From assembly GCA_017431825.1 (NCBI GenBank), contig JAFRKI010000002.1, forward strand, positions 62,001-126,000: 64,000 nt of DNA, given 5' to 3'. Position numbers and translations under genes: made by a program. A model generated the notes under the pieces. The model was not told the origin of the DNA. It was given only the letters and a program-made list of their open reading frames with translations, and did no database searches. Below, one piece after another: positions 1 through 64,000 of this stretch (the first letter of the stretch is position 1; the number at the start of each line of letters is the position of its first letter). This DNA is from Erysipelotrichaceae bacterium (GTDB lineage: Bacteria > Bacillota_I > Bacilli_A > Erysipelotrichales > Erysipelotrichaceae).

Positions 1-1788
1 GACTATGAAGAGATCCTGGCCGTACCGTATGACGTACCGGTCATCGGTGCCAATACAGAATGCACCAATACATTGCGTCTTTGGGCAGCAGAACCAAGCG
101 ATTCCCTTCCTAGCAACATGACCTATCCGGAATATCTGAGCGATGTCGAAAACATCTGTCTCAACCTCTATCCGGAAGACTACTCGATGGAAGGCAAACT
201 GACCCGTATCAAACAGGAATACTTCTTCGTATCGGCAGGTCTGCAGACCATCATCAAGGACCACCTGAAAAACAATCCGAGCCTTGATAACCTGGCTGAT
301 AAGGTAACGGTACAGCTCAACGATACGCATCCGTCTCTGGCTATTCCTGAGCTCATGCGTCTTCTGATGGACGAACACGGATACTCCTGGGCCGATGCCT
401 ATCCGATCGTTACCAAGGTATTTGCGTATACCAACCATACCGTAATGTCGGAGGCTCTTGAAAAGTGGCCGGTAAACTACATCAAGCAGATCGTACCGCG
501 TGTTTATCTGATCATTGAAGAAATAGACAATCAGTTCGTCAACATGCTTAAGAATGACGGCAGATCCAACAACTTCATCGATTCCGTCAGGATCATCCAT
601 GACAACAACTGCCGTATGGCCAATCTTTCGATCATCGGTTCCTATTCGGTAAACGGCGTTGCGGAGATCCATACCCGTATCTTAAAGGAAGATGTCTTCA
701 GGAACTTCTATAAGATCTATCCTGACAAGTTCAACAACAAGACCAACGGCATCACCCAGAGAAGATGGCTGCTTTATTCCAATCCAGAACTGACGGAAGT
801 AGTGGAAGGAGCCATCCGCAAGGATCTCTCCAAGGACTTCTTCAAGATCGACGATCTGATGGATCACGTCGACGATAAAAAGGTCCAGGAACGCTTCATG
901 GAAGTCAAGAAGATCAAGAAGCAGCAGCTTTCCGCCTATCTCAAGAAGCTCTATGATATCGATCTTGACCCTGACAGCATCTTTGACGTACAGGCCAAGA
1001 GACTTCATGCCTACAAGAGACAGCTTCTTAACATCATGTATATAATCAGTCTTTATCTGCGGATAAAGAAGGATCCGAACTTCTCCATGCGTAAGACCTC
1101 TTTCATCTTCGGTGCCAAGGCCGCATCGAACTATGTATTTGCGAAAGACGTCATCAAACTGATCAATTCCGTAGCGAAGAAGGTCAACAGCGATCCGGAA
1201 GTATCGAAGTATATCAACGTCTTCTTCATTCCTAATTACCGTGTATCCATAGCTGAAAAGCTGATGCCGGCTGCCGATATCTCCGAACAGATCTCTACCG
1301 CCGGCAAGGAAGCCTCCGGTACCGGAAACATGAAGTTCATGATGAACGGAGCCGTTACCTTAGGCACGATGGATGGCGCCAACGTGGAGATCAGGGAACT
1401 GGTAGGGGATGACAATATCGTGATCTTCGGTATGAACGAACAGGAAGTAAACGAATTAAGACCTAACTACAAGCCTTACGAATACTACCTGAACGATCCT
1501 GTAATCAAGGAAGTCATCGGATCACTTATGGATGGCACTTTCGATAAGGACAAGAAGTCCTTTGAGAACCTCTATAACGAATTCCTCTTAGGCAATGACG
1601 AATACATGATCCTGGCTGACTTCAATTCCTACAGGGAAGCTCATGACAGGCTGTATGAGCTTTATGAAGACAGTCACCGTTTCGCCAGGATGTGTCTGGT
1701 GAACGTAGCCAAGTCCTGGTACTTCTCAAGCGACAGGACCATCGACAACTACGTCAGAGACATCTGGCATCTGGAAAAGATCTATTAA
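1..1788 (+). CDS. glgP: Glycogen/maltodextrin phosphorylase, C-terminal part (5' end outside window)
   Basis: PLP-dependent phosphorolysis of alpha-1,4-glucans to glucose-1-phosphate. The frame is open from base 1, so the 5' end of the gene lies upstream of the window. The visible part starts in the conserved PYDVPVIG region and includes NTLRLWAAEP, NDTHPS and the PLP-lysine segment EASGTGNMKF, where the Lys forms the Schiff base in this family. It ends about where phosphorylases normally end. The gene stops 10 bp before the convergent tmcAL. No other glycogen genes are visible, so the pathway context is upstream. The family call is secure; glycogen versus maltodextrin preference cannot be read from this fragment. 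Confidence 0.95.
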   Translation, partial: DYEEILAVPYDVPVIGANTECTNTLRLWAAEPSDSLPSNMTYPEYLSDVENICLNLYPEDYSMEGKLTRIKQEYFFVSAGLQTIIKDHLKNNPSLDNLADKVTVQLNDTHPSLAIPELMRLLMDEHGYSWADAYPIVTKVFAYTNHTVMSEALEKWPVNYIKQIVPRVYLIIEEIDNQFVNMLKNDGRSNNFIDSVRIIHDNNCRMANLSIIGSYSVNGVAEIHTRILKEDVFRNFYKIYPDKFNNKTNGITQRRWLLYSNPELTEVVEGAIRKDLSKDFFKIDDLMDHVDDKKVQERFMEVKKIKKQQLSAYLKKLYDIDLDPDSIFDVQAKRLHAYKRQLLNIMYIISLYLRIKKDPNFSMRKTSFIFGAKAASNYVFAKDVIKLINSVAKKVNSDPEVSKYINVFFIPNYRVSIAEKLMPAADISEQISTAGKEASGTGNMKFMMNGAVTLGTMDGANVEIRELVGDDNIVIFGMNEQEVNELRPNYKPYEYYLNDPVIKEVIGSLMDGTFDKDKKSFENLYNEFLLGNDEYMILADFNSYREAHDRLYELYEDSHRFARMCLVNVAKSWYFSSDRTIDNYVRDIWHLEKIY

Positions 1789-1798
1789 AAGAAAAGGG

Positions 1799-2893
1799 CT
1801 AATCGATGATGATCGGCCCTTTTAATTCTTTTCTTAAATAGGCTTTACGGTCCTTCAATAACGAGGCATAGAGATTGGCCGCTTTCCATTCTATCTCTTT
1901 ATGGCGGGAAGGAAGGTTCTTGAACTGCGTAACGATACGGAAGTCTTCATCTTTCAGCGACCGCAGATATTCCCGTCCTTTCCTGTTGAAACCAAGTATC
2001 CTTACGAAGGACAGCTTTTCATCATTCCTTACGTCCTGTTTCTTTATCTGATTCATTATATTGAGAGATATCCTGGCTATCCTGGCTCTGGTGTATCTCT
2101 TTGACAGGGAAGCATTTATGAATCCTTCGTAATCGTCATATTCCTGAGCATTCCTAATAAGCAGGCTTTCGATGCCTTCGCTTACCAGGAAGATCTCTTT
2201 AAGATCGTCTCTGGACATGGTCAACAGAAGTCTTTGAAGATAAGGGTAAAGCTCTTCGATGAAATGAGGATCTTCTATCATTACAGGCGTCTGTCCCGAG
2301 ACATCCTTCCCTTCCTTTAAAGCCTCTCTGATGGCCTTTGCGCTGGCTATTTCGTGAAGTTCCAGATCATTATAGGAATTGGTCCTTTGTATGGAAAAAG
2401 GCTCTATTTTCATATCTTTAAGGGCTTTGAGATAAGCTACGGCCAGTATATCGTTGGGATAAAGGGATCCTGCCAGCAGGCCATAAGCCTTGGGATAGGA
2501 AGTCCCTTTATCCATCTCTTCCTTAAGGTGGTCGACGTTGATGCTGTGATCCGCAAAGTTCTTTAGTTCTTCAAGGTTGTTGGTCTCGGAGCCAAAGACC
2601 AGATTATCGGCTTTTAGAAGATCAAGGATCTCCACGCTCCTTCTGCCGAATACCGATGCACTCTGATTGGTATAGATGAAAGGCAGCTCTGCCACGAGGT
2701 CCACGCCGTGTTTAAGTGAAGCCTCTGTCTTTAGGAATTTGTCGATGACGGATACTTCTCCTCTTTGACTGAAATTGCCGCTGCAGACCGCTATCAAGAG
2801 ATCCGGCTTGGTCAGTTCCCGGGCTTTTTCTATATGATAGATATGACCGTTGTGGAAGGGATTGTATTCAACGATTATTCCTGTAATATTCAT
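1799..2893 (-). CDS. tmcAL: tRNA(Met) cytidine acetate ligase TmcAL (YlbM family)
   Basis: 364 aa, full length. TmcAL acetylates C34 of elongator tRNA-Met using acetate and ATP. The nucleotidyltransferase motif EYNPFHNGH lies at residues 9-17, GNFSQRG at 39-45 and FGSE at about 100-103, all typical of the YlbM/TmcAL family. The ATG lies exactly 6 nt after a TATAAT on the minus strand and has no Shine-Dalgarno, so the mRNA is predicted to be leaderless. It diverges from yceD across a shared symmetric promoter and converges on glgP. Confidence 0.93.
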   Translation of the reverse strand: MNITGIIVEYNPFHNGHIYHIEKARELTKPDLLIAVCSGNFSQRGEVSVIDKFLKTEASLKHGVDLVAELPFIYTNQSASVFGRRSVEILDLLKADNLVFGSETNNLEELKNFADHSINVDHLKEEMDKGTSYPKAYGLLAGSLYPNDILAVAYLKALKDMKIEPFSIQRTNSYNDLELHEIASAKAIREALKEGKDVSGQTPVMIEDPHFIEELYPYLQRLLLTMSRDDLKEIFLVSEGIESLLIRNAQEYDDYEGFINASLSKRYTRARIARISLNIMNQIKKQDVRNDEKLSFVRILGFNRKGREYLRSLKDEDFRIVTQFKNLPSRHKEIEWKAANLYASLLKDRKAYLRKELKGPIIID

Positions 2894-2915
2894 GGATTAA
2901 TTATATAATGATTTC
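2894..2915. promoter_or_regulatory. Symmetric bidirectional -10 for tmcAL (-) and yceD (+)
   Basis: The palindrome ATTATATAAT (2900-2909) contains overlapping TATAAT hexamers on both strands. Exactly 6 nt separate it from the ATG of yceD at 2916 and from the minus-strand ATG of tmcAL at 2893. Neither gene has a Shine-Dalgarno. Seen directly; divergent leaderless transcription is inferred. Confidence 0.75.
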
Positions 2916-3380
2916 ATGAAAGTCCTGCTTAAAGATTTGACCGGCATCACCGAACGCAAGGCCTTTGAGATCGATGAGGAGCATCTTGAAGTCAAAGACA
3001 ACATCTTTCTGAAAGGTCTTAAGGATGTCAAGGGCTATATCGCATTCTACTATGATCTCTCGGAGAAACTTTTCATCGACTATCATCTGGAAGGATCGAT
3101 GATCTGCCCCGATGCCATCACTCTGGAAGACGTGGAAGTGCCGTTTACAGTCGGAGAAGACCGGGAAGTAGTCACCAAAGAGAACGAGGAAGGCTTCTAC
3201 CTGATAGACGGAATGGAGCTTAACGAACTTGTGATATACATCGTTTCCCCGGAAGCGCCGATTAGTGTTGAAAAAAAGGGTGAAACAATGTATTATAGTG
3301 GAGACGGTTGGACAATTCAGAGCGAGGAGGAGTATAATAAACACTCCAGGGAAAGAATTGATCCCAGACTTGAGAAATGA
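2916..3380 (+). CDS. yceD: YceD/DUF177 family protein
   Basis: 154 aa, soluble, acidic. Members of the DUF177/YceD family almost always sit directly upstream of rpmF and have been linked to rRNA or large-subunit biogenesis; the exact function is not settled. The family is recognised from the KGYIAFYYDLSEKLFIDYHLEG core, the later acidic segment and the adjacent rpmF (26 bp downstream). The start is the ATG 6 nt after TATAAT with no SD (leaderless), whereas rpmF has its own strong SD. The two genes are probably co-transcribed up to the terminator at 3555. Confidence 0.85.
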   Translation: MKVLLKDLTGITERKAFEIDEEHLEVKDNIFLKGLKDVKGYIAFYYDLSEKLFIDYHLEGSMICPDAITLEDVEVPFTVGEDREVVTKENEEGFYLIDGMELNELVIYIVSPEAPISVEKKGETMYYSGDGWTIQSEEEYNKHSRERIDPRLEK

Positions 3381-3406
3381 TTAGAGTATAAGGAGGAAGA
3401 ATAGAA

Positions 3407-3556
3407 ATGGCTGTTCAGCAGAGAAGAACTTCCAAGACACGCAAGGCAAAAAGAAGAACTCATTACAAACTGAGCGCTCCGGCAATGGTCAAATGTCCGT
3501 CCTGCGGAGAATACAAACTGGCTCACAGAGTTTGTCCGAGTTGTGGTGCTAAATAA
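3407..3556 (+). CDS. rpmF: Ribosomal protein bL32
   Basis: 49 aa. Starts [17 protein letters not shown], an Arg/Lys-rich rRNA-binding tail, followed by a zinc ribbon with two CxxC pairs (CPSC and CPSC, residues 30-33 and 43-46). This is the zinc-binding form of bL32; no Cys-free paralogue is visible here. AAGGAGGA lies about 9 nt before the ATG, a strong RBS. The gene sits 26 bp after yceD and is followed immediately by a hairpin terminator that overlaps its stop codon. Confidence 0.97.
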
Positions 3557-3576
3557 TCGCTATAAGCGATTTTTTA
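3555..3576 (+). terminator. Intrinsic terminator after rpmF
   Basis: 7-bp stem AATCGCT/AGCGATT with a 3-nt loop (ATA) and a T-run. It begins on the last bases of the rpmF stop codon. Confidence 0.85.
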
Positions 3577-3593
3577 ATTATTGTTGAATATAA

Positions 3594-5315
3594 GTGATGA
3601 AAAAGCCTGCTTACAGAAACATCATTTCAGGTATCGTTATCGCTTTTCTTATCGTCAGTGCGGTATTCAGCACTCTTAAGGTAAGAGGGCTCGGCATCGA
3701 TCCTGAAAGTATTGAAGAAATAGGGAATGCCTTCGGAGTGGCGTGTCTGATACCGACGGTCTTTGCGGTATTCATGGCTTTCATGTATAAGAACGTCATA
3801 CTGTCGCTGGCCTTGGGAATGTTTCTGGGAGGACTGATGTATACCGGCGTGGCCGGATGCAGTCTTACGGGCTTTTTTACGTTATCCTGCAACGAAATAG
3901 TTGAGACGGTGGCCGATTACGACAATGCGGCTATCATCCTGTTATGTCTTTCGATCGGGGGAATGATCGAGATGATCAGAAGTTCGGGCGGTTTTGAGGA
4001 CCTGGCCAGAAGGATGACCAGACATATCGATACGCCGAGGAAAACCAATCTCATAACCCAGCTGCTGGGAATACTGGTCTTTTTTGACGATTATGCCAAT
4101 GCGCTGATCGTAGGACCGGTAATGCAGCCGATAACCGACAGACTGAAGATATCCAGGGAGAAGCTGGCCTATATCGTCGATTCTACTGCCGCACCGGTAA
4201 CCGGTATCGCGATCATATCTTCTTGGGTAGCCGTGGAAGTCGGCGTCATCGAAGAAGGACTGGCCAATGCCCATGTGGAGATGTCGGCCTACGGTCTTTT
4301 CCTGAGGTCGATCCCTTTCTGTTTCTACTGCATCTTCTGCCTGCTGTTCATATTCATATCTTCCCTGAGCGGCAGGGAATTTGCTTCCATGTACGAAGCG
4401 GAATGCCGGGCCAGATCCGGTATCGTAAAGAAGGCGGAGAAAAGGGAAGAATTCGAAGAGCTTAGGGAATATGATGAAAGGAAAAAGAAAGCTTCTATGT
4501 GGACGGCCATAATCCCTCTGGTGACGCTTTTCATCTATGCGATAAGCCGTTTTGTGATCGTTGGCAAGGCCAATGCCTTAGCCGCCGGTATCATTACCGG
4601 CAGTGAGCCTTTCAGTATCCGTTATCTGTCGACCATCTTCGGACAGGCTGATACCATCTATATCGTCTTTGAAGCCACCGTGCTGGCCGCTGTCGTTGCG
4701 ATGATCCTGGGCATGATCGAAAGGGCCTTTGATCTGAAAGAGGCCGTAGGACACTTCGTAAAGGGCTGTGCCAATATCTTCGATACGGCCTTTATCCTGA
4801 CGCTGGCCTGGACCATGTCTTCTTTCGTATCCAAGATCGGTGCCGTAAACTACACGGTCAATGCGATATCTTCCAGTGTCGCCTGGTTCGTGATACCGAT
4901 ACTGATCTTCGTGGTCTGCTGCTTCGTGAGCTTTGCGGTAGGCAGCTACGGCTGCATGTTCATAGCGCTGCCGATGGCCATCCCGATAGCGGTAAGGATC
5001 ATGGCTTTGTATCCTTCGATCGGCGAGTCCTATCTGCCGCTGGTCATAGCCTGCGGACTGGCAGGCTCGATATTCGGTGACCACTGTTCACCGATAACCG
5101 ACTGCACCATCCTTTCTTCCAAGGGCAGCGGCTGCAACAATTTCGACCATGTCCATACTCAGCTTCCTTACGCGATCGTTACGGCTGCAGTATCGGTCAT
5201 AGCCGGCATCATTCCGGCGACTTTCGGTCTGCCGACCTATGTATCGCTGCTGCTGGGCGGCCTGACCTTCTATCTGATACTTAAGTTCATAGGTAAGGAG
5301 CCGAAGGCAAACTGA
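3594..5315 (+). CDS. nhaC: Na+/H+ antiporter, NhaC family
   Basis: 573 aa polytopic membrane protein with roughly 11-12 hydrophobic segments. The NhaC-type features are the hairpin regions with FFDDYANALIVGPVMQP, the DSTAAPVTGIAIISSW segment and the C-terminal GSIFGDHCSPITDCTILSS motif. The family exchanges cytoplasmic Na+ (or substrates such as malate/lactate with H+ and Na+ in some members) for H+; the substrate here is not proven. The start is ambiguous between GTG 3594 and ATG 3597, and there is no clear SD. It stands alone between two terminators. Confidence 0.88.
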   Translation: MMKKPAYRNIISGIVIAFLIVSAVFSTLKVRGLGIDPESIEEIGNAFGVACLIPTVFAVFMAFMYKNVILSLALGMFLGGLMYTGVAGCSLTGFFTLSCNEIVETVADYDNAAIILLCLSIGGMIEMIRSSGGFEDLARRMTRHIDTPRKTNLITQLLGILVFFDDYANALIVGPVMQPITDRLKISREKLAYIVDSTAAPVTGIAIISSWVAVEVGVIEEGLANAHVEMSAYGLFLRSIPFCFYCIFCLLFIFISSLSGREFASMYEAECRARSGIVKKAEKREEFEELREYDERKKKASMWTAIIPLVTLFIYAISRFVIVGKANALAAGIITGSEPFSIRYLSTIFGQADTIYIVFEATVLAAVVAMILGMIERAFDLKEAVGHFVKGCANIFDTAFILTLAWTMSSFVSKIGAVNYTVNAISSSVAWFVIPILIFVVCCFVSFAVGSYGCMFIALPMAIPIAVRIMALYPSIGESYLPLVIACGLAGSIFGDHCSPITDCTILSSKGSGCNNFDHVHTQLPYAIVTAAVSVIAGIIPATFGLPTYVSLLLGGLTFYLILKFIGKEPKAN

Positions 5316-5367
5316 CGGTTTTCAGCACTTTTTAAGCAGTAATCAATACTTTTTTATAGGAAAATAG

Positions 5368-5396
5368 GTCACTTTTACAGAAAAGTGGCTTTTTTT
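5368..5396 (+). terminator. Intrinsic terminator after nhaC
   Basis: 9-nt arms GTCACTTTT and AAAAGTGGC (one G-U pair), 4-nt loop, then T7. It ends 2 bp before the -35 of the mraZ promoter. Confidence 0.8.
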
Positions 5397-5397
5397 A

Positions 5398-5461
5398 TTG
5401 ACGAAGTGCTATATTTATAACATAATAGTGGTGTAAAGTGGTATAAAGTGGGGGAAAGTGG
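5398..5461 (+). promoter_or_regulatory. mraZ promoter with four MraZ boxes
   Basis: TTGACG (5398-5403), a 17-bp spacer and CATAAT (5421-5426). From the -10 onward there are four direct repeats at exactly 10-bp steps: ATAGTGG (5425) and AAAGTGG (5435, 5445, 5455). MraZ is a known autorepressor of the dcw operon that binds such repeated GTGG boxes. The array covers the transcription start and the leader up to mraZ, so autorepression is expected. Confidence 0.88.
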
Positions 5462-5466
5462 GAAAT

Positions 5467-5904
5467 ATGTTCATAGGCGAATATTCTCATAATCTGGACG
5501 CCAAAGGAAGGATCATCATCCCAAGCCGATTCAGGGATGAACTGCATTCCTCTTTCATACTGACCAGAGGTCTGGACGGCTGTCTGACCATCTACTCACT
5601 TGAACAATGGGAAAAGATCTTCATAGAGATCAACAAGCTGCCTACCACCAAAAAGGCTGCTCGACAGTACATCAGAGTGCTTACCAGCAATGCGAGCGAA
5701 TGCACGCTGGACGGACAAGGAAGGATCCTGATACCGTCCAATCTCGCTGAACCGGTAGGCATTAAGAAGGAATGTGTCATAGTCGGCGCTAACGATCATA
5801 TCGAGATCTGGGATAAGAATACCTGGGAAGGTTATTTCGAAGAAGCTTCCAAGAGCTTTGAAGAAGTGGCGGAAAACCTGAGTGACCTCCTGAACAATGA
5901 CTGA
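5467..5904 (+). CDS. mraZ: Transcriptional regulator MraZ
   Basis: 145 aa, two tandem SpoVT/AbrB-type half-domains. The first carries GEYSHNLDAKGR and IPSRFRDEL, the second ECTLDGQGRILIPSNLAE. MraZ is a ring-forming DNA-binding regulator of the division and cell-wall (dcw) cluster. The ATG at 5467 gives the normal MFxGEY start; a GTG at 5458 would begin inside the fourth MraZ box. The end overlaps rsmH by 8 nt, so the two are translationally coupled. Confidence 0.95.
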   Translation: MFIGEYSHNLDAKGRIIIPSRFRDELHSSFILTRGLDGCLTIYSLEQWEKIFIEINKLPTTKKAARQYIRVLTSNASECTLDGQGRILIPSNLAEPVGIKKECVIVGANDHIEIWDKNTWEGYFEEASKSFEEVAENLSDLLNND

Positions 5905-6808
5905 TCATGTGAGCGTGCTTCTTAATGAAGCGATAGAACTCCTGAACGTAAGGGAAGGAGGCACCTATATCGACGGCACCTTAGGCAGAGGGGGCCACAG
6001 CAGAAAGATCCTGGAAAGACTGGGAAAGGGAAAACTCTACTGCTTCGACTTGGATGAACAGGCGATAGAGGAATCAAAGAAGGTCCTTAAGGGATATGAC
6101 AATGTCGTTTATATTCATGACAACTTCATGAATATGAATAAATACGTAAAGGAGGCCGATGGGATCATCCTCGACCTCGGTGTCTCTTCACCGCAATTCG
6201 ATGAAGGAGACAGGGGCTTCTCATACCGCTATGAGGGACCGCTGGACATGCGGATGGACCGAAGCAGCGGACTGAGTGCCTATGAAGTAGTCAACACCTA
6301 CCGTAAAGAAGATCTTGTGAGAATTCTTTATGACTATGGCGAGGAACGAAGTGCCGTAAGGATCGCCGATGCGATCGTGAAGGCCAGAGCGTCCAAACCG
6401 ATCGAAACGACGCTGGAACTGGTTGGAGTTATTAAGGAAGCACTCCCACAAAAAACATTAAGTAAGAAAGGACATCCCGCTAAGCAGACCTTCCAGGCTC
6501 TGCGTATCGAGGTGAACCACGAACTCGATTCTCTTTCTTGTTTCTTAAGTAACTTCAACCAAATCCTGGCGCATAAGGGAAGGGCGGTAATCATCACCTT
6601 CCATTCACTGGAAGACCGGATGGTCAAAAGAAGATTCAGGGAACTGAGTACCGTAGAAGACGATAAAAGGGTGTTCAAGCTTCCCGAAGAGATAGAGAAG
6701 GCTGAATACGTGCTCGTTAACCGCAAGGCCGTCGTGCCGGGCGAAGAAGAGATAGAAAGGAACCCGCGTGCCAAGAGCGCGAAACTGAGAGGAATAGAGA
6801 GGTTGTAA
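5897..6808 (+). CDS. rsmH: 16S rRNA m4C1402 methyltransferase RsmH (MraW)
   Basis: 303 aa, normal length. SAM-dependent N4-methylation of C1402 in 16S rRNA. The SAM motif YIDGTLGRGGHS is near residues 21-32, followed by DLGVSSPQFD and FQALRIEVN, all diagnostic. It overlaps mraZ by 8 nt and is followed by ftsL after 1 nt, the usual dcw order. Confidence 0.97.
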   Translation: MTDHVSVLLNEAIELLNVREGGTYIDGTLGRGGHSRKILERLGKGKLYCFDLDEQAIEESKKVLKGYDNVVYIHDNFMNMNKYVKEADGIILDLGVSSPQFDEGDRGFSYRYEGPLDMRMDRSSGLSAYEVVNTYRKEDLVRILYDYGEERSAVRIADAIVKARASKPIETTLELVGVIKEALPQKTLSKKGHPAKQTFQALRIEVNHELDSLSCFLSNFNQILAHKGRAVIITFHSLEDRMVKRRFRELSTVEDDKRVFKLPEEIEKAEYVLVNRKAVVPGEEEIERNPRAKSAKLRGIERL

Positions 6809-6809
6809 T

Positions 6810-7112
6810 ATGGCAAAGTTAAGAAGAAGAAAAAGAAGAAGATCCTTACTCAACATGGGAGCTGTCATCCTTGTGAGTCTGGCTTTCATAAGCCTTATCA
6901 TCAGTTCCCTGTTCCTGGGTACCTACAATCAGTCTCTTACCATCTCCATCCAGAACATGAACAACGAGATAAGCTCTTTGAAAGCTGAAAACGAGAGGCT
7001 CAACATCGAGATAGCATCTCTTGAGAATAAGGACAGGGTCTATGTGATAGCTCAGGACGCCGGTCTTAATCAGAATCAGGATAACGTCATAAGCATCCAG
7101 GGAGAAAACTAA
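6810..7112 (+). CDS. ftsL: FtsL-like septum protein
   Basis: 100 aa. Basic cytoplasmic N-terminus (RRRKRRR), one transmembrane segment at about 15-37, then an extracytoplasmic coiled coil at about 45-75 (NNEISSLKAENERLNIEIASLENK). Size, topology and position between rsmH and a class B PBP identify FtsL; primary sequence is poorly conserved in this family. It begins 1 nt after the rsmH stop and abuts pbpB directly. Confidence 0.85.
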   Translation: MAKLRRRKRRRSLLNMGAVILVSLAFISLIISSLFLGTYNQSLTISIQNMNNEISSLKAENERLNIEIASLENKDRVYVIAQDAGLNQNQDNVISIQGEN

Positions 7113-9359
7113 ATGAAGCGAAGCAATCGTATGCTTCGCATCGTTTATATAATAGCGTTGATAGCAGTTACAGCCTGCATAGTCAACGTTTTTATCGTAT
7201 CCGTATTCAAGCTCCATGTAAGGTCGAATACGTCTTTGGAGTCTTATGTACAGTCCGTTTCCCTGGTATCGGAAACGGTATATGCCAAAAGAGGCAACAT
7301 CTATGATGCCAACGGTGAAATAGTAGCCCAGGATCAGAAGACCTACGATATAATCTGTTTTCTTGATGAAAGCCGTAAAAGCGGAAACAATATCGCTTAT
7401 GTCGACGATCCTTTGTATACATCGCAGGTACTGGCCAACTTCCTGGATATGGATCAGGCTGACATCTATTATCTGCTGACGGCCAATCCCGATCTTTATC
7501 AGACGGAACTGGGCGTCAAAGGAAGAAACCTGAGCGAAGAGACCATGAACGCGATACTTAACTACCCGAATATCCATGGCATAGGCTTTAAGGAATCCAA
7601 TAAGAGGATCTATAATCAGGGACAATCCTTCGCACCTTATCTGATCGGTTTTGCCCAAAGCGACGAAGAAGGAAAACTGGTTGGCAAGATGGGTCTTGAA
7701 GCCTATCTTAACGAAGAACTCAGCGGTATCGACGGCAAACACATCTACCAGCAGGACAAGCACGGTTATATCCTAACCGGTATGTATGAAGAGTATATCC
7801 CAGCCAGCAATGGTTATGACGTCTATACGACTATCGATACATCTGTAGAACAGGCCTTGGAAAAGGCCTTCGAAGACGTTACGGAGCAGAATAACGCCTC
7901 ACAGGCCTGGGGAGCGGTAGTGGAGATAAGCACCGGAAAGATCCTGGCCTGGGGCCAGACGCCGTCTTTCGATCCGAATGTCCTTGAAATAGACAACTAC
8001 AACAACATCGGTTCCCAGCTGCCATATGAACCTGGTTCGGTAATGAAATCGTTCATCTATGCGGCAGCCATGGATACCGGTAAATATGACGGTCATGCGT
8101 ATTTTGATTCCGATCCGTACTGCTATCTGGCTAACGGGACATACCCATACAGGACCTATGGCGGAAATTACTACGGCTGTATATCCAATGCGGCAGGAAA
8201 GTCCTGGGGAACGATCGAGATGGACTACGGTCTGATCTACTCCAGCAATGTTGCGACTTCAACACTTCTTACTGATTATGTAGGCGTAGACACCTACAGT
8301 GAATATCTGGATAAGTTCGGTTTCTTTAAGGAAGTCGATACCGACGGCATGGCAGAAGTGACAGGATATAAGAACTATACCTGGCCAAGTGAAAAGCTGG
8401 CGCTTACCTACGGCCAGGGTTCAAGTGTAACGATGCTGCAGCTCTTACAGGCTTATACCGCAATCTTCGGCAACGGTGAGATGGTAAAACCGTATTTCAT
8501 CGACAGGATAGTCGATACCGATAATAATGAAGTAGTCTATTCCGGAAAAAGAACGGTCGTAAGCACTCCGATCAAGGAATCGACAGCCGAAGAGATACAG
8601 GCCTTACTGACAAGAGTCGTATCCGATCCGGCCGGTACCGCCAAGTATTATGCGGTAGATGAAGTAAACATCATGGCCAAGACCGGTACTTCTGAAATAG
8701 TTGAAGGTGCAGGCTACAATTCCGATGATTCGATCACTTCGGTAATGCTGGCCCTGCCGGCTGAGAATCCGCAGTATATGATCTACTTTGCCTACATCTC
8801 ACCATATGATTACTACAATCATACCTATTCGACTCCTGTAAAAGACCTGATCAGAAGGGTAGCCATCCTTACGGAAGTGGGTTATAACCCTAATGAGAAT
8901 CAGATCAACAATCCTATCAAGAAAGTAAAAATGCCTAATGTGATAGGCAGGAACTATTTCGAAGCGGAAAACTCCTTAAGGAATGATCATGATTTTGAAG
9001 TCATTAAGATAGGCAACGGCGATACGGTATATAAGCAGTATCCTGCTGCCAACGACACTACATATTCCAGATCGAAGGTATTCCTGCTTACGGATACCGA
9101 AAACATCACTCTGCCTGATATGACCGGCTGGACCAGGAAGGAAGTCATAGCCTACTGGCAGCTGACAGGCATACCGTTTACGCTTGACGGCTATGGTGTC
9201 GTAATCGGACAGTCGCTGTCTCCCGGAAGCTATATCGATAAGGATTCGGATGTCATCATTAATTTCGGATCCATAGAGAGCAAGGTCAATACTCAGGAAA
9301 AGATCGAAGAAATCGATGAAGAATATGATGACTACGAAGAATACGAGGATTACGAATAG
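7113..9359 (+). CDS. pbpB: Class B penicillin-binding protein with two PASTA domains (septal transpeptidase)
   Basis: 748 aa. N-terminal membrane anchor (about 9-32), PBP dimerisation domain, then a transpeptidase domain with SxxK at 309-312 (SVMK), SxN at 377-379 (SSN) and KTG at 523-525. Two PASTA domains follow (about 607-665 and 668-735), then a very acidic Asp/Glu/Tyr tail. It cross-links septal peptidoglycan with FtsW/FtsL/DivIC. Last gene of the mraZ operon here: a terminator follows and mraY sits beyond two leftward genes. Confidence 0.95.
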   Translation: MKRSNRMLRIVYIIALIAVTACIVNVFIVSVFKLHVRSNTSLESYVQSVSLVSETVYAKRGNIYDANGEIVAQDQKTYDIICFLDESRKSGNNIAYVDDPLYTSQVLANFLDMDQADIYYLLTANPDLYQTELGVKGRNLSEETMNAILNYPNIHGIGFKESNKRIYNQGQSFAPYLIGFAQSDEEGKLVGKMGLEAYLNEELSGIDGKHIYQQDKHGYILTGMYEEYIPASNGYDVYTTIDTSVEQALEKAFEDVTEQNNASQAWGAVVEISTGKILAWGQTPSFDPNVLEIDNYNNIGSQLPYEPGSVMKSFIYAAAMDTGKYDGHAYFDSDPYCYLANGTYPYRTYGGNYYGCISNAAGKSWGTIEMDYGLIYSSNVATSTLLTDYVGVDTYSEYLDKFGFFKEVDTDGMAEVTGYKNYTWPSEKLALTYGQGSSVTMLQLLQAYTAIFGNGEMVKPYFIDRIVDTDNNEVVYSGKRTVVSTPIKESTAEEIQALLTRVVSDPAGTAKYYAVDEVNIMAKTGTSEIVEGAGYNSDDSITSVMLALPAENPQYMIYFAYISPYDYYNHTYSTPVKDLIRRVAILTEVGYNPNENQINNPIKKVKMPNVIGRNYFEAENSLRNDHDFEVIKIGNGDTVYKQYPAANDTTYSRSKVFLLTDTENITLPDMTGWTRKEVIAYWQLTGIPFTLDGYGVVIGQSLSPGSYIDKDSDVIINFGSIESKVNTQEKIEEIDEEYDDYEEYEDYE

Positions 9360-9365
9360 AAATAC

Positions 9366-9391
9366 AACAGGATCTGCACGGTCCTGTTTTT
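9366..9391 (+). terminator. Intrinsic terminator after pbpB
   Basis: Arms AACAGGA and TCCTGTT with a 9-nt loop, then a short T-run. Confidence 0.7.
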
Positions 9392-9422
9392 ATGTTCATT
9401 TTACATATTTATCTAAGGAGAT

Positions 9423-9443
9423 AAAAAAAGAGGCCTGAGCCTC
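9423..9443 (-). terminator. Intrinsic terminator for the small membrane protein gene
   Basis: On the minus strand GAGGC-TCAG-GCCTC followed by T7. It lies just after the stop codon at 9450. Confidence 0.85.
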
Positions 9444-9449
9444 AGTTTC

Positions 9450-9614
9450 CTACAGATTAGTAAGTAGTGTTGCCAGCAGCATCAGACCAGCACTGGCGAT
9501 GGCTACCCAGAAGGCGACATCAGCACCTAAACCGGCGACTTTCAGTAATACGGCTACTACTGCCAGGATAAGACCTACTAACCAGGTGACTTTCTTTGGA
9601 GCATTAAATTGCAT
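9450..9614 (-). CDS. Small two-helix membrane protein, unknown function
   Basis: 54 aa: short basic-amphipathic start (MQFNAPKKV) then two hydrophobic helices at about 9-28 and 33-52. Similar short MxFxAPKK-type membrane proteins occur in many Firmicutes, but I know of no assigned function. The start is set by a good SD (AAAGGAG) just before the ATG at 9614; a longer frame upstream would add an unrelated basic extension that runs over the promoter. Own promoter and own terminator, so it is a monocistronic gene. Confidence 0.75.
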   Translation of the reverse strand: MQFNAPKKVTWLVGLILAVVAVLLKVAGLGADVAFWVAIASAGLMLLATLLTNL

Positions 9615-9648
9615 ATTCTTTCTCCTTTCTCCGCGAATAATTAAACTA

Positions 9649-9677
9649 ATTCTATAAAAACAGAATTCCGATGTCAA
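9649..9677 (-). promoter_or_regulatory. Promoter of the small membrane protein gene
   Basis: Minus strand: TTGACA (9677-9672), 17-bp spacer, TAGAAT (9654-9649), then an SD-bearing leader to the ATG at 9614. Near-consensus sigma-A promoter. Confidence 0.85.
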
Positions 9678-9691
9678 AGTCTGATAATTAA

Positions 9692-9710
9692 AAAAGCGGC
9701 AGTTACCGCT
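9692..9710 (-). terminator. Intrinsic terminator of sdaA
   Basis: Minus strand AGCGG-TAACTG-CCGCT followed by T6. The sdaA stop codon (9703-9705) lies within the hairpin. Confidence 0.8.
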
Positions 9711-10911
9711 TATCGCTCTTCTGAAATTCTTTCGCAAGTCCTCCCGTTGAGGTCTCTTTAAGTTCGATCGGGATCATGTTGCCGGTCTCATTCATCGTCT
9801 TGACGACCATGTCAAACGATACGATGTGGCCTTTGACCTTGCTCATATATTTGGAGAGAACAGCCGCATCGATGGCTCTTAAAACACCTACAGCATTTCT
9901 TTCTATGCAGGGAATCATCACATAGCCTTTGATCGGATCACAGGTAAGACCCAGATGGTGTTCGATACCTATTTCCGCCGCATATTCGATCTGATCGGTA
10001 TCAAGGCCAAGGACATAAGCGTAGATGGCTGCAGCCATGGAAACGGCTACACCGACTTCGGCCTGACAGCCGCCGACGGCGCCGGATATCGTCGCATCGC
10101 TTTTAACGATATTGCCGAAGACTCCGCCTACTGCCAGCGCATCAGCCAGGAACGGAATATCGTAACCCTTATCATGATGCAGATAATAGATAAGCGAAGA
10201 CAGAACACCGCAGGAACCAAGCGTAGGGGAAGTGACGCAGATCTGGCCGTCCGCATTCTCTTCTCCGGCACTGTAGGCATAAGCCATAAGCTTCAGCTTA
10301 TCCTTTTCGTCATTCTCGAGCTGCAATGCCTCTTCATAAAGCTTTTTGGCACTTTTAGCGATCATCAGATCACCGGGAAGATATCCTTCCTTTTTAAGGC
10401 CGTTTTCGACACATCTGCACATCGTTTCCGCTATGTTACATAAATAATCATGAAGGTCCTTTTCATAGCTGTATACATAATCTTTAAGGCTCATATGCCT
10501 TTCTGTGAGACAGTTCTTGATACTCTGATAGGAGTTCTCTTCATAGATCTCATCATTGTAGTCAAGAGGGTATTCCTTTATACGGATACTGCCGCCGCCG
10601 ATGGAAAAGACGGTCCATTTTAAGACTTCGTTTCTATCGTGATCAAGTCCCTTCAGATAGAAACCGTTAGGGAATTCCTCATCCCAGTCCAGCCTGAATA
10701 TGACTTCGCATTTATCGTCAAGCGTCTCTTTAATGACTTTATCGGTACCGTGGCCTTTTCCCGTAAGTGAAAGGGAGCCGTATAATACTGCTTCATAATA
10801 AGGAAAATCACCGTTTACTTCCCTGAATAAACGGCAGGCTCTGTATGGTGCCAGGGTATGGGAACTGCTGGGTCCTTTTCCGACTTTGTATAATTCCTTA
10901 AGTGACTGCAT
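9703..10911 (-). CDS. sdaA: L-serine dehydratase, single-chain [4Fe-4S] type
   Basis: 402 aa, beta and alpha domains fused. Deaminates L-serine to pyruvate and ammonia using a [4Fe-4S] cluster rather than PLP. GKGPSSSHT at 11-19 starts the beta domain. Cluster-ligand cysteines are at about 234 (TLGSCGV), 282 (GGCQAEVG) and 324 (GLTCDPI). It stands alone on the minus strand, splitting the dcw genes pbpB and mraY. A TATAAG/TAGAAT-like -10 lies 5-10 nt upstream of the ATG and there is no clear SD, so a very short leader is likely. Confidence 0.95.
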   Translation of the reverse strand: MQSLKELYKVGKGPSSSHTLAPYRACRLFREVNGDFPYYEAVLYGSLSLTGKGHGTDKVIKETLDDKCEVIFRLDWDEEFPNGFYLKGLDHDRNEVLKWTVFSIGGGSIRIKEYPLDYNDEIYEENSYQSIKNCLTERHMSLKDYVYSYEKDLHDYLCNIAETMCRCVENGLKKEGYLPGDLMIAKSAKKLYEEALQLENDEKDKLKLMAYAYSAGEENADGQICVTSPTLGSCGVLSSLIYYLHHDKGYDIPFLADALAVGGVFGNIVKSDATISGAVGGCQAEVGVAVSMAAAIYAYVLGLDTDQIEYAAEIGIEHHLGLTCDPIKGYVMIPCIERNAVGVLRAIDAAVLSKYMSKVKGHIVSFDMVVKTMNETGNMIPIELKETSTGGLAKEFQKSDKR

Positions 10912-10973
10912 ATCTGCTTATATTCTATAATGACAGGACCTTAATGCGAAAATTTCTTAATTTCGATACTCTA

Positions 10974-11001
10974 TTGAAGAATGGATAAAATAATGTAAAA
11001 T
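10974..11001 (+). promoter_or_regulatory. mraY promoter
   Basis: TTGAAG (10974-10979), 16-bp spacer, TAAAAT (10996-11001); ATG 9 nt further on at 11011. The predicted leader is only about 3 nt. Confidence 0.7.
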
Positions 11002-11010
11002 TAGTAAGGT

Positions 11011-11982
11011 ATGAATTTATTACTGTATGCAGCACTGGGACTTATCGTATCATTCTTACTGGTATTTTTCGTTATGATCCCTTATATTGCGGCACTTAAA
11101 AGACACAATATCAATCAGGAAGTCAGTGAATACGCTCTTGATGAATATAAAGCCAAGGCCAAGACGCCGATCATGGGCGGCCTGCTGTTTGTCGTGCTGC
11201 CGGTAATAGCCTTTCTTATCGTCGATATAAATTCGATCCATGACGCTTCGGCAATGATCGTACTGATATCCTATGTGCTTTTCTGCCTCGTGGGATTCCT
11301 CGATGATTTCCTTATCATCCAGAGAAGAGACAATGAAGGATTAAGTCCTAAGACCAAGCTGATAATGGAATTCATCTTTGTGCTGTTTATCTTCTTTGTG
11401 TTCCGTAACTATATTTACTGTCAGATAGACGTACCTTTCATCAACGGCGGTCTGACACTGCACTGGCTTTTGTTTCTGCCTCTTTTGATACTGATGTATC
11501 TTGGTGAAGCCAATGCGGTAAACTTTACCGACGGTATGGACGGCTTATGTGCCGGCGTATCGTTCATCGGTCTTATCGGATTTGCGGTCATCTGCTATAA
11601 AGGAAACATGGACCATCTTTTCATCCTGATCCTGTGCATCATGGGCGGTCTGCTGGCATATCTGCACTACAATCACTTCCCGGCAAAGATCTTCATGGGC
11701 GATTCAGGCTCACTAGCGTTAGGCGGTCTATTTGCGGCTTTAGCCTTAGTTACCGGCAAGGAGATAGCTCTGCTGTTCATCGGCGGCGTGTTCCTGCTGG
11801 AAATGTTCTGCGTCTGTCTGCAGCTGAGCTGGGTAAAACTGTTCGGCAAAAGGATACTTCCTTATACGCCAATCCATTATGCCTTCGTGATCAAAGGCCA
11901 TAAGGAAACCAGTGTCGTCAGGTATTTCTATATCCTTGCCGTCATACTGACAGTGATCGGAGTCATAATCGGTTTATCATAA
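11011..11982 (+). CDS. mraY: Phospho-N-acetylmuramoyl-pentapeptide transferase MraY
   Basis: 323 aa, about 10 membrane helices. Makes lipid I from UDP-MurNAc-pentapeptide and undecaprenyl phosphate. Conserved signatures: TPIMGG 52-57, GFLDDF with Asp98-Asp99, NAVNFTDGMDGL 168-179 and FMGDSGS 228-234. Odd point: the C-terminal triple-His motif (PIHHHF in most MraY) reads PIHYAF at 287-292. The stop overlaps the start of recJ by 1 nt. It is separated from the mraZ operon by two opposite genes. A related WecA/TagO-type transferase is a less likely alternative. Confidence 0.88.
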   Translation: MNLLLYAALGLIVSFLLVFFVMIPYIAALKRHNINQEVSEYALDEYKAKAKTPIMGGLLFVVLPVIAFLIVDINSIHDASAMIVLISYVLFCLVGFLDDFLIIQRRDNEGLSPKTKLIMEFIFVLFIFFVFRNYIYCQIDVPFINGGLTLHWLLFLPLLILMYLGEANAVNFTDGMDGLCAGVSFIGLIGFAVICYKGNMDHLFILILCIMGGLLAYLHYNHFPAKIFMGDSGSLALGGLFAALALVTGKEIALLFIGGVFLLEMFCVCLQLSWVKLFGKRILPYTPIHYAFVIKGHKETSVVRYFYILAVILTVIGVIIGLS

Positions 11983-13484
11983 TGACTTACAGATATCATA
12001 AAGGCGATCTGTTCGAAGAGTATTTCAAGGTCCACGGCATAAGTGAGAATGACCTTGATATTTCTTTATATGGGGATAAATACGAAAATGAGCGTCTTGC
12101 CGGTTTTAAGGATAAACTGCTGGAAATCAGGGATTCAAGGTTTCTGATCGTCGGCGATTACGACTGTGACGGTATATGTTCGACAGCCATCATCAAACGG
12201 CTTTTTGAACATCTCGGCATAAATCACAATTATTACATTCCATCCAGAGCCAAGGAAGGATACGGCCTGAACGAAGATATCGTAAACATGGCAAAGGAAA
12301 ACGGTTTTGACTGCATCTTTACCGTCGACAACGGTGTAGCGGCCCATGATGCGATTAAAGTGGCAAACGATGATGATATCAAAGTCATGATCCTCGATCA
12401 TCATGAATATCAGGAAGAACCGGACGTCTATGCCTTTATCCATCCTGAACTCCTGGATAAACCTTATTCAAAGCTGTCTGCCGGAGGTTTATCTTATCTT
12501 TTTTCTACGCTTTTCCATGAGGATGAACTTTCGCTGGTATACGGCGGGATAGCCGTGCTGGCTGATATGGTGGGAGTATTGGGCTATAACCGTTATCTGA
12601 TAAAAAAGGCAATGGAGATCCTCAATAAGGGAGAGATCTACCAGATAAACCTTCTGAACGAATCTGATAAATATTCCTATAACTCGCTTTCCTATAATGT
12701 CATTCCCAAGATCAATGCCGTCAGCCGTATGGATTACAATGCCAACATAGTGGTCAGATATCTTCTGGCTGATTATGAAGACTGCATAAAGTCCGTTGCT
12801 TCAATAAACAAGGTCAATATCGAACGCAAGAACATCACTGAAAGACTGGTCCAGAAAGCCTATAAGGAGATAGACAGAAGCCAGGATATCATAATCGTCA
12901 AAGGCGAAGAATACCGGGAAGGGATCTGCGGGCTGGTGGCCAACAGGATGATATACTCTCTCAATAAACCGGTAATTATCCTGAATGAGAAAGAAGGAGT
13001 TCTTAAAGGATCGGGCAGGAGCCGGGAGAACTTCAATATCTATGAATATCTCAGCGGGATAAAGGAGATCTTCACTTCCTTCGGCGGACACGGTCAGGCC
13101 TGCGGTATTTCCCTTGATCTGGAAGACTATGACAGGCTTATCGAGTATATTAACAGCACTATGATCGAAATCAACGAGCCTGTTAAGGATATTTATGAAA
13201 CGGATATAAACAGTCTTTCCTATGGATTATGCGTCAAACTGGAGGATCTTAAGCCTTTTGGCACCGATCTTGAGGAGCCTTTGCTGATGATAAGAGACGT
13301 AAACTGCAGTAATAAACAGGTCATGGCCGGCAAGTATCCAAAGTTCTGTCTTAATGATGAAGTTAGCGCCATTTCCTTCAATACTTCTGATCTTGACAAG
13401 GAATTCACTGACATGATCGGTCATCTCAGGAAAGACAATTACCGCCGTAATAAGGCATCATTTATAATTGAAGAATTACGGTAG
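11982..13484 (+). CDS. recJ: RecJ-type single-stranded DNA exonuclease, short form
   Basis: 500 aa, DHH/DHHA1 superfamily. 5'-3' ssDNA exonuclease used in recombination and repair. GDYDCDG at 58-64, VDNG at 115-118, DHH at 139-141 and the DHHA1 motif GGHGQACG near 366-373 are all present, so the metal site looks intact. It is shorter than B. subtilis RecJ (about 780 aa) and keeps little beyond the core. The recJ-apt-rel order matches Bacillus. It overlaps mraY by 1 nt. Confidence 0.88.
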   Translation: MTYRYHKGDLFEEYFKVHGISENDLDISLYGDKYENERLAGFKDKLLEIRDSRFLIVGDYDCDGICSTAIIKRLFEHLGINHNYYIPSRAKEGYGLNEDIVNMAKENGFDCIFTVDNGVAAHDAIKVANDDDIKVMILDHHEYQEEPDVYAFIHPELLDKPYSKLSAGGLSYLFSTLFHEDELSLVYGGIAVLADMVGVLGYNRYLIKKAMEILNKGEIYQINLLNESDKYSYNSLSYNVIPKINAVSRMDYNANIVVRYLLADYEDCIKSVASINKVNIERKNITERLVQKAYKEIDRSQDIIIVKGEEYREGICGLVANRMIYSLNKPVIILNEKEGVLKGSGRSRENFNIYEYLSGIKEIFTSFGGHGQACGISLDLEDYDRLIEYINSTMIEINEPVKDIYETDINSLSYGLCVKLEDLKPFGTDLEEPLLMIRDVNCSNKQVMAGKYPKFCLNDEVSAISFNTSDLDKEFTDMIGHLRKDNYRRNKASFIIEELR

Positions 13485-13496
13485 TTCTATTATAAT
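13468..13496 (+). promoter_or_regulatory. apt promoter
   Basis: TTGAAG (13468-13473), 17-bp spacer, TATAAT (13491-13496). It overlaps the end of recJ. The leader of about 22 nt carries a GGGGGT ribosome-binding site. Confidence 0.8.
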
Positions 13497-13524
13497 TAAA
13501 GGGTATTTTATGTGGGGGTAAAAC

Positions 13525-14037
13525 ATGGATTTAAGAGATTACATTGCTGCAATACCTGATTTTCCAAGTGAAGGTATTTTATTCAGAGATATCACTCCGT
13601 TACTGGCTGACGGTGCTGCTTTCAAGGAAGCCTGCGGCCAGATGGCTGCCTATGCCAAGGAGCGAGGAGCCGAAGTCATCGTCGGTCCGGAATCAAGAGG
13701 ATTCATCTTTTCCTGTCCGATCGCTACCGAACTCGGGCTGGGCTTCGTTCCTGTAAGAAAACCAGGCAAACTGCCTAGAGAGACCGTTTCCTACAAGTAT
13801 GAACTGGAGTACGGAACCAATGAGATCTTCATCCATAAGGATGCCATCAAGCCCGGTCAGAAGGTCGTAGTATGCGATGACCTGCTGGCAACCGGCGGTA
13901 CCATCGAAGCTGCCATCAAGCTCGTAGAAGAGCTGGGCGGTGAAGTAGTAGGATGTGCCTTCCTGATCGAACTCGTCGATCTCAACGGCAGGGAAAAGCT
14001 GGCCGGATACGACGTTAAGACACTAATTCAATACTAA
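13525..14037 (+). CDS. apt: Adenine phosphoribosyltransferase
   Basis: 170 aa, standard length. Converts adenine and PRPP to AMP. The PRPP-binding motif [13 protein letters not shown] is near 113-125, preceded by the family motif GPESRGF. SD GGGGGTAA lies before the ATG. A terminator follows directly, with the rel start codon 6 nt after its T-run. Confidence 0.97.
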
Positions 14038-14039
14038 TC

Positions 14040-14064
14040 AAATCGAAGTTCATCTTCGATTTTT
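14040..14064 (+). terminator. Terminator between apt and rel
   Basis: 9-bp perfect stem AAATCGAAG/CTTCGATTT, 5-nt loop, T5. The rel ATG is 6 nt downstream, so rel must be reached by read-through, by an unseen promoter, or by regulated antitermination. Confidence 0.8.
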
Positions 14065-14070
14065 AATCTC

Positions 14071-16257
14071 ATGAAGACACAGAAACTGGACAAGGAAACA
14101 TTCGATAAGGAAGTACGGTCTTATATCAGAAATAAGGATTCTTTGGCGTTGATCGAGAAGGCCTATAACTATGCCCATCATAAGCATGAAGGCCAGTTCA
14201 GAAAGAGCGGCGATCCTTATTTTGTCCATGTCCTGTCTGTTGCCTATGAGCTGGCAAAGCTCAAAGGCGGTCCGAACACGATCTGTGCGGGTCTGCTTCA
14301 CGATGTCATCGAGGACTGTGACGTAACGAAAGAGGAATTTATCGATCTTTTCGGAGAAGAGATCTATTCCCTGGTGGAATCGGTGACCAAGATATCCAAC
14401 CTGAAATTTACCGATGAGAAGGAATATCTGGCGGCCAATCACCGCAAGATCCTGATGGCCATGGCCAAGGACGTAAGGGTAATACTGGTTAAGCTGGCTG
14501 ACCGTCTTCACAATATGCGTACTCTGGAATACATGACACCGGAGAAGCAGAAGAAGATCGCCAAGGAGACGCTGGAAGTCTATGCACCGATAGCCCACCG
14601 TCTGGGTATCGCGGAAATAAAGAACGAACTGGAAGATCTTGCTTTCTTCTATCTTGATAATGACAAGTACCATGAGATAGCCCATCTGGTCGAGACCAAG
14701 AAATCGGAAAGAGACAAGCAGATCAACCAGATGATCGCCGATATCTCGGCCATGCTGAAGGAACACGGACTTCCTTTCAGGATCTTCGGTCGTTCCAAGC
14801 ATCTTTATTCCATCAATAAGAAGATGGTCCAGAAAAACAAACGTTTCGACGAGATACTCGATCTCCTGGCCATAAGGATAATAACCGAGACCGAACTGAA
14901 CTGTTATGAGATCTTAGGCTACATCCATGCGGCTTACCGGCCGATACCGGGAAGACTTAAGGACTATATAGCCATGCCGAAGATGAACCTTTACCGTTCT
15001 TTGCATACGACGGTAGTCGGTCCGGACGGCCGTATCTACGAGATCCAGATCAGGACCGAGGAAATGGACCAGATCGCCGAAAGAGGTATCGCAGCGCACT
15101 GGGCCTACAAGGAAGGTTCCTACGATTCCCGTAAGGAACAGAAGGAGATAGTCAAGGAACTGGACTGGCTTTCCACTTTCAATGAGACTGAAGAATCAAA
15201 CGATGCCGAGTATATGGACACCATAATCGGTGACGTTTTCAATGCGAATATCTACTGCATGACGCCAAAGGGCAGGGTAATCGATCTGCCTGCCGGTTCG
15301 ACTCCGGTGGATTTTGCCTACAGAGTTCATACCGAAGTCGGACATACGATGGTCGGTGCCCTGGTAAATGGCATACTGGTTCCGCTTAATACGGAACTTC
15401 ATACCGGCGACGTCGTTGAGATCAGGACCAATAAATCATCCACACCAAGCGAAGACTGGCTGAAGATCGTCAAGACCAACGGTGCCCGTAATAAGATAAG
15501 AGCCTATTTCCAGAAAAAGGAACAGGAAGAAAAGGAAACCCTGGTCAAGACCGGTGAAGACATGCTAAAGGCCGATATGACCAAAAGAGGTATCGACATC
15601 GACGAATACTTCAGCAAGGATAAATTCGAAAACCTGTACGGCTACTATCATACTCCTACGTATAACGACTTCATGTATGCTATAGCCAGAAAGTCGATAA
15701 CGACCCAAAGCATCATCGAAAGACTGGTCAAGACCGGTAAAAAGGAACTTGATGAAGATACACTGCATGAAATGGTCGAAAGAAACAAGACCAGACACCA
15801 GAAGGATGTCAACAAGACCGGTATCATCGTCAAGGGCGTTTCCAGTATGAAGATCAACCTGGCACCTTGCTGCACACCGGTCTACGGTGATTCCATTGTC
15901 GGTTTCGTGACCAAGGGACAGGGAATAAAGGTCCACCGGACTGAATGCCCTAATATCAATAAAGACAAGGCCCGTCTGATCGACGTCGAATGGGACAGCG
16001 TTCATCCTGAGTACAAATACGAAGCCAATATCAGAGTCTATTCCAATGACCGAAACTACCTGCTTACGGACCTTGTGACCTGCATATCGCAGTTCAAGGC
16101 CAATCTGCTGGCCATCAATGTAGCCGTAAACCAGGAAGACCTTACGGCAACCGGTTCACTGACGCTGATGGTCAACGATGCCGAGCATCTGGAGCTGATA
16201 ATGGCTAATTTAAGAAAGGTCTACAGTGTGATCTCTGTTGAAAGAGCCATCAAATAA
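14071..16257 (+). CDS. rel: Bifunctional (p)ppGpp synthetase/hydrolase Rel
   Basis: 728 aa with full Rel architecture: HD hydrolase domain (HDVIEDC from residue 77, RLHNMRTL), synthetase domain (NLYRSLHTTVVGPDG, EIQIRT), TGS domain starting NIYCMTPKGRVIDLP, and a C-terminal ACT domain. Makes and degrades the stringent-response alarmone. No SD precedes the ATG and an intrinsic terminator ends 6 nt upstream, which is unusual and may limit expression. The hisS T-box promoter overlaps the 3' end. Confidence 0.96.
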   Translation: MKTQKLDKETFDKEVRSYIRNKDSLALIEKAYNYAHHKHEGQFRKSGDPYFVHVLSVAYELAKLKGGPNTICAGLLHDVIEDCDVTKEEFIDLFGEEIYSLVESVTKISNLKFTDEKEYLAANHRKILMAMAKDVRVILVKLADRLHNMRTLEYMTPEKQKKIAKETLEVYAPIAHRLGIAEIKNELEDLAFFYLDNDKYHEIAHLVETKKSERDKQINQMIADISAMLKEHGLPFRIFGRSKHLYSINKKMVQKNKRFDEILDLLAIRIITETELNCYEILGYIHAAYRPIPGRLKDYIAMPKMNLYRSLHTTVVGPDGRIYEIQIRTEEMDQIAERGIAAHWAYKEGSYDSRKEQKEIVKELDWLSTFNETEESNDAEYMDTIIGDVFNANIYCMTPKGRVIDLPAGSTPVDFAYRVHTEVGHTMVGALVNGILVPLNTELHTGDVVEIRTNKSSTPSEDWLKIVKTNGARNKIRAYFQKKEQEEKETLVKTGEDMLKADMTKRGIDIDEYFSKDKFENLYGYYHTPTYNDFMYAIARKSITTQSIIERLVKTGKKELDEDTLHEMVERNKTRHQKDVNKTGIIVKGVSSMKINLAPCCTPVYGDSIVGFVTKGQGIKVHRTECPNINKDKARLIDVEWDSVHPEYKYEANIRVYSNDRNYLLTDLVTCISQFKANLLAINVAVNQEDLTATGSLTLMVNDAEHLELIMANLRKVYSVISVERAIK

Positions 16258-16266
16258 TAGTAAAAT
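16238..16266 (+). promoter_or_regulatory. Promoter of the T-box leader / hisS-aspS operon
   Basis: TTGAAA (16238-16243), exactly 17 bp, TAAAAT (16261-16266). The -35 is inside rel. Predicted start near 16273. Confidence 0.85.
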
Positions 16267-16272
16267 GATTTA

Positions 16273-16457
16273 GTCAAAGAAGGACAGAATTGCAGCAATT
16301 TGCTTAAAGAGAGAAGGTGGACGGTGCAAATCTTCAGCAAAGCTGTAAGGGACATTCCGGAGACATCTGTTGAAAAGGCAGGTCGTTACTCGCGTTAAGA
16401 GTCAAGTTATAAACAAAGGTGGTACCGCGCTACTGCGCCCTTGGCTGCCTTTTTTAT
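16273..16457 (+). ncRNA. T-box riboswitch leader of hisS-aspS
   Basis: A tRNA-sensing leader. Stem I can be traced: TTGCAGC (16290-16296) pairs with GCTGTAA (16342-16348), TTTGCT (16299-16304) with AGCAAA (16336-16341), and GAAG (16313-16316) with CTTC (16332-16335), enclosing the GAGAG bulge and the GGTGCAAA distal-loop motif. The hallmark T-box sequence AAAGGTGGTACCGCG is at 16415-16429, followed by the competing terminator and a T-run (16450-16455). The 3' side of stem I contains GACAT twice (16351-16355 and 16362-16366); each holds an Asp codon (GAC) overlapping a His codon (CAT). Fits control by uncharged tRNA-Asp and/or tRNA-His. Confidence 0.93.
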
Positions 16458-16471
16458 TTTAAGGAGGCATT

Positions 16472-17743
16472 ATGTATCAGACGGTAAAAGGAACATACGA
16501 TATTCTGCCTGATGAGCTGAAGAATTTTGAAGATCTGGAGGATTCCTTCAGGATCTGTCTTGAGCTTTACGGCTATAAACTGATGAAAACACCGGTATTC
16601 GAATATGCGGGTGTCTTTAAGAAAGAAAACGATACCAGTGACATGGTAACCAAGGAGATGTATACCTTTTCTACCAATGACAAGGATACCTATGCCTTAA
16701 GACCGGAAGGTACGGCCGGGCTTATCAGAAGCGTTATCCAGAACAAGCTTTATGCTTCGGCCGATATGCCTTTGAAACTGGCATACATCGAAGAGATGTT
16801 CAGGCATGAAAGACCGCAGAAAGGCAGACAAAGACAGTTTACCCAGATGGGTATCGAGTGCCTGGGTGACAAATCTCCGCTTATCGATGCGGAAGTCATC
16901 GCTCTGGGCTATAACTACATCAAACTCGTTGGTTTAAAAGATATCAAAGTACTTATAAATACTTTGGGAGACAGCGCCAGCCGTATAAACTATACGATAG
17001 CGCTGAAAGATTACTTCAGCAAATATGAAGACCAGCTCTGCCCTGACTGCAGGAACAGGCTCCAGAAGAATCCTTTAAGGATACTCGACTGCAAGATCGA
17101 CCGTGATAAGGAATTCATGGCCGAAGCGCCGAAGATGCGCGATTATCTTACTGCAGAGGCAAAGGAATACTTTGAGAAGGTCAAAGGATACCTGGATGCT
17201 CTGGAGATACCTTATACTGAAGATGACAGGCTCGTAAGAGGTCTTGACTATTACACCGATACCGTATTCGAGGTCGTCAGCACTCATGCGGATGCCGGAG
17301 CCCAGGCGACGGTGTTTGCGGGCGGAAGATACGATAACCTTGTTGAAGAACTGGGCGGTCCTTCCTTATCGGGAATCGGTTTTGCGATAGGAATGGAAAG
17401 ACTGCTGCTGATGGCAGAGGCGGAAGATGTCTTATCGGAATACGAAGAATACGTCGACTGTTACATCATAGACATGACAAAAGGCAGCTCTTATGCCTTA
17501 AAAGTGGCTGAAAACTTAAGAACCAACTTCTACTCCTGTATTGCGAATATGTACGAACGTTCGATGAAGTCTCAGTTCAAATCCGTCGATCGTTACAACG
17601 CCAACTATACGGTCATCATCGGTGATGATGAAAAAGAGAATAATACTGTCACCTTGAAAGACAACATTTCCAAGGAACAGTACAGCATCGCTTTCGATAA
17701 ACTGCTGGAAAAGCTTGAAGAACTGGAGAAAACACATGAATAG
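16472..17743 (+). CDS. hisS: Histidyl-tRNA synthetase
   Basis: 423 aa class II synthetase. Motif 2 region FRHERPQKGRQRQFTQMG and the His-specific LVRGLDYYTDTVFE and GGRYDNL motifs are present. Strong SD (AAGGAGG) before the ATG, directly after the T-box terminator. It overlaps aspS, and the pair forms an operon as in many Firmicutes. Confidence 0.97.
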   Translation: MYQTVKGTYDILPDELKNFEDLEDSFRICLELYGYKLMKTPVFEYAGVFKKENDTSDMVTKEMYTFSTNDKDTYALRPEGTAGLIRSVIQNKLYASADMPLKLAYIEEMFRHERPQKGRQRQFTQMGIECLGDKSPLIDAEVIALGYNYIKLVGLKDIKVLINTLGDSASRINYTIALKDYFSKYEDQLCPDCRNRLQKNPLRILDCKIDRDKEFMAEAPKMRDYLTAEAKEYFEKVKGYLDALEIPYTEDDRLVRGLDYYTDTVFEVVSTHADAGAQATVFAGGRYDNLVEELGGPSLSGIGFAIGMERLLLMAEAEDVLSEYEEYVDCYIIDMTKGSSYALKVAENLRTNFYSCIANMYERSMKSQFKSVDRYNANYTVIIGDDEKENNTVTLKDNISKEQYSIAFDKLLEKLEELEKTHE

Positions 17744-19475
17744 AACACATACCTGCGGGGAATTAAGAAGGCAAGACGACGGCAAGACGGTAAAACTTGC
17801 CGGCTGGGTAGCCAAAAGAAGGAATCTGGGATCGATCGTTTTCATCGATCTGCGGGACCGTTACGGAATGACCCAGGTCACTTTTGATGAGGAACATGCG
17901 CCGCTTGTCAAAGACGTTCGTAACGAATACGTCATCGAGATCGAAGGCAAGGTTTCCGTAAAGGAAAGTCCTAATCCGAAACTTGCGACAGGTGAGATCG
18001 AAGTGCTTGCCGATAAATGCACCGTCCTTGCGGAAGCAAAGACCACACCGATGATCATAGCTGATGAGACCGATGCCCTGGAAGACATCAGACTTAAATA
18101 CCGTTATCTTGACATCAGAAGGAATCCGATCAAGGATAAACTTCTTTTAAGGGATAAAGTGACAACTGTCGTCAGAGATACTCTTCATAAAAAGGACTTC
18201 GTTGAAGTAGAAACGCCTATATTATCCAAATCGACACCTGAAGGAGCCAGAGATTATCTCGTTCCTTCCCGTCTTTACAACGGCCGTTTCTATGCCTTGC
18301 CACAGTCGCCGCAGATCTATAAGCAGCTGCTGATGATAGGAGGGATGGACCGTTATTTCCAGATCGCCAGATGTTTCCGTGATGAGGACTTAAGAGCCGA
18401 CAGACAGCCGGAATTCACCCAGATCGATATCGAAATGTCCTTTGCGGATGAAGAGGATATATTCGCCGTTGTCGAAGATGTGATGAGAAACATCTTCAGG
18501 GAAGTAAAGGGAATCGACGATCTTGAATTCAAGAGGATAAAATACGTCGATGCCATGGAGTATTACGGTTCCGATAAGCCTGATATAAGGTTCGGCAATA
18601 AGCTGCAGGATATCAGCGATATCTTCAGAGATACGGAATTCAAGATCTTCAGCGATGTCCTTGAAAGAAAAGGCGTAATTAAAGCCCTGGTAATCAATGA
18701 ACACGGCTTCTCAAGAAAGGATATCGACAAACTGACGGAATTCGTAAAGATTTATAAAGCCAAAGCACTGGCTTATCTCAAGCTTGACGAAGGAACTTTC
18801 TCAGGTTCGCTAAATAACGCTTTAAGCGAAGAAGAAAAGAATTCCCTGAAGGAAAAGCTCGGTCTTAAAGACAAGGATACGGTATTTATCATTGCCGATG
18901 ACAAGAAGATCGTCGATGTGGCTTTAGGCGCATTAAGAAGCAAGCTGGGCAACGAGCTCGGACTGATAAATAAGGACGAATATGCCTTTGCCTGGATAAC
19001 CGACTTCCCGATGTATGAATGGAGCGAAGAAGAGGGCAGGTATCTGGCAGCCCATCATCCGTTCACGTCTCCTAAACTTGAAGATCTTGATAAGCTCATC
19101 GATGACAAGGCCAACTGCTACTCAAGGGCTTATGACCTGGTACTGAACGGCTATGAGCTCTTATCAGGTTCCGTCAGGATCCACAATAAGGAACTGCAGG
19201 CCAAGGTATTCGAAGCTCTGGAACTCACTCCGGAAAAGGCCAGGGAAAGATTCGGTTTCTTCCTGGAAGCCTTCGATTACGGTGCTCCTCCGCACTGCGG
19301 TGTCGGTATCGGCCTTGAAAGACTGATCATGATCCTGACTGATACAGACAATATCAAGGATGTCTTAGCCTTCCCTAAGACGGCTACTGCCGTATGTCTG
19401 ATGTCCGAGGCTCCTAGCAATGTCGATCAGGATCAGCTGGATTTCCTGGGCCTGGATATCCGCAAGAAAGATTAG
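17736..19475 (+). CDS. aspS: Aspartyl-tRNA synthetase
   Basis: 579 aa class II synthetase: OB-fold anticodon domain at the N-terminus (VKLAGWVAKRRNLGSIVFIDLRD), catalytic motifs including FRDEDLRADRQPEFTQID and, at the C-terminus, GIGLERLIM. Start chosen at ATG 17736 (MNRTHTCGELR), which has a GGAG SD at good spacing and overlaps hisS by 8 nt; an ATG seven codons earlier lacks an SD. Followed by a terminator. Confidence 0.96.
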   Translation: MNRTHTCGELRRQDDGKTVKLAGWVAKRRNLGSIVFIDLRDRYGMTQVTFDEEHAPLVKDVRNEYVIEIEGKVSVKESPNPKLATGEIEVLADKCTVLAEAKTTPMIIADETDALEDIRLKYRYLDIRRNPIKDKLLLRDKVTTVVRDTLHKKDFVEVETPILSKSTPEGARDYLVPSRLYNGRFYALPQSPQIYKQLLMIGGMDRYFQIARCFRDEDLRADRQPEFTQIDIEMSFADEEDIFAVVEDVMRNIFREVKGIDDLEFKRIKYVDAMEYYGSDKPDIRFGNKLQDISDIFRDTEFKIFSDVLERKGVIKALVINEHGFSRKDIDKLTEFVKIYKAKALAYLKLDEGTFSGSLNNALSEEEKNSLKEKLGLKDKDTVFIIADDKKIVDVALGALRSKLGNELGLINKDEYAFAWITDFPMYEWSEEEGRYLAAHHPFTSPKLEDLDKLIDDKANCYSRAYDLVLNGYELLSGSVRIHNKELQAKVFEALELTPEKARERFGFFLEAFDYGAPPHCGVGIGLERLIMILTDTDNIKDVLAFPKTATAVCLMSEAPSNVDQDQLDFLGLDIRKKD

Positions 19476-19493
19476 ATAAAAGGATCAATGCAT

Positions 19494-19530
19494 AAAAAAA
19501 CCTATCGTCTTATGAACAATAGGTTTTTTG
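19494..19530. terminator. Bidirectional terminator between aspS and the CW_7-repeat gene
   Basis: Arms AAAAAACCTAT and ATAGGTTTTTT flank a 14-nt loop. A/T runs on both sides allow use from both directions. Confidence 0.8.
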
Positions 19531-19540
19531 TTTTAAGGGA

Positions 19541-20086
19541 TTAGCCTAAGAGCTTGTTAACTAAAGCCTGTACTTCCTTAGGGTCGTAGCCGGCAGCAGC
19601 TAATTTGTCTTTTCTTTCCTGACCGTTGCCCCACTTGCCGTTGATGACTTCTCTGGCAACTTTTTCCAGTTCAGCACTGGTTCCGTGTAAGATCTCGTTG
19701 ACCTTAGCCTGAACCTTGGAGTAGTCGTAGCCGGCAGCAGCCAATTTGTCTTTTCTTTCCTGACCGTTGCCCCACTTGCCTTCGATTACTTCCTTAGCGA
19801 TCTTTTCAACAGTGTTGACACTGGCGGCTTCCTTGGCAGCAGCAACTCTGGCTTCTGCAGCCTTCTTGAGTTCTTCAGCCTTCTTGGTCAGTTCATCAGC
19901 CTTGGCCTTGATCTCGGTATAGTTGTTGTAACCGGCTTCTTTCAGCTTCTTTTCGATCTCGGCAGCATTAGCGCCCCAGGTACCATGCATTACTTCTCTG
20001 GCTAAAGTTTCAACGTCTTTCTTTACTTCTTCAGCACCGTTCTTGGCTGCATCAACTTTTTTCTTTAAAGAATCAAATAATCCCAT
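19541..20086 (-). CDS. CW_7 (Cpl-7-type) repeat protein without signal peptide
   Basis: 181 aa. Three repeats resembling the CW_7/Cpl-7 muropeptide-binding domain: a divergent one at about 25-66 and two near-identical ones at 93-133 and 140-181, each with the REV-x-GKWGNG...RKDKLAAAGYD...VN core. A Lys/Ala-rich helical linker spans 67-92. The N-terminus MGLFDSLKKKVDAAK has no signal peptide, membrane helix or catalytic domain, whereas CW_7 is known from secreted lysozymes. Start fixed by GGAGG upstream of ATG 20086; a longer open frame upstream lacks an SD and spans the divergent promoter. Function unknown. Confidence 0.8.
   Translation of the reverse strand: MGLFDSLKKKVDAAKNGAEEVKKDVETLAREVMHGTWGANAAEIEKKLKEAGYNNYTEIKAKADELTKKAEELKKAAEARVAAAKEAASVNTVEKIAKEVIEGKWGNGQERKDKLAAAGYDYSKVQAKVNEILHGTSAELEKVAREVINGKWGNGQERKDKLAAAGYDPKEVQALVNKLLG
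19583..19780 (-). repeat. 57-bp near-identical direct repeats inside the CW_7 gene
   Basis: 19583-19639 and 19724-19780 differ at one base that I can see. They encode the core of CW_7 repeats 3 and 2, 141 bp (47 codons) apart. This points to a recent internal duplication or gene conversion. Confidence 0.85.
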
Positions 20087-20313
20087 CGAATAAAATCCTC
20101 CTTCTTTATTAAGATAATGTCTTGATAAAAACTCTAAACTATTATTTATTGTCTTTAATCGGGAACATCCATCTGATTTAATTATATATAAATTATTATC
20201 GTTTTTTGCAAGAAAATTAACGTTTGCTGGCAAACGATTATCAGTCCTAAAAATCACATAATATTGTGTATTAAAAGACAAAATACTATAATTATTTCGA
20301 GGAGGATATATTA
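20087..20313. promoter_or_regulatory. Divergent control region between the CW_7 gene and ferredoxin, with a 16-bp palindrome
   Basis: AT-rich 227 bp. Towards ferredoxin: TTGTGT (20264-20269), 17 bp, TATAAT (20287-20292). Towards the CW_7 gene: TTGCAA (20211-20206) and TATATA/TATAAT near 20188-20181, giving a leader of about 90 nt. Between them is a palindrome, CGTTTGC-TG-GCAAACG (20221-20236), placed like an operator. Confidence 0.6.
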
Positions 20314-20487
20314 ATGCCAGTAAAAGTTGATTTAGATACTTGTGTAGGCTGTGGTGCTTGTGTAGATGATTGCCCAACCGCATCATTAAGCCTGGGAGAT
20401 GACGGCAAGTGTGTATGCAATGAAGACACTTGTATCGATTGTGGCGCTTGCGTTGGTACTTGTCCAACTGGTGCTATTTCTCAATAG
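20314..20487 (+). CDS. 2[4Fe-4S] ferredoxin
   Basis: 57 aa clostridial-type ferredoxin. Two CxxCxxCxxxCP motifs at Cys10/13/16/20 and Cys40/43/46/50 bind two [4Fe-4S] clusters. Two extra cysteines sit at 33 and 35. Electron carrier for anaerobic redox enzymes. Strong SD GGAGGA before the ATG; own promoter and perfect terminator, so monocistronic. Confidence 0.96.
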   Translation: MPVKVDLDTCVGCGACVDDCPTASLSLGDDGKCVCNEDTCIDCGACVGTCPTGAISQ

Positions 20488-20496
20488 TTATCTGAT

Positions 20497-20520
20497 AACC
20501 AAGTGAAAACTTGGTTTTTT
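20497..20520 (+). terminator. Terminator after ferredoxin
   Basis: Perfect 8-bp stem AACCAAGT/ACTTGGTT, GAAA tetraloop, T-run. Confidence 0.92.
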
Positions 20521-20551
20521 AATGCTTATAATTAAGTAAAGGAGAACTATT

Positions 20552-21331
20552 ATGATCAATTACAGCGAAGAAGAAGGAAAACAATATCATACCAATCTGG
20601 GAAAGGATGATATCGGAGAATACATAATACTTCCGGGAGATCCGGGAAGATGCGAGAAGATAGCCAAGCATTTCGATGATGCGGCCTATGTCACCACCAA
20701 CAGGGAGTACTGTACCTATACCGGGCATATCGACGGAGTCAAGGTATCGGTGGTATCTACCGGAATAGGAGGAGCCAGCGCTTCCATAGCTCTTGAGGAG
20801 CTGTGTGATCTGGGTGCCAAGAATTTCATAAGAGTAGGGACCTGTGGCGGTATGCAGCTGGATGTGCTGGGCGGAGATGTCGTTATCGGCAATGCTTCCA
20901 TAAGATTTGAAGGAACATCCAAGGAATACTGTCCGATCGAGTATCCGGCCGTAGCCGATTTCGAGATAACCAATGCCTTAGTGGATGCCGCAAAGAATCT
21001 GGGACTAAGATACCACGTCGGCGTCTGCCAGTCCAAGGATGCTTTCTATGGCCAGCACCGGCCGGAAGTACTTCCTAATTCAACGGAACTGCTGAATAAA
21101 TGGGATGCCTGGCTCAAGATGGGCTGTCTTGCTTCCGAAATGGAATCGGCTGCCTTATTCATCGTATCTTCGTTCCGCAGAGTAAGGTGCGGATCGGTGT
21201 TCCTGGTCATGGCCAATCAGGAGAGAGCCAAAGCTGGACTTGATAATCCGATAGCCCATGATACGGACGATGCCATAAAAGTCGCCGTTGAAGCCATCAG
21301 GATCCTGATAAAACAGGACAAGGAAAAATAA
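20552..21331 (+). CDS. udp: Uridine phosphorylase (nucleoside phosphorylase family)
   Basis: 259 aa. Phosphorolysis of uridine to uracil and ribose-1-phosphate. PNP_UDP-family marks: LPGDPGR near 27-33, [24 protein letters not shown], and SEMESAALF, the ribose-binding Glu-Met-Glu motif. The [10 protein letters not shown] segment fits uridine rather than purine phosphorylases, though substrate range is inferred. SD AAAGGAG; TATAAT at 20527-20532. Links functionally to upp and uraA further along. Confidence 0.85.
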
Positions 21332-21332
21332 T

Positions 21333-21354
21333 AAAGCACTGAAAAGTGCTTTTT
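21333..21354 (+). terminator. Terminator after udp
   Basis: 8-bp stem AAAGCACT/AGTGCTTT with GAAA loop and T-run. Confidence 0.9.
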
Positions 21355-21383
21355 ATAATGTTTAAAAAGATCCCTGTTTCCGA

Positions 21384-21395
21384 TAAAATAAGCGT
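21384..21395 (+). promoter_or_regulatory. Leaderless -10 of miaB
   Basis: TAAAAT (21384-21389), 6 nt, then ATG 21396. No SD. Confidence 0.65.
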
Positions 21396-22835
21396 ATGAA
21401 GAAAGACTATATATTACCTGATATAAATAAAGCGCGTAAAAGGATAAATGAGATCGAAAGAAGATCTTTTGCCATAGATGATGGATATAAGGAACTGGGC
21501 AAGGGAAAGACCTATTTTATCGAAACGCACGGCTGTCAGGCCAATCAGAGAGATTCGGAAACAATCGCGGGTCTTCTGGATACCATGGGCTTTGAACCGG
21601 CTGAAGAAGAAAAGAAAGCCGATCTCTTTCTGATAAACACCTGTGCCGTAAGAGAAGGGGCAGAGGATAAGGTCTATGGCAAGATCGGGTCCTTAAAAAG
21701 ACTTAAAAGAGAAAGACCTGAACTTCTGATCGGTCTTTGCGGCTGTATGGCCCAGGAAGAAAAGACCATCGCCAATATCCTTGATAAATACCATCAGGTC
21801 GATCTGATCTTCGGTACTCATAACATTACTTCGCTGCCAAAGCTTCTGAATGATATCTATACGGATAAAAAGAAGAAAGCCATCGAAGTCTATTCCAAAG
21901 AAGGGGAAGTGGTCGAAGATGTTCCGGTGACCAGATTCGCCTCGCATAAAGCCTGGGTGAACATCATGTACGGCTGTGACAAATTCTGTACCTACTGTAT
22001 CGTTCCTTATACCAGAGGCAAGGAAAGAAGCAGGCTTCTGGAAGATGTCGTAAAGGAAGTACAGGAATTAAAGGACAGCGGGTATAAGGAGGTCTGCCTT
22101 CTGGGCCAGAACGTCAATGCCTACGGCAAGGATCTGAAGCTCGGATACGGATTTGATGTCCTGTTAAGAGAAGTGGCCAGAACCGGGATAAAACGCATCA
22201 GGTTCATGACCTCTCATCCAAGAGACTTCAATGAAGACATGATCGATGCGATCAGGGATAATCCGAATATCTGTCCGTATATCCATCTGCCGGTACAGAG
22301 CGGTTCTGATACGATACTTAAGAAGATGAACCGCAAATATACCATCGAAGAATACAGGGATCTTTTTGACAGACTCAATGCCAAACTGAAGGATTTTGCC
22401 TATACTACCGATATCATCGTCGGTTTTCCAAATGAAAGCGATGAAGATTTCAGGGATACGCTGGCCATCGTCGATTACTGCAGGTATGACAACTGCTATA
22501 CCTTCATTTATTCAAAAAGAAGCGGTACGCCTGCCGCTGATATGGAAGATGACGTACCTCGAGAAGTAAAGGAAAGAAGACTGCAGGAACTTAATGAGAA
22601 AGTAGCCTATTACGCCAATATGAAGAATCAGCGTTTCAAAGACCGGATCGTTGAAGTCCTGGTCGACGGACGGTCCAAGAAGAACAGCGAGGTCTATTCC
22701 GGCTATACAAAAGAAAACAAACTGGTCAATTTCAAAGGTGAAGGAATCGAAATAGGCGATCTGGTCAATGTCAGGATCACCGAAGTAATGAGTTTCTCTT
22801 TAAACGGGGAACTGGTGGGCAAAGTGATGGAATAA
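21396..22835 (+). CDS. miaB: tRNA-2-methylthio-N6-dimethylallyladenosine synthase MiaB
   Basis: 479 aa radical SAM methylthiotransferase acting on i6A37 of tRNA. Auxiliary-cluster cysteines at 47, 83 and 117 (ETHGCQANQRDSE, NTCAVRE, CGCMAQ). Radical SAM CxxxCxxC at 194/198/201. C-terminal TRAM domain. The N-terminal extension of about 36 residues is typical of Firmicute MiaB. Start is 6 nt after TAAAAT with no SD. Confidence 0.97.
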   Translation: MKKDYILPDINKARKRINEIERRSFAIDDGYKELGKGKTYFIETHGCQANQRDSETIAGLLDTMGFEPAEEEKKADLFLINTCAVREGAEDKVYGKIGSLKRLKRERPELLIGLCGCMAQEEKTIANILDKYHQVDLIFGTHNITSLPKLLNDIYTDKKKKAIEVYSKEGEVVEDVPVTRFASHKAWVNIMYGCDKFCTYCIVPYTRGKERSRLLEDVVKEVQELKDSGYKEVCLLGQNVNAYGKDLKLGYGFDVLLREVARTGIKRIRFMTSHPRDFNEDMIDAIRDNPNICPYIHLPVQSGSDTILKKMNRKYTIEEYRDLFDRLNAKLKDFAYTTDIIVGFPNESDEDFRDTLAIVDYCRYDNCYTFIYSKRSGTPAADMEDDVPREVKERRLQELNEKVAYYANMKNQRFKDRIVEVLVDGRSKKNSEVYSGYTKENKLVNFKGEGIEIGDLVNVRITEVMSFSLNGELVGKVME

Positions 22836-22883
22836 ACATTTAAGATAAACTATAATGAAATTGCATAATAAAGGAGAAAAATA

Positions 22884-23474
22884 ATGGCAAAATTTGTATG
22901 TAAAGTCTGCGGTTATGTCTATGAAGGCGATGCTGCTCCGGAAGAGTGTCCGGTATGTCATGCCAAGGGCGAGATGTTCGAAGAAGTAAAGGGTGAAATG
23001 GAACTGGCTGCCGAGCATAAATTCGGTGTTTATGCGGAAACTGTAAAGAACAATCCTGACATCCCTGAAGAAGACAAGAAGTACATCTTCGATCAGCTGA
23101 TGGCTAACTTCAACGGCGAATGTTCCGAAGTAGGCATGTATCTGTGCATGGCCCGTGTAGCTCACAGAGAAGGCTATCCGGGTGCCGGCTTATACTGGGA
23201 GAAAGCAGCCCTTGAAGAAGCTGAACATGCTGCCAAGTTCGCTGAACTCCTTGGTTCCGATCTTGAAGCCAATATGACTTCATCTACCGAAAAGAACCTC
23301 AAGTGGAGAGTTGACTGCGAATACGGCGCAACTGCCGGCAAGACGGAACTGGCTCTAATGGCCAAGAAATACGGTCTTGATGCCATCCATGACACTGTCC
23401 ATGAAATGGCCAGAGATGAGGCCAGACATGGCAAGGCTCTTGAAGGGCTGTACAGAAGATTATTCAATAAATAG
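22884..23474 (+). CDS. Reverse rubrerythrin (NADH peroxidase type)
   Basis: 196 aa. An N-terminal rubredoxin-like site (Cys6, 9, 22, 25) precedes a ferritin-like di-iron four-helix domain with Glu/His ligands (NGECSEVGMYL, EEAEHAAKF, ARDEARHGKALE). The domain order is the reverse of classical rubrerythrin, as in the reverse rubrerythrins of anaerobic clostridia that reduce H2O2/O2. Fits an obligate anaerobe or aerotolerant cell. SD AAAGGAG, -10 TATAAT at 22851-22856, GAAA-loop terminator: an independent unit. Confidence 0.92.
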   Translation: MAKFVCKVCGYVYEGDAAPEECPVCHAKGEMFEEVKGEMELAAEHKFGVYAETVKNNPDIPEEDKKYIFDQLMANFNGECSEVGMYLCMARVAHREGYPGAGLYWEKAALEEAEHAAKFAELLGSDLEANMTSSTEKNLKWRVDCEYGATAGKTELALMAKKYGLDAIHDTVHEMARDEARHGKALEGLYRRLFNK

Positions 23475-23481
23475 AGAAAAG

Positions 23482-23506
23482 AACGAATGGAAACATTCGT
23501 TTTTTT
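23482..23506 (+). terminator. Terminator after rubrerythrin
   Basis: 8-bp stem AACGAATG/CATTCGTT, GAAA loop, T7. It lies immediately next to the -10 of the next gene (TAAAAT 23510-23515). Confidence 0.92.
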
Positions 23507-23509
23507 ATG

Positions 23510-23521
23510 TAAAATGAAGAT
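23510..23521 (+). promoter_or_regulatory. Leaderless -10 of the 109-aa membrane protein gene
   Basis: TAAAAT (23510-23515), 6 nt, ATG 23522; no SD. The sequence TTTTATGTAAAATGAA is identical to that before pyrR. Confidence 0.6.
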
Positions 23522-23851
23522 ATGGAAAGCTGGCAGATAATAATAGCCATATCTTCGTTCTGTATAGCTGCAGTCATTTTAAGTTACGTCAATAAGACCC
23601 GTAAAAAGACCGGACCTATCCTGTCACAGGCCTATTTTTCGTTAAGCGAGGAAGAAAGGAAGTATTTTGACAGGAATGCCGAATATGAGAGACTTACTAT
23701 CCTTTACGGTCTTATAGCCTGTTTCTTCATCTGTGTAGCTCTATGTATCCTTACCTTAAACAGAGTATTCGGTTTTATCGGCATAGGTTTCCTGATAGTA
23801 GCTGTCATCTATTCGCTGATAAAGATAATCGAGCTTAAAAGCAGAAGATAA
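23522..23851 (+). CDS. Small membrane protein, unknown function
   Basis: 109 aa with three predicted transmembrane helices (about 4-22, 60-80, 84-103) and a charged segment at 26-58. No family recognised. The start is supported by the TAAAAT-N6-ATG arrangement. It is framed by its own terminator and lies upstream of the RNase J-like gene, but a functional tie is not shown. Confidence 0.7.
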   Translation: MESWQIIIAISSFCIAAVILSYVNKTRKKTGPILSQAYFSLSEEERKYFDRNAEYERLTILYGLIACFFICVALCILTLNRVFGFIGIGFLIVAVIYSLIKIIELKSRR

Positions 23852-23883
23852 GGGGCCTTAAATTGAATTTAAGCCCTGTTTTT
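23852..23883 (+). terminator. Terminator after the 109-aa membrane protein gene
   Basis: Imperfect stem GGGGCCTTAAATT/AATTTAAGCCC with a T-run. Confidence 0.75.
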
Positions 23884-23921
23884 CTTATAATTATTTAAGT
23901 GTACAGAAAGGAATATAATCG

Positions 23922-25589
23922 ATGGAAAAAGTTCGTTTAATGGCCCTTGGCGGCCTTGACGAAGACGGCAAGAATATGTATTGCGTCGAGATAGGCGATG
24001 ATATTTTTGTGGTCGACGCCGGATTGAAATATCCTGACAACCAGCAGTTAGGCGTTGAGTATGTGATACCGGATTATTCCTATCTGATAAAGAACAAGGA
24101 CAGGGTCAGGGCCATTTTCATAACCCACGGCCATGACGACGTCATGATGGCTATCTCCCATATCCTGAAGGAAGCTGATTTTGAAGTATATGCCGCACCT
24201 TTGACGGCTAAGATAGTTGAAGATGAATTCCCGAAGAATTCCAAGAAAAGGGTAAAAGTAATCAGAAGGAATGCCAAGCTCAATATAGCAGGGCATATCA
24301 TCCATACCTTCCCGGTAATGATGTCGATAGCCGACGGAATAGGACTGATCTTTGAGACCGAGCAGGGTTCGATCGTCTATACCAGCGAGTTCATCATCGA
24401 TTACGATCTTTCCTTCGATGCATTCTCGATGGATCTGAGCACGATCACCAAGATCGGTGAACATAACGTTTTGTGTCTCTTGTCGGAATCGGTAGGATCC
24501 AGCAAGCCCGGTTATACTTCTCCTAAGCACCGGATAACCGACCTGATAGAGACTTATATAGAAAACCTTGAAGGAAGGGTGATAATAACCCTCTATAAAC
24601 AGAATCTTTACCGTATAATCGAAGTCCTGGAACTGGCCAGGAAGTATAAGAGAAAGGTATTCTTCCATAATCCCGATCATCTAAAACTGCTTAAATACGT
24701 CGAAGACCTGGGATATTACCGGATACCTGCCAATACGATCGTGACTGCCAAGGATTTCAGCAATGATCTGGATAACATCATCTGCGTCGTTTCCGGTTCC
24801 GGCAAGAAAGTCTTCCGTAAGCTCAACAATATCTGCATCGGTGAAGACAAGATCCTGGAACTCAAGAAAAACGATCTGGTCATCATCGCTTCTCCGGTCG
24901 TACCGGGTACCGAAAAGGAAGCTTCTAATATGGAAAACGACCTCTATAAGGCCGACGTCAAGGTCGTCAAGCTTAAAAAGTCGGAACTCCTGTCCATGCA
25001 TGCATCCAAGGAAGACCTTAAGATGATGCTGTACCTGGTAAAACCTAAGTACTATCTGCCGGTAAAGGGTCAGTACAATGATCTTATAAACAATGCGGAT
25101 GTAGCCGTGGAGATGGGCTATACCCCGGATAAGATCATCATCCTCGACAACGGTCAGTTTGCGACCTTCGAGAACCAGAAGCTCACGTCCACCAGAGACG
25201 TTATCGAGCTTGAAGAGATGCTTATCGATGGATCGGACGGAGCTGATGTTTCCGGCTTGGTCCTCAGAGACAGGGAAACGCTGTCCACTGACGGTTCGAT
25301 CGTTGCGGGTATCGTCCTTGATTTTAAGACCAAGGCTCTTATCGGCGGTCCAGACGTACAGAGCAGGGGAGTCATCTATCTCAAGGATGCTGAAAACCTT
25401 TTAAATGAGATAGGAAACATCATGGTCGATACCGTCAGGGAAGAAGTGGAAGCGGGATGTTACGACAATATAAAGGCGCGTATGGAGGCCAAGGAAAAGA
25501 TAGCTGCCTACGTGCTTAAGAATACCGGCAAGAAACCGATGATACTGCCGGCTATAGTCGAAGTGAATATGGAGAACAGTAATGGCTAG
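23922..25589 (+). CDS. rnjB: RNase J paralogue with degenerate active site (RNase J2-like)
   Basis: 555 aa, full-length RNase J fold: beta-lactamase, beta-CASP and C-terminal domains align throughout. Most metal ligands are gone. HxHxDH reads HGHDDV (69-74); the HSIPD region reads MMSIAD (133-138); TGDF reads TSEF (154-157); SDSTN reads SESVG; SGH reads ASK (361-363); VHGEY reads VKGQY (381-385). Catalysis is therefore unlikely. Position before ftsK/spoIIIE matches rnjB in B. subtilis. It may act as the partner subunit of an active RNase J1 encoded elsewhere. TATAAT at 23886-23891; SD AAAGGAA. It overlaps ftsK by 8 nt. Confidence 0.85.
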   Translation: MEKVRLMALGGLDEDGKNMYCVEIGDDIFVVDAGLKYPDNQQLGVEYVIPDYSYLIKNKDRVRAIFITHGHDDVMMAISHILKEADFEVYAAPLTAKIVEDEFPKNSKKRVKVIRRNAKLNIAGHIIHTFPVMMSIADGIGLIFETEQGSIVYTSEFIIDYDLSFDAFSMDLSTITKIGEHNVLCLLSESVGSSKPGYTSPKHRITDLIETYIENLEGRVIITLYKQNLYRIIEVLELARKYKRKVFFHNPDHLKLLKYVEDLGYYRIPANTIVTAKDFSNDLDNIICVVSGSGKKVFRKLNNICIGEDKILELKKNDLVIIASPVVPGTEKEASNMENDLYKADVKVVKLKKSELLSMHASKEDLKMMLYLVKPKYYLPVKGQYNDLINNADVAVEMGYTPDKIIILDNGQFATFENQKLTSTRDVIELEEMLIDGSDGADVSGLVLRDRETLSTDGSIVAGIVLDFKTKALIGGPDVQSRGVIYLKDAENLLNEIGNIMVDTVREEVEAGCYDNIKARMEAKEKIAAYVLKNTGKKPMILPAIVEVNMENSNG

Positions 25590-27942
25590 AAAGAAGAAAA
25601 AGAAAGAGACCTTTGATTACGGTGCGCTGATAGCGCTGGTTTTCACCGTCTTTCTGATGGTGATTTCCATCAGCAAGTCAGGCTTTCTGGGAAATTTCAT
25701 CTCCAATGTCTTCAATTATCTTTGCGGACCGTATTACCTGGTATGTTTCATAAGTCTGTGCATAGTGCTTCTTATAAAGATCTTCCTTAATAAACTGTTC
25801 CTGAAGAAAGATTTTGACATACCTGTCTGGTTCTATATCGGTCTGGTATTCCTTAATATCGCAGTAATGATACTCGGTGCTCATCTGATATACAAGGATA
25901 CGGAGATACTCGAACTGCCGGTATTAAGGGATATACTTTTCAATATCACCAAAGTGATCGGCACCGAAGGAAACTACGGAGGCGGTCTGATAGGCTCGGC
26001 GCTGCTGTTTGGCTTATACAATCTGATCTCCAAGAACGGTACGACCTTGCTGCTGGTGCTGCTGTACATGCTGAGCGCCATCCTGATAATTCCTCTTGGT
26101 ATATATAAGGCAGTCATCAACTACATGAAAGATACTTCTTCAAAGGTCATTACTTCCGCAAAGAATACCCACGAGAAGATAAGCGAAGGTATCAGGCATA
26201 AACAGGCCCTGAGAGAAGAAGAAAGAGAAAAGAGAAGGATCGAAAGAGAAAGGAATATCAATATCAAGGATACTCCTAAAGATAAGGCTCCTGATCCTTT
26301 CCATGTTGAAAATGAACAGCTTGAAATAACGGATCCGGAAAATGTCTCCGAGTTCACTAAGACTTATTTCATAAAGGATGCACTGACAAAAGAGAAGAAA
26401 CCGTCCGCTTTTGAAAGCGAACCGAAGGAAGATAAAAACATAGAAGTTGTCGATACTTCAAAAACAAGAGTAAGCAAGACAAAAGCCATAAAGAAACATT
26501 CCGGTCCTTACCGCTTACCGCCTTTATCTATACTTGAGCCTAATACGACAAAGAATTCCAAGACCAACAAGGCTTCTGCCGATGTAAAGGGCAAAAAGCT
26601 TATTGAAGTATTATCGACCTTTGGCATCGACGCCAAACTGGTCAATATCCATATCGGACCAAGCGTTACCAAGTTTGAGGTCAAGCCCGATTCCAACATT
26701 AAGGTAAACAAGATCATGTCCATCCAGGACAACATCAAGATGGAATTGGCCGTAACGGATGTCAGGATCGAAGCACCGATCCCGGGCAGAAGCGCTGTCG
26801 GTATCGAGATCCCTAATGCCGAGATGTCATCGGTAAGGATGTCGGAACTTATGCCTAAGGTCAAGGATAATGCCAACAAGCTCCTGTTTGCGTTAGGCAA
26901 GGATCTGATGGGTGAACAGGTCTACTGTGAGCTCAATAAGATGCCGCATCTTCTGATAGGCGGTGCTACCGGTTCAGGCAAGTCTGTATGTATCAATACG
27001 ATCATCTGTTCATTGCTGCTAAGGAGCGATCCTGATACCGTAAAACTGGTGCTGATAGATCCTAAAAAGGTCGAATTTGCGCCATATCATGATCTGCCGC
27101 ATCTGATGTGGCCGGTCATTACAGAATCTGACAAGGCAGCCATCTTATTAAAAAGACTTGTCATGATCATGGAAGAAAGGTATGAGACTTTCGCTACCGT
27201 CCAGGTCAGAGACATATCGGGATACAACGAGTTCGTTGAAAGACATAACAGGAATCTTGAAGAAGACGAAGCTCCTCTGGAAAGGATGCCGTTCATCGTG
27301 GTCATCATCGATGAGCTGGCCGATCTGATGGCTGTAGCCAAAAATGAAGTGCAGTTATCGATACAGCGTTTCACGCAGCTGGCCAGAGCCTGCGGTATGC
27401 ATATGATCGTAGCGACCCAGCGTCCTAGCACCGATGTTATCACCGGCCTCATCAAATCCAATATTCCTAGCCGTATATCCTTTGCGGTATCTTCCAGCAT
27501 CGATTCCCGGACGATCCTTGATTCCGTCGGTGCCGAAAAGCTGCTGGGTATGGGCGATATGCTATATCTTCCGCAGGGCGAGATCTCTCCTTCAAGGATA
27601 CAGGGTGCCTACGTATCCGATTCCGAGATAAGAAAGATAACCGAATATGTAAAAGCCCAGGCTTCACCGCAGTATGACGATGCCTATTATTCTCTGGAAA
27701 GAGCCAATGACGGTTCCTTTGCGTTCACGGGAGAGGGCGGAAACACCAAGGATCCTCTGTATGACGAGATAGTCGAATATGTCGTAGATGCCCAGAAAGC
27801 TTCAACATCTCTTCTGCAAAGAAGGTTCGGAATCGGCTATAACCGCAGTGCCCGCATCATCGATCAGCTCGAAGAGAACGGCATAATCGGTTCCGCCAAC
27901 GGTTCAAAGCCGAGGGAAGTACTGATAAAGAAAGAAGAATAA
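25582..27942 (+). CDS. ftsK: DNA translocase FtsK/SpoIIIE
   Basis: 786 aa. N-terminal membrane domain with about 4-5 helices (to residue 176), a charged linker (about 180-330), then the RecA-like motor: Walker A GATGSGKS at 461-468, Walker B VVIIDE near 573-578. A gamma winged-helix domain for KOPS/SRS reading closes the protein (about 725-786). Pumps chromosome DNA through the septum during division. It overlaps the RNase J gene by 8 nt. Confidence 0.96.
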   Translation: MARKKKKKETFDYGALIALVFTVFLMVISISKSGFLGNFISNVFNYLCGPYYLVCFISLCIVLLIKIFLNKLFLKKDFDIPVWFYIGLVFLNIAVMILGAHLIYKDTEILELPVLRDILFNITKVIGTEGNYGGGLIGSALLFGLYNLISKNGTTLLLVLLYMLSAILIIPLGIYKAVINYMKDTSSKVITSAKNTHEKISEGIRHKQALREEEREKRRIERERNINIKDTPKDKAPDPFHVENEQLEITDPENVSEFTKTYFIKDALTKEKKPSAFESEPKEDKNIEVVDTSKTRVSKTKAIKKHSGPYRLPPLSILEPNTTKNSKTNKASADVKGKKLIEVLSTFGIDAKLVNIHIGPSVTKFEVKPDSNIKVNKIMSIQDNIKMELAVTDVRIEAPIPGRSAVGIEIPNAEMSSVRMSELMPKVKDNANKLLFALGKDLMGEQVYCELNKMPHLLIGGATGSGKSVCINTIICSLLLRSDPDTVKLVLIDPKKVEFAPYHDLPHLMWPVITESDKAAILLKRLVMIMEERYETFATVQVRDISGYNEFVERHNRNLEEDEAPLERMPFIVVIIDELADLMAVAKNEVQLSIQRFTQLARACGMHMIVATQRPSTDVITGLIKSNIPSRISFAVSSSIDSRTILDSVGAEKLLGMGDMLYLPQGEISPSRIQGAYVSDSEIRKITEYVKAQASPQYDDAYYSLERANDGSFAFTGEGGNTKDPLYDEIVEYVVDAQKASTSLLQRRFGIGYNRSARIIDQLEENGIIGSANGSKPREVLIKKEE

Positions 27943-27943
27943 A

Positions 27944-27966
27944 AAAAGGTTCGTAAGAACCTTTTC
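27944..27966. terminator. Bidirectional terminator between ftsK and upp
   Basis: 9-bp stem AAAAGGTTC/GAACCTTTT with GTAA loop. The minus strand has a T7 tail, so it is stronger for upp. Confidence 0.85.
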
Positions 27967-27967
27967 T

Positions 27968-28642
27968 TTATGCCTTGGACTGTTTGGCGCCTTTATATCC
28001 GTAGGTACCGTTAAGCCTGTCGCCGATATCACCGGCTGCCGTAACGATGAATCCGTCCTTGTTGAGTCCGGTAGGGATATAAGTAGCCGCATACAGTTCG
28101 ACGTCAGGATGATTGTCATGGATGAGCTTGACGCCCACATTGGAGGCAAAGAGGGCCATGACCTTGATCTTTTTATAGCCGAGTTCCTTAAGTCTTCTGA
28201 TGGAATCCTCTATCGAGCCGCCGGTAGCCAGTGCCGGGTCGACGATTATGGCCGGATAATCTTCACCGTTTTCCGGCATCTTGAAGTAATACGGAACCGG
28301 TTTCAGGGTCTCCTGATCCCTGTACATGCCGATATATCCGACTCTCGCGCTTGGCACCAGGGTCTTCAATCCTTCCACCATGCCAAGACCTGCTCTTAAG
28401 ATAGGTACGATAGTGATGGATTCGGCAAGTGTCGGTACGCTCATTCTGGCCAGGGGAGCGTCGATCTCTATTTCTTCCGTTTTCAGGTCCTTAAGGACTT
28501 CATAACCCATCATGATGGTCAGCTCGGTAATGATCTCTCCGAATTCCTTAGAACCGGTATTGATGTCACGCAGTTTGCCCAGTTTATGAGCTACCAGCGG
28601 ATGGGAATCAAAGGTAGTTATATACTTTGAATAATCTTCCAT
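27968..28642 (-). CDS. upp: Uracil phosphoribosyltransferase
   Basis: 224 aa. Uracil + PRPP to UMP. ILRAGLGM and the PRPP loop VDPALATGGS (normally DPMLATGGS) are present, with the uracil-binding C-terminus TAAGDIGDR. SD AAAGGAG before the ATG. Divergent from pyrR across 67 bp, making this a pyrimidine-salvage locus with pyrR, the DUF523 gene and uraA. Confidence 0.97.
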   Translation of the reverse strand: MEDYSKYITTFDSHPLVAHKLGKLRDINTGSKEFGEIITELTIMMGYEVLKDLKTEEIEIDAPLARMSVPTLAESITIVPILRAGLGMVEGLKTLVPSARVGYIGMYRDQETLKPVPYYFKMPENGEDYPAIIVDPALATGGSIEDSIRRLKELGYKKIKVMALFASNVGVKLIHDNHPDVELYAATYIPTGLNKDGFIVTAAGDIGDRLNGTYGYKGAKQSKA

Positions 28643-28697
28643 AACATTTCTCCTTTTTTACTATCTAATATGTTATCACTTTAAAGAGTATTTTATG

Positions 28698-28709
28698 TAA
28701 AATGAATGT
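28698..28709 (+). promoter_or_regulatory. Leaderless -10 of pyrR
   Basis: TAAAAT (28698-28703), 6 nt, ATG 28710; no SD. Confidence 0.65.
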
Positions 28710-29273
28710 ATGAATGAGAAGAATAACCTTAGATTCAAAGTACAGCTGCTGGATGAAGCGACGCTCTTTCGGACGATGACCCGTCTTTCCTATGAGGTCA
28801 TAGAGAAAAACAGCGATCTCAGCAGGATAGTGCTTATCGGAATAAAGACCAGAGGCGTTCCTCTGGCCGAACTGGTAAAGGAAAACATCTATAAGCATAC
28901 CGGAATAGAGCTTCCTTTAGCCACCCTTGATATCAAGTTCTATCGTGATGATCTGGAAAAGGTATCCCTCAATCCGCTCATCACCCAGGAAGAGCTAGAT
29001 GTCGATATCAACGGCAAGGAAGTAATACTGGTGGATGATGTCATCTATACCGGCAGAACGGTAAGAGCTGCCATCGATGCCGTTTTCGACAAGGGAAGAC
29101 CGGATAAGGTGTCATTGCTGGTACTGATAGACAGAGGACACAGGGAACTGCCGATAAGACCTGATTATGTCGGAAAGAACATTCCTACGGCCATGAATGA
29201 AGTGGTAAGCGTCAATATAAGACCTGTAGATGAGAGGAATAACGTTGAACTGCTGGAGAAAACAGATGATTAA
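28710..29273 (+). CDS. pyrR: Pyrimidine operon regulator / uracil PRTase PyrR
   Basis: 187 aa, usual PyrR length. PRTase fold with PRPP motif VILVDDVIYTGRT and the RNA-binding basic face typical of PyrR. UMP-bound PyrR binds a hairpin in pyr leaders and causes termination. A matching hairpin is present in the uraA leader 0.5 kb downstream. It overlaps the DUF523 gene by 8 nt. Confidence 0.95.
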   Translation: MNEKNNLRFKVQLLDEATLFRTMTRLSYEVIEKNSDLSRIVLIGIKTRGVPLAELVKENIYKHTGIELPLATLDIKFYRDDLEKVSLNPLITQEELDVDINGKEVILVDDVIYTGRTVRAAIDAVFDKGRPDKVSLLVLIDRGHRELPIRPDYVGKNIPTAMNEVVSVNIRPVDERNNVELLEKTDD

Positions 29274-29715
29274 CATACTTGTAAGCGCCTGTCTTTTAGG
29301 TCTTGACTGCCGTTATGACGGAAAGAACTGTCTTAATGAAAAAGTACTGGAACTGAAGAAATACGCCAATCTGATACCCGTCTGTCCGGAACAGATGGGC
29401 GGTCTTTCAACACCGCGTGATCCTTCGGAAATAGTCGGAAAAAGGCTAATATCCAATAAGGGCACGGATGTGACTGCCAACTATGATAAAGGCGCGGAAA
29501 TGGCCCTTAAACTGGCTGAGATCAACGATTGTCACTACGCTGTGCTTAAGCAGAAAAGCCCGTCATGCGGCTGCGGACTCATTTATGACGGCACGTTTAC
29601 CGGAAAGACTATCAAAGGAAACGGAAATACCACCAGACTTTTGACTGAAAACGGTATCATCTGCTTCTCTGATGAAGATATTGATGAATTATTGTCCATA
29701 CTCATTGACAAATGA
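29266..29715 (+). CDS. DUF523 protein, candidate thiouracil desulfidase (TudS-type)
   Basis: 149 aa. DUF523 marks: SACLLGLDCRYDG, PVCPEQMGGLSTPR and LKQKSPSCG. Cys9, Cys40 and Cys101 fit the three-Cys [4Fe-4S] site of characterised TudS, which turns 2-thiouracil into uracil. The start at 29266 overlaps pyrR by 8 nt, so it is co-translated with a pyrimidine regulator and sits next to upp and uraA. That context supports a role in thiouracil salvage; substrate is inferred. Confidence 0.82.
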   Translation: MINILVSACLLGLDCRYDGKNCLNEKVLELKKYANLIPVCPEQMGGLSTPRDPSEIVGKRLISNKGTDVTANYDKGAEMALKLAEINDCHYAVLKQKSPSCGCGLIYDGTFTGKTIKGNGNTTRLLTENGIICFSDEDIDELLSILIDK

Positions 29716-29732
29716 GTTACATAGGATAAAAT
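29705..29732 (+). promoter_or_regulatory. uraA promoter
   Basis: TTGACA (29705-29710), 16-bp spacer, TAAAAT (29727-29732). Predicted start near 29739, overlapping the end of the DUF523 gene. Confidence 0.8.
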
Positions 29733-29738
29733 ATTAAC

Positions 29739-29846
29739 AGTTACATAGAAATCTTTAAGTCCAATACTGAGATATTGGTAAGATTGAATGTTAAATTTGG
29801 TTTTTCATTGAATCCTTGCCTTGTCTTGCGGACAAGGCTTTTCTTT
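29739..29846 (+). ncRNA. PyrR-responsive attenuator in the uraA leader
   Basis: Three structures can be drawn. (1) PyrR-binding hairpin 29750-29785: outer stem AATCTT/AAGATT, inner stem CCAATA/TATTGG, hexaloop CTGAGA (the known CNGNGA consensus) and TTTAA in the internal bulge (29754-29758), as in known PyrR sites. (2) Antiterminator: 29777-29790 pairs with 29806-29820. (3) Terminator: GCCTTGTC (29818-29825) with GACAAGGC (29831-29838) plus a T-rich tail. The antiterminator shares bases with both others, so they are mutually exclusive. High UMP should reduce uraA expression. Confidence 0.9.
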
Positions 29847-29874
29847 AAAGAATGTAACTGTAGGAGGAGAAAAC

Positions 29875-31209
29875 ATGAAACTAATCTACAACGTAGAAGA
29901 CAAGGTCGATTTCAAACAGAACCTGGTCTTTGCCTTCCAGCAGATGATCGCCATCATGGCTGCTACCTTACTGGTCCCGATGATCATGTCCAGTTATGCC
30001 ATGAGCAACGGCGGAACCCTGTATTTTGACCCGTCTGCTGCCTTATTCGGTGCCGGTATCGGCACGCTGTTCTATGTATTTGCGACCAAGAGAAAAAGTC
30101 CTGTATTCTTAGGATCTTCATTCACGTTCCTGCCTGCCTATGCAGCCATCATCGGAATGAACTACGGTTACTGGGGAGTCATCATCGGTGTAGCTCTGGC
30201 CGGTCTTGTATACTTCGTGATCGCCTGCATCATCAAGGCTGTCGGCTCTGAATGGGTAAACAAGCTAATGCCGCCGGTCATCGCCGGTCCGATCGTTGCC
30301 ATCATCGGTCTTTCCCTGTCTTCGACTGCTACCGGCTGGTCCAGCACCAACGGCGGTTCCGAATACAGTCTGATAACCATTGCGGTAGCTCTCATAACTT
30401 TCTTCGTTATCTGCTACGTATCGGAAAAGGGCAGTAAGATGCTAAAGCTCATTCCGTTCCTGATCGGTATCGGTGCAGGTTATCTGGTCGCTGTAGTCCT
30501 TACATTATGCGGAGTTGCCCAGCTGGTCGATTTCTCGGCTTTCAGTAATCTCTCGATCTTCGCCGTTCCGAAGTTCACCTTCATGCAGGCCATTACCCAG
30601 CATCCTGAAGGTCTGCTGCCGATCGACGGTACAGCCTTCGGCAACATTGCGATTACCTTCGTACCTATCGCCATCGTCGAGCTTGCCCAGCATATCGGTG
30701 ACCACAAGAACCTCGGTTCCATCATCAACCATGATCTGATCACTGATCCGGGTCTTGACAGAACGCTCATCGGCGACGGTGTCGGTTCTGCCATCGGCGG
30801 CGTCTTCGGCGGTGCTGCCAATACCACATACGGCGAATCCATCGCCTGTGTGGCCATTACCGGAAATGCTTCCGTATCGACCATCATCCTGGCCTGCTTC
30901 GGCTGCATGATCCTGTCGTTCTTCGGTCCGTTCGTAGCCGTCATCAATTCCATACCTAAGTGCGTAATGGGCGGTGCCTGTATCGCTTTATACGGATTCA
31001 TCGCCGTATCCGGTCTGAAGATGCTGGCCGGTGTCGATCTTGGCGACAACAGAAACCTCTTCCCGGTTTCCGCCATCCTGGTAATCGGTATCGGCGGTCT
31101 CGTACTGTCCTTCGGTACCAATCCGGTAACCGGCGGTGCCTTGCTGCAGTTATCTTCACTGGCCACTGCCTTGCTGGTAGGACTGATAACCAAAGCGCTA
31201 GTAAGTTAA
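29875..31209 (+). CDS. uraA: Uracil permease, NCS2 family
   Basis: 444 aa, about 14 membrane spans. Uracil:H+ symporter. The NCS2 uracil-type motifs VELAQHIGDHKNLGSII (substrate Glu and His) and NTTYGES are present. Start at ATG 29875 set by AGGAGGAG; a TTG about 18 codons upstream falls in the attenuator. Expression is controlled by the PyrR attenuator just upstream. Ends with a strong terminator. Confidence 0.94.
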   Translation: MKLIYNVEDKVDFKQNLVFAFQQMIAIMAATLLVPMIMSSYAMSNGGTLYFDPSAALFGAGIGTLFYVFATKRKSPVFLGSSFTFLPAYAAIIGMNYGYWGVIIGVALAGLVYFVIACIIKAVGSEWVNKLMPPVIAGPIVAIIGLSLSSTATGWSSTNGGSEYSLITIAVALITFFVICYVSEKGSKMLKLIPFLIGIGAGYLVAVVLTLCGVAQLVDFSAFSNLSIFAVPKFTFMQAITQHPEGLLPIDGTAFGNIAITFVPIAIVELAQHIGDHKNLGSIINHDLITDPGLDRTLIGDGVGSAIGGVFGGAANTTYGESIACVAITGNASVSTIILACFGCMILSFFGPFVAVINSIPKCVMGGACIALYGFIAVSGLKMLAGVDLGDNRNLFPVSAILVIGIGGLVLSFGTNPVTGGALLQLSSLATALLVGLITKALVS

Positions 31210-31228
31210 AGAAAGATAAAGAATTCCT

Positions 31229-31254
31229 AAAGTGGGCTTACGGCCCACTTTTTT
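31229..31254 (+). terminator. Terminator after uraA
   Basis: 9-bp stem AAAGTGGGC/GCCCACTTT, 5-nt loop, T6. Confidence 0.92.
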
Positions 31255-31275
31255 AATGTCTCAATGATTATTTTG

Positions 31276-31287
31276 TATAATAATTTT
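31276..31287 (+). promoter_or_regulatory. Leaderless -10 of rsmE
   Basis: TATAAT (31276-31281), 6 nt, ATG 31288; no SD. Confidence 0.7.
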
Positions 31288-31977
31288 ATGCAGCAGTTCT
31301 TCACTGACGAAAGCCTTAATATCGGCCAGAAGTCATCTTTGAGTAAAGAGGTCCTTTACCAGTTAAGAAAGGTCTTAAGAGCTGAAGACGGCTATGAATT
31401 CCGCCTTGCAGATAAGGACGGAAAGATCTTTTTATGTGCTCTTGAAAAAGACTGTGCTTGCGTTAATAAAGAGCTTGATGAAGACAACGAACTGAAGACT
31501 GAAATCACTGCCATCGTTTCGCTCATAAAGAATGACAAGATGGATCTGATGGTACAGAAGCTTACTGAACTGGGAGTTAGAAGGATAGTTCCTTATAAGG
31601 CTTTCCGGTCTGTAGTTAAGGAAGGAAAGGGCGATAATAAGCTGGAACGCTTTAAAAAGATAGCCAGGGAAGCCGCCGAACAGTCCCACAGAAACATCAT
31701 TCCGGAAATCACCGGATATGCAGGAATAAACGATCTAAGCAAATATATGAGCGAATTAAATATTGCAGCTTATGAAAAGGATGATCATATAGTTTCCGAT
31801 TTCAGAAATCATAATTCGATCACCTTCATAATCGGTCCTGAAGGCGGTTTTGACCCCGTAGAAATAGAGAAAATCAAAGATATGGGTTTCATATCATTAT
31901 CGCTTGGAAAACGCATTTTAAGGGCTGAAACAGCCTCTATATACATTACAAGCCTGATCGTCGGAGATAATCAATGA
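31288..31977 (+). CDS. rsmE: 16S rRNA m3U1498 methyltransferase RsmE
   Basis: 229 aa SPOUT methyltransferase. KMDLMVQKLTELGV, EQSHRNIIPEI, IIGPEGGF and the knot motif SLGKRILRAETA are diagnostic. Methylates U1498 of 16S rRNA. The start (MQQFF) is 6 nt after TATAAT; an upstream in-frame ATG would lie before the -10 and is rejected. It overlaps mtaB by 4 nt, an order shared with Bacillus (yqeU-yqeV). Confidence 0.95.
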   Translation: MQQFFTDESLNIGQKSSLSKEVLYQLRKVLRAEDGYEFRLADKDGKIFLCALEKDCACVNKELDEDNELKTEITAIVSLIKNDKMDLMVQKLTELGVRRIVPYKAFRSVVKEGKGDNKLERFKKIAREAAEQSHRNIIPEITGYAGINDLSKYMSELNIAAYEKDDHIVSDFRNHNSITFIIGPEGGFDPVEIEKIKDMGFISLSLGKRILRAETASIYITSLIVGDNQ

Positions 31978-33236
31978 AGACTTTTGCGATGATGGTGCTT
32001 GGCTGCAAAGTCAACGACTATGAAGCAACTTATTTAAGAAGAAAGATGCTTGAGAGATATGAAGAAGTGTCTTTTAAGGATAAGGCTGATATCTATATCA
32101 TCTTTACCTGCTGTGTTACCAATATAGCGGAAGCCAAGACCAGAAAGATGCTCCACAGAGCCAGGAACACCAATCCTGATGCTTATATCGTTGCCATAGG
32201 CTGCCTGAGCCAGATAAAAGGCGATACGGAAGACTTTAAAGACGTCGATCTGATAATCGGATCGACCAGAAAAGATGAAGTATATGACCTGATAAATCAG
32301 CATTTTCAGGATAATCTGGTGGAAGAGCTTAAGGATCCCGGCTTTGAGGATCTCTATCTTGACACTTATCCGGGAAAATCAAGAGCTTTTCTCAAGATAC
32401 AGGATGGCTGCAATCAGTACTGTGCCTACTGTATCATCCCTTATGCCCGGGGAAGCGAAAGATCAGCACAGCATGAAAATATCATTAAGCAGGCTAAAGT
32501 GCTGTCCGAGACATCCAAAGAACTGGTACTGACCGGTATACATACCGGAAGATACTTTGACGGTGAGTATCATCTTTATGAACTGCTAAGAGATCTTGAA
32601 AAGATCGATGATCTTAAGACCATCAGACTGTCTTCAATTGAAATGAATGAAGTAAATGACGGTATCGTTGCTATGATTAAAAACAGCGGCAGGATAGCTC
32701 ATCATCTCCATATTCCCGTACAGTCGTGCAGCAATGAGATCCTTACCCTGATGAACAGGCCTTATACGATAGAAGAGTATACGGACCGTATCGCCTACAT
32801 CAGAAAGGAAATACCGGACATTTCCATCAGTACCGACCTGATAGTAGGCTTTCCCGGTGAAACGGATGAAATATTTGAAAAGACACTGGCTAATCTTAAA
32901 AAGATCAGATTCTCATTCATTCACGTCTTTCCGTACGCAAGAAAGAAAGGCACAGCAGCCGATAAGCTGGACGTTCATCTTCCTAACAGCGTAAAGAAGA
33001 GCAGAGTAAACCGGGTCATAGAAATTGAAAAGGGTATTACCAAAGAATTCCGGAAAAGCTTTATCGGAAAGCAGCTGGAAATGCTGATAGAAAAAAAGGA
33101 AGAAGAATATGTATACGGCTATGTAAAACAGTACTTTTACGTAAAAGCATATGGAAAAGGTGAGATAGGGGATATCGTTAAAGTTAGAATAGACAGTGTA
33201 AACGACGATGAGGTGATAGGCAATGTTACTGAGTGA
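31974..33236 (+). CDS. mtaB: tRNA ms2t6A37 methylthiotransferase MtaB
   Basis: 420 aa radical SAM enzyme of the MiaB/MtaB family. LGCKVNDYE at the N-terminus marks the MtaB branch rather than MiaB. Radical SAM site CNQYCAYC, then PYARG. Adds the methylthio group to t6A37 in ANN-decoding tRNAs. It overlaps rsmE by 4 nt and the MurE-like gene by 14 nt, so all three are in one transcript. Confidence 0.94.
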   Translation: MKTFAMMVLGCKVNDYEATYLRRKMLERYEEVSFKDKADIYIIFTCCVTNIAEAKTRKMLHRARNTNPDAYIVAIGCLSQIKGDTEDFKDVDLIIGSTRKDEVYDLINQHFQDNLVEELKDPGFEDLYLDTYPGKSRAFLKIQDGCNQYCAYCIIPYARGSERSAQHENIIKQAKVLSETSKELVLTGIHTGRYFDGEYHLYELLRDLEKIDDLKTIRLSSIEMNEVNDGIVAMIKNSGRIAHHLHIPVQSCSNEILTLMNRPYTIEEYTDRIAYIRKEIPDISISTDLIVGFPGETDEIFEKTLANLKKIRFSFIHVFPYARKKGTAADKLDVHLPNSVKKSRVNRVIEIEKGITKEFRKSFIGKQLEMLIEKKEEEYVYGYVKQYFYVKAYGKGEIGDIVKVRIDSVNDDEVIGNVTE

Positions 33237-34677
33237 ATTATTTGAAGGATCGCCTGATATAGAGATTAAACAGCTTTCGATAGACAGCCGTCTGCCGATG
33301 AAAGACTGCATTTTCTTCTGTCTTTCCGGAATAAGGTATGACGGTCATCACTTCATCGATGAAGCGATCAAAAACGGTGCATCAGTTATCGTTTATGAAG
33401 ATGAAGTCGATACTTCAAAGAATGCAGTCTTCATTAAAGTCAGCGATGTCGCCGATTGTCTCAATGATATTGCCGCCAAGTTCTACGATTATCCGGCCAG
33501 GGGACTGGAAAGCTTTATCGTTTGCGGCTGTGACGGTCAGAGCTCGGTGTCAAATCTTATCTACAGCCTTATTAGCAAGGTAAGGCCATGCGCATCTGTC
33601 GGAAGCTGCGGCATCCATTACGGTGAACATCATCTTTACAGTTCCGTACCGACACTTACCATACTTGATAATCATAAGTATCTCTATGAATTCGTCCGCT
33701 GCAGCATGGAATCCTGCGTCTTTGAAGGAGATGCCATGTCGCTATCATATAAGAAGCTCGACGGAATCGATCCTGATGTTTTCGTCTATACTTCTACGAA
33801 CGAATATGCTACCGAATTCGAGGAAATAGGGATCAACTACTATGATGCCCTCGTTTCCTATCTTTATACACTTGACGAAAAGACACTTATCATCCTTAAT
33901 AAAGACGACATCGCCTATGATGAACTGGTGCTGGCGGCCGGTGACAATTACCTTACTTACGGATGCAAGGAACACAGTGATTTCGTTATAGAAGACATAA
34001 AGCTTAAAAAAGACGGTTCGTCATTCTCCTTAAAGCATAAAGGAGGATCCTGCACCTTTAATACAAAACTTCTGGGTATGAACAATATCTACAATGCAGC
34101 CGCTGCAATCGTAGCCCTGGTATCAAGAGGCTATGATACCAACAAAATAGCGGAGAACCTTGCCAAGGTAAGACCGCTGGATGGCGTAATGGATCCGGTG
34201 GATCTGGGACAGGACTACAGTATTTACATTGACTGTGCCGATAATATCAAGAGTCTGCATGATGTCTACGATTTCGGTGAACATATCCGTAAGGCCGGTT
34301 CTAAGGTTTACGCCGTCTGGGGAATCAACGGAACCGATGAAAGCGATACTCTGAAGGAGATCGCCGAACTGTCCGAGAGTTTCATCGATCATATGATACT
34401 TACCGAAAACAACTCCTACAGCGGCAACATGATGCATGTGATGAAGAAGGCGCTTCCGTACTTTGAAAGCATGAAGCCGCTGGCCATCGAAGACCGCAGT
34501 ATCGCCATCGAATCTGCCGTGGAAATGCTCAACAGGGACGATATACTATTTATCCTGGGCAAGGGAAATGAAACCACTATTACCAGAAATCTGGGTAAAG
34601 AGACCTATATCGGCGATAAAAAAGCAGCGGAGCTGGCTGTTTCCAGACGTCTCAAAGAAGAAAAGGATGACATCTGA
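33223..34677 (+). CDS. MurE-like protein with lost ATP and catalytic motifs
   Basis: 484 aa, similar in length and layout to UDP-MurNAc-tripeptide ligase (MurE): N-terminal DSRLPMKDCIFFCLSG...DGHHFI, central domain entered by FYDYPARGL, then LGMNNIYNAAAAI. The key motifs are degenerate. The P-loop GTNGKTT reads GCDGQSS (102-108), EVSS reads EGDA, NLTRDHLDFHG reads STNEYATEFEEIG, and GCGGDRD reads GINGTDE. Ligase activity is unlikely. It is inserted between mtaB and rpsU, where Bacillus has no such gene. Role unknown: regulator, scaffold or ligand sensor are possible. Confidence 0.75.
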   Translation: MLLSELFEGSPDIEIKQLSIDSRLPMKDCIFFCLSGIRYDGHHFIDEAIKNGASVIVYEDEVDTSKNAVFIKVSDVADCLNDIAAKFYDYPARGLESFIVCGCDGQSSVSNLIYSLISKVRPCASVGSCGIHYGEHHLYSSVPTLTILDNHKYLYEFVRCSMESCVFEGDAMSLSYKKLDGIDPDVFVYTSTNEYATEFEEIGINYYDALVSYLYTLDEKTLIILNKDDIAYDELVLAAGDNYLTYGCKEHSDFVIEDIKLKKDGSSFSLKHKGGSCTFNTKLLGMNNIYNAAAAIVALVSRGYDTNKIAENLAKVRPLDGVMDPVDLGQDYSIYIDCADNIKSLHDVYDFGEHIRKAGSKVYAVWGINGTDESDTLKEIAELSESFIDHMILTENNSYSGNMMHVMKKALPYFESMKPLAIEDRSIAIESAVEMLNRDDILFILGKGNETTITRNLGKETYIGDKKAAELAVSRRLKEEKDDI

Positions 34678-34688
34678 TAAAAATCTGT

Positions 34689-34694
34689 TATAAT
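34689..34694 (+). promoter_or_regulatory. -10 of rpsU
   Basis: TATAAT 34689-34694, followed by a leader with a strong AGGGGGTGA RBS. The -35 is not clear. Confidence 0.65.
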
Positions 34695-34722
34695 AAGAAA
34701 GCACGCGAAAGGGGGTGAGATG

Positions 34723-34902
34723 ATGTCTAAGATTATCGTTAAGGAAAACGAACAGCTTGATGATGCTTTACGCAGATTCAAAAGACAGGTTTCCCGTAAC
34801 GGGACCCTCCTGGAAGTAAGAAAGCGTGAGTATTATGTCAAACCTGGCATTAAGAAAAAACTCAAGAGAGAAGCAGCCAGGAAAGCAAGAAAAGGAAAAT
34901 AG
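34723..34902 (+). CDS. rpsU: Ribosomal protein bS21
   Basis: 59 aa: [20 protein letters not shown] start and a basic tail [14 protein letters not shown]. Small-subunit protein that helps mRNA/SD interaction. ATG 34723 gives proper spacing from AGGGGGTG; ATG 34720 is too close. The stop lies in the terminator stem. Confidence 0.96.
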
Positions 34903-34922
34903 TGCTTAAGCACTATTTTTTA
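34896..34922 (+). terminator. Terminator after rpsU
   Basis: 10-bp stem AAAATAGTGC/GCACTATTTT, loop TTAA, T-run. It reaches to within 3 bp of the phoH -10. Confidence 0.9.
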
Positions 34923-34924
34923 TT

Positions 34925-34936
34925 TATAATTTAAGT
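34925..34936 (+). promoter_or_regulatory. Leaderless -10 of phoH
   Basis: TATAAT (34925-34930), 6 nt, ATG 34937; no SD. The -35 position falls in the rpsU terminator hairpin. Confidence 0.7.
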
Positions 34937-35872
34937 ATGGGTTATAAGGAACTGGTACTTGACAGTCTTAGTCATGACGAACTTAAGGATCTCTATGGAA
35001 TAGACAATGAAAACATCAGGACACTGGAAGAGCTTCTGGGCAGCGATATAGTGGCCAGGGGCAACGTTCTGATGATAGATGAGGAATCATATGCCGAATT
35101 TGAAAAGCTCGTATATTCGCTCATATCGCTTTTAAAGAGCGATAACGAAATAGATGAAACGCTTATCAATCATACCTACAGAAACATCGTAAACAATACC
35201 GACAGTTCCTGGCAGAATACCGTACTGATAAATACGCTGAGCGGAAAACCGGTAAAATTCAAGACCTATAATCAGTATCTTTTATCAAAATACGTAGAGA
35301 ATAACGATCTGGTGTTTTCCATCGGACCTGCCGGTACCGGCAAGACCTTTCTGGCAGTCGCCCTGGCTTGCAAGGCACTTAAAAACGGGGATGTGAAAAG
35401 GATCATCCTCACCCGTCCTGCCGTAGAAGCGGGAGAATCGCTGGGTTTCCTTCCGGGCGATCTCAAGGAAAAGATCGATCCTTATCTGATGCCGCTGTAT
35501 GACTCCCTATATGAAATACTTAGCGTCGAACAGGTCGAAAAGCTGATGGAAAAGAAGATCATCGAAGTAATGCCTCTGGCCTATATGCGGGGCAGGACCC
35601 TTAATGACGCCTATGTGATACTTGATGAAGCACAGAATACCACATCTGGACAGATGCTGATGTTTCTGACAAGGCTCGGCTATAATTCCAAGATGATAGT
35701 AAACGGCGATATCACCCAGATCGACCTTAATATAAACAGGACCAGGAGCGGTCTGGTGATAGCCAGAGAAAAGCTGAAGGACATAAAAAATATCGCCATC
35801 ATCGAATTCGACAAGAGCGATATCGTAAGAAACCCTCTGGTAGAGAAGATAATCGAAAGATTCAATATTTAA
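34937..35872 (+). CDS. phoH: PhoH-family ATPase
   Basis: 311 aa. Walker A GPAGTGKT at 130-137, TRPAVEAGESLGFLPGD, Walker B YVILDEAQN near 225-233, and NGDITQIDL. PhoH-like proteins are cytoplasmic P-loop ATPases tied to RNA metabolism and 16S maturation neighbourhoods (often by ybeY). ybeY is not next to it here. Leaderless start. Confidence 0.92.
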   Translation: MGYKELVLDSLSHDELKDLYGIDNENIRTLEELLGSDIVARGNVLMIDEESYAEFEKLVYSLISLLKSDNEIDETLINHTYRNIVNNTDSSWQNTVLINTLSGKPVKFKTYNQYLLSKYVENNDLVFSIGPAGTGKTFLAVALACKALKNGDVKRIILTRPAVEAGESLGFLPGDLKEKIDPYLMPLYDSLYEILSVEQVEKLMEKKIIEVMPLAYMRGRTLNDAYVILDEAQNTTSGQMLMFLTRLGYNSKMIVNGDITQIDLNINRTRSGLVIAREKLKDIKNIAIIEFDKSDIVRNPLVEKIIERFNI

Positions 35873-35873
35873 G

Positions 35874-35900
35874 AAGATTATCCTTAACGGATAATCTTTT
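35874..35900 (+). terminator. Terminator after phoH
   Basis: 10-bp stem AAGATTATCC/GGATAATCTT, 5-nt loop, short T-run. Confidence 0.85.
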
Positions 35901-35919
35901 AAATCAAGGCTTTATATAC

Positions 35920-35932
35920 TACAATAATATTC
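35920..35932 (+). promoter_or_regulatory. Leaderless-type -10 of rdgB
   Basis: TACAAT (35920-35925), 7 nt, ATG 35933; no SD. Confidence 0.55.
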
Positions 35933-36517
35933 ATGAGAAAAATATTCATAGCAACCGGAAACGCACATAAAATAAGTGAATTCAGGGAAATTTTCGATAC
36001 TCTGGGACTTGAAGCTGAACTAGTATCCCCCAAGGATTTCAACGATGATTCCGAACCTGTAGAAAACGGCAGTACCTATAAGGAGAATTCCTATATCAAA
36101 GCCAGATTCTATTACGACAGATACCATCTGCCGACTTTGGCTGATGACAGCGGCATCGAGATCGACTTCTTTGACGGACAGCCAGGCATCCATTCCGCCA
36201 GGTTCCTGCCGGGAATGAGCTATCCGGAAAGAAACGACTATATCTGCGATAAGATGAAAGACAGCGACAACAGGGGTGCAAGTTTTCACTGTGTAGTTAC
36301 GTATATCGATGAAAAGGGCGAAGCCCGTTTCCATGAAGGGGTGGTAAAGGGCTCGATAGCCAGAGAACCGAAAGGTATCGAAGGTTTCGGATATGATCCT
36401 ATCTTCATTACTGACGGTTATGATAAAACGAATGCCCTGATGGGACAGGAATTCAAGAATTCCCATTCCCACAGAGCGATCGCTTTAAGAAAGTGGGTGG
36501 AAGATCTTGAAGACTAA
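35933..36517 (+). CDS. rdgB: XTP/dITP diphosphatase (RdgB/HAM1)
   Basis: 194 aa. Removes inosine/xanthosine triphosphates from the nucleotide pool. IATGNAHKISEF at the start, LADDSGIEIDFFDGQPGIHSARF, and FGYDPIF with SHRAIALRKW at the end are diagnostic. First gene of a cluster with DUF1461, trmL and possibly the interrupted gene and yfcE-type phosphodiesterase. Confidence 0.96.
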   Translation: MRKIFIATGNAHKISEFREIFDTLGLEAELVSPKDFNDDSEPVENGSTYKENSYIKARFYYDRYHLPTLADDSGIEIDFFDGQPGIHSARFLPGMSYPERNDYICDKMKDSDNRGASFHCVVTYIDEKGEARFHEGVVKGSIAREPKGIEGFGYDPIFITDGYDKTNALMGQEFKNSHSHRAIALRKWVEDLED

Positions 36518-37178
36518 GATAATTGGTTTTATATGCTGCCTGTCACTGCTGCTGGCAACGGTAATCACCGTCATCGATTTCTGGTGCTTTAACGATGAAT
36601 TCTATAAATATGAATATACTAATCTGAATACCGCTCAAAGCATCGGCATGTCTGCCGAAGATCTCGACAGGACGACAGATGTGCTTTTATCTTATCTGAA
36701 GGACCGGGACAAGACCCTCGATATACAGGTCGAAGTAAAAGGCATTCTCAGGGAAGTTTTCAACCAGAGGGAAAAGGCTCACATGGTCGACGTCAGAAAC
36801 CTGTATCTGAATGCCATTACGGTAAGAAACATCGCCGCTGGAATATCGATCTGCTGCCTGGTCATTCTGGTGTATCTAAAGGATCTGAGCGTTCTGTACA
36901 AGTCTTATCTTAAGGCGCTTGGCGTTTTCGTATTCATATTCGGTTTTATCGGCATCTTCTGCCTTATAGATTTTGACGTATTCTGGACCAATTTCCATCA
37001 CGTATTCTTTCCGGGCAACGACCTGTGGCTCCTTGATCCCCATACCGATATCCTGATCATGATGGTGCCTAGCAAGTTCTTTTTCGATCTTTGCGTTTCG
37101 ATCGTCTTCAGTATTTTCGTACTGATGCTCCTTTATTTCATTTTCTTCAAGATCCTTGACAGAAAGGTCATTAAATAA
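36507..37178 (+). CDS. DUF1461 (TIGR01906-type) membrane protein
   Basis: 223 aa. Membrane helix at the N-terminus (about 5-25), an extracytoplasmic region of about 85 residues, then three helices (about 110-128, 136-156, 192-216). The FWTNFHHVFFPGNDLWLLDPHTD segment is the family hallmark. TTG start with GGTGGAAG as SD, overlapping rdgB by 11 nt. Function unknown. Confidence 0.8.
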   Translation: MKTKIIGFICCLSLLLATVITVIDFWCFNDEFYKYEYTNLNTAQSIGMSAEDLDRTTDVLLSYLKDRDKTLDIQVEVKGILREVFNQREKAHMVDVRNLYLNAITVRNIAAGISICCLVILVYLKDLSVLYKSYLKALGVFVFIFGFIGIFCLIDFDVFWTNFHHVFFPGNDLWLLDPHTDILIMMVPSKFFFDLCVSIVFSIFVLMLLYFIFFKILDRKVIK

Positions 37179-37681
37179 TGATTAATATCGTTCTGTACGA
37201 ACCGGAGATACCGCAGAATACGGGAAATATCATGCGTACCTGCATGGCTTTCGATATGAAACTTCATCTCATCGAGCCTCTGGGCTTTTCTTTTGACGAC
37301 AAGTACCTTAAAAGATCACATATGGACTACATTAACGACGTTGATTACCGTATCTACAGGGATTACGATGAATTCACAAAAGAAAATGATGGGCAGTTCG
37401 TATATTTCTCCAGATACGGAATGAAGAGCTTCTCCGAATGCATTTTCGATAGGGAAAGGGATATATATCTTCTTTTCGGAAAGGAATCGACCGGCATCCC
37501 GAAAGTGATCCTTAAGGATCATCTCGATGATACCTACCGCTTTCCCATGAAAGCCAACGCCAGAAGCCTTAATCTATCAAACTGCGTTGCCATCGGCGCT
37601 TATGAATGTCTTAGGCAGACCGGTTTTGACGGGTTAAGCGAAAGGGAAGCGATAAAAGGTCCCGATTGGCTGTTGAGATAG
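37178..37681 (+). CDS. trmL: tRNA (cytidine/uridine-34-2'-O)-methyltransferase TrmL
   Basis: 167 aa SPOUT enzyme. NIVLYEPEIPQNTGNIMRTC at the N-terminus, LFGKESTGIP and RSLNLSNCVAIGAYE complete the trefoil knot. 2'-O-methylates the wobble base of tRNA-Leu isoacceptors. It overlaps the DUF1461 gene by 1 nt. Confidence 0.95.
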   Translation: MINIVLYEPEIPQNTGNIMRTCMAFDMKLHLIEPLGFSFDDKYLKRSHMDYINDVDYRIYRDYDEFTKENDGQFVYFSRYGMKSFSECIFDRERDIYLLFGKESTGIPKVILKDHLDDTYRFPMKANARSLNLSNCVAIGAYECLRQTGFDGLSEREAIKGPDWLLR

Positions 37682-37688
37682 ATTAAGT

Positions 37689-37700
37689 TATAATTTACTT
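37689..37700 (+). promoter_or_regulatory. Leaderless -10 of the amber-interrupted gene
   Basis: TTGGCT (37666-37671), 17 bp, TATAAT (37689-37694), 6 nt, ATG 37701; no SD. Confidence 0.7.
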
Positions 37701-38108
37701 ATGCTGAAAAAACACGTATTACTGATATTTGTGATCTTAGTCATAACAGGAATCTGCTATGTTTTCATGAACCGCAATTATGACCCGTTATCAAGATATT
37801 CCTACTATCTTTCCGAAGATACCAGATACCAGATACTGAACAGACTCGATGAAAGGGAAGTCAAATACATCGTCGACTATGCCATTGCCCCAAACGAATT
37901 CACTGATTATTTAGAAATCAGTTCCTTCAATGCATAGCATATCGCTCAATACAATCCTGCCCGCAAGAGCCTTCTTATGCTGAAACCGACGGAGATCGTC
38001 AATGTCGTCGAACTTATATATAAGCGTGATCTCGACCTTGATGAATGCATCGAAAAATACCAGTATCTTGACTACTATACGATCATGAACGACCTGGTCA
38101 AGAAATAA
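37701..38108 (+). pseudogene. Membrane-anchored protein interrupted by one in-frame TAG
   Basis: One reading frame of 136 codons is broken only by TAG at 37935-37937. Before it: 78 aa with an N-terminal membrane helix and RYQILNRLDEREVKYIVDYAIAPNEFTDYLEI. After it: 56 aa (HIAQYNPARKSLLMLKP...) that read as normal protein to TAA at 38106. The YIVDYAIAPNEF-type region resembles the repeats preceding M15/VanY-like carboxypeptidases of Erysipelotrichia, but no peptidase domain follows. A single base change from a Tyr codon would explain the stop; suppression or a sequence error are alternatives. The promoter is intact. Confidence 0.65.
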
Positions 38109-38116
38109 GCTTCATT

Positions 38117-38590
38117 ATGAAAATAGTTCTGTGCGGTGACAATCACTGCAATAAAAGAGTACTAGATGATATCGTAAGCGTTCATCCCGATGCCGATTAT
38201 TACTGGCATCTGGGTGATTCCGAGTTTTTTGATGAGGAGGATCTCAAACCTTTCATCAGCGTTAAAGGAAACAACGACTACGGGATCAATCTTCCGTTCA
38301 GAAGAGAGATCGAAGTCGGAGGACATAAGTTTCTTCTGATACACGGTACCGGCATGTTTCCGGGCGACTACAGCTCACTTGCAAGGACCGCAAAGGAAAA
38401 GGGCTGCGATGTCGTTCTTTTCGGTCATACGCACAGACCTTATGATGAAATGACAGACGGAATAAGAATGATCAATCCCGGATCCTGCCGTCATAACAGG
38501 GGCTATGCTTATCCGACATATGTGATACTTGACATCGATGAAAAAGGGAAGATTAATGCCACGTTCATAGATATTGACAATGACAGGTGA
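38117..38590 (+). CDS. YfcE/MJ0936-family metallophosphoesterase
   Basis: 157 aa calcineurin-like phosphodiesterase. Metal ligands: GDNHCN, HLGDSEFF, GNND, HGTG and GHTHRP. Such enzymes follow rdgB in many Firmicutes and hydrolyse small phosphodiesters; the natural substrate is unknown. No good SD and no -10 close to the ATG, so it is probably transcribed with upstream genes. Confidence 0.9.
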   Translation: MKIVLCGDNHCNKRVLDDIVSVHPDADYYWHLGDSEFFDEEDLKPFISVKGNNDYGINLPFRREIEVGGHKFLLIHGTGMFPGDYSSLARTAKEKGCDVVLFGHTHRPYDEMTDGIRMINPGSCRHNRGYAYPTYVILDIDEKGKINATFIDIDNDR

Positions 38591-38602
38591 TTTCATTATT
38601 AT
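38574..38602 (+). promoter_or_regulatory. Promoter of the infC-rpmI-rplT leader
   Basis: TTGACA (38574-38579), 17-bp spacer, TATTAT (38597-38602), with an alternative TATAAT at 38600-38605. The -35 is inside the upstream gene. Start predicted near 38609. Confidence 0.75.
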
Positions 38603-38608
38603 AATAGA

Positions 38609-38720
38609 GTAATAAAAAGTAGGTAGAAAGTAGAAGGCCACTTCTCACCTGACGTCCATAAGGACCTGGGTAATATTGCTACGGAATGTAAGTAATAGAG
38701 TGGGCTTTGTCTCGCTTTTT
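38609..38720 (+). ncRNA. L20-type autoregulatory leader of infC-rpmI-rplT
   Basis: About 110 nt of structured leader with the GTAGAAGGCCACTTCTCACC segment and a GACGTCC...GGACCTGGGT helix. It ends in a weak hairpin, AGTGGG/CTCGCT, followed by T5 (38698-38719). This layout matches the L20 leader of Bacillales, where excess L20 causes premature termination. Assigned from gene context and pattern; no covariance search was possible. Confidence 0.75.
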
Positions 38721-38742
38721 ATTTAATAGGAGGACATTAGTT

Positions 38743-39297
38743 ATAGCAGGCAAAAAGAATGAAGATCTGGTCAATGAGAGCATCCGCTTCAAGGAAGTCC
38801 TTGTAATTGATTCAGACGGAACTCAGTTAGGAGTTATGAGCAGAAATGAGGCTTTAGAAAAAGCTTATGACCAGGATCTGGATCTTCTGTGTGTATCACC
38901 GAATTCCAATCCGGCAGTATGCAAGATCCTTGATTACGGCAGATTCCGCTTCGAGAACCAGAAGAAGGCGAAGGAAGCCAAGAGGAACCAGCATACCAAT
39001 GAGTTGAAACCTTTACGTTTATCACCTGTGATCGATACCCATGACTTCGAGACCAAGGTCAAACAGGCAACCAAGTGGCTCGAGGACGGTATGAAGGTAA
39101 AGATCGATATGCGTTTCAGAGGTCGTATGATGACCAGACAGGAAGTCGGTATGAAAGTCATGAATGACTTCATCGAGAGACTGACGGAACTGTCCAATGT
39201 CGATAAGAAACCGAAACTTGAAGGGAACATCATGTCCTGTGTTTTAATGCCCAAAAAGAAAGTAGGAGGGAAAGCAAATGCCAAAGATGAAAACTAA
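38743..39297 (+). CDS. infC: Translation initiation factor IF-3, probable AUA start
   Basis: 184 aa. [12 protein letters not shown], the linker, and the C-terminal [14 protein letters not shown] / SCVLMPKKK motifs are classical IF-3. No ATG, GTG or TTG lies at a usable distance from AGGAGG (38728-38733); the best-placed codon is ATA at 38743 (9 nt). A TTG at 38707 lies upstream of the SD, in the leader terminator. infC is known for rare start codons (AUU, AUA, AUC) that allow IF-3 to repress itself. It overlaps rpmI by 20 nt. Confidence 0.9.
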
Positions 39298-39472
39298 GAA
39301 GACTTTTGCGAAGAGAGTAAAAGTCACCGGCACCGGTAAGTTAAAAAGACACCACAATTTCACATCACACTTCGCTGCCAATAAGACACACAAGCAGAAA
39401 GTACAGTTAAGGAAAGCCGATCTTGTCTCCAAGTCTGATTACAAGAAGAACAAGGCTTTACTGCAGGGATAG
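39278..39472 (+). CDS. rpmI: Ribosomal protein bL35
   Basis: 64 aa. [23 protein letters not shown] start is diagnostic. Strong SD GTAGGAGGG within infC. Translationally coupled to infC; rplT follows after 12 nt. Confidence 0.97.
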
Positions 39473-39484
39473 GAGGAATAAACA

Positions 39485-39841
39485 ATGGCAAGAGTAAAAA
39501 GATCTAATACCCTGAGAAAGAGACACAGAAGGGTCCTTAAGCAGGCCAAAGGCTATTTCGGCAGCAAGCACTTACTGTATAAGACAGCCCATGAACAGGT
39601 AATGCATTCATTAAAGTACGCTTATGAAGGCAGAAAGCAGAATAAGCGCAACTTCAGAAAGCTCTGGATCGCCAGGATCAATGCCGCAGCCAGGATGCAC
39701 GACCTGTCCTATTCCAAGCTTATGCACGGCTTAAAGCTGGCCAACGTCAATATCAACAGAAAGATGTTATCTGAGATCGCCATCAGCGATCCTGATGCAT
39801 TCACAAAGATCTGTGATACCGCAAAGACAAAATTAAGCTAA
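39485..39841 (+). CDS. rplT: Ribosomal protein bL20
   Basis: 118 aa, long basic N-terminal helix ([23 protein letters not shown]) and globular C-terminus. L20 is the predicted repressor binding the leader at 38609-38720. SD AGGAGGA. It is followed by a T-less hairpin (39845-39863) and the tRNA, which may share the transcript. Confidence 0.98.
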
Positions 39842-39865
39842 AATAAGAGATGTAATATCTCTTAC

Positions 39866-39941
39866 GGCCTGTTGGTGAAACGGTTAACACATTGCCCTCT
39901 CAAGGCAACATTCACGGGTTCGAATCCCGTACAGGTCACCA
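39866..39941 (+). tRNA. tRNA-Glu (anticodon CTC), CCA encoded
   Basis: 76 nt. Acceptor GGCCTGT/ACAGGTC (one G-U), D arm, anticodon stem TTGCC/GGCAA with loop CTCTCAA giving anticodon CTC, T arm with GTTCGAATC, discriminator A and encoded CCA. CTC reads GAG. The gene lies 2 kb upstream of the opposite-strand gltX. Confidence 0.96.
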
Positions 39942-39948
39942 TAGAAAA

Positions 39949-39975
39949 CAAACCCGTGATAATCACGGGTTTTCT
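39949..39975 (+). terminator. Terminator after tRNA-Glu
   Basis: 10-bp stem AAACCCGTGA/TCACGGGTTT, loop TAA, T-rich tail. Confidence 0.9.
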
Positions 39976-40124
39976 TATGTCCTCATTCTCATATGAAAGA
40001 TAATCAATATCATAATGTGTCCTTTTATTTGGACATACTGTTCTGATGATTGATATAGAATTTAAGAAAAAGCAGTACATTATCTTTTTGTACTTATATC
40101 ATTTTACGAAGGAGGGGATTATTA

Positions 40125-40709
40125 ATGAAGATCAAATATCAGGATGGTATATTTGCCTCAATGACATATTTGGATGAAATGCTGGATGAAAACAAGGAGG
40201 GATACCCGAATCCGCGAACTGAAAACTATTATGAAACGCTAAAGGAGATCAGAAGCGTGCAGAACTGCAGAAAAGTACCGGCAGATGAAATCTATAAAAG
40301 ACTGGGAAAGACCAGAAGAAAGAAAGCTTTTGAAACTATCGAATACGGATACTACACTGCAAATATCCACTATTATCTGTATGAGAGCTGTTCAGAATAT
40401 AAAAAGAGTGAAGCATATAAAGATTCACTTAACAGAAGGATACTATTCTTTTTAAATAACGCAAATATACGGGCATTATCTTCATATCTCTGGTTTCCTT
40501 TGAATTTTCCTGATCAGTATTTAAGATTTCTTGAATACCAATACGGTAAAAAGAGGTCTTCTTGGTGTAAGAATAAAAGGATATCTGATGAATTTCCGAC
40601 AGAAATGCTGATTGATTTTACAGACAAATTCGGAAATAATGAAGAAAAGGAGATAGCTGATACTCTGCATAATGTGATCAATAAATGTTATGAAGACTAT
40701 TACGGTTGA
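40125..40709 (+). CDS. Orphan protein, unknown function
   Basis: 194 aa, soluble, unusually rich in Tyr, Asn and Lys and more AT-rich than neighbours. No family recognised and no signal peptide. Conserved-looking stretch: LGKTRRKKAFETIEYGYYTANIHYYLYE. SD GAAGGAGGGG before the ATG. The 150-bp region upstream, after the tRNA terminator, holds a TAGAAT-like -10 and an inverted AGTACA/TGTACT. The flavoprotein gene follows after 3 nt. Possibly acquired next to the tRNA, but no attachment repeat is visible. Confidence 0.65.
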   Translation: MKIKYQDGIFASMTYLDEMLDENKEGYPNPRTENYYETLKEIRSVQNCRKVPADEIYKRLGKTRRKKAFETIEYGYYTANIHYYLYESCSEYKKSEAYKDSLNRRILFFLNNANIRALSSYLWFPLNFPDQYLRFLEYQYGKKRSSWCKNKRISDEFPTEMLIDFTDKFGNNEEKEIADTLHNVINKCYEDYYG

Positions 40710-40712
40710 GTT

Positions 40713-41858
40713 ATGAAACTCGTAATACACGATCTGAACGACAAGGAATGGAAAAAGATTTCCCATGAATATGAAAACTGGGAAATAGTTTCCGACAACG
40801 GAACGATATTGCCGTGTTATGGCTGTTTTCGCTGCTGGACCAAGGATCCCGGACAGTGCCTCTTAAATGATGATTACTGCAGGATGGGTTACCTCGTGCA
40901 CCATGCGGATGAAGTAAAGGTAATAAGCAGATATACGTACGGTGGTTTTTCCGGCTCTGTAAAGAACATATTTGACAGATGCCTGGGATTCGTCCTGCCA
41001 CAGCTTGAACTGGTTGACGATGAATCTCATCATTTTAAGCGTTATCCTGAGGATAAGCCATTTTCATTTGTCTTCTATGGTAACGATCTAAATGATAACG
41101 AGAAGAATGCTGCTGAAAGATATGTAAACTCGGTAATGAAAAACTTCCGGGGACATGTTAAAAGTATCGTATTTGAGAATAAAGAACTACCTGTTTCGAA
41201 TGATAACAGAGAATATGTAAATAACGAAGATCGGACAGTTCTTGTCAACGGCAGCATGAGAGGGGATAAGGCTTATTCTCTCAAATTCGCTGGTCTTCTA
41301 AAGAAAAGGCTGAATAAGAATGCCGAGATAATCAATATTCATAAATACATAAATGACCTTACAGATCTTTATGAAGAGATAAAGAACGCTTCAACTATAG
41401 TAATCTGTACTCCTTTATATGTCGACAATCTACCGTCACAGGTAGTGCGTCTTCTGGAGATTTTTGAACGGTCATACTCCGGAGACCCTAAAAACATATA
41501 TCTTATCGCGAATATGGGATTATATGAAAGCAGACAGCTTGTAAATCTCTTTGAAGCAGTTAGACAATGGTCCGACAAAATGGATTTCAGATACGGCGGA
41601 GGACTGGGTATCAGCGCCGGCGAACTGATCGGTGTACTGGTCGATTTCCTTCCGTTTGGAAAATGGCCAACGAAAGAGATCTGCAAGGGAATGAATGAGC
41701 TTGCAGAAGCGATCAACGGTAATAAAACGACTGAAGATATATATACGGAACCTAAAGGTTTCCCCCGTTGGCTCTATATGCAGATAGCCAACCGCAACTG
41801 GAACAACATCGCCAGAGCCAACGGGATCGATCCCAAGGATATGTTAAGACAGCTGTAA
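40713..41858 (+). CDS. Tandem flavodoxin-fold (NADPH-dependent FMN reductase-like) protein
   Basis: 381 aa, two flavodoxin-type domains. The N-terminal half has the PCYGCFRCWTKDPGQC motif seen in FMN-reductase-like flavoproteins (Cys near 35, 38, 41 and 49), then SRYTYGGFSGSVKNIFDR. The C-terminal half restarts with VLVNGSMRGDKAYS (FMN phosphate loop) and VICTPLYVDNLPSQVVRLLE. Probably an internal duplication or fusion; the second copy lacks the Cys motif. Substrate unknown. In an operon with the orphan gene. Confidence 0.8.
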   Translation: MKLVIHDLNDKEWKKISHEYENWEIVSDNGTILPCYGCFRCWTKDPGQCLLNDDYCRMGYLVHHADEVKVISRYTYGGFSGSVKNIFDRCLGFVLPQLELVDDESHHFKRYPEDKPFSFVFYGNDLNDNEKNAAERYVNSVMKNFRGHVKSIVFENKELPVSNDNREYVNNEDRTVLVNGSMRGDKAYSLKFAGLLKKRLNKNAEIINIHKYINDLTDLYEEIKNASTIVICTPLYVDNLPSQVVRLLEIFERSYSGDPKNIYLIANMGLYESRQLVNLFEAVRQWSDKMDFRYGGGLGISAGELIGVLVDFLPFGKWPTKEICKGMNELAEAINGNKTTEDIYTEPKGFPRWLYMQIANRNWNNIARANGIDPKDMLRQL

Positions 41859-41860
41859 AT

Positions 41861-41896
41861 AAAACTGATCCATTCTAGCGATGGATCAGTTTTTAA
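41861..41896. terminator. Bidirectional terminator between the flavoprotein gene and gltX
   Basis: 12-bp stem AAACTGATCCAT/ATGGATCAGTTT, 7-nt loop, A/T runs on both sides. Confidence 0.9.
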
Positions 41897-43348
41897 TTAT
41901 TCGAACTTTTCTAGGGCCTTTTCCAGTCTTTTTATCGTTTCATCCTTGCCAAGGATCTGAGCTATCATGGTGGCACCGCCCGGTGTCCGGTCTTTTCCTG
42001 ACAGAGCTACCTGGACAGGGTACATCAGAGTGATGTTTTTCATACTGTTATCGGCAGCGATGGAAGCCAGACAGCTGAATATCGTATCATTATTCCATTC
42101 TTCAATGTTGTTTAAGGCAGGAAGAGCCAGTTCAAGACATTTCCTGGCAGTTTCCGGATCTGTTTTCGCTTTCTTGTTGTTGTAAAGGTCGATGCTGTAA
42201 TCCTTTGGCTCATTGAAGAAATCGACCATTTCTTCAACATCAGAAAGGATCATTACTCTGTCCTTAAGAGCCTTGGCGATAGCTCTGTAATCATACTTAG
42301 GATCGACGTATTTTGCGATTTCCGGTTCCAGCAGTTTAAAATAACTGTCATCGTCCATGTTTCTGAGATAGACACCGTTCATCCATTTGAGTTTTTCGAT
42401 GTCAAAAATGGCACCGGACTTGTTGATCCTCTTCACATCGAAGACTTTGGTCAGTTCTTCTACCGAATAGATCTCTCTTTCTTCATTTGGCGACCAGCCA
42501 AGAAGGGCGATATAGTTGAGTATCGCTTCCGGAAGATAGCCTTTGGCTACCAGATCCTGGAAGGATGCATCGCCGTTTCTCTTGGAGAGCTTCTCATGCT
42601 CATTCTTCATTACCGGCGGGCAGTGGATATATCTCGGGATATCCCAGCCGAAAGCCTCGTATAAAAGATTGTATTTAGGTGTGGAAGAAAGATATTCCTT
42701 GCCTCTTACCACATCGGTTATCTCCATCAGATGGTCATCGACGACATTGGCGAAATTATAGGTCGGGAAACCGTCTGACTTAAGCAGGATCATTTCATCG
42801 AGTTCATCATTATTAACGGTAATATCTCCGTAGACCTCATCGGTAAAGGTAGTAGTACCTTCAGGGACGATGGTCTGTCTGATGACATATTCTTCGTTAT
42901 TATCGAGCTTTTTCCTTATCTCATCTTCAGCCAGGTTCTTGCAAGGGTCCTTATACAGGAAGGAATCACCGTCAGGTCCGGCGTTCTTCTTCTGCGCTTC
43001 GATATCTTCTTCCTTGCAGAAGCAGTAGTGCGCATTTCCGCTTTTAACCAGTCTTAATGCATAATCCTTATAAATACCGGCCTTCATCCTTTCAGACTGC
43101 ACATAAGGTCCATAGTCACCTCCGACATCCGGTCCTTCGTCATGCTGAAGATCACAGGCCTTGAGCGTATCATAAATAATGTCCGTAGCGCCTTCCACGA
43201 GCCTGTTCTGATCGGTATCTTCGATCCTTAATATAAAATCTCCGTTATACTTTTTGGCCACCAGATAGGCATATAATGCGGTCCTGAGGTTGCCTATATG
43301 CATGTATCCGGTAGGGGACGGGGCAAATCTGGTTCTTACTTTACTCAT
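41897..43348 (-). CDS. gltX: Glutamyl-tRNA synthetase
   Basis: 483 aa class I synthetase. HIGH motif FAPSPTGYMHIGN at the N-terminus and KMSKS-type EKLSKRNG. Charges tRNA-Glu; many Firmicutes also use it on tRNA-Gln with GatCAB. SD GGAGGTGG. Divergent promoter shared with the TSCPD gene. Confidence 0.97.
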   Translation of the reverse strand: MSKVRTRFAPSPTGYMHIGNLRTALYAYLVAKKYNGDFILRIEDTDQNRLVEGATDIIYDTLKACDLQHDEGPDVGGDYGPYVQSERMKAGIYKDYALRLVKSGNAHYCFCKEEDIEAQKKNAGPDGDSFLYKDPCKNLAEDEIRKKLDNNEEYVIRQTIVPEGTTTFTDEVYGDITVNNDELDEMILLKSDGFPTYNFANVVDDHLMEITDVVRGKEYLSSTPKYNLLYEAFGWDIPRYIHCPPVMKNEHEKLSKRNGDASFQDLVAKGYLPEAILNYIALLGWSPNEEREIYSVEELTKVFDVKRINKSGAIFDIEKLKWMNGVYLRNMDDDSYFKLLEPEIAKYVDPKYDYRAIAKALKDRVMILSDVEEMVDFFNEPKDYSIDLYNNKKAKTDPETARKCLELALPALNNIEEWNNDTIFSCLASIAADNSMKNITLMYPVQVALSGKDRTPGGATMIAQILGKDETIKRLEKALEKFE

Positions 43349-43365
43349 AATTCCACCTCCACCTC

Positions 43366-43413
43366 ATTCTACTTTAATTGATAACTTGTTTTCAATCTCA
43401 TTTCCTGTATAAT
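43366..43413. promoter_or_regulatory. Overlapping divergent promoters of gltX (-) and the TSCPD gene (+)
   Basis: Minus: TTTCAA read as TTGAAA (43395-43390), 18 bp, TAGAAT (43371-43366). Plus: TTGTTT (43386-43391), 16 bp, TATAAT (43408-43413). The -35 elements overlap, so the two promoters compete. Confidence 0.7.
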
Positions 43414-43443
43414 ATGACTAAATCAGATAATAAGGAGGATATT

Positions 43444-43701
43444 ATGAAATATACATATAAACCGCAGGGAGTCTGTTCGGTACAGTTTGATTTCGATATC
43501 GAAGACGACGTTATTGAATCACTGAATGTGACCGGAGGCTGCAACGGCAATCTTAAAGGCATTTCATCACTTATAAAAGGCATGAAGATAGACGATGTTA
43601 TCGAAAGGATCGAAGGTATCGAATGCGGATTCAAACCAACATCCTGCCCCGATCAGATAGCCAGAGCTCTGAAAGCTTATAAGAGTGAAAACAGCCTGTA
43701 A
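43444..43701 (+). CDS. TSCPD-domain protein (TIGR03905-type)
   Basis: 85 aa consisting of one TSCPD domain: GVCSVQFDFDIEDD, NVTGGCNGNLKGI, CGFKPTSCPDQIARAL. The domain is also found at the C-terminus of some ribonucleotide reductases; stand-alone copies are uncharacterised. SD AAGGAGG sets the start at 43444; upstream codons lie over the promoter. Own promoter and terminator. Confidence 0.88.
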   Translation: MKYTYKPQGVCSVQFDFDIEDDVIESLNVTGGCNGNLKGISSLIKGMKIDDVIERIEGIECGFKPTSCPDQIARALKAYKSENSL

Positions 43702-43703
43702 TC

Positions 43704-43726
43704 AAAGCACGATAATCGTGCTTTTT
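43704..43726 (+). terminator. Terminator after the TSCPD gene
   Basis: 9-bp stem AAAGCACGA/TCGTGCTTT, loop TAA, T-run. Confidence 0.9.
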
Positions 43727-43739
43727 GATTCCTTTAATA

Positions 43740-43751
43740 TATAATATATTC
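43740..43751 (+). promoter_or_regulatory. Leaderless -10 of lspA
   Basis: TATAAT (43740-43745), 6 nt, ATG 43752; no SD. Confidence 0.7.
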
Positions 43752-44219
43752 ATGACTTACGTATTCTATCTGTTTATCGTAACGGCGCTGGCTGCCATCG
43801 ATCAGTATACAAAAAGCCTGGTCGTTACCTATATCGGTCTGAATGAATCCATCGATCTTATAAAAGGCTTCTTCTCTCTTACTCATGTAAGAAATTACGG
43901 TGCCGGCTTTTCCATCATGCAGCACGCTACGCTGACCTTTTACATAATCACGCCGGTATGTCTGGGCATTTTCATATATCTGCTGCTCAAGACCGTAAAG
44001 AACGACTACTTAAGCAAAGCAGGACTCCTGCTTATGATAGGCGGAACGATAGGCAATTTCATAGACAGGATAATCAATACATATGTTATCGATTTCCTCG
44101 ATTTCATAATAATCGGCTGGGATTTTCCGGTATTCAATTTCGCAGACTGCTGTCTGACAATAGGCGTTTTTCTCTATATAATTGCCGTTTTCCTGGAGTA
44201 TAAGAATGCCAAGAATTGA
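43752..44219 (+). CDS. lspA: Lipoprotein signal peptidase (signal peptidase II)
   Basis: 155 aa, four membrane helices. Catalytic Asp pair in GNFIDRI and FNFADCC; DQYTK early in the protein. Cleaves prolipoprotein signal peptides after lipidation. The start follows TATAAT-N6; nine in-frame codons upstream overlap the -10 and are rejected. It overlaps rluD by 14 nt. Confidence 0.95.
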   Translation: MTYVFYLFIVTALAAIDQYTKSLVVTYIGLNESIDLIKGFFSLTHVRNYGAGFSIMQHATLTFYIITPVCLGIFIYLLLKTVKNDYLSKAGLLLMIGGTIGNFIDRIINTYVIDFLDFIIIGWDFPVFNFADCCLTIGVFLYIIAVFLEYKNAKN

Positions 44220-45123
44220 TATCGTTGTAGATAATGAAGACTGCGATGTAAGACTGGATGTTTTCCTGGCCGAAAATACTCTTTTATCCCGTTCTTCAAT
44301 ACAGAGACTGATAAAAGAAGGCAAGGTATTGGTTAACGGTGAAAAGACCAAGAGCTCCTACAAAACGGAAACAACTGATGAAATATCGGTCGAATATGAA
44401 GAGACCGTAATGACCGATCTAAAACCGGCAGATATCGACATCGACATCCTCTATGAAGACGAGGACGTTATCGTCGTAAACAAGCAGAAAGGGCTGGTCG
44501 TCCATCCGGCACCCGGAAACTATGACAATACGCTGGTGAATGCGCTGATCGGCAGATGTGGATCATTGTCTGATATAAACGGTTATTTCCGTCCAGGTAT
44601 CGTCCACAGGATCGACAAGGATACAAGCGGTCTTTTGGTCATAGCTAAAAATAACGATGCTCACGCTAAGCTTGCAGAACAGCTTAAGGACAAGACCTGT
44701 TTTCGAAAATACTACTGTCTTGTTAAAGGTACGATCGAGAACGACGAAGGAGAGATCAATGCTCCTATCGGCCGAAACCCTAAAGACCGACAGAAAATGT
44801 GTGTTACCGATAAGAACTCAAAAGAAGCGGTAACTGAATTCAAAGTACTCGAAAGACTTTCAGATTCAACTCTCCTTGACGTAAATCTTCTTACCGGAAG
44901 GACTCACCAGATAAGGGTACATATGGCTTTTATCCATCATCCGGTATTGAATGACCCTAAATACGGCGGGCCAATCATCGATGACAGCGGCCAGTACCTG
45001 CATGCCTATTATCTGAGTTTCATCCATCCAAGGACTGATGAAAGGGTGGAATTCAAAACAGCGATGCCTGAATATATGAAAGAATATATAATAGAAAATG
45101 GTGGTAAATATGAAGAGAAGTGA
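44206..45123 (+). CDS. rluD: RluD-family 23S rRNA pseudouridine synthase
   Basis: 305 aa. S4 domain (about 14-75) then the RluA/RluD catalytic domain with HRIDKDTSGLLV (catalytic Asp) and LLTGRTHQIRVH. Start at ATG 44206 has GGAG upstream and overlaps lspA. lspA-rluD order is common in Firmicutes. The exact target uridines are inferred. Confidence 0.94.
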   Translation: MPRIDIVVDNEDCDVRLDVFLAENTLLSRSSIQRLIKEGKVLVNGEKTKSSYKTETTDEISVEYEETVMTDLKPADIDIDILYEDEDVIVVNKQKGLVVHPAPGNYDNTLVNALIGRCGSLSDINGYFRPGIVHRIDKDTSGLLVIAKNNDAHAKLAEQLKDKTCFRKYYCLVKGTIENDEGEINAPIGRNPKDRQKMCVTDKNSKEAVTEFKVLERLSDSTLLDVNLLTGRTHQIRVHMAFIHHPVLNDPKYGGPIIDDSGQYLHAYYLSFIHPRTDERVEFKTAMPEYMKEYIIENGGKYEEK

Positions 45124-46342
45124 GTTATATAAATCATTTCAGCTTTATGATTTCTTTGTGAACAGGTATTCCTATACCTCTTTTCGTCTTATGGGCGGTC
45201 TCTCACAGGAAGGCGAGCTCTGGCTCGTAAGCAAGGACGATCCCAATTATCAGGTCATCAGGATAAGCAACCGCAGCACTGAATCAGCTATAGATGAAAG
45301 CGAAAAGATAAATACCATCATCGATGTCTGTAAGCAGCGTTTCTATCTTAAAAATGTCAGATTTCTCGATATTCACGTCTGCCAGGACGAAGTATATGAA
45401 GAAAAATACGATACGTCCTGCATCGAGATAGGATTTCACAGCGGCATCGACCTGAACGAAATATATCCCGGCGTTTATGATGTCATCCATGAAACTGTCG
45501 ATGAGGAAAACGAGATAAAAAGGCTCCTTGACAGCATCAATTCAAGGATCAGAGAACTGAAACTGAAGGAAAGAAAACGTCCGATATTCTACAAGTTCCT
45601 GCATAATCCGATAGCAGTGACCGTTACCCTTATTGCGGTATGCACTTTCATGTACCTGCTGACGTTCAGATACTCTTCGAGGTATTCCGATACCGCTACT
45701 CTGGTTTATCTGGGTGCCGACTACAAGATGTTTACTTTGGGCCTTGGGCAATACTGGAGGCTTCTGACCTGCGGACTGCTGCATTCCAGTCTGCTGCATC
45801 TGTTTACCAACATGTTCTCGCTGCTGATAATAGGCGCTATCATCGAACCCCGTGTCGGACACCTCAAGTTCCTGGCCATCATTGTTTTCGGAACGCTTAC
45901 GGCATCGCTTACGCACGGCGTGATGTCGGGAAATTCCCTGGTCGTCGGCTTATCCGGAGGCATCTATGCGATCTTCGCCTATTTTATTTTCTATTATCTT
46001 GAGAACAAACTGATCGATATCCGTTCACTGATGCCGACTATCGTACTTAATCTGTGTCTCAATTTCCTGCCTAACGTATCCTGGCAGGCGCATCTTGGCG
46101 GTGCCGTTTGCGGAATACTTTTCTATTACATTTATAAGAACGACAGGGTAAACTATGCGATAGCTCCGGTCATACTGCTTCTTATCGGCGGTCTTTTCTT
46201 CAAATATTACCGCGATGCCTATATCAAGCCTTATTACGGCGGTACCGATATGGAAGTTGTCCAAATGATAAGGGACAGCGGCAGAAAAGAATATGCCGAT
46301 CATATAGAATCCGAATTATATAAGATATACATGAGCGATTAG
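45110..46342 (+). CDS. Rhomboid family intramembrane serine protease
   Basis: 410 aa. N-terminal soluble domain of about 160 residues, then about six helices. Catalytic Ser in VVGLSGGIYA and His in WQAHLGGAVCG, plus the oxyanion HSSLLHLFTNM loop. Cleaves membrane proteins; substrate unknown. ATG 45110 chosen (GGTGG upstream); an ATG four codons earlier is possible. It overlaps rluD by 14 nt. The N-terminal domain resembles those of YqgP-like proteins only in position. Confidence 0.92.
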   Translation: MKRSELYKSFQLYDFFVNRYSYTSFRLMGGLSQEGELWLVSKDDPNYQVIRISNRSTESAIDESEKINTIIDVCKQRFYLKNVRFLDIHVCQDEVYEEKYDTSCIEIGFHSGIDLNEIYPGVYDVIHETVDEENEIKRLLDSINSRIRELKLKERKRPIFYKFLHNPIAVTVTLIAVCTFMYLLTFRYSSRYSDTATLVYLGADYKMFTLGLGQYWRLLTCGLLHSSLLHLFTNMFSLLIIGAIIEPRVGHLKFLAIIVFGTLTASLTHGVMSGNSLVVGLSGGIYAIFAYFIFYYLENKLIDIRSLMPTIVLNLCLNFLPNVSWQAHLGGAVCGILFYYIYKNDRVNYAIAPVILLLIGGLFFKYYRDAYIKPYYGGTDMEVVQMIRDSGRKEYADHIESELYKIYMSD

Positions 46343-46352
46343 GGAGGACATT

Positions 46353-46823
46353 ATGGTTATTTCATGGGATGAATACTTTATGGGCATTTCGCATTTAAGT
46401 GCGATGCGTTCCAAGGATCCGAATACGCAGGTAGGAGCCTGCATCGTCGATGAAGACAAGAAGGTCGTTTCCATCGGCTATAACGGCATGCCGAGAGGCT
46501 GCAATGATGCCGATATGCCATGGAGCAGGGAAGGCGGCTTCAAGGATACCAAATACGCTTATGTCGTACATGCGGAGCTTAACGCCATCCTCAACTCTCC
46601 GCGTTCATTAAAGAACACTGTTCTTTATGTATCGCTTTTCCCATGCAACGAATGCGCCAAGGCCATCATTCAGTCGGGCATTAAGAAAATATACTATGAA
46701 TCAGACAAGTATGACGGTACCGATGGCAATGTCGTATCAAAGGCCATGCTGGACAGGGCCGGTGTCGAATATGAACAGCTGCCTTTCTCTATTGAACTGA
46801 GTCTCACCAGAAATGAGAATTAA
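46353..46823 (+). CDS. comEB: dCMP deaminase (ComEB-type)
   Basis: 156 aa zinc deaminase. HAELNAILN and PCNECAKAI supply the His/Cys/Cys zinc ligands and catalytic Glu. Converts dCMP to dUMP for dTMP synthesis. SD GGGAGGA. The stop codon overlaps the stop of the convergent DUF5662 gene (46820-46823), with no terminator between. Confidence 0.95.
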   Translation: MVISWDEYFMGISHLSAMRSKDPNTQVGACIVDEDKKVVSIGYNGMPRGCNDADMPWSREGGFKDTKYAYVVHAELNAILNSPRSLKNTVLYVSLFPCNECAKAIIQSGIKKIYYESDKYDGTDGNVVSKAMLDRAGVEYEQLPFSIELSLTRNEN

Positions 46824-47392
46824 ATATCGAAACTGTGGTCTTTCTTCCACTGTTTATATAGGCTCTTGTAGTAGGCAAGGGCTTTTTTCTCGCCGTTGTC
46901 CTTCAGGTATTCAAGTAAGATGAAATGTCGTCTGGCATTCTCTTCGCCCATGAAGATCCTGTCTCTGCCGTTTTTAAGGAATTCATATGCGGAAGCATCC
47001 GTATATTTGTCTTTTTTATATATCTTGGATGCGGCTATTTTGTCGCATACGGCTTCCAGAACATAATTAAAAGGCATTTTTCTAACTATCAGCTGAACAT
47101 TGGGATAATCCTTGTCTATCCAGTATTCCCAGTGATGCTTGTTCCTGCCGGAATGATGCAGCCAGCCAAGGGAATAGCCGACGGCTTCCTTTTCCGCATC
47201 TATCGGTGATCTGAATCCCTGATAATACTTAACTCCGGACCAGAACTCGACCGGTGAGTATTTCGAAAGGTCATGAAGAAGGCCCTGCTTATACAATCCG
47301 CAGCGGAAACAGAGTTTCATAACTTCCATTTTATGCCTGGTAATGGTAGAGAGGTGACCGTTGAACCTTTCAAAAAAGCCTTTATTTTCCAT
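46820..47392 (-). CDS. DUF5662 family protein (HD-like metal motifs)
   Basis: 190 aa, soluble. Conserved His/Asp pattern LLHDLSKYSPVEFW, WLHHSGRNKHHWEYW and DKIAAS suggests an HD-like metal site. Function unknown. Leaderless start 6 nt after a minus-strand TATAAT, divergent from nusB with a mirror-symmetric promoter. Confidence 0.8.
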   Translation of the reverse strand: MENKGFFERFNGHLSTITRHKMEVMKLCFRCGLYKQGLLHDLSKYSPVEFWSGVKYYQGFRSPIDAEKEAVGYSLGWLHHSGRNKHHWEYWIDKDYPNVQLIVRKMPFNYVLEAVCDKIAASKIYKKDKYTDASAYEFLKNGRDRIFMGEENARRHFILLEYLKDNGEKKALAYYKSLYKQWKKDHSFDI

Positions 47393-47429
47393 TACTTAAT
47401 TATATATCGCTTTGTAGTATAATTAAGGC
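47393..47429. promoter_or_regulatory. Mirror-symmetric divergent leaderless promoters, DUF5662 (-) and nusB (+)
   Basis: Perfect 10-bp arms CTTAATTATA (47395-47404) and TATAATTAAG (47418-47427). Each holds one TATAAT, 6 nt from its ATG (47392 minus, 47430 plus), and the other arm's CTTAAT sits at its -35 position at 17 bp. Confidence 0.75.
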
Positions 47430-47798
47430 ATGAATCGTCATCAATACAGAGTGGGGATCGTATTTGCTCTTTATAAACATTTATTGCTTAACAAGGATCT
47501 CAAAGAGTGTTTTTCGGATGATTTCAATGAAGATGACGATGAATTCCTGAACGGGATCTGCAATGATCTTATGGTCAATATAGATACTTATATAACGGAA
47601 ATAGCCGGCCATCTTAAGCGCTGGTCTTTTGAGCGTCTTAACTATGTGGACCAGGCAATACTGCTTGAAGCTGTCAGTGAGATCAGTCTCGGTCTTAATA
47701 ACAAGAATATCGTCATCGATGAAGCCATCAGGATAGCCAAGGAATACTGTGACGAAGATTCATACAGGTATATAAACGGGGTACTGGACAATCTATGA
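47430..47798 (+). CDS. nusB: Transcription antitermination factor NusB
   Basis: 122 aa all-helical protein: RHQYRVGIVFALYKHLL and the C-terminal LNNKNIVIDEAIRIAKEYCDEDSYRYINGVLDNL region (read in parts) are NusB-like. Works with NusE/S10 in rRNA antitermination. First gene of a long operon; overlaps xseA by 4 nt. Confidence 0.93.
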   Translation: MNRHQYRVGIVFALYKHLLLNKDLKECFSDDFNEDDDEFLNGICNDLMVNIDTYITEIAGHLKRWSFERLNYVDQAILLEAVSEISLGLNNKNIVIDEAIRIAKEYCDEDSYRYINGVLDNL

Positions 47799-49120
47799 AA
47801 GAAAAGATAAGCGTATCGGTACTCGTCAGATATCTTAAGACCAGATTAGACGGTGACCCGAATCTGCAGAATATTACAGTCAGCGGTGAACTGTCTAATT
47901 TTACTCATCATAATTCAGGACATCTGTATTTCACGCTTAAGGATGAAAAAGCCGCCATCAGATGCGTGATGTTTTCATCGAAGGCATCTTCACTTAAGTT
48001 CGAGCCTAAAAACGGCGATAAAGTCCTTATAAACGCCTCTGCTTCGATATTTGAAACTACCGGACAGCTGCAGCTGTACGTCAATTCAATGAAGCTTGAC
48101 GGACTGGGCGATCTTTACCAGCAGTATGAAGAACTCAAGAACAGACTGGCTGAAGAAGGGCTGTTCAGCAATAAGAAAAAGCTTATAGGAACAAGATATC
48201 CTGAATCCATTGCAGTTCTCGTAGGAGACAGATCGGCTGCCATGTCGGACATTAAGACGCAGTTTGCGAGAAGATGGCCTTTATGCAAGGTCGATTATTA
48301 TCCGGTGCTGGTCCAGGGGGCCGAAGCTCCATCAGATATCATTGAAAAGCTTATGGAAGCCGATAAGAAATGTTATGATGCGATCATCCTGGCCAGAGGT
48401 GGCGGTTCTTTCGAAGATCTGTTCTGTTTCAACGACGAAAAGCTTGTAAGGACCATATATTCACTGAATACCTTCATCGTTACCGGTATCGGACATGAAC
48501 AGGATTTCACTCTGGCTGATTTCGTGGCAGATCTGAGAGCGCCCACTCCGACCGCTTCCGTAGAGCTTATCACACCGAATATGGATGAAGTAAGAGAATA
48601 CCTTGATGATATGAAAGATGAGCTTAAATATCTTATGAAAAGACGTCTGGATGAAGCGGATTCGGAATTAAATACGCTCTTGCAGAACAGATATCTTCTG
48701 AATCCTTATCTTCTGATCGACAATACCGTTCTGAAGATCGATTACTACAATTCAAGACTTGAAAGGTTCTCTAAAGTAATAGAGTCGCTGGCTGCAGGGA
48801 TCGATAACGACCTTAAAAGCATCTGTCTTAAACTTGACAGGCTGATCGAAAGAAAGAACAGTATCATAGATAATCAGAAAGACCGGCTAATTGCCGGAAT
48901 GAAGAATTATTTCAAGGATAAACAGAAAAAACTTGAAAAGAACGAAGGTCTGCTGAAGGCCTATTCACTCGATAACACCTTAAAAAGGGGCTACAGCATT
49001 GTTTACGGAACTAAAGGAATAATCAGTTCCGTAAAAGATCTTGATATAAATGAAAACATCACTATACGTATGCATGAAGGAAGGGCAGATGCGCTGATCA
49101 AGGAGAAGTATGATGGCTAA
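47795..49120 (+). CDS. xseA: Exodeoxyribonuclease VII large subunit
   Basis: 441 aa. OB-fold N-terminus (VSGELSNFTHHNSGHLYFTLKD), catalytic core ARGGGSFEDL and GIGHEQDFTLADFVAD, RAPTPTASVE, then coiled coil. Degrades ssDNA to oligonucleotides with XseB. It overlaps xseB by 8 nt. Confidence 0.96.
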   Translation: MKEKISVSVLVRYLKTRLDGDPNLQNITVSGELSNFTHHNSGHLYFTLKDEKAAIRCVMFSSKASSLKFEPKNGDKVLINASASIFETTGQLQLYVNSMKLDGLGDLYQQYEELKNRLAEEGLFSNKKKLIGTRYPESIAVLVGDRSAAMSDIKTQFARRWPLCKVDYYPVLVQGAEAPSDIIEKLMEADKKCYDAIILARGGGSFEDLFCFNDEKLVRTIYSLNTFIVTGIGHEQDFTLADFVADLRAPTPTASVELITPNMDEVREYLDDMKDELKYLMKRRLDEADSELNTLLQNRYLLNPYLLIDNTVLKIDYYNSRLERFSKVIESLAAGIDNDLKSICLKLDRLIERKNSIIDNQKDRLIAGMKNYFKDKQKKLEKNEGLLKAYSLDNTLKRGYSIVYGTKGIISSVKDLDINENITIRMHEGRADALIKEKYDG

Positions 49121-49310
49121 AGAGAAATTTGAAGACAGAATGAACCGGTTATCTGAAATAGTTGAGAAACTTGACGATGAGAATGTGGATCTTGATGAAA
49201 GCATCAAGCTCTATGAAGAAGGTCTGAAACTTTCCAAAGAACTCAAGGAACAGCTTGAAGGCTTCAAGGAAAAGATCGATTCCATCAATAAGGGAAATGA
49301 AAATGACTGA
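49113..49310 (+). CDS. xseB: Exodeoxyribonuclease VII small subunit
   Basis: 65 aa helical protein: KFEDRMNRLSEIVEKLDDENVDLDES and the YEEGLKLSKELKEQLE heptads, typical XseB. ATG 49113 has better spacing from AGGAG than ATG 49110. It overlaps ispA by 8 nt. Confidence 0.94.
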   Translation: MAKEKFEDRMNRLSEIVEKLDDENVDLDESIKLYEEGLKLSKELKEQLEGFKEKIDSINKGNEND

Positions 49311-50124
49311 TTTTGACAGATATGTGGATGATAGCATCGGCCTCATAAGAGACAGCAGGATCAAGGATGCGATGAAATACTGCATCGAAGGAGGCAAGAA
49401 ATTCCGTCCTCAGGTGATGTTTGCGATAGCCAAAGGCTTCGGCAAGAACGAGGAGATCATCTATCCGGCAGCATGTGCTCTGGAATATATCCATACCTAT
49501 TCGCTGATCCATGACGATCTTCCGGGAATGGACAACGATGATTTCCGAAGAGGAAAGCTATCATGCCACCGCAGATTCGGAGAAGATATCGCCATCCTCA
49601 CCGGTGACGCCTTTCTAACGCACGGTTTTTCCGTATTGGCAAACAGCAGTTACAGTGCCGAGCTGAAGGTGAATCTTATTAATGCTTTGGCTAAATATGC
49701 CGGAATGGACGGCATGATATACGGCCAGCTGCTTGACGTGACCAGTTCTCACGATATAAATGCCGAAGATCTCTTCGAGATCCAGGACAACAAGACCAGC
49801 GGACTTTTCAAGTTTGCGTGTCTGGCATCCATGTATATATGCGGAAACGATGATTACCGTTTCTTTGAAAAGCTCGGTTCAAAGCTGGGTGTGGTCTTCC
49901 AGAATCAGGACGACCTCTTTGACATCATCAAATCCGAGGAGGAGACCGGTAAATCCAATTCCGATATCCGTAATGACAAGATAACGGCTCTGTCTTTCAA
50001 ATCCACAGACGAACTTAAGTCTTATATAGATGAGCTGTTTGCTGATCTCAAGAAATACCTTACAAGAGCGCCTTTTGATGCTAAATACCTGCTGGAGATC
50101 ATCGAAAAGATGGAAAGAAGATAA
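49303..50124 (+). CDS. ispA: Polyprenyl (farnesyl/geranyl) diphosphate synthase
   Basis: 273 aa. First Asp-rich motif HDDLPGMDNDD and second QDDLFD bind Mg-diphosphate. Chain-elongates IPP/DMAPP to FPP. Start at ATG 49303 (MTDFDRY), after AAGGGAAATG; it overlaps xseB. Adjacent dxs puts two isoprenoid enzymes side by side. Confidence 0.95.
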   Translation: MTDFDRYVDDSIGLIRDSRIKDAMKYCIEGGKKFRPQVMFAIAKGFGKNEEIIYPAACALEYIHTYSLIHDDLPGMDNDDFRRGKLSCHRRFGEDIAILTGDAFLTHGFSVLANSSYSAELKVNLINALAKYAGMDGMIYGQLLDVTSSHDINAEDLFEIQDNKTSGLFKFACLASMYICGNDDYRFFEKLGSKLGVVFQNQDDLFDIIKSEEETGKSNSDIRNDKITALSFKSTDELKSYIDELFADLKKYLTRAPFDAKYLLEIIEKMERR

Positions 50125-51980
50125 TGGACATTAAAGAAATAAAAGATCCTTCTTTTATCAAAAAACTGAATAAGAAAGAACTTGTGGAACTCGCCAAGGA
50201 TATCCGCAGTTTTCTTATCGATTCCGTTTCAAAGACCGGAGGCCATCTTTCCAGCAATCTTGGTGTAGTTGAGCTTACGATAGCTTTACATTACTGTTTT
50301 GATGCTCCGAAAGACCGGATACTTTTCGATGTCGGCCATCAGTCCTATGTACATAAGATCCTGACCGGCAGGGCAGGGAGTTTTGACAGTTTAAGACAGT
50401 TTGGCGGTATTTCCGGATTCCAGAGGAGGAACGAAAGCGAATATGACTGCTTTGAAGCCGGCCATTCATCAACGGCGCTGTCTTCCGCTTTGGGCATGGC
50501 AATAGCCAGAGATCTCAATAAGGATGATTATTACGTCGTACCGGTGGTAGGAGACGGAGCCCTGTCTTCCGGCTTATCGCTTGAAGCCCTTAATCAGATA
50601 GGCGATCTCAAATCGAAAATGATCATCGTCTTCAACGACAACAATATGTCCATATCCCGCAATGTAGGGGCCCTTACTAAAGCCTTCTCTTCATTGAGAT
50701 CAGCTAAGTCATACGTTGAACTCAAAGATAACGTCAAGGACTATCTCATAACCAAAAAGCACGGTTCTGAATACATACAGACTGTCAAGAATCTTAAGAA
50801 TTCCATAAAGTCCAAGATAATTAAATCCGGCATATTCGATGAATTCAACATCGATTATCTGGGTCCTGTTGACGGACACGATATCGATGCCCTGATAAAG
50901 GCTTTCAATGCAGCCAGAGAAAAGGATGAACCGGTCGTCGTACACGTCATAACCAAGAAGGGCAAAGGATATAAGTACAGCGAAGAAGATACCTGCGGCA
51001 AATGGCACGGTGTCGGTAAATTCAATGTAGAGAACGGAGAATTCCTATCCAGAACTCCTGATAATTACAAATCCTACTCCAGGATCGTTGCGGACCGTCT
51101 TGCAGTGCTGATGGAAGAAAACCAAGATATCGTTGCCATTACTCCGGCCATGATATCCGGTTCCGCACTAAATAACGTCTTTGCCGGATATCCGGAGCGC
51201 AGTTTTGACTGTGGCATAGCCGAAGACCATGCGCTTGCTTTCGCGTCCGGACTGGCTCTTAACGGAAAGAGACCGTTCGTTTCCGTATATTCGTCTTTCC
51301 TGCAAAGAGCCTATGACCAGCTAAATCACGACATCTGCCGTATGGATCTTCCTGTAGTAATAGGTATAGACAGAGCTTCGATAGTAGGGGAGGATGGCTC
51401 ATCACATCAGGGAGTCTTCGATATCGGCTTTTTAAGGCCGCTTCCGCACATGATAATCTGTGAAGGTAAAGATTCCTGCGAGATCGAAAATCTGCTGGAA
51501 TTGGGCTTTAAAACGGCTTCTCCGTACGCTCTGCGTTATCCGCGAGGCTCTATAGAATACAAAGAATTCAAAAGAGAGGAAATAAAAGTAGGAACTTGGG
51601 AAAAACTCGTCAATAATGATAATGAGAAGGCTGTGATCATATCTTATGGCAATGACGTACTCAAGATAAGGGATGACATCCTCAACAACGATCTTCCTTA
51701 TGATCTGATCAATGCCAGATTCATAAAGCCTATCGATGAACAGATGCTTCTGGAAACAGCCGAAAGAGGCAGACCGCTGTTCGTTTATACCAACGATATG
51801 ATCAAAGGCGGCCTTGGAGACTCGATCCTCGAATGCCTGAACGCTCATCATATCACTGTTCCTGTCTATATCCTGGGAATAGATGATGTCTATGTAAGAC
51901 ACGGTGAAGTATCTTTAGTTAAAGAAAGTCTCAATTTGGATTTAAAATATCTGTATAAAGTGATCGAAGAAAATGCTTAA
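50124..51980 (+). CDS. dxs: 1-deoxy-D-xylulose-5-phosphate synthase
   Basis: 618 aa TPP enzyme, first step of the MEP pathway. TPP motif GDGALSSG...NDNNMS, DVGHQSY, EAGHSSTALS, and the transketolase Pyr domain GIAEDHALAFASGLA. Indicates the non-mevalonate route. It overlaps ispA by 1 nt and recN by 8 nt; the tlyA and argR genes that lie between dxs and recN in Bacillus are absent. Confidence 0.96.
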   Translation: MDIKEIKDPSFIKKLNKKELVELAKDIRSFLIDSVSKTGGHLSSNLGVVELTIALHYCFDAPKDRILFDVGHQSYVHKILTGRAGSFDSLRQFGGISGFQRRNESEYDCFEAGHSSTALSSALGMAIARDLNKDDYYVVPVVGDGALSSGLSLEALNQIGDLKSKMIIVFNDNNMSISRNVGALTKAFSSLRSAKSYVELKDNVKDYLITKKHGSEYIQTVKNLKNSIKSKIIKSGIFDEFNIDYLGPVDGHDIDALIKAFNAAREKDEPVVVHVITKKGKGYKYSEEDTCGKWHGVGKFNVENGEFLSRTPDNYKSYSRIVADRLAVLMEENQDIVAITPAMISGSALNNVFAGYPERSFDCGIAEDHALAFASGLALNGKRPFVSVYSSFLQRAYDQLNHDICRMDLPVVIGIDRASIVGEDGSSHQGVFDIGFLRPLPHMIICEGKDSCEIENLLELGFKTASPYALRYPRGSIEYKEFKREEIKVGTWEKLVNNDNEKAVIISYGNDVLKIRDDILNNDLPYDLINARFIKPIDEQMLLETAERGRPLFVYTNDMIKGGLGDSILECLNAHHITVPVYILGIDDVYVRHGEVSLVKESLNLDLKYLYKVIEENA

Positions 51981-53628
51981 AAGTTTAAGGATAAAGGACT
52001 ATGCGATAATCGATGATCTTTCAATCGAATTTGAAGACGGTTTTAACGTGTTCACCGGAGAGACCGGTGCCGGAAAATCGATCATCGTCGGCGCCTTATC
52101 GATGCTAATGAAGGGACGCAGCGATTCCTCGATGATAAAGACCGGCAAGGAAAAGGCCGTCGTGGAAGGTGTGTTTGCGATCGATGATGAAGAACTTAAG
52201 AGCATTCTTAATGCCCAGGATATCGATTATGAGGGCGAACTCATAATAAAAAGAGTGATCAGTACCGATAACCGCAATTCAATAAAGATTAACGAATCGA
52301 ACGTTACACTGGGCTTTCTTACCGAAACGCTGTCAAAATACGTCGATATCCATTCACAGAAGGATTCCCAGCTCCTTTTTGACAAGCAGTATCAGCTCAA
52401 GCTCTTGGACAAGTATGCAGCCGACCATGATCTTCTGAATAGATATTCAGAGAAATATGACAGATATGTCTTTTTAAGAAAAGAGTACGATGATCTGCTG
52501 GAAAACAACTATAACGAAAGAGAGATCGAATTCTTCAGGTTCGATCTTGACGAACTGGAAAATGCCGATATCAAGACAGGGGAAGAGGAAGAACTTGAAA
52601 CTCTTGAGAAAAGATACAAATCATCAGAGAAATACCTGACAGTCCTCAACAATTCCCTTAGCCTCTATAAAAAAGACGGTGGTATCAGGGAACAGCTCTA
52701 TGATCTGATAAACGAGCTTAACATCGATGACGAAAAGATCCTTAACGAAAAGGAAGCCATCAGCAGTATCTATTATTCTCTCGATGAACATATAGACGTA
52801 TTAAATGGAATACTGGACTCTTTCAGCAGCGATTATCTTGACATCGAATCGATAGAAGAAAGACTTTATACCTATACCAAACTTAAAAGGAAACATAAAT
52901 GCGATGTGGAAGGACTTTTGGCTCTTAAAGACGAATTAAGGGCTAAAATCGAAGCTTTTGAAGACCGTGACAGAGTTTTAGGCGAAAAGGAAAAAGAAGT
53001 GAATAACGCCTTTAATGAAGCTTTAAGCATGGCTAAAGAACTGCATAAAGCCAGATCTGCTGCAGCTGCTGCATTAAGGAACGATATCCTCAGGGAAACT
53101 AACGACCTTCTTCTTAACAACTGCAATTTTGAAATATCATTCAAGGAAACTGAACTTGGTTCCAAAGGAATAGATGACGTTGAGTACTTCGTTTCAATGA
53201 ACAAGGGCGAAGATCTCAAACCTTTAAAGCAGGTAGCCAGCGGGGGTGAGATATCAAGACTCATGCTGGCTCTTAAATCGGTCTTTGCGAAGATCTCCGA
53301 TACCGATCTGCTGATTCTCGATGAGATCGATACCGGTGTAAGCGGCAATGTAGCGCTTGCCGTGGGCGAAAAGATCGCCAAGATTGCTAAAAACAGCCAG
53401 GTATTGTGCATAACCCATCTATCTCCGGTAGCGGCCTGTGCAGACAGTCATTATTTGATATACAAAGAAGATGATGAGATTTCGACCAGCACCAAAGTCA
53501 GAAGACTCGATCAGGAAGAGATTCTTGAAGAGCTGGCTTCCATTTCCAATACCAGTACCAATGCGAAAGCCATAGACGCAGCCAGAGAGCTCTACGAAAG
53601 CGCCCAGAAGATAGTCAAGGAATTATGA
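51973..53628 (+). CDS. recN: DNA repair protein RecN
   Basis: 551 aa SMC-like ATPase. Walker A GETGAGKSI near 30-38, coiled-coil arms, signature QVASGGEISRLMLALK, Walker B LLILDEIDTGVSG. Acts in double-strand break repair. It overlaps dxs by 8 nt and xerD by 4 nt. Confidence 0.96.
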   Translation: MLKSLRIKDYAIIDDLSIEFEDGFNVFTGETGAGKSIIVGALSMLMKGRSDSSMIKTGKEKAVVEGVFAIDDEELKSILNAQDIDYEGELIIKRVISTDNRNSIKINESNVTLGFLTETLSKYVDIHSQKDSQLLFDKQYQLKLLDKYAADHDLLNRYSEKYDRYVFLRKEYDDLLENNYNEREIEFFRFDLDELENADIKTGEEEELETLEKRYKSSEKYLTVLNNSLSLYKKDGGIREQLYDLINELNIDDEKILNEKEAISSIYYSLDEHIDVLNGILDSFSSDYLDIESIEERLYTYTKLKRKHKCDVEGLLALKDELRAKIEAFEDRDRVLGEKEKEVNNAFNEALSMAKELHKARSAAAAALRNDILRETNDLLLNNCNFEISFKETELGSKGIDDVEYFVSMNKGEDLKPLKQVASGGEISRLMLALKSVFAKISDTDLLILDEIDTGVSGNVALAVGEKIAKIAKNSQVLCITHLSPVAACADSHYLIYKEDDEISTSTKVRRLDQEEILEELASISNTSTNAKAIDAARELYESAQKIVKEL

Positions 53629-54533
53629 AACCCGAAAGTGTAATTAAGGATTATATCTTTCAGATAAAGTCATATGAGGCAAAAGCCGATAATACGGTAA
53701 AATCATATGCCCGGGACCTGAATATATATAAAGCCTTTCTTGAAGAAAAGGGCATATCCGAGATAGAACAGGTCGACGATCTGCTTGTAAACGATTTTGT
53801 GGCTTATATATCCGCAAAATACGCTAAAGCCAGCTGCAACCGGATAAAGACTACTGTCCGGAACCTGCATAACTTCCTTGTTTACCGGTATGAACTTCCC
53901 GATCCGACGGTAAATATCGAAGTAAACAAGGCAGAAAAAAGACTTCCGGTATACTGCACCGTAGAAGAGATAGACAAGCTTATGTCCCAGTTCGGTGAGG
54001 AACCGGAAGACATATTCAAAAGAGCGATCCTGGAGACGATATACGGATGCGGACTCAGGGTCTCAGAATGCTGCGATCTTACGACATCCCAGGTAAATCT
54101 CAGCGACGGTTTCATCAAGGTACTTGGAAAGGGCAATAAGGAAAGACTGGTGCCTGTTCCTGGCATGACTCTGAAGTTTATGAATGAGTATTTCAACAAT
54201 GTCAGACCTATCTGGCAGAAGAAGTCGACCAATCTGTTCTTTATTAACAGGTTATCAAAGCCGATATATCCGCGCTATGTTGAAAAGATGCTTCAGGCTA
54301 CTGTAAATAATGCCGGTCTTAAGAAAAACATTACCCCGCATAAACTGAGACATTCCTATGCGACACATCTTCTGGAAGGAGGAGCCGATCTCAGGTCCAT
54401 TCAGGAGCTGCTTGGTCATAGTGATATCTCAACTACAGAAATCTATACACATGTGGAAACGAAAAGACTTAAGGATTCATATATGAATAATCATCCATTG
54501 GCAAAAGCAGGAGGTTTAAAAGATGGTAAATAA
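53625..54533 (+). CDS. xerD: Tyrosine recombinase XerD-like
   Basis: 302 aa. SAM-like N-terminal core-binding domain, then catalytic residues: Arg in YGCGLRVSE, the HKLRHSYATHLLEGGADLRSIQELLGH box (His-x-x-Arg and His, cited in part), and Tyr in TEIYTHV. Context before deoB matches the ripX/xerD position of B. subtilis, so chromosome dimer resolution at dif is the likely role. It overlaps recN by 4 nt and deoB by 11 nt. Confidence 0.93.
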   Translation: MKPESVIKDYIFQIKSYEAKADNTVKSYARDLNIYKAFLEEKGISEIEQVDDLLVNDFVAYISAKYAKASCNRIKTTVRNLHNFLVYRYELPDPTVNIEVNKAEKRLPVYCTVEEIDKLMSQFGEEPEDIFKRAILETIYGCGLRVSECCDLTTSQVNLSDGFIKVLGKGNKERLVPVPGMTLKFMNEYFNNVRPIWQKKSTNLFFINRLSKPIYPRYVEKMLQATVNNAGLKKNITPHKLRHSYATHLLEGGADLRSIQELLGHSDISTTEIYTHVETKRLKDSYMNNHPLAKAGGLKDGK

Positions 54534-55710
54534 GAGAGTATTCGTGGTTGTTGTAGATTCACTGGGAGTAGGGTATGACGAATTTGCCGCAGATTACGGC
54601 GACGAAGGTGCCAATACCCTCGGACACATGTTTGAGGCGACAGAAGGCAAATACAAGATCCCTAATCTTCAGAAAATGGGATTATGCAATCTCACTGACG
54701 TGAAAGGAAATCCTCCGGTTGATGAAAGCAATGCCTATTATCTGAAACTGAAGGAATCTTCTATCGGCAAAGATACGATGACCGGCCATTGGGAAATCAT
54801 GGGTGTTTTAACCACAAAACCTGCCGTAACGTTTACCGATACCGGTTTCCCTCAGGACCTTATCGATGAGCTCGAAAGACAGACCGGTCATAAGTTCATC
54901 GGTAATTATTCGGCATCAGGTACGGAGATCATCAAGGAGCTTGGTGAAAGACAGCTTGAAACAAAGGAAATGATCGTCTATACCTCGGCTGATTCCGTGC
55001 TCCAGATAGCCGCAAATGAGGAATTATACGGTTTAGACGAGATATACAGAGTATGCAAGATAGCCAGAGATATCTGTTCATCCAGACCTGAATGGATGGT
55101 CGGCAGGATCATAGCCAGACCGTTTATTGGCAACAAAGCCGACAATTTTGAAAGAACTGCCAACAGACACGATTACGCCCTGGATCCTTCAGGATTGACT
55201 GTTCTTGACGAAATGAAAGAGGCCGGATATGACGTAATATCCATTGGCAAGATAAACGATATCTTCAATACCAAAGGTATTACACAGGCTACTAAATCAT
55301 CCAGCTCAGTAGAAGGCATGCAGCAGACCATAGATACGGCAAAAACCGAATTTAACGGAATCTGCTTCACTAATCTCGTTGATTTTGACGCAAAATGGGG
55401 ACATAGAAGAAACAGTGTCGGTTATGCCGAGGAGCTGGTCAGATTCGATGAAAAACTTCCGGAACTTATCGAAAACCTTAAGGAAAACGATATTCTCTAT
55501 ATAACGGCTGATCATGGAAATGATCCTACCTGGAAAGGAACTGACCATACAAGAGAAATGATTCCTGTTCTTGTTTATTCCAAATCATTTAAAGAGCCTA
55601 AATCTTTAGGTACCAGAGATTCATTTGCGTGCATCGGAGCCAGTGTAGCAGAAGAATTTGAAGTTAAACTTCCGGAAATAGGTACATCTTTCTATAAAGA
55701 ACTGAAATAA
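54523..55710 (+). CDS. deoB: Phosphopentomutase
   Basis: 395 aa alkaline-phosphatase-superfamily metalloenzyme. VVVDSLGVG, SIGKDTMTGHWE, and ITADHGNDP...TDHTRE metal ligands. Interconverts ribose-1-P and ribose-5-P, matching udp and the other nucleoside salvage genes here. SD AGGAGG in xerD. Last gene of the nusB-deoB run. Confidence 0.96.
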   Translation: MVNKRVFVVVVDSLGVGYDEFAADYGDEGANTLGHMFEATEGKYKIPNLQKMGLCNLTDVKGNPPVDESNAYYLKLKESSIGKDTMTGHWEIMGVLTTKPAVTFTDTGFPQDLIDELERQTGHKFIGNYSASGTEIIKELGERQLETKEMIVYTSADSVLQIAANEELYGLDEIYRVCKIARDICSSRPEWMVGRIIARPFIGNKADNFERTANRHDYALDPSGLTVLDEMKEAGYDVISIGKINDIFNTKGITQATKSSSSVEGMQQTIDTAKTEFNGICFTNLVDFDAKWGHRRNSVGYAEELVRFDEKLPELIENLKENDILYITADHGNDPTWKGTDHTREMIPVLVYSKSFKEPKSLGTRDSFACIGASVAEEFEVKLPEIGTSFYKELK

Positions 55711-55728
55711 AACTATTTAACCGCTAGT

Positions 55729-55777
55729 AATAGGGGAGGAAATGTTCAATCTACTATTTCTTCCTCTATTTAAGTTT
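55729..55777 (+). terminator. Long-stem terminator after deoB
   Basis: 15-nt arms AATAGGGGAGGAAAT and ATTTCTTCCTCTATT (two G-U pairs), 12-nt loop, then TAAGTTTTT. Confidence 0.7.
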
Positions 55778-55902
55778 TTATCAGGGTTTTTAATTAATAT
55801 TAAGCAATATTAGCTATATTAATACACAGTTAATTCGAATTCCAGAGAAACGAACATTTAACAGGGGATCAAAATTTATATGGTCTCAGATTTAACTATA
55901 TA

Positions 55903-55993
55903 AAAAAGGCGCATAACATACATTATGCGTAATAGGATGCATATGTTATCCAGGACACATATTTTACAATTTGCCCTTAAAATGCGCCTTTTT
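55903..55993. repeat. Structured palindromic element, candidate small RNA or switch-like terminator
   Basis: Perfect 12-bp arms AAAAAGGCGCAT (55903-55914) and ATGCGCCTTTTT (55982-55993) enclose 67 nt. A competing local hairpin CGCATAA/TTATGCG (55910-55916 with 55923-55929) uses the same 5' arm, and AACATA/TATGTT forms an inner pair. No coding potential. Confidence 0.5.
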
Positions 55994-56032
55994 CGGTACT
56001 TTATATAAATACGGTAATTAATATGAATAAAT

Positions 56033-56056
56033 TAAAAAAAGACGGGTATTCCGTCT
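56033..56056 (-). terminator. Terminator of hup
   Basis: Minus strand AGACGG-AATAC-CCGTCT with T7. Confidence 0.88.
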
Positions 56057-56066
56057 CTTTTGTTGC

Positions 56067-56348
56067 TTATTTTACAGCTTCCTTTAAAGCCTTTGCAGGT
56101 TTGAATTTAGGAGCTCTGGAAGCAGGAATTTCAATCGGTTCCTTAGTTGTAGGATTGATACCTGTACGTGCTTTCTTTTCTTTTACAACGAATTTGCCAA
56201 GACCCGGCAGATCTACTTTTTCACCGTTCTTTAAAGCTTTTGTAATTTCATCAACCAATACGTCCAGGATCTCGGTAGCAACTTTCTTTGTTAATCCTTC
56301 TTTTTCTGCTATTAGTTCTACTAAAGCCTTTTTATTTAAATCAGCCAT
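56067..56348 (-). CDS. hup: HU family DNA-binding protein
   Basis: 93 aa. MADLNKKALVELIAEKEGLTK start, beta-arm region GLGKFVVKEKKARTGINPTTKEPI and PKFKPAKALKEAV tail. Nucleoid protein that bends DNA. SD AGGAGGA; near-consensus promoter upstream. Monocistronic or also reached from nrnA, which has no clear terminator. Confidence 0.97.
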   Translation of the reverse strand: MADLNKKALVELIAEKEGLTKKVATEILDVLVDEITKALKNGEKVDLPGLGKFVVKEKKARTGINPTTKEPIEIPASRAPKFKPAKALKEAVK

Positions 56349-56368
56349 ATTAATTTCCTCCTGTTAAT

Positions 56369-56397
56369 ATTATAGCTTTTTTAACCGTATTAAACAA
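56369..56397 (-). promoter_or_regulatory. hup promoter
   Basis: Minus strand TTGTTT (56397-56392), 17 bp, TATAAT (56374-56369). Confidence 0.82.
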
Positions 56398-56421
56398 CTT
56401 GAAAGACCATTTGTGATGTAC

Positions 56422-57366
56422 TTAACAAGCTTCTATCTTTCCTAATTCTTCAATGAATTCCTTGACTTTCCTGAGTGTCAGCATTTTGACGCCACAGGCA
56501 TTTTTATGGCCTCCGCCGTTATATCTGTAACATAGAGTATTGATTGTGAATTCCCTTCTAGACCTTATAGATCCGTCATAGTGACCGGTCTTACGATTAT
56601 ATACGAATACCGCCCATTTATCCAATGAATTGATGCAGCCGAATTCATCGATGCTGTTTTTGGCCTCGTTGTAGCTTACACCGATCTTATCCAGCAGTTT
56701 CTGGTTCAGGATGACATACCCTACCCCGTTTTCAATCTTAAGCAGATTTCTTATCCTGCTTATTCCATTGAAGTAAGCGACGGATTTAGAGAATACATAA
56801 TCATTAAGATCTGAAGAATTCAGTTTTCCGTCCTTTACGAGTTTCGATGCATAATATAGCGTTCTGTCAGTCGTAGAAGCCGTCTTAAATGAGTTAGAGT
56901 CCGTAAGGATGCCGCAATACAGATATTCCATGCATTTAGGACTCATCTTGTATTCCAAAAACGCTCTGGAATAGAAGATCTTAGCAAGCAGTTCACAGGT
57001 CGCTGCGACTTCGGTATCTCTGATCTGTATATCACCGTAAGGTATCGGACCTTTCAAAGGATGATGATCGATAAGGATTATTTTCTTTGCAAGATGAAAT
57101 CTTGTATCATCCGTACGTTCCTCGACCGAACAGTCAAGTATGATGGCGAGCGATTTCCTTATGAACTGGTCAGAGGCTTTTTCGGTCACCGGTAAAATAT
57201 CCAGTTCTTCACTGCCAAGACATCTGACTTTTTTATCCTTAAAATTGAATTTAATGAACTCTTTTAAGGCAAAAGCAGAAAATACCGCATCGCCATCAGG
57301 TCTTAAATGCCTGAAAATGCATATATTTTCCGCTTTTCTGATTTCTTCAAGTAATTCCTTATACAT
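56422..57366 (-). CDS. nrnA: NrnA-type DHH phosphoesterase (nanoRNase/pAp phosphatase)
   Basis: 314 aa. DHH motifs HLRPDGDA, LDCS, IDHH, and DHHA1 GGGHKNACG. Degrades 2-5 nt RNA oligos and pAp in Firmicutes. The start overlaps the ackA stop by 1 nt, so it is translated from the ackA message. Confidence 0.92.
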   Translation of the reverse strand: MYKELLEEIRKAENICIFRHLRPDGDAVFSAFALKEFIKFNFKDKKVRCLGSEELDILPVTEKASDQFIRKSLAIILDCSVEERTDDTRFHLAKKIILIDHHPLKGPIPYGDIQIRDTEVAATCELLAKIFYSRAFLEYKMSPKCMEYLYCGILTDSNSFKTASTTDRTLYYASKLVKDGKLNSSDLNDYVFSKSVAYFNGISRIRNLLKIENGVGYVILNQKLLDKIGVSYNEAKNSIDEFGCINSLDKWAVFVYNRKTGHYDGSIRSRREFTINTLCYRYNGGGHKNACGVKMLTLRKVKEFIEELGKIEAC

Positions 57367-58559
57367 TATAAACCGAGGATTCTGACGGTATCTCTGGCGA
57401 TCACCAGCTCTTCGTTCGTTGGAACTACGAATACGGCAACTTTTGAGTCCGGAGTAGAGATCTTTGCTTCGGAATGGGTCTTTGCGTTAAGCTCGTAATC
57501 GATCTTAACACCCATACCTTCTTCCAATCCCTTAAGGATACCTTCACGGATCTGAGTGGCATGTTCACCAAGACCGGCAGTAAAGGCCATCGCATCTACA
57601 TGTCCCAGCTGCATATAGTAGCCGCCGATGATATTGATCACTCTGTTGCAGTAAAGCTTCTGGGTCAGAATGGCTCTTTCGTTTCCGGCATCGACAGCTT
57701 CCTGGATATCTCTGGCATCACTGGAAACTCCTGATACGCCCAGCATGCCTGATTTCTTGTTCAGGTAAGTATCCATTTCTTCCGGAGAACAGCCAAGCTT
57801 CTCTTCCATATAGTAAACGACGGTCGGATCGATATCACCGCTTCTGGTTCCCATCATGACACCTCCAAGCGGAGAAAGTCCCATGGAAGTATTGACACAT
57901 TTGCCGTTTCTGATGGCCGTGATCGAAGCACCGTTGCCTAAATGGCATGTAAGCATGTTGATATCGTGGTAATCGACACCCATCAGCTCGGCAGTTCTTT
58001 TCATGACATATTCATGAGATGTTCCGTGTGCGCCGTATTTCCTTACCTTATAGTCCGAATACCATTCATACGGTACCGGGAACAGGAATGATTCCGGAGC
58101 CATCGTCTGATGGAATGCGGTATCGAAGACAAAGACATGTCCGATATCAGGAAGTGCTTTTTTGAATGCTTCGTAGCAGACCAGATGTGCGTGATTATGT
58201 AACGGAGCTATCGCACATAATTCATCGACTTTCTCGACGACGTCATCGTCTACTTTGACCGATTCGGAGAAGTAAGGACCGCCTTGCACTATTCTGTGTC
58301 CGGCGCCCTGGATCTCGCTGAGATCCTTGACGATTCCATGTTCGATCAGTGCCTTCAGAAGCAGATCTACGGCTACCTGATGATCAGGGATCGGGATGTT
58401 CTGGGTTATCTTTTCACCGTTGACGTTGATACTGAAGATGCCCATATCCAGGCCTATCCTTTCGGCTGCACCGGAAGTGAGCACCACTTCCTCAGGCATC
58501 TGAAATAACTGGAATTTAAGTGATGAACTTCCGGAATTGACTGCGATTACTTTTGACAT
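57366..58559 (-). CDS. ackA: Acetate kinase
   Basis: 397 aa. NSGSSSLKFQL, GHRIVQGG, FDTAFHQTM, CHLGNGASI and the C-terminal FTAGLGEH motifs. Makes ATP from acetyl phosphate in fermentation. pta is not adjacent. SD AGGGGGT within the end of ylxM. Confidence 0.97.
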   Translation of the reverse strand: MSKVIAVNSGSSSLKFQLFQMPEEVVLTSGAAERIGLDMGIFSINVNGEKITQNIPIPDHQVAVDLLLKALIEHGIVKDLSEIQGAGHRIVQGGPYFSESVKVDDDVVEKVDELCAIAPLHNHAHLVCYEAFKKALPDIGHVFVFDTAFHQTMAPESFLFPVPYEWYSDYKVRKYGAHGTSHEYVMKRTAELMGVDYHDINMLTCHLGNGASITAIRNGKCVNTSMGLSPLGGVMMGTRSGDIDPTVVYYMEEKLGCSPEEMDTYLNKKSGMLGVSGVSSDARDIQEAVDAGNERAILTQKLYCNRVINIIGGYYMQLGHVDAMAFTAGLGEHATQIREGILKGLEEGMGVKIDYELNAKTHSEAKISTPDSKVAVFVVPTNEELVIARDTVRILGL

Positions 58560-58562
58560 GTT

Positions 58563-58880
58563 TTACCCCCTGTTAATCTTTTTCAATTCTTTTATGTATT
58601 TTCGGCTGACGCTGTCGTCATTTTTCATTTTGTCTATAAGCCTGTCCAGGCTTTCCGCTTTCTTTATAAGCATCAGTTTTTCTTCATATCCGCAAAGCTG
58701 CTCGTACGATCTGCTTATTATATCCGATACGGCGCTTTTTGAAATATCATGTATCTCCGCTATCTCCTGCATCGACAGGTCTTCAAGATAATACTCATTT
58801 AGTATTTCGAGCTGATGACTGGTCAGCAGGGATCCGTAATGATCCAGCAGCAGATTCCCTTCAATCTTATTATGAGACAT
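58563..58880 (-). CDS. ylxM: YlxM/p13-like SRP-associated helix-turn-helix protein
   Basis: 105 aa. HTH of sigma-70 region-4 type (LSMQEIAEIHDISKSAVSDII). Gene sits next to ftsY (in Bacillus ftsY-ylxM-ffh; ffh is absent here). Start at ATG 58880 because GAGG lies 9 nt upstream; ATG 58889 has it at zero spacing. It overlaps ftsY by 11 nt. Confidence 0.9.
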   Translation of the reverse strand: MSHNKIEGNLLLDHYGSLLTSHQLEILNEYYLEDLSMQEIAEIHDISKSAVSDIISRSYEQLCGYEEKLMLIKKAESLDRLIDKMKNDDSVSRKYIKELKKINRG

Positions 58881-59841
58881 TGCCGACATCCTCTATTATG
58901 CTGTATAGATACAGATCGAAATCGAACGGCCGTATATCGTCCGTGGTTTCCCCCAGCGTTATGTATCTGACCGGTATCCCCAGTACGTTTTTAATTGCGA
59001 TGACTATACCGCCTTTGGAAGTTCCGTCCATTTTCGTTAGTATGATACCGTTAAGATCGGTCACTTCATCAAACAGAGCGGCCTGAGACATGCCGTTTTG
59101 TCCGGTATTGGCGTCAAGCACTAGCCAGGTATCATGCGGTGCCCCTTCTATTTCCTTGCCAAGAACACGCTTCATCTTGGCCAGCTCCGCCATCAGGTTA
59201 ATTTTGGTCTGCAGTCTGCCGGCAGTATCGCATATCAGTACATCAACTGCATTTTCCTTTGCATAACGGCAGGCATTCACCAGTACGGAACTTGGATCTT
59301 CGTTCTCTTTTCCGCATACACAGTCCACACCGACGTTACCGGCCCATATCTTCAGCTGTTCAACGGCACCGGCTCTGAAGGTATCGGCAGCCGCAACACA
59401 TACTTTTTTGCCTTCTTTTTTATACATATTGGCCAGTTTTGCACATGTACTGGTCTTTCCCGAACCGTTTACGCCCACCAGAAGGATAACGGTTATTCCG
59501 CTGTCGTTGATCACGATCGGTTCATCATCCTTTTCCTTATAGATGTCATTGAAAGTCTCCAGCAGGATATCCATGACGTCTTCCTGTCTGAGATAAAGAT
59601 AATCCTGAGTCTCCTTGTAGAAGCGGTCACAGATCTCTTCGGCCGTTTTATATCCGATATCGCTTTCGATAAGGGTTATCATCAGCTGTTCGACAAAGTT
59701 TTCCTTGTTTTTGGTGTTGTTTTCGGTAATGAAACGCAGTTTCCTGCCTAAGGCATTGTTAGTCTTTGAAAAACCGCTCAGATACTTGCTCTGATCCTGT
59801 TTTCCGCTTATTTTATCCTTTAATTTAGAAAAGAAAGCCAT
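58870..59841 (-). CDS. ftsY: Signal recognition particle receptor FtsY
   Basis: 323 aa SRP GTPase: short N-terminal A region, N domain, then G domain with LVGVNGSGKTS (G1), DTAGRLQ (G3), TKMDG (G4) and GGIVIAI. Docks ribosome-SRP at the membrane. Overlaps smc by 1 nt. Confidence 0.96.
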   Translation of the reverse strand: MAFFSKLKDKISGKQDQSKYLSGFSKTNNALGRKLRFITENNTKNKENFVEQLMITLIESDIGYKTAEEICDRFYKETQDYLYLRQEDVMDILLETFNDIYKEKDDEPIVINDSGITVILLVGVNGSGKTSTCAKLANMYKKEGKKVCVAAADTFRAGAVEQLKIWAGNVGVDCVCGKENEDPSSVLVNACRYAKENAVDVLICDTAGRLQTKINLMAELAKMKRVLGKEIEGAPHDTWLVLDANTGQNGMSQAALFDEVTDLNGIILTKMDGTSKGGIVIAIKNVLGIPVRYITLGETTDDIRPFDFDLYLYSIIEDVGNVS

Positions 59842-62792
59842 CAGTTTTCTCCTACCAGGCTTTCTTCATCTTTTTCAGCCATTTCTATCGCATCGACGAG
59901 CTTTACTCTTAAAAGCTGGGAAACGCCCCTTTGCTGCATGGTAACACCGTATAACGTGTCACACTGTTCCATGGTGCCCGGTCTGTGGGTGATGATAAGG
60001 AACTGTGTCGTATCGGAAAACTGCTTTACGTACTTCGCAAAACGTTCGACATTTGCCTGGTCAAGGGCTGCTTCGACCTCATCAAAGACGATAAGGGGTG
60101 AAGGCCTTACCTTGATTATGGTAAACAGTACACAGATGGCGATAAGCGTTTTTTCACCGCCGGAGAACCATCTTATGGATTTGACGTGCTTGCCCGGAGG
60201 CTGAACGTCGATATCGATACCGGTATTGAGAATATCGTTTTCATCTTCAAGCACCAGTCTGGCCCTTCCGCCTCCGAATAAGGCTTTGAAAGTATCGTTA
60301 AGATTGGCGTTGATTTCATCAAAAGTCGTCTTGAACTGGGACTTCATGATCTCATCCATCTCTTCGATGGTATCGAGTATCTTATCCCTGGAAGCAATCA
60401 GATCGTCATAATTCCGTTTCAGGAACTCATATCTTTCGTTGACTTCGTCAAATTCCTCAGGAGCAGACATATTGATGTTTCCAAGAGCGGCGATGTCGTT
60501 CCTCAGCTGCAGAACCTCTTCCCTTTCGGTACCTGTTATCTCATAGGTGTTATGTTCTACCGCATATTCATAAGTCATCTGGTATTCGCTGGCCAGACGG
60601 GAAAGAGCGTTTTCCAGCTTTGTCTCGGTAACGGCTTTTTCCTGAGTGGCTTTAAGGATATTCTGATTAGTGGCTTCCGCCTGTCTTCTGAGCTGTCTGA
60701 GCTGCTGTTCCTTACGGTCGATATCTGCAGAAAGCCTCATCCTTTCATCTCTCTTAAGCTTTAAGGAAGTAGAAAGTTCATCCTTGTCGGAGTAGGCCTT
60801 GGACAGCTTTATGACCATCTCATCAGCGATAGAGTCCTTGCTGTCTTTGTTTTCAGGATTTATCAGTTCATAATCGCTTTTGGCTTTTTCATATTTTGCC
60901 CTTTTGACATCAACCAAAGGTTCGATCTTGGCGATATCGATCCTCTTTTCGGTAAGGGCATTTTCGGCCTTGGTCTTACGGTTCAGAACGTCTTCATATT
61001 CCTTGCCTGCCAGCTCGGCAGCAGCGTTTATGGAGACCAGATCGTTCCTGGCTTTATCGAGTTCTGACTGAGCGGTTATGATCGAAAGTTCGTTCTTTAC
61101 CTTACCGCCGGTCATGAAACCGCCCCGGTGAACGATATCACCGTCAAGCGTCACTATCTTATAGCTGTATTTGAGCAGATTTGCGAGATTATTGGCATTC
61201 TCAAGATCATCACAGACGATAGTATTGGCCAGTAAGGCATTTCTGACGACATCATATTCCCTGTCGCAGACCGTGAATTCGTTCATGGTGCCAATATAGC
61301 CTTTGGAATTCCTGCAGATTATTTCATCCTCATATTTCAGATCTTTCGTCCTTAATACGCTTACAGGCAGGAACGTTGCCTTACCGGTTGCGTTCTTTTT
61401 AAGGAAGGATATGGCGTTTCTTGCGGCATTTTCGTCCCTGGTGATGATATTGTATACGGCATTGGCCAGGGCGCTGGATAAGGCATATTCATAGCCTTCT
61501 TTTGCAATCAGCACCTGTCCGACGACACCCATAACCCCGTAGAATGAAGACGCGTTGGACATAATGGCCTTAACGCCCGCCTGGGCATTTGATGAAAACG
61601 GATCTTTTATAAGATTCTCAAGTACCGATATCCTGTTCTGCAGTCTGACGACCTTGTTGGAGGTCTCTTCCCTCTTTAAGGAAGAATCAGCGAGCTTGAC
61701 AGCCAGATCTGATAATTCCTCATTTAAAAGCTCAAGTTCTGTATTCAGACGGTTATATCTTTCCAGACGGTCATTATATTCATATTCGGCTTCATCAAGG
61801 ATGCTTTTAAGTTCCTTTATCTTCTGTTCGGAACTTCCCATTTCGATGGCGTATTTACGCTTTCCATCCAGTTCGACCTTCCTTGTTTCCAGGATCTGGA
61901 TCTCATTGAGGGTATTGACCAGTTTCTCCTGTATCAGGTTTATGTCTTTGTCATAGTCCCTTAAGGATCCTTTGGCATTGAAGATATTGTTTTCATTGAC
62001 CTGAATGGTAGTGCTGTTAATGGCAGTCTGAGCGTCCAGATCGAACAGAGTCTTGTCTATCTCTTCCTTTGAAAGATTGTATCTTCTGATCTCATCGACT
62101 AGTACGGCTGTTTCGATCTCTTCGAGTCTCTTTTTCTTTTCACGGTAGATCTCCGCCTTTTTAGCCTGTCTCTTTAAAGGATTTACCTGTTTTTCCAGTT
62201 CCTGAAGTATATCAAAAGTCCTGTCCAGGTTTTCCTTGGTACGTTCAAGTTTGGCTAATGACTCAGTCTTTCTCTTCTTATATTTTGAAACTCCGGCAGC
62301 TTCTTCAAAGATGCCGCGCCGGTCATAAGGTTTGGCTTCCGCAAAATTGGAGATGTTGCCCTGGGTGATTATCGAAAGTGAATCCTTGCCAAGACCGCTG
62401 TCGAGAATCAGATCTATTACGTCTTTTAAACGGACATTGTTGCGGTTTATCAGGTATTCGCTTTCCTGGGTATCGGCGTAGATCCTTCTGCTTACTTCCA
62501 GTTCTTCGCTTTCAGAGTTCAGGACATGGTCAGAATTGTCGAATACCAGTGTAACTTCCGCCATATTGACGGCTTTACGGGAGTCGGAACCGGCAAAAAT
62601 GATATCAGTCATCTTCTCACCGCGAAGTGACTTGATACTCTGTTCGCCTAATACCCATCTTATGGCATCGGCAATATTTGATTTTCCGCAACCGTTAGGT
62701 CCGACGATGCCGGTGATTGAGTCATCGAAATTTATTACGATCCGATCTGCGAAGGACTTGAATCCCTGCATTTCTATACGTTTTAAAAACAT
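59841..62792 (-). CDS. smc: Chromosome segregation protein SMC, short-arm form
   Basis: 983 aa, about 200 shorter than B. subtilis SMC (1186 aa). Walker A GPNGCGKSN 31-39; hinge about 400-565 with GGFMTGG 557-563; ABC signature FSGGEKTL 876-883; Walker B LIVFDEVEAALD 900-911. Head and hinge domains look complete, so the loss is in the coiled-coil arms (about 230 residues each). Compacts and segregates DNA with ScpAB. First gene of smc-ftsY-ylxM-ackA-nrnA. Confidence 0.95.
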   Translation of the reverse strand: MFLKRIEMQGFKSFADRIVINFDDSITGIVGPNGCGKSNIADAIRWVLGEQSIKSLRGEKMTDIIFAGSDSRKAVNMAEVTLVFDNSDHVLNSESEELEVSRRIYADTQESEYLINRNNVRLKDVIDLILDSGLGKDSLSIITQGNISNFAEAKPYDRRGIFEEAAGVSKYKKRKTESLAKLERTKENLDRTFDILQELEKQVNPLKRQAKKAEIYREKKKRLEEIETAVLVDEIRRYNLSKEEIDKTLFDLDAQTAINSTTIQVNENNIFNAKGSLRDYDKDINLIQEKLVNTLNEIQILETRKVELDGKRKYAIEMGSSEQKIKELKSILDEAEYEYNDRLERYNRLNTELELLNEELSDLAVKLADSSLKREETSNKVVRLQNRISVLENLIKDPFSSNAQAGVKAIMSNASSFYGVMGVVGQVLIAKEGYEYALSSALANAVYNIITRDENAARNAISFLKKNATGKATFLPVSVLRTKDLKYEDEIICRNSKGYIGTMNEFTVCDREYDVVRNALLANTIVCDDLENANNLANLLKYSYKIVTLDGDIVHRGGFMTGGKVKNELSIITAQSELDKARNDLVSINAAAELAGKEYEDVLNRKTKAENALTEKRIDIAKIEPLVDVKRAKYEKAKSDYELINPENKDSKDSIADEMVIKLSKAYSDKDELSTSLKLKRDERMRLSADIDRKEQQLRQLRRQAEATNQNILKATQEKAVTETKLENALSRLASEYQMTYEYAVEHNTYEITGTEREEVLQLRNDIAALGNINMSAPEEFDEVNERYEFLKRNYDDLIASRDKILDTIEEMDEIMKSQFKTTFDEINANLNDTFKALFGGGRARLVLEDENDILNTGIDIDVQPPGKHVKSIRWFSGGEKTLIAICVLFTIIKVRPSPLIVFDEVEAALDQANVERFAKYVKQFSDTTQFLIITHRPGTMEQCDTLYGVTMQQRGVSQLLRVKLVDAIEMAEKDEESLVGEN

Positions 62793-62817
62793 TCTGTTCT
62801 TTTGCTCCTGATAAAAT

Positions 62818-62823
62818 ATTATA
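62818..62823 (-). promoter_or_regulatory. Extended -10 promoter of smc
   Basis: Minus strand TGA-TATAAT (62823-62818), then a leader with AGGAG before ATG 62792. The -35 is poor; TG extension probably compensates. It overlaps the end of the U32 gene region. Confidence 0.7.
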
Positions 62824-62837
62824 TCACAATTTAAGGC

Positions 62838-64000
62838 TTAATATAGGCTCTGTATGCCGATATTCAAGGCCTTTTGGACGTCTTTTAATTCTTTCTTTTC
62901 AGCTTTGACAAAAGGATTGATCATGTCAGGATCGATACTGCTGTTCACATGGTTTTCAGGTTCCATTATTTCCGTAAAACCGTCATTTATCCTTATCTCA
63001 TATCTGTCATCATTCTTTTTAAGAGAATACTTATCTGCAGCATTCATGTAAGCCCTAAACGGATTCCTTCTTATATACATAAGGGCTCTTTTTCCATAGA
63101 CGAAGACATAAGGTCTGATCTTCATACATGTTCTTTTCTCATATGCGTCTATCAGGTCATAGATCTGTCCGTCAGTCAGTTCAGTTGACAGTATTATCCT
63201 GCTGAAACCGAGTCTGTTAAGAAGTTCATAGGCATAGGAATTTGCCACATTCAGCGTATAGTAAGCGGTCCTGTCCTGAGAACCGATAATAGCTCCGAAT
63301 TCGCTGCAGACATCGTTATTCTTATATATGCCGGAGCTGTTGATCACCGGATCTTTTTTCAAGCCTTCGTTTCCGGAAGGGTCTTCCCAAAGCAGATGAA
63401 TGTCCGTATCTTCGGGATGCAGATCGTCAAAGCTTACTTCGACAGCCTTTTTCCTGTTGAAACTGTTCAGGATGAATTCTTCAAGCGACCTGTAGAAATC
63501 CCTTCTTATTTCATTGAGTCTGCTTTTAACGATGAAAACGCTGTCCATGTCAACGCGGAAATCTTTTATATAGAACGGACTTTCATCCGTTTTAGAGAAC
63601 AGTTCCAGAAGGCCCTCTTTCGTCAAAGGTGCATTCCTGGCCTCTTCCGGCATGAGATCGTATTCCTTTTCAAAGTGTCCGAAACCTGTATCGCATCCTA
63701 TTCCTAACTTTTCGCCGAGTTTAATTCTGAGCGAAACATCTATCGGACTTTTCTTCATCTTATAATCGAGAATACGTTTTTCAAGTTTTGTATCGATGGT
63801 CTTAACTACCGTATCGCCAGGTCCGACTTTATCCGAAACGTCTATTTCGATTATGTCCCCTTTTTCAGCCTTATTGACATACTTGCCGTTAAGGGTGATC
63901 GTATTAAGGATTCCGCCCGTGTCTTCTCTTTCGTTCAGGATACGGATACCGTCAAACTGTCTGACGGAATCATTTAGCTTAACAGAGACAACGCCATTTC
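62838..64000 (-). CDS. U32 family peptidase, C-terminal part (5' end outside window)
   Basis: The frame is open from the window edge to the stop at 62838. The visible 387 codons read as the C-terminal region of a U32 (collagenase-like) peptidase of the long, DUF3656-containing type: RQFDGIRILNERE, ILNTITLNGKYVN, GDIIEIDV near the window edge, then an alpha/beta region with GFSRIILSTELT. An internal ATG at 63758 has no SD and is not the real start. Some U32 proteins act in tRNA/rRNA hydroxylation. Moderate confidence as the catalytic N-terminus is not visible. Confidence 0.6.
   Translation of the reverse strand, partial: NGVVSVKLNDSVRQFDGIRILNEREDTGGILNTITLNGKYVNKAEKGDIIEIDVSDKVGPGDTVVKTIDTKLEKRILDYKMKKSPIDVSLRIKLGEKLGIGCDTGFGHFEKEYDLMPEEARNAPLTKEGLLELFSKTDESPFYIKDFRVDMDSVFIVKSRLNEIRRDFYRSLEEFILNSFNRKKAVEVSFDDLHPEDTDIHLLWEDPSGNEGLKKDPVINSSGIYKNNDVCSEFGAIIGSQDRTAYYTLNVANSYAYELLNRLGFSRIILSTELTDGQIYDLIDAYEKRTCMKIRPYVFVYGKRALMYIRRNPFRAYMNAADKYSLKKNDDRYEIRINDGFTEIMEPENHVNSSIDPDMINPFVKAEKKELKDVQKALNIGIQSLY

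Follow-up and report, generated by a model that had tools for sequence, protein, structure and literature searches.

Bidirectional promoters of the symmetric −10 type have been described by Warman, Grainger and colleagues (PMC12825309, PMC10268837). Their start sites are commonly spaced by 10, 18 or 23 bp (PMC12825309), and most descriptions of these promoters so far treat bidirectionality as following from −10 symmetry. In the five E. coli bidirectional promoters tested, basal activity was too low for exclusion to matter, and competition required strong activation of one direction (PMC12825309). A second described system is that of leaderless genes in which a TA-like −10 signal lies beside the start codon (Zheng et al. 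2011, PMC3160421). Here, we analyzed the gap between the divergent genes tmcAL and yceD in a stretch of 64,000 nucleotides from an Erysipelotrichaceae bacterium, hereafter the window. We propose that this 22-bp gap is very probably a minimal bidirectional promoter of the 23-bp class, in which both transcripts begin at start codons. The sequence, its conservation, a genome-wide leaderless signature, natural splits and the recurrence of the layout were analyzed directly.

Results

Geometry of the tmcAL/yceD gap

As read directly from the window, the site at 2891-2918 consists of CAT GGATTA ATTATATAAT GATTTC ATG. A sequence-only reading of this DNA had located the decamer at 2900-2909, with TATAAT on each strand lying 6 nt from an ATG (2916 on the plus strand, 2893 on the minus strand), and these coordinates and spacings were confirmed. 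On the plus strand, the 6 nt at 2910-2915 separate TATAAT from the yceD ATG; on the minus strand, 2899-2894 separate it from the tmcAL ATG at 2893-2891. The whole 28 bp had also been called symmetric in layout, which held for the equal spacings; the true palindrome, however, is limited to the decamer, and the 6-nt flanks are of the same length but non-complementary. The start-to-start distance, which corresponds to predicted +1 to predicted +1, was 23 bp.

We observed no good −35 match near the site, the best being 3/6 on either side. A TGn extension was likewise absent from the tmcAL/yceD site, and a Shine-Dalgarno (SD) sequence was absent from both strands within the 22-bp gap. A T at −18, seen on both strands in the window, was dropped from consideration because it was not conserved in relatives. 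The features are listed in Table 1.

Table 1. Positions of the analyzed features in the window
Feature	Position	Strand	Basis
tmcAL, tRNA(Met) cytidine acetate ligase-like (HIGH_NTase1)	1799..2893	−	PF05636, E 1e-98
tmcAL start codon ATG and predicted +1, C (pyrimidine) at −1	2891..2893	−	predicted start
Palindromic decamer ATTATATAAT, two overlapping −10 elements	2900..2909	both	sequence; no variation among the 24 genus loci spaced at 23 bp
−10 element TATAAT for tmcAL	2900..2905 (minus reading 2905-2900)	−	sequence; same enrichment as for yceD; separate box in split relatives
−10 element TATAAT for yceD	2904..2909	+	sequence; TATAAT-N6-RTG enrichment in the genome
The only two base pairs common to both −10 elements (T2904-A2905; −12/−11 of each promoter)	2904..2905		sequence
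yceD start codon ATG and predicted +1, C (pyrimidine) at −1	2916..2918	+	predicted start
yceD-like gene, first gene before rpmF	2916..3380	+	homology via relatives
Strong sigma-A-like promoter TGGACA-18-TATAAT (11/12) in the yceD 3′ end, probably for rpmF	3309..3338	+	
rpmF (ribosomal protein L32), normal SD aggagga at 3391-3397	3407..3556	+	
Second divergent leaderless-type pair, ORFs of 190 and 122 aa, each ATG with its own separate TATAAT at 6 nt, 38 bp between the starts	47390..47432	both	

The genome is placed in the Erysipelotrichaceae, its nearest named contigs coming from an Erysipelotrichaceae MAG, 'Solobacterium sp.' MAGs and Candidatus Colivicinus equi. Both flanking ORFs, tmcAL and the YceD homologue, are real. 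The YceD of this genus has diverged beyond detection by the Pfam YceD model, PF02620: the window's yceD product showed no direct match to the model, whereas its homologues in related genera passed the cut-off.

Leaderless-type promoters in the genome and its relatives

A genome-wide survey was then employed, which covered 1.24 of 1.68 Mb, taken in stretches. In these 1.24 Mb, TATAAT ending exactly 6 nt before the RTG of an ORF of at least 100 aa was found at 59 sites, compared with 21 sites at a spacing of 7 nt and 2-16 at other spacings. Among the 59 sites, 93% carried T/C at −1 and 95% carried A at +1; a TG extension was present in 11, and −35 sequences showed no enrichment over random positions. 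These features suggest that the genome uses leaderless promoters driven by the −10 element alone, with their starts predicted from this signature. The 6-nt peak was repeated in relatives within the genus (9 sites in 200 kb), whereas 200 kb from other genera of the family contained no TATAAT at 6 nt, the commonest spacing there being 21-25 nt. Such −10-only leaderless promoters were common in the genus (the own genome and the genus samples L171-L230 and L241-L250) and were not seen in the sampled sister genera. The difference between the genus and its sister genera would represent a switch in promoter and translation style within one family.

The decamer ATTATATAAT occurred at four of the 59 sites, three of which belong to two divergent pairs. 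Both fused divergent pairs of this genome carry it, compared with 1/56 of the other leaderless-type promoters. In several more divergent pairs of the genome, each gene has a leaderless-type box of its own, and about 35-75 bp lie between the starts.

Recurrence of the 28-bp module between unrelated genes

We searched 36 genomes of the genus for the module CAY-N6-ATTATATAAT-N6-RTG and found 53 copies in 30 of them. A first-order Markov model predicted 0.0023 copies per genome, or ~0.09 over the 36, and the reversed control of the search gave no copies in the same genomes. When 20 further module sites were fetched, all 20 were located at the starts of divergent ORFs, including one locus whose contig stops just inside one ORF (L157) and one where an ORF reaches the end of the stretch (L164). 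Nine divergent gene pairs carry the module, namely tmcAL/yceD and eight functionally unrelated others: ung/folC, murE/pfkB, GH25/GNAT, SNase/GH25, msrA/ispD, TraB/HD-like, M19 peptidase/nucleoside-deoxyribosyltransferase-like and ttcA-like/truB, where the names ung, folC, HD-like, deoxyribosyltransferase-like and ttcA-like were derived from reading the sequence and not from a family match. In the rest of the family, the module was found in 1/237 genomes. In a class sample outside the genus, 4/294 genomes matched, three of the four without a long ORF pair. As an isolated case, two long divergent ORFs (203 and 281 aa) flank the 28-bp module in a genome of another family (L256, G351).

Two perfect TATAAT boxes can be superposed or joined only with overlaps of 4, 2 or 0 bp. 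The 4-bp overlap, ATTATAAT (21 bp), was found at 14 sites in 13 of the 36 genomes, and abutting boxes (25 bp, 0-bp overlap) were found at none in the same set. The decamer with 6/7-nt spacings was found at 16 sites. Since these compare with 53 sites for the 2-bp overlap, the 23-bp arrangement is the preferred but not the sole form. Exact symmetry is also not required everywhere, because the second fused decamer of this genome, at pfkB/murE (G000:C14:213025-213053, outside the window), has 6/7-nt spacings; it also has a GTG start. As judged from these sequences, chance does not account for the layout, which is a genuine, conserved design.

Exclusive occupancy and the question of coupling

Because the two −10 elements overlap by 2 bp, simultaneous occupancy of the site by two polymerases is impossible. 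From this exclusivity, it had been predicted that the two genes would be either coupled or mutually exclusive, and a related idea is that the shared −10 was selected for a regulatory purpose, so that tmcAL (tRNA modification) and yceD (rRNA/ribosome assembly) oppose or balance each other. Physical exclusivity does follow from the overlap, and most members of the genus, among them basal lineages, retain the arrangement. The TmcAL tree, in which many forks were weakly supported, placed lineages that carry the 23-bp form basally in the genus and required about four changes to a separated state. This repeated separation, with promoters retained, together with the use of the same module by the eight unrelated pairs, points to compaction rather than to selection for coupling. 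Moreover, E. coli bidirectional promoters do not compete at basal activity, only under strong activation (PMC12825309), and a promoter of its own seems to serve rpmF, both in the window and in some close relatives, the TGGACA-18-TATAAT motif inside yceD being also present in L036 and L050. On this evidence, the predicted coupling was not supported, and we regard a regulatory purpose as unlikely. The lack of regulatory coupling, like the transcription start sites and the activity on both strands, is what these sequence comparisons would predict.

Conservation and natural splits at the tmcAL/yceD locus

Next, we compared the locus in the 30 genus genomes, mostly metagenome assemblies, in which both the tmcAL and yceD starts were located; ORF starts were set by homology or by pattern, and not by a gene caller. 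In 24 of the 30, the decamer was unaltered and the two starts were exactly 23 bp apart. One further genome has the decamer with starts 24 bp apart (L046), and another has altered, closely set boxes with starts 25 bp apart (L034). Across the 24 loci with 23-bp spacing, the ten columns of the decamer were invariant, compared with a mean pairwise identity of 45% in the N6 flanks and an identity at 4-fold sites of 35% in tmcAL and 45% in yceD. Conservation ended sharply at the hexamers, the spacing to the start codons was fixed at 6 nt, and the base at −1 was a pyrimidine in 24/24 loci for yceD and 23/24 for tmcAL, in line with +1 at the start codon. The comparison indicates that the decamer is under strong purifying selection across the genus.

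Where the two genes have moved apart, the boxes were found separately. TATAAT lies exactly 6 nt from each start both in L037, with starts 67 bp apart, and in L043, with starts 853 bp apart. In L049 and L056, the tmcAL box is at 6 nt (as TAAAAT in L049) and the yceD box at 9 nt, and L044, where no yceD was found nearby, retained the box 6 nt from tmcAL. Since the separated genes each keep their own box, mostly at 6 nt, the palindrome is best read as two superposed promoters.

These splits also bear on whether only one strand is productive at the decamer, with the other gene depending on a leadered promoter located upstream, within the opposite gene. Forward and reverse activities can differ with flanking −35 elements (PMC12825309); at this site, neither side has a −35 element. 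Both halves of the decamer are equally invariant, the 22 bp hold no SD for either gene, and tmcAL and yceD each keep a box of their own when separated, so that a single productive strand seems quite improbable. One direction of the putative promoter could nevertheless be much weaker, and promoters within the opposite gene may give rise to leadered transcripts.

A dyad operator, in which the palindrome is bound by a dimeric DNA-binding protein and does not represent a pair of −10 boxes, would be consistent with a perfect and strictly conserved palindrome. However, loci with separated genes show single TATAAT-type boxes, most of them at 6 nt from a start, in place of the palindrome, which does not persist as a unit irrespective of where the promoters lie. 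Other leaderless promoters of the genome have TATAAT without a palindrome, and neither the sharp end of conservation at the hexamers nor the fixed 6-nt distance to the start codon fits an operator, which was rejected as highly improbable. A chance AT-rich sequence is already refuted: although the decamer alone is weak evidence against chance (0.19 copies expected in the window, where a single copy is unremarkable, and 8 copies in 1.24 Mb of the genome), 53 modules stand against ~0.09 expected in 36 genomes, and the decamer is invariant in a genus whose 4-fold sites are near saturation.

Discussion

The bidirectional leaderless promoter proposed above would function as follows. The housekeeping sigma factor, with a sigma-A-type polymerase, would read TATAAT on either strand of ATTATATAAT, and the polymerase would bind in one orientation or the other. 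Each transcript is predicted to begin with the start codon itself, whose first base lies 7 nt beyond the last base of the corresponding −10 element. Two leaderless mRNAs would result, with ribosomes beginning at the 5′-terminal AUG. Both promoters fit in 22 bp because neither a −35 element nor a leader is needed. Occupancy would be exclusive at any instant, but as long as the promoters work at ordinary strength, tmcAL and yceD are probably independent in their expression. Compaction in a genus already using leaderless promoters is the probable origin of this architecture, which has arisen repeatedly between unrelated gene pairs. The sequence-only reading had stated that one palindromic −10 drives two leaderless genes; conservation, the leaderless signature, the splits and the recurrence all supported the symmetric −10 region, which strictly comprises two boxes with a 2-bp overlap.

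On balance, we favor the broader view that the genus evolved a reusable 28-bp start-to-start module as a standard joint between divergent housekeeping genes, which would give two leaderless mRNAs from 22 bp and would incorporate a weak exclusive toggle. Intergenic regions could shrink to 22 bp once promoters had become leaderless and independent of a −35 element. The about 50 natural replicates, together with the natural splits, provide material on whether polymerase competition at a shared −10 matters.

Three known systems are closest to this locus. At the tmcAL/yceD loci of a sister family (f2, L001-L027), the same two genes are divergent, and a TATAAT-type promoter is present on the yceD side; in contrast to the present site, those genes are about 130-170 bp apart (by tblastn ends), with SD-like leaders and separate promoters.

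The present site resembles the leaderless genes of Zheng et al. 2011 (PMC3160421) in lacking an SD, in carrying TATAAT about 12 nt ahead of the start codon and in the genome-wide excess at this spacing, and it belongs with them in that its −10 elements would be placed for +1 at the start codon. It differs in that two leaderless genes share overlapping signals, and in that the excess was found only in this genus within the sampled part of the family.

As in the symmetric −10 bidirectional promoters (PMC12825309, PMC10268837), the −10 region is readable on both strands through overlapping −10 elements that lie on opposite strands and share 2 bp, the predicted starts are 23 bp apart, which is one common spacing, and the polymerase engages only one orientation at a time. 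Unlike in those promoters, both halves are perfect TATAAT without a −35 element, both predicted starts are start codons, and the promoter fills the intergenic region. Compared with the open-licence literature, beyond which a precedent may exist, the module also differs in its fixation throughout most of a genus and in its reuse at unrelated gene pairs. The site therefore presents a perfectly symmetric case, with no other recognizable promoter elements, that is held by strong purifying selection throughout the genus and is found again at many loci.
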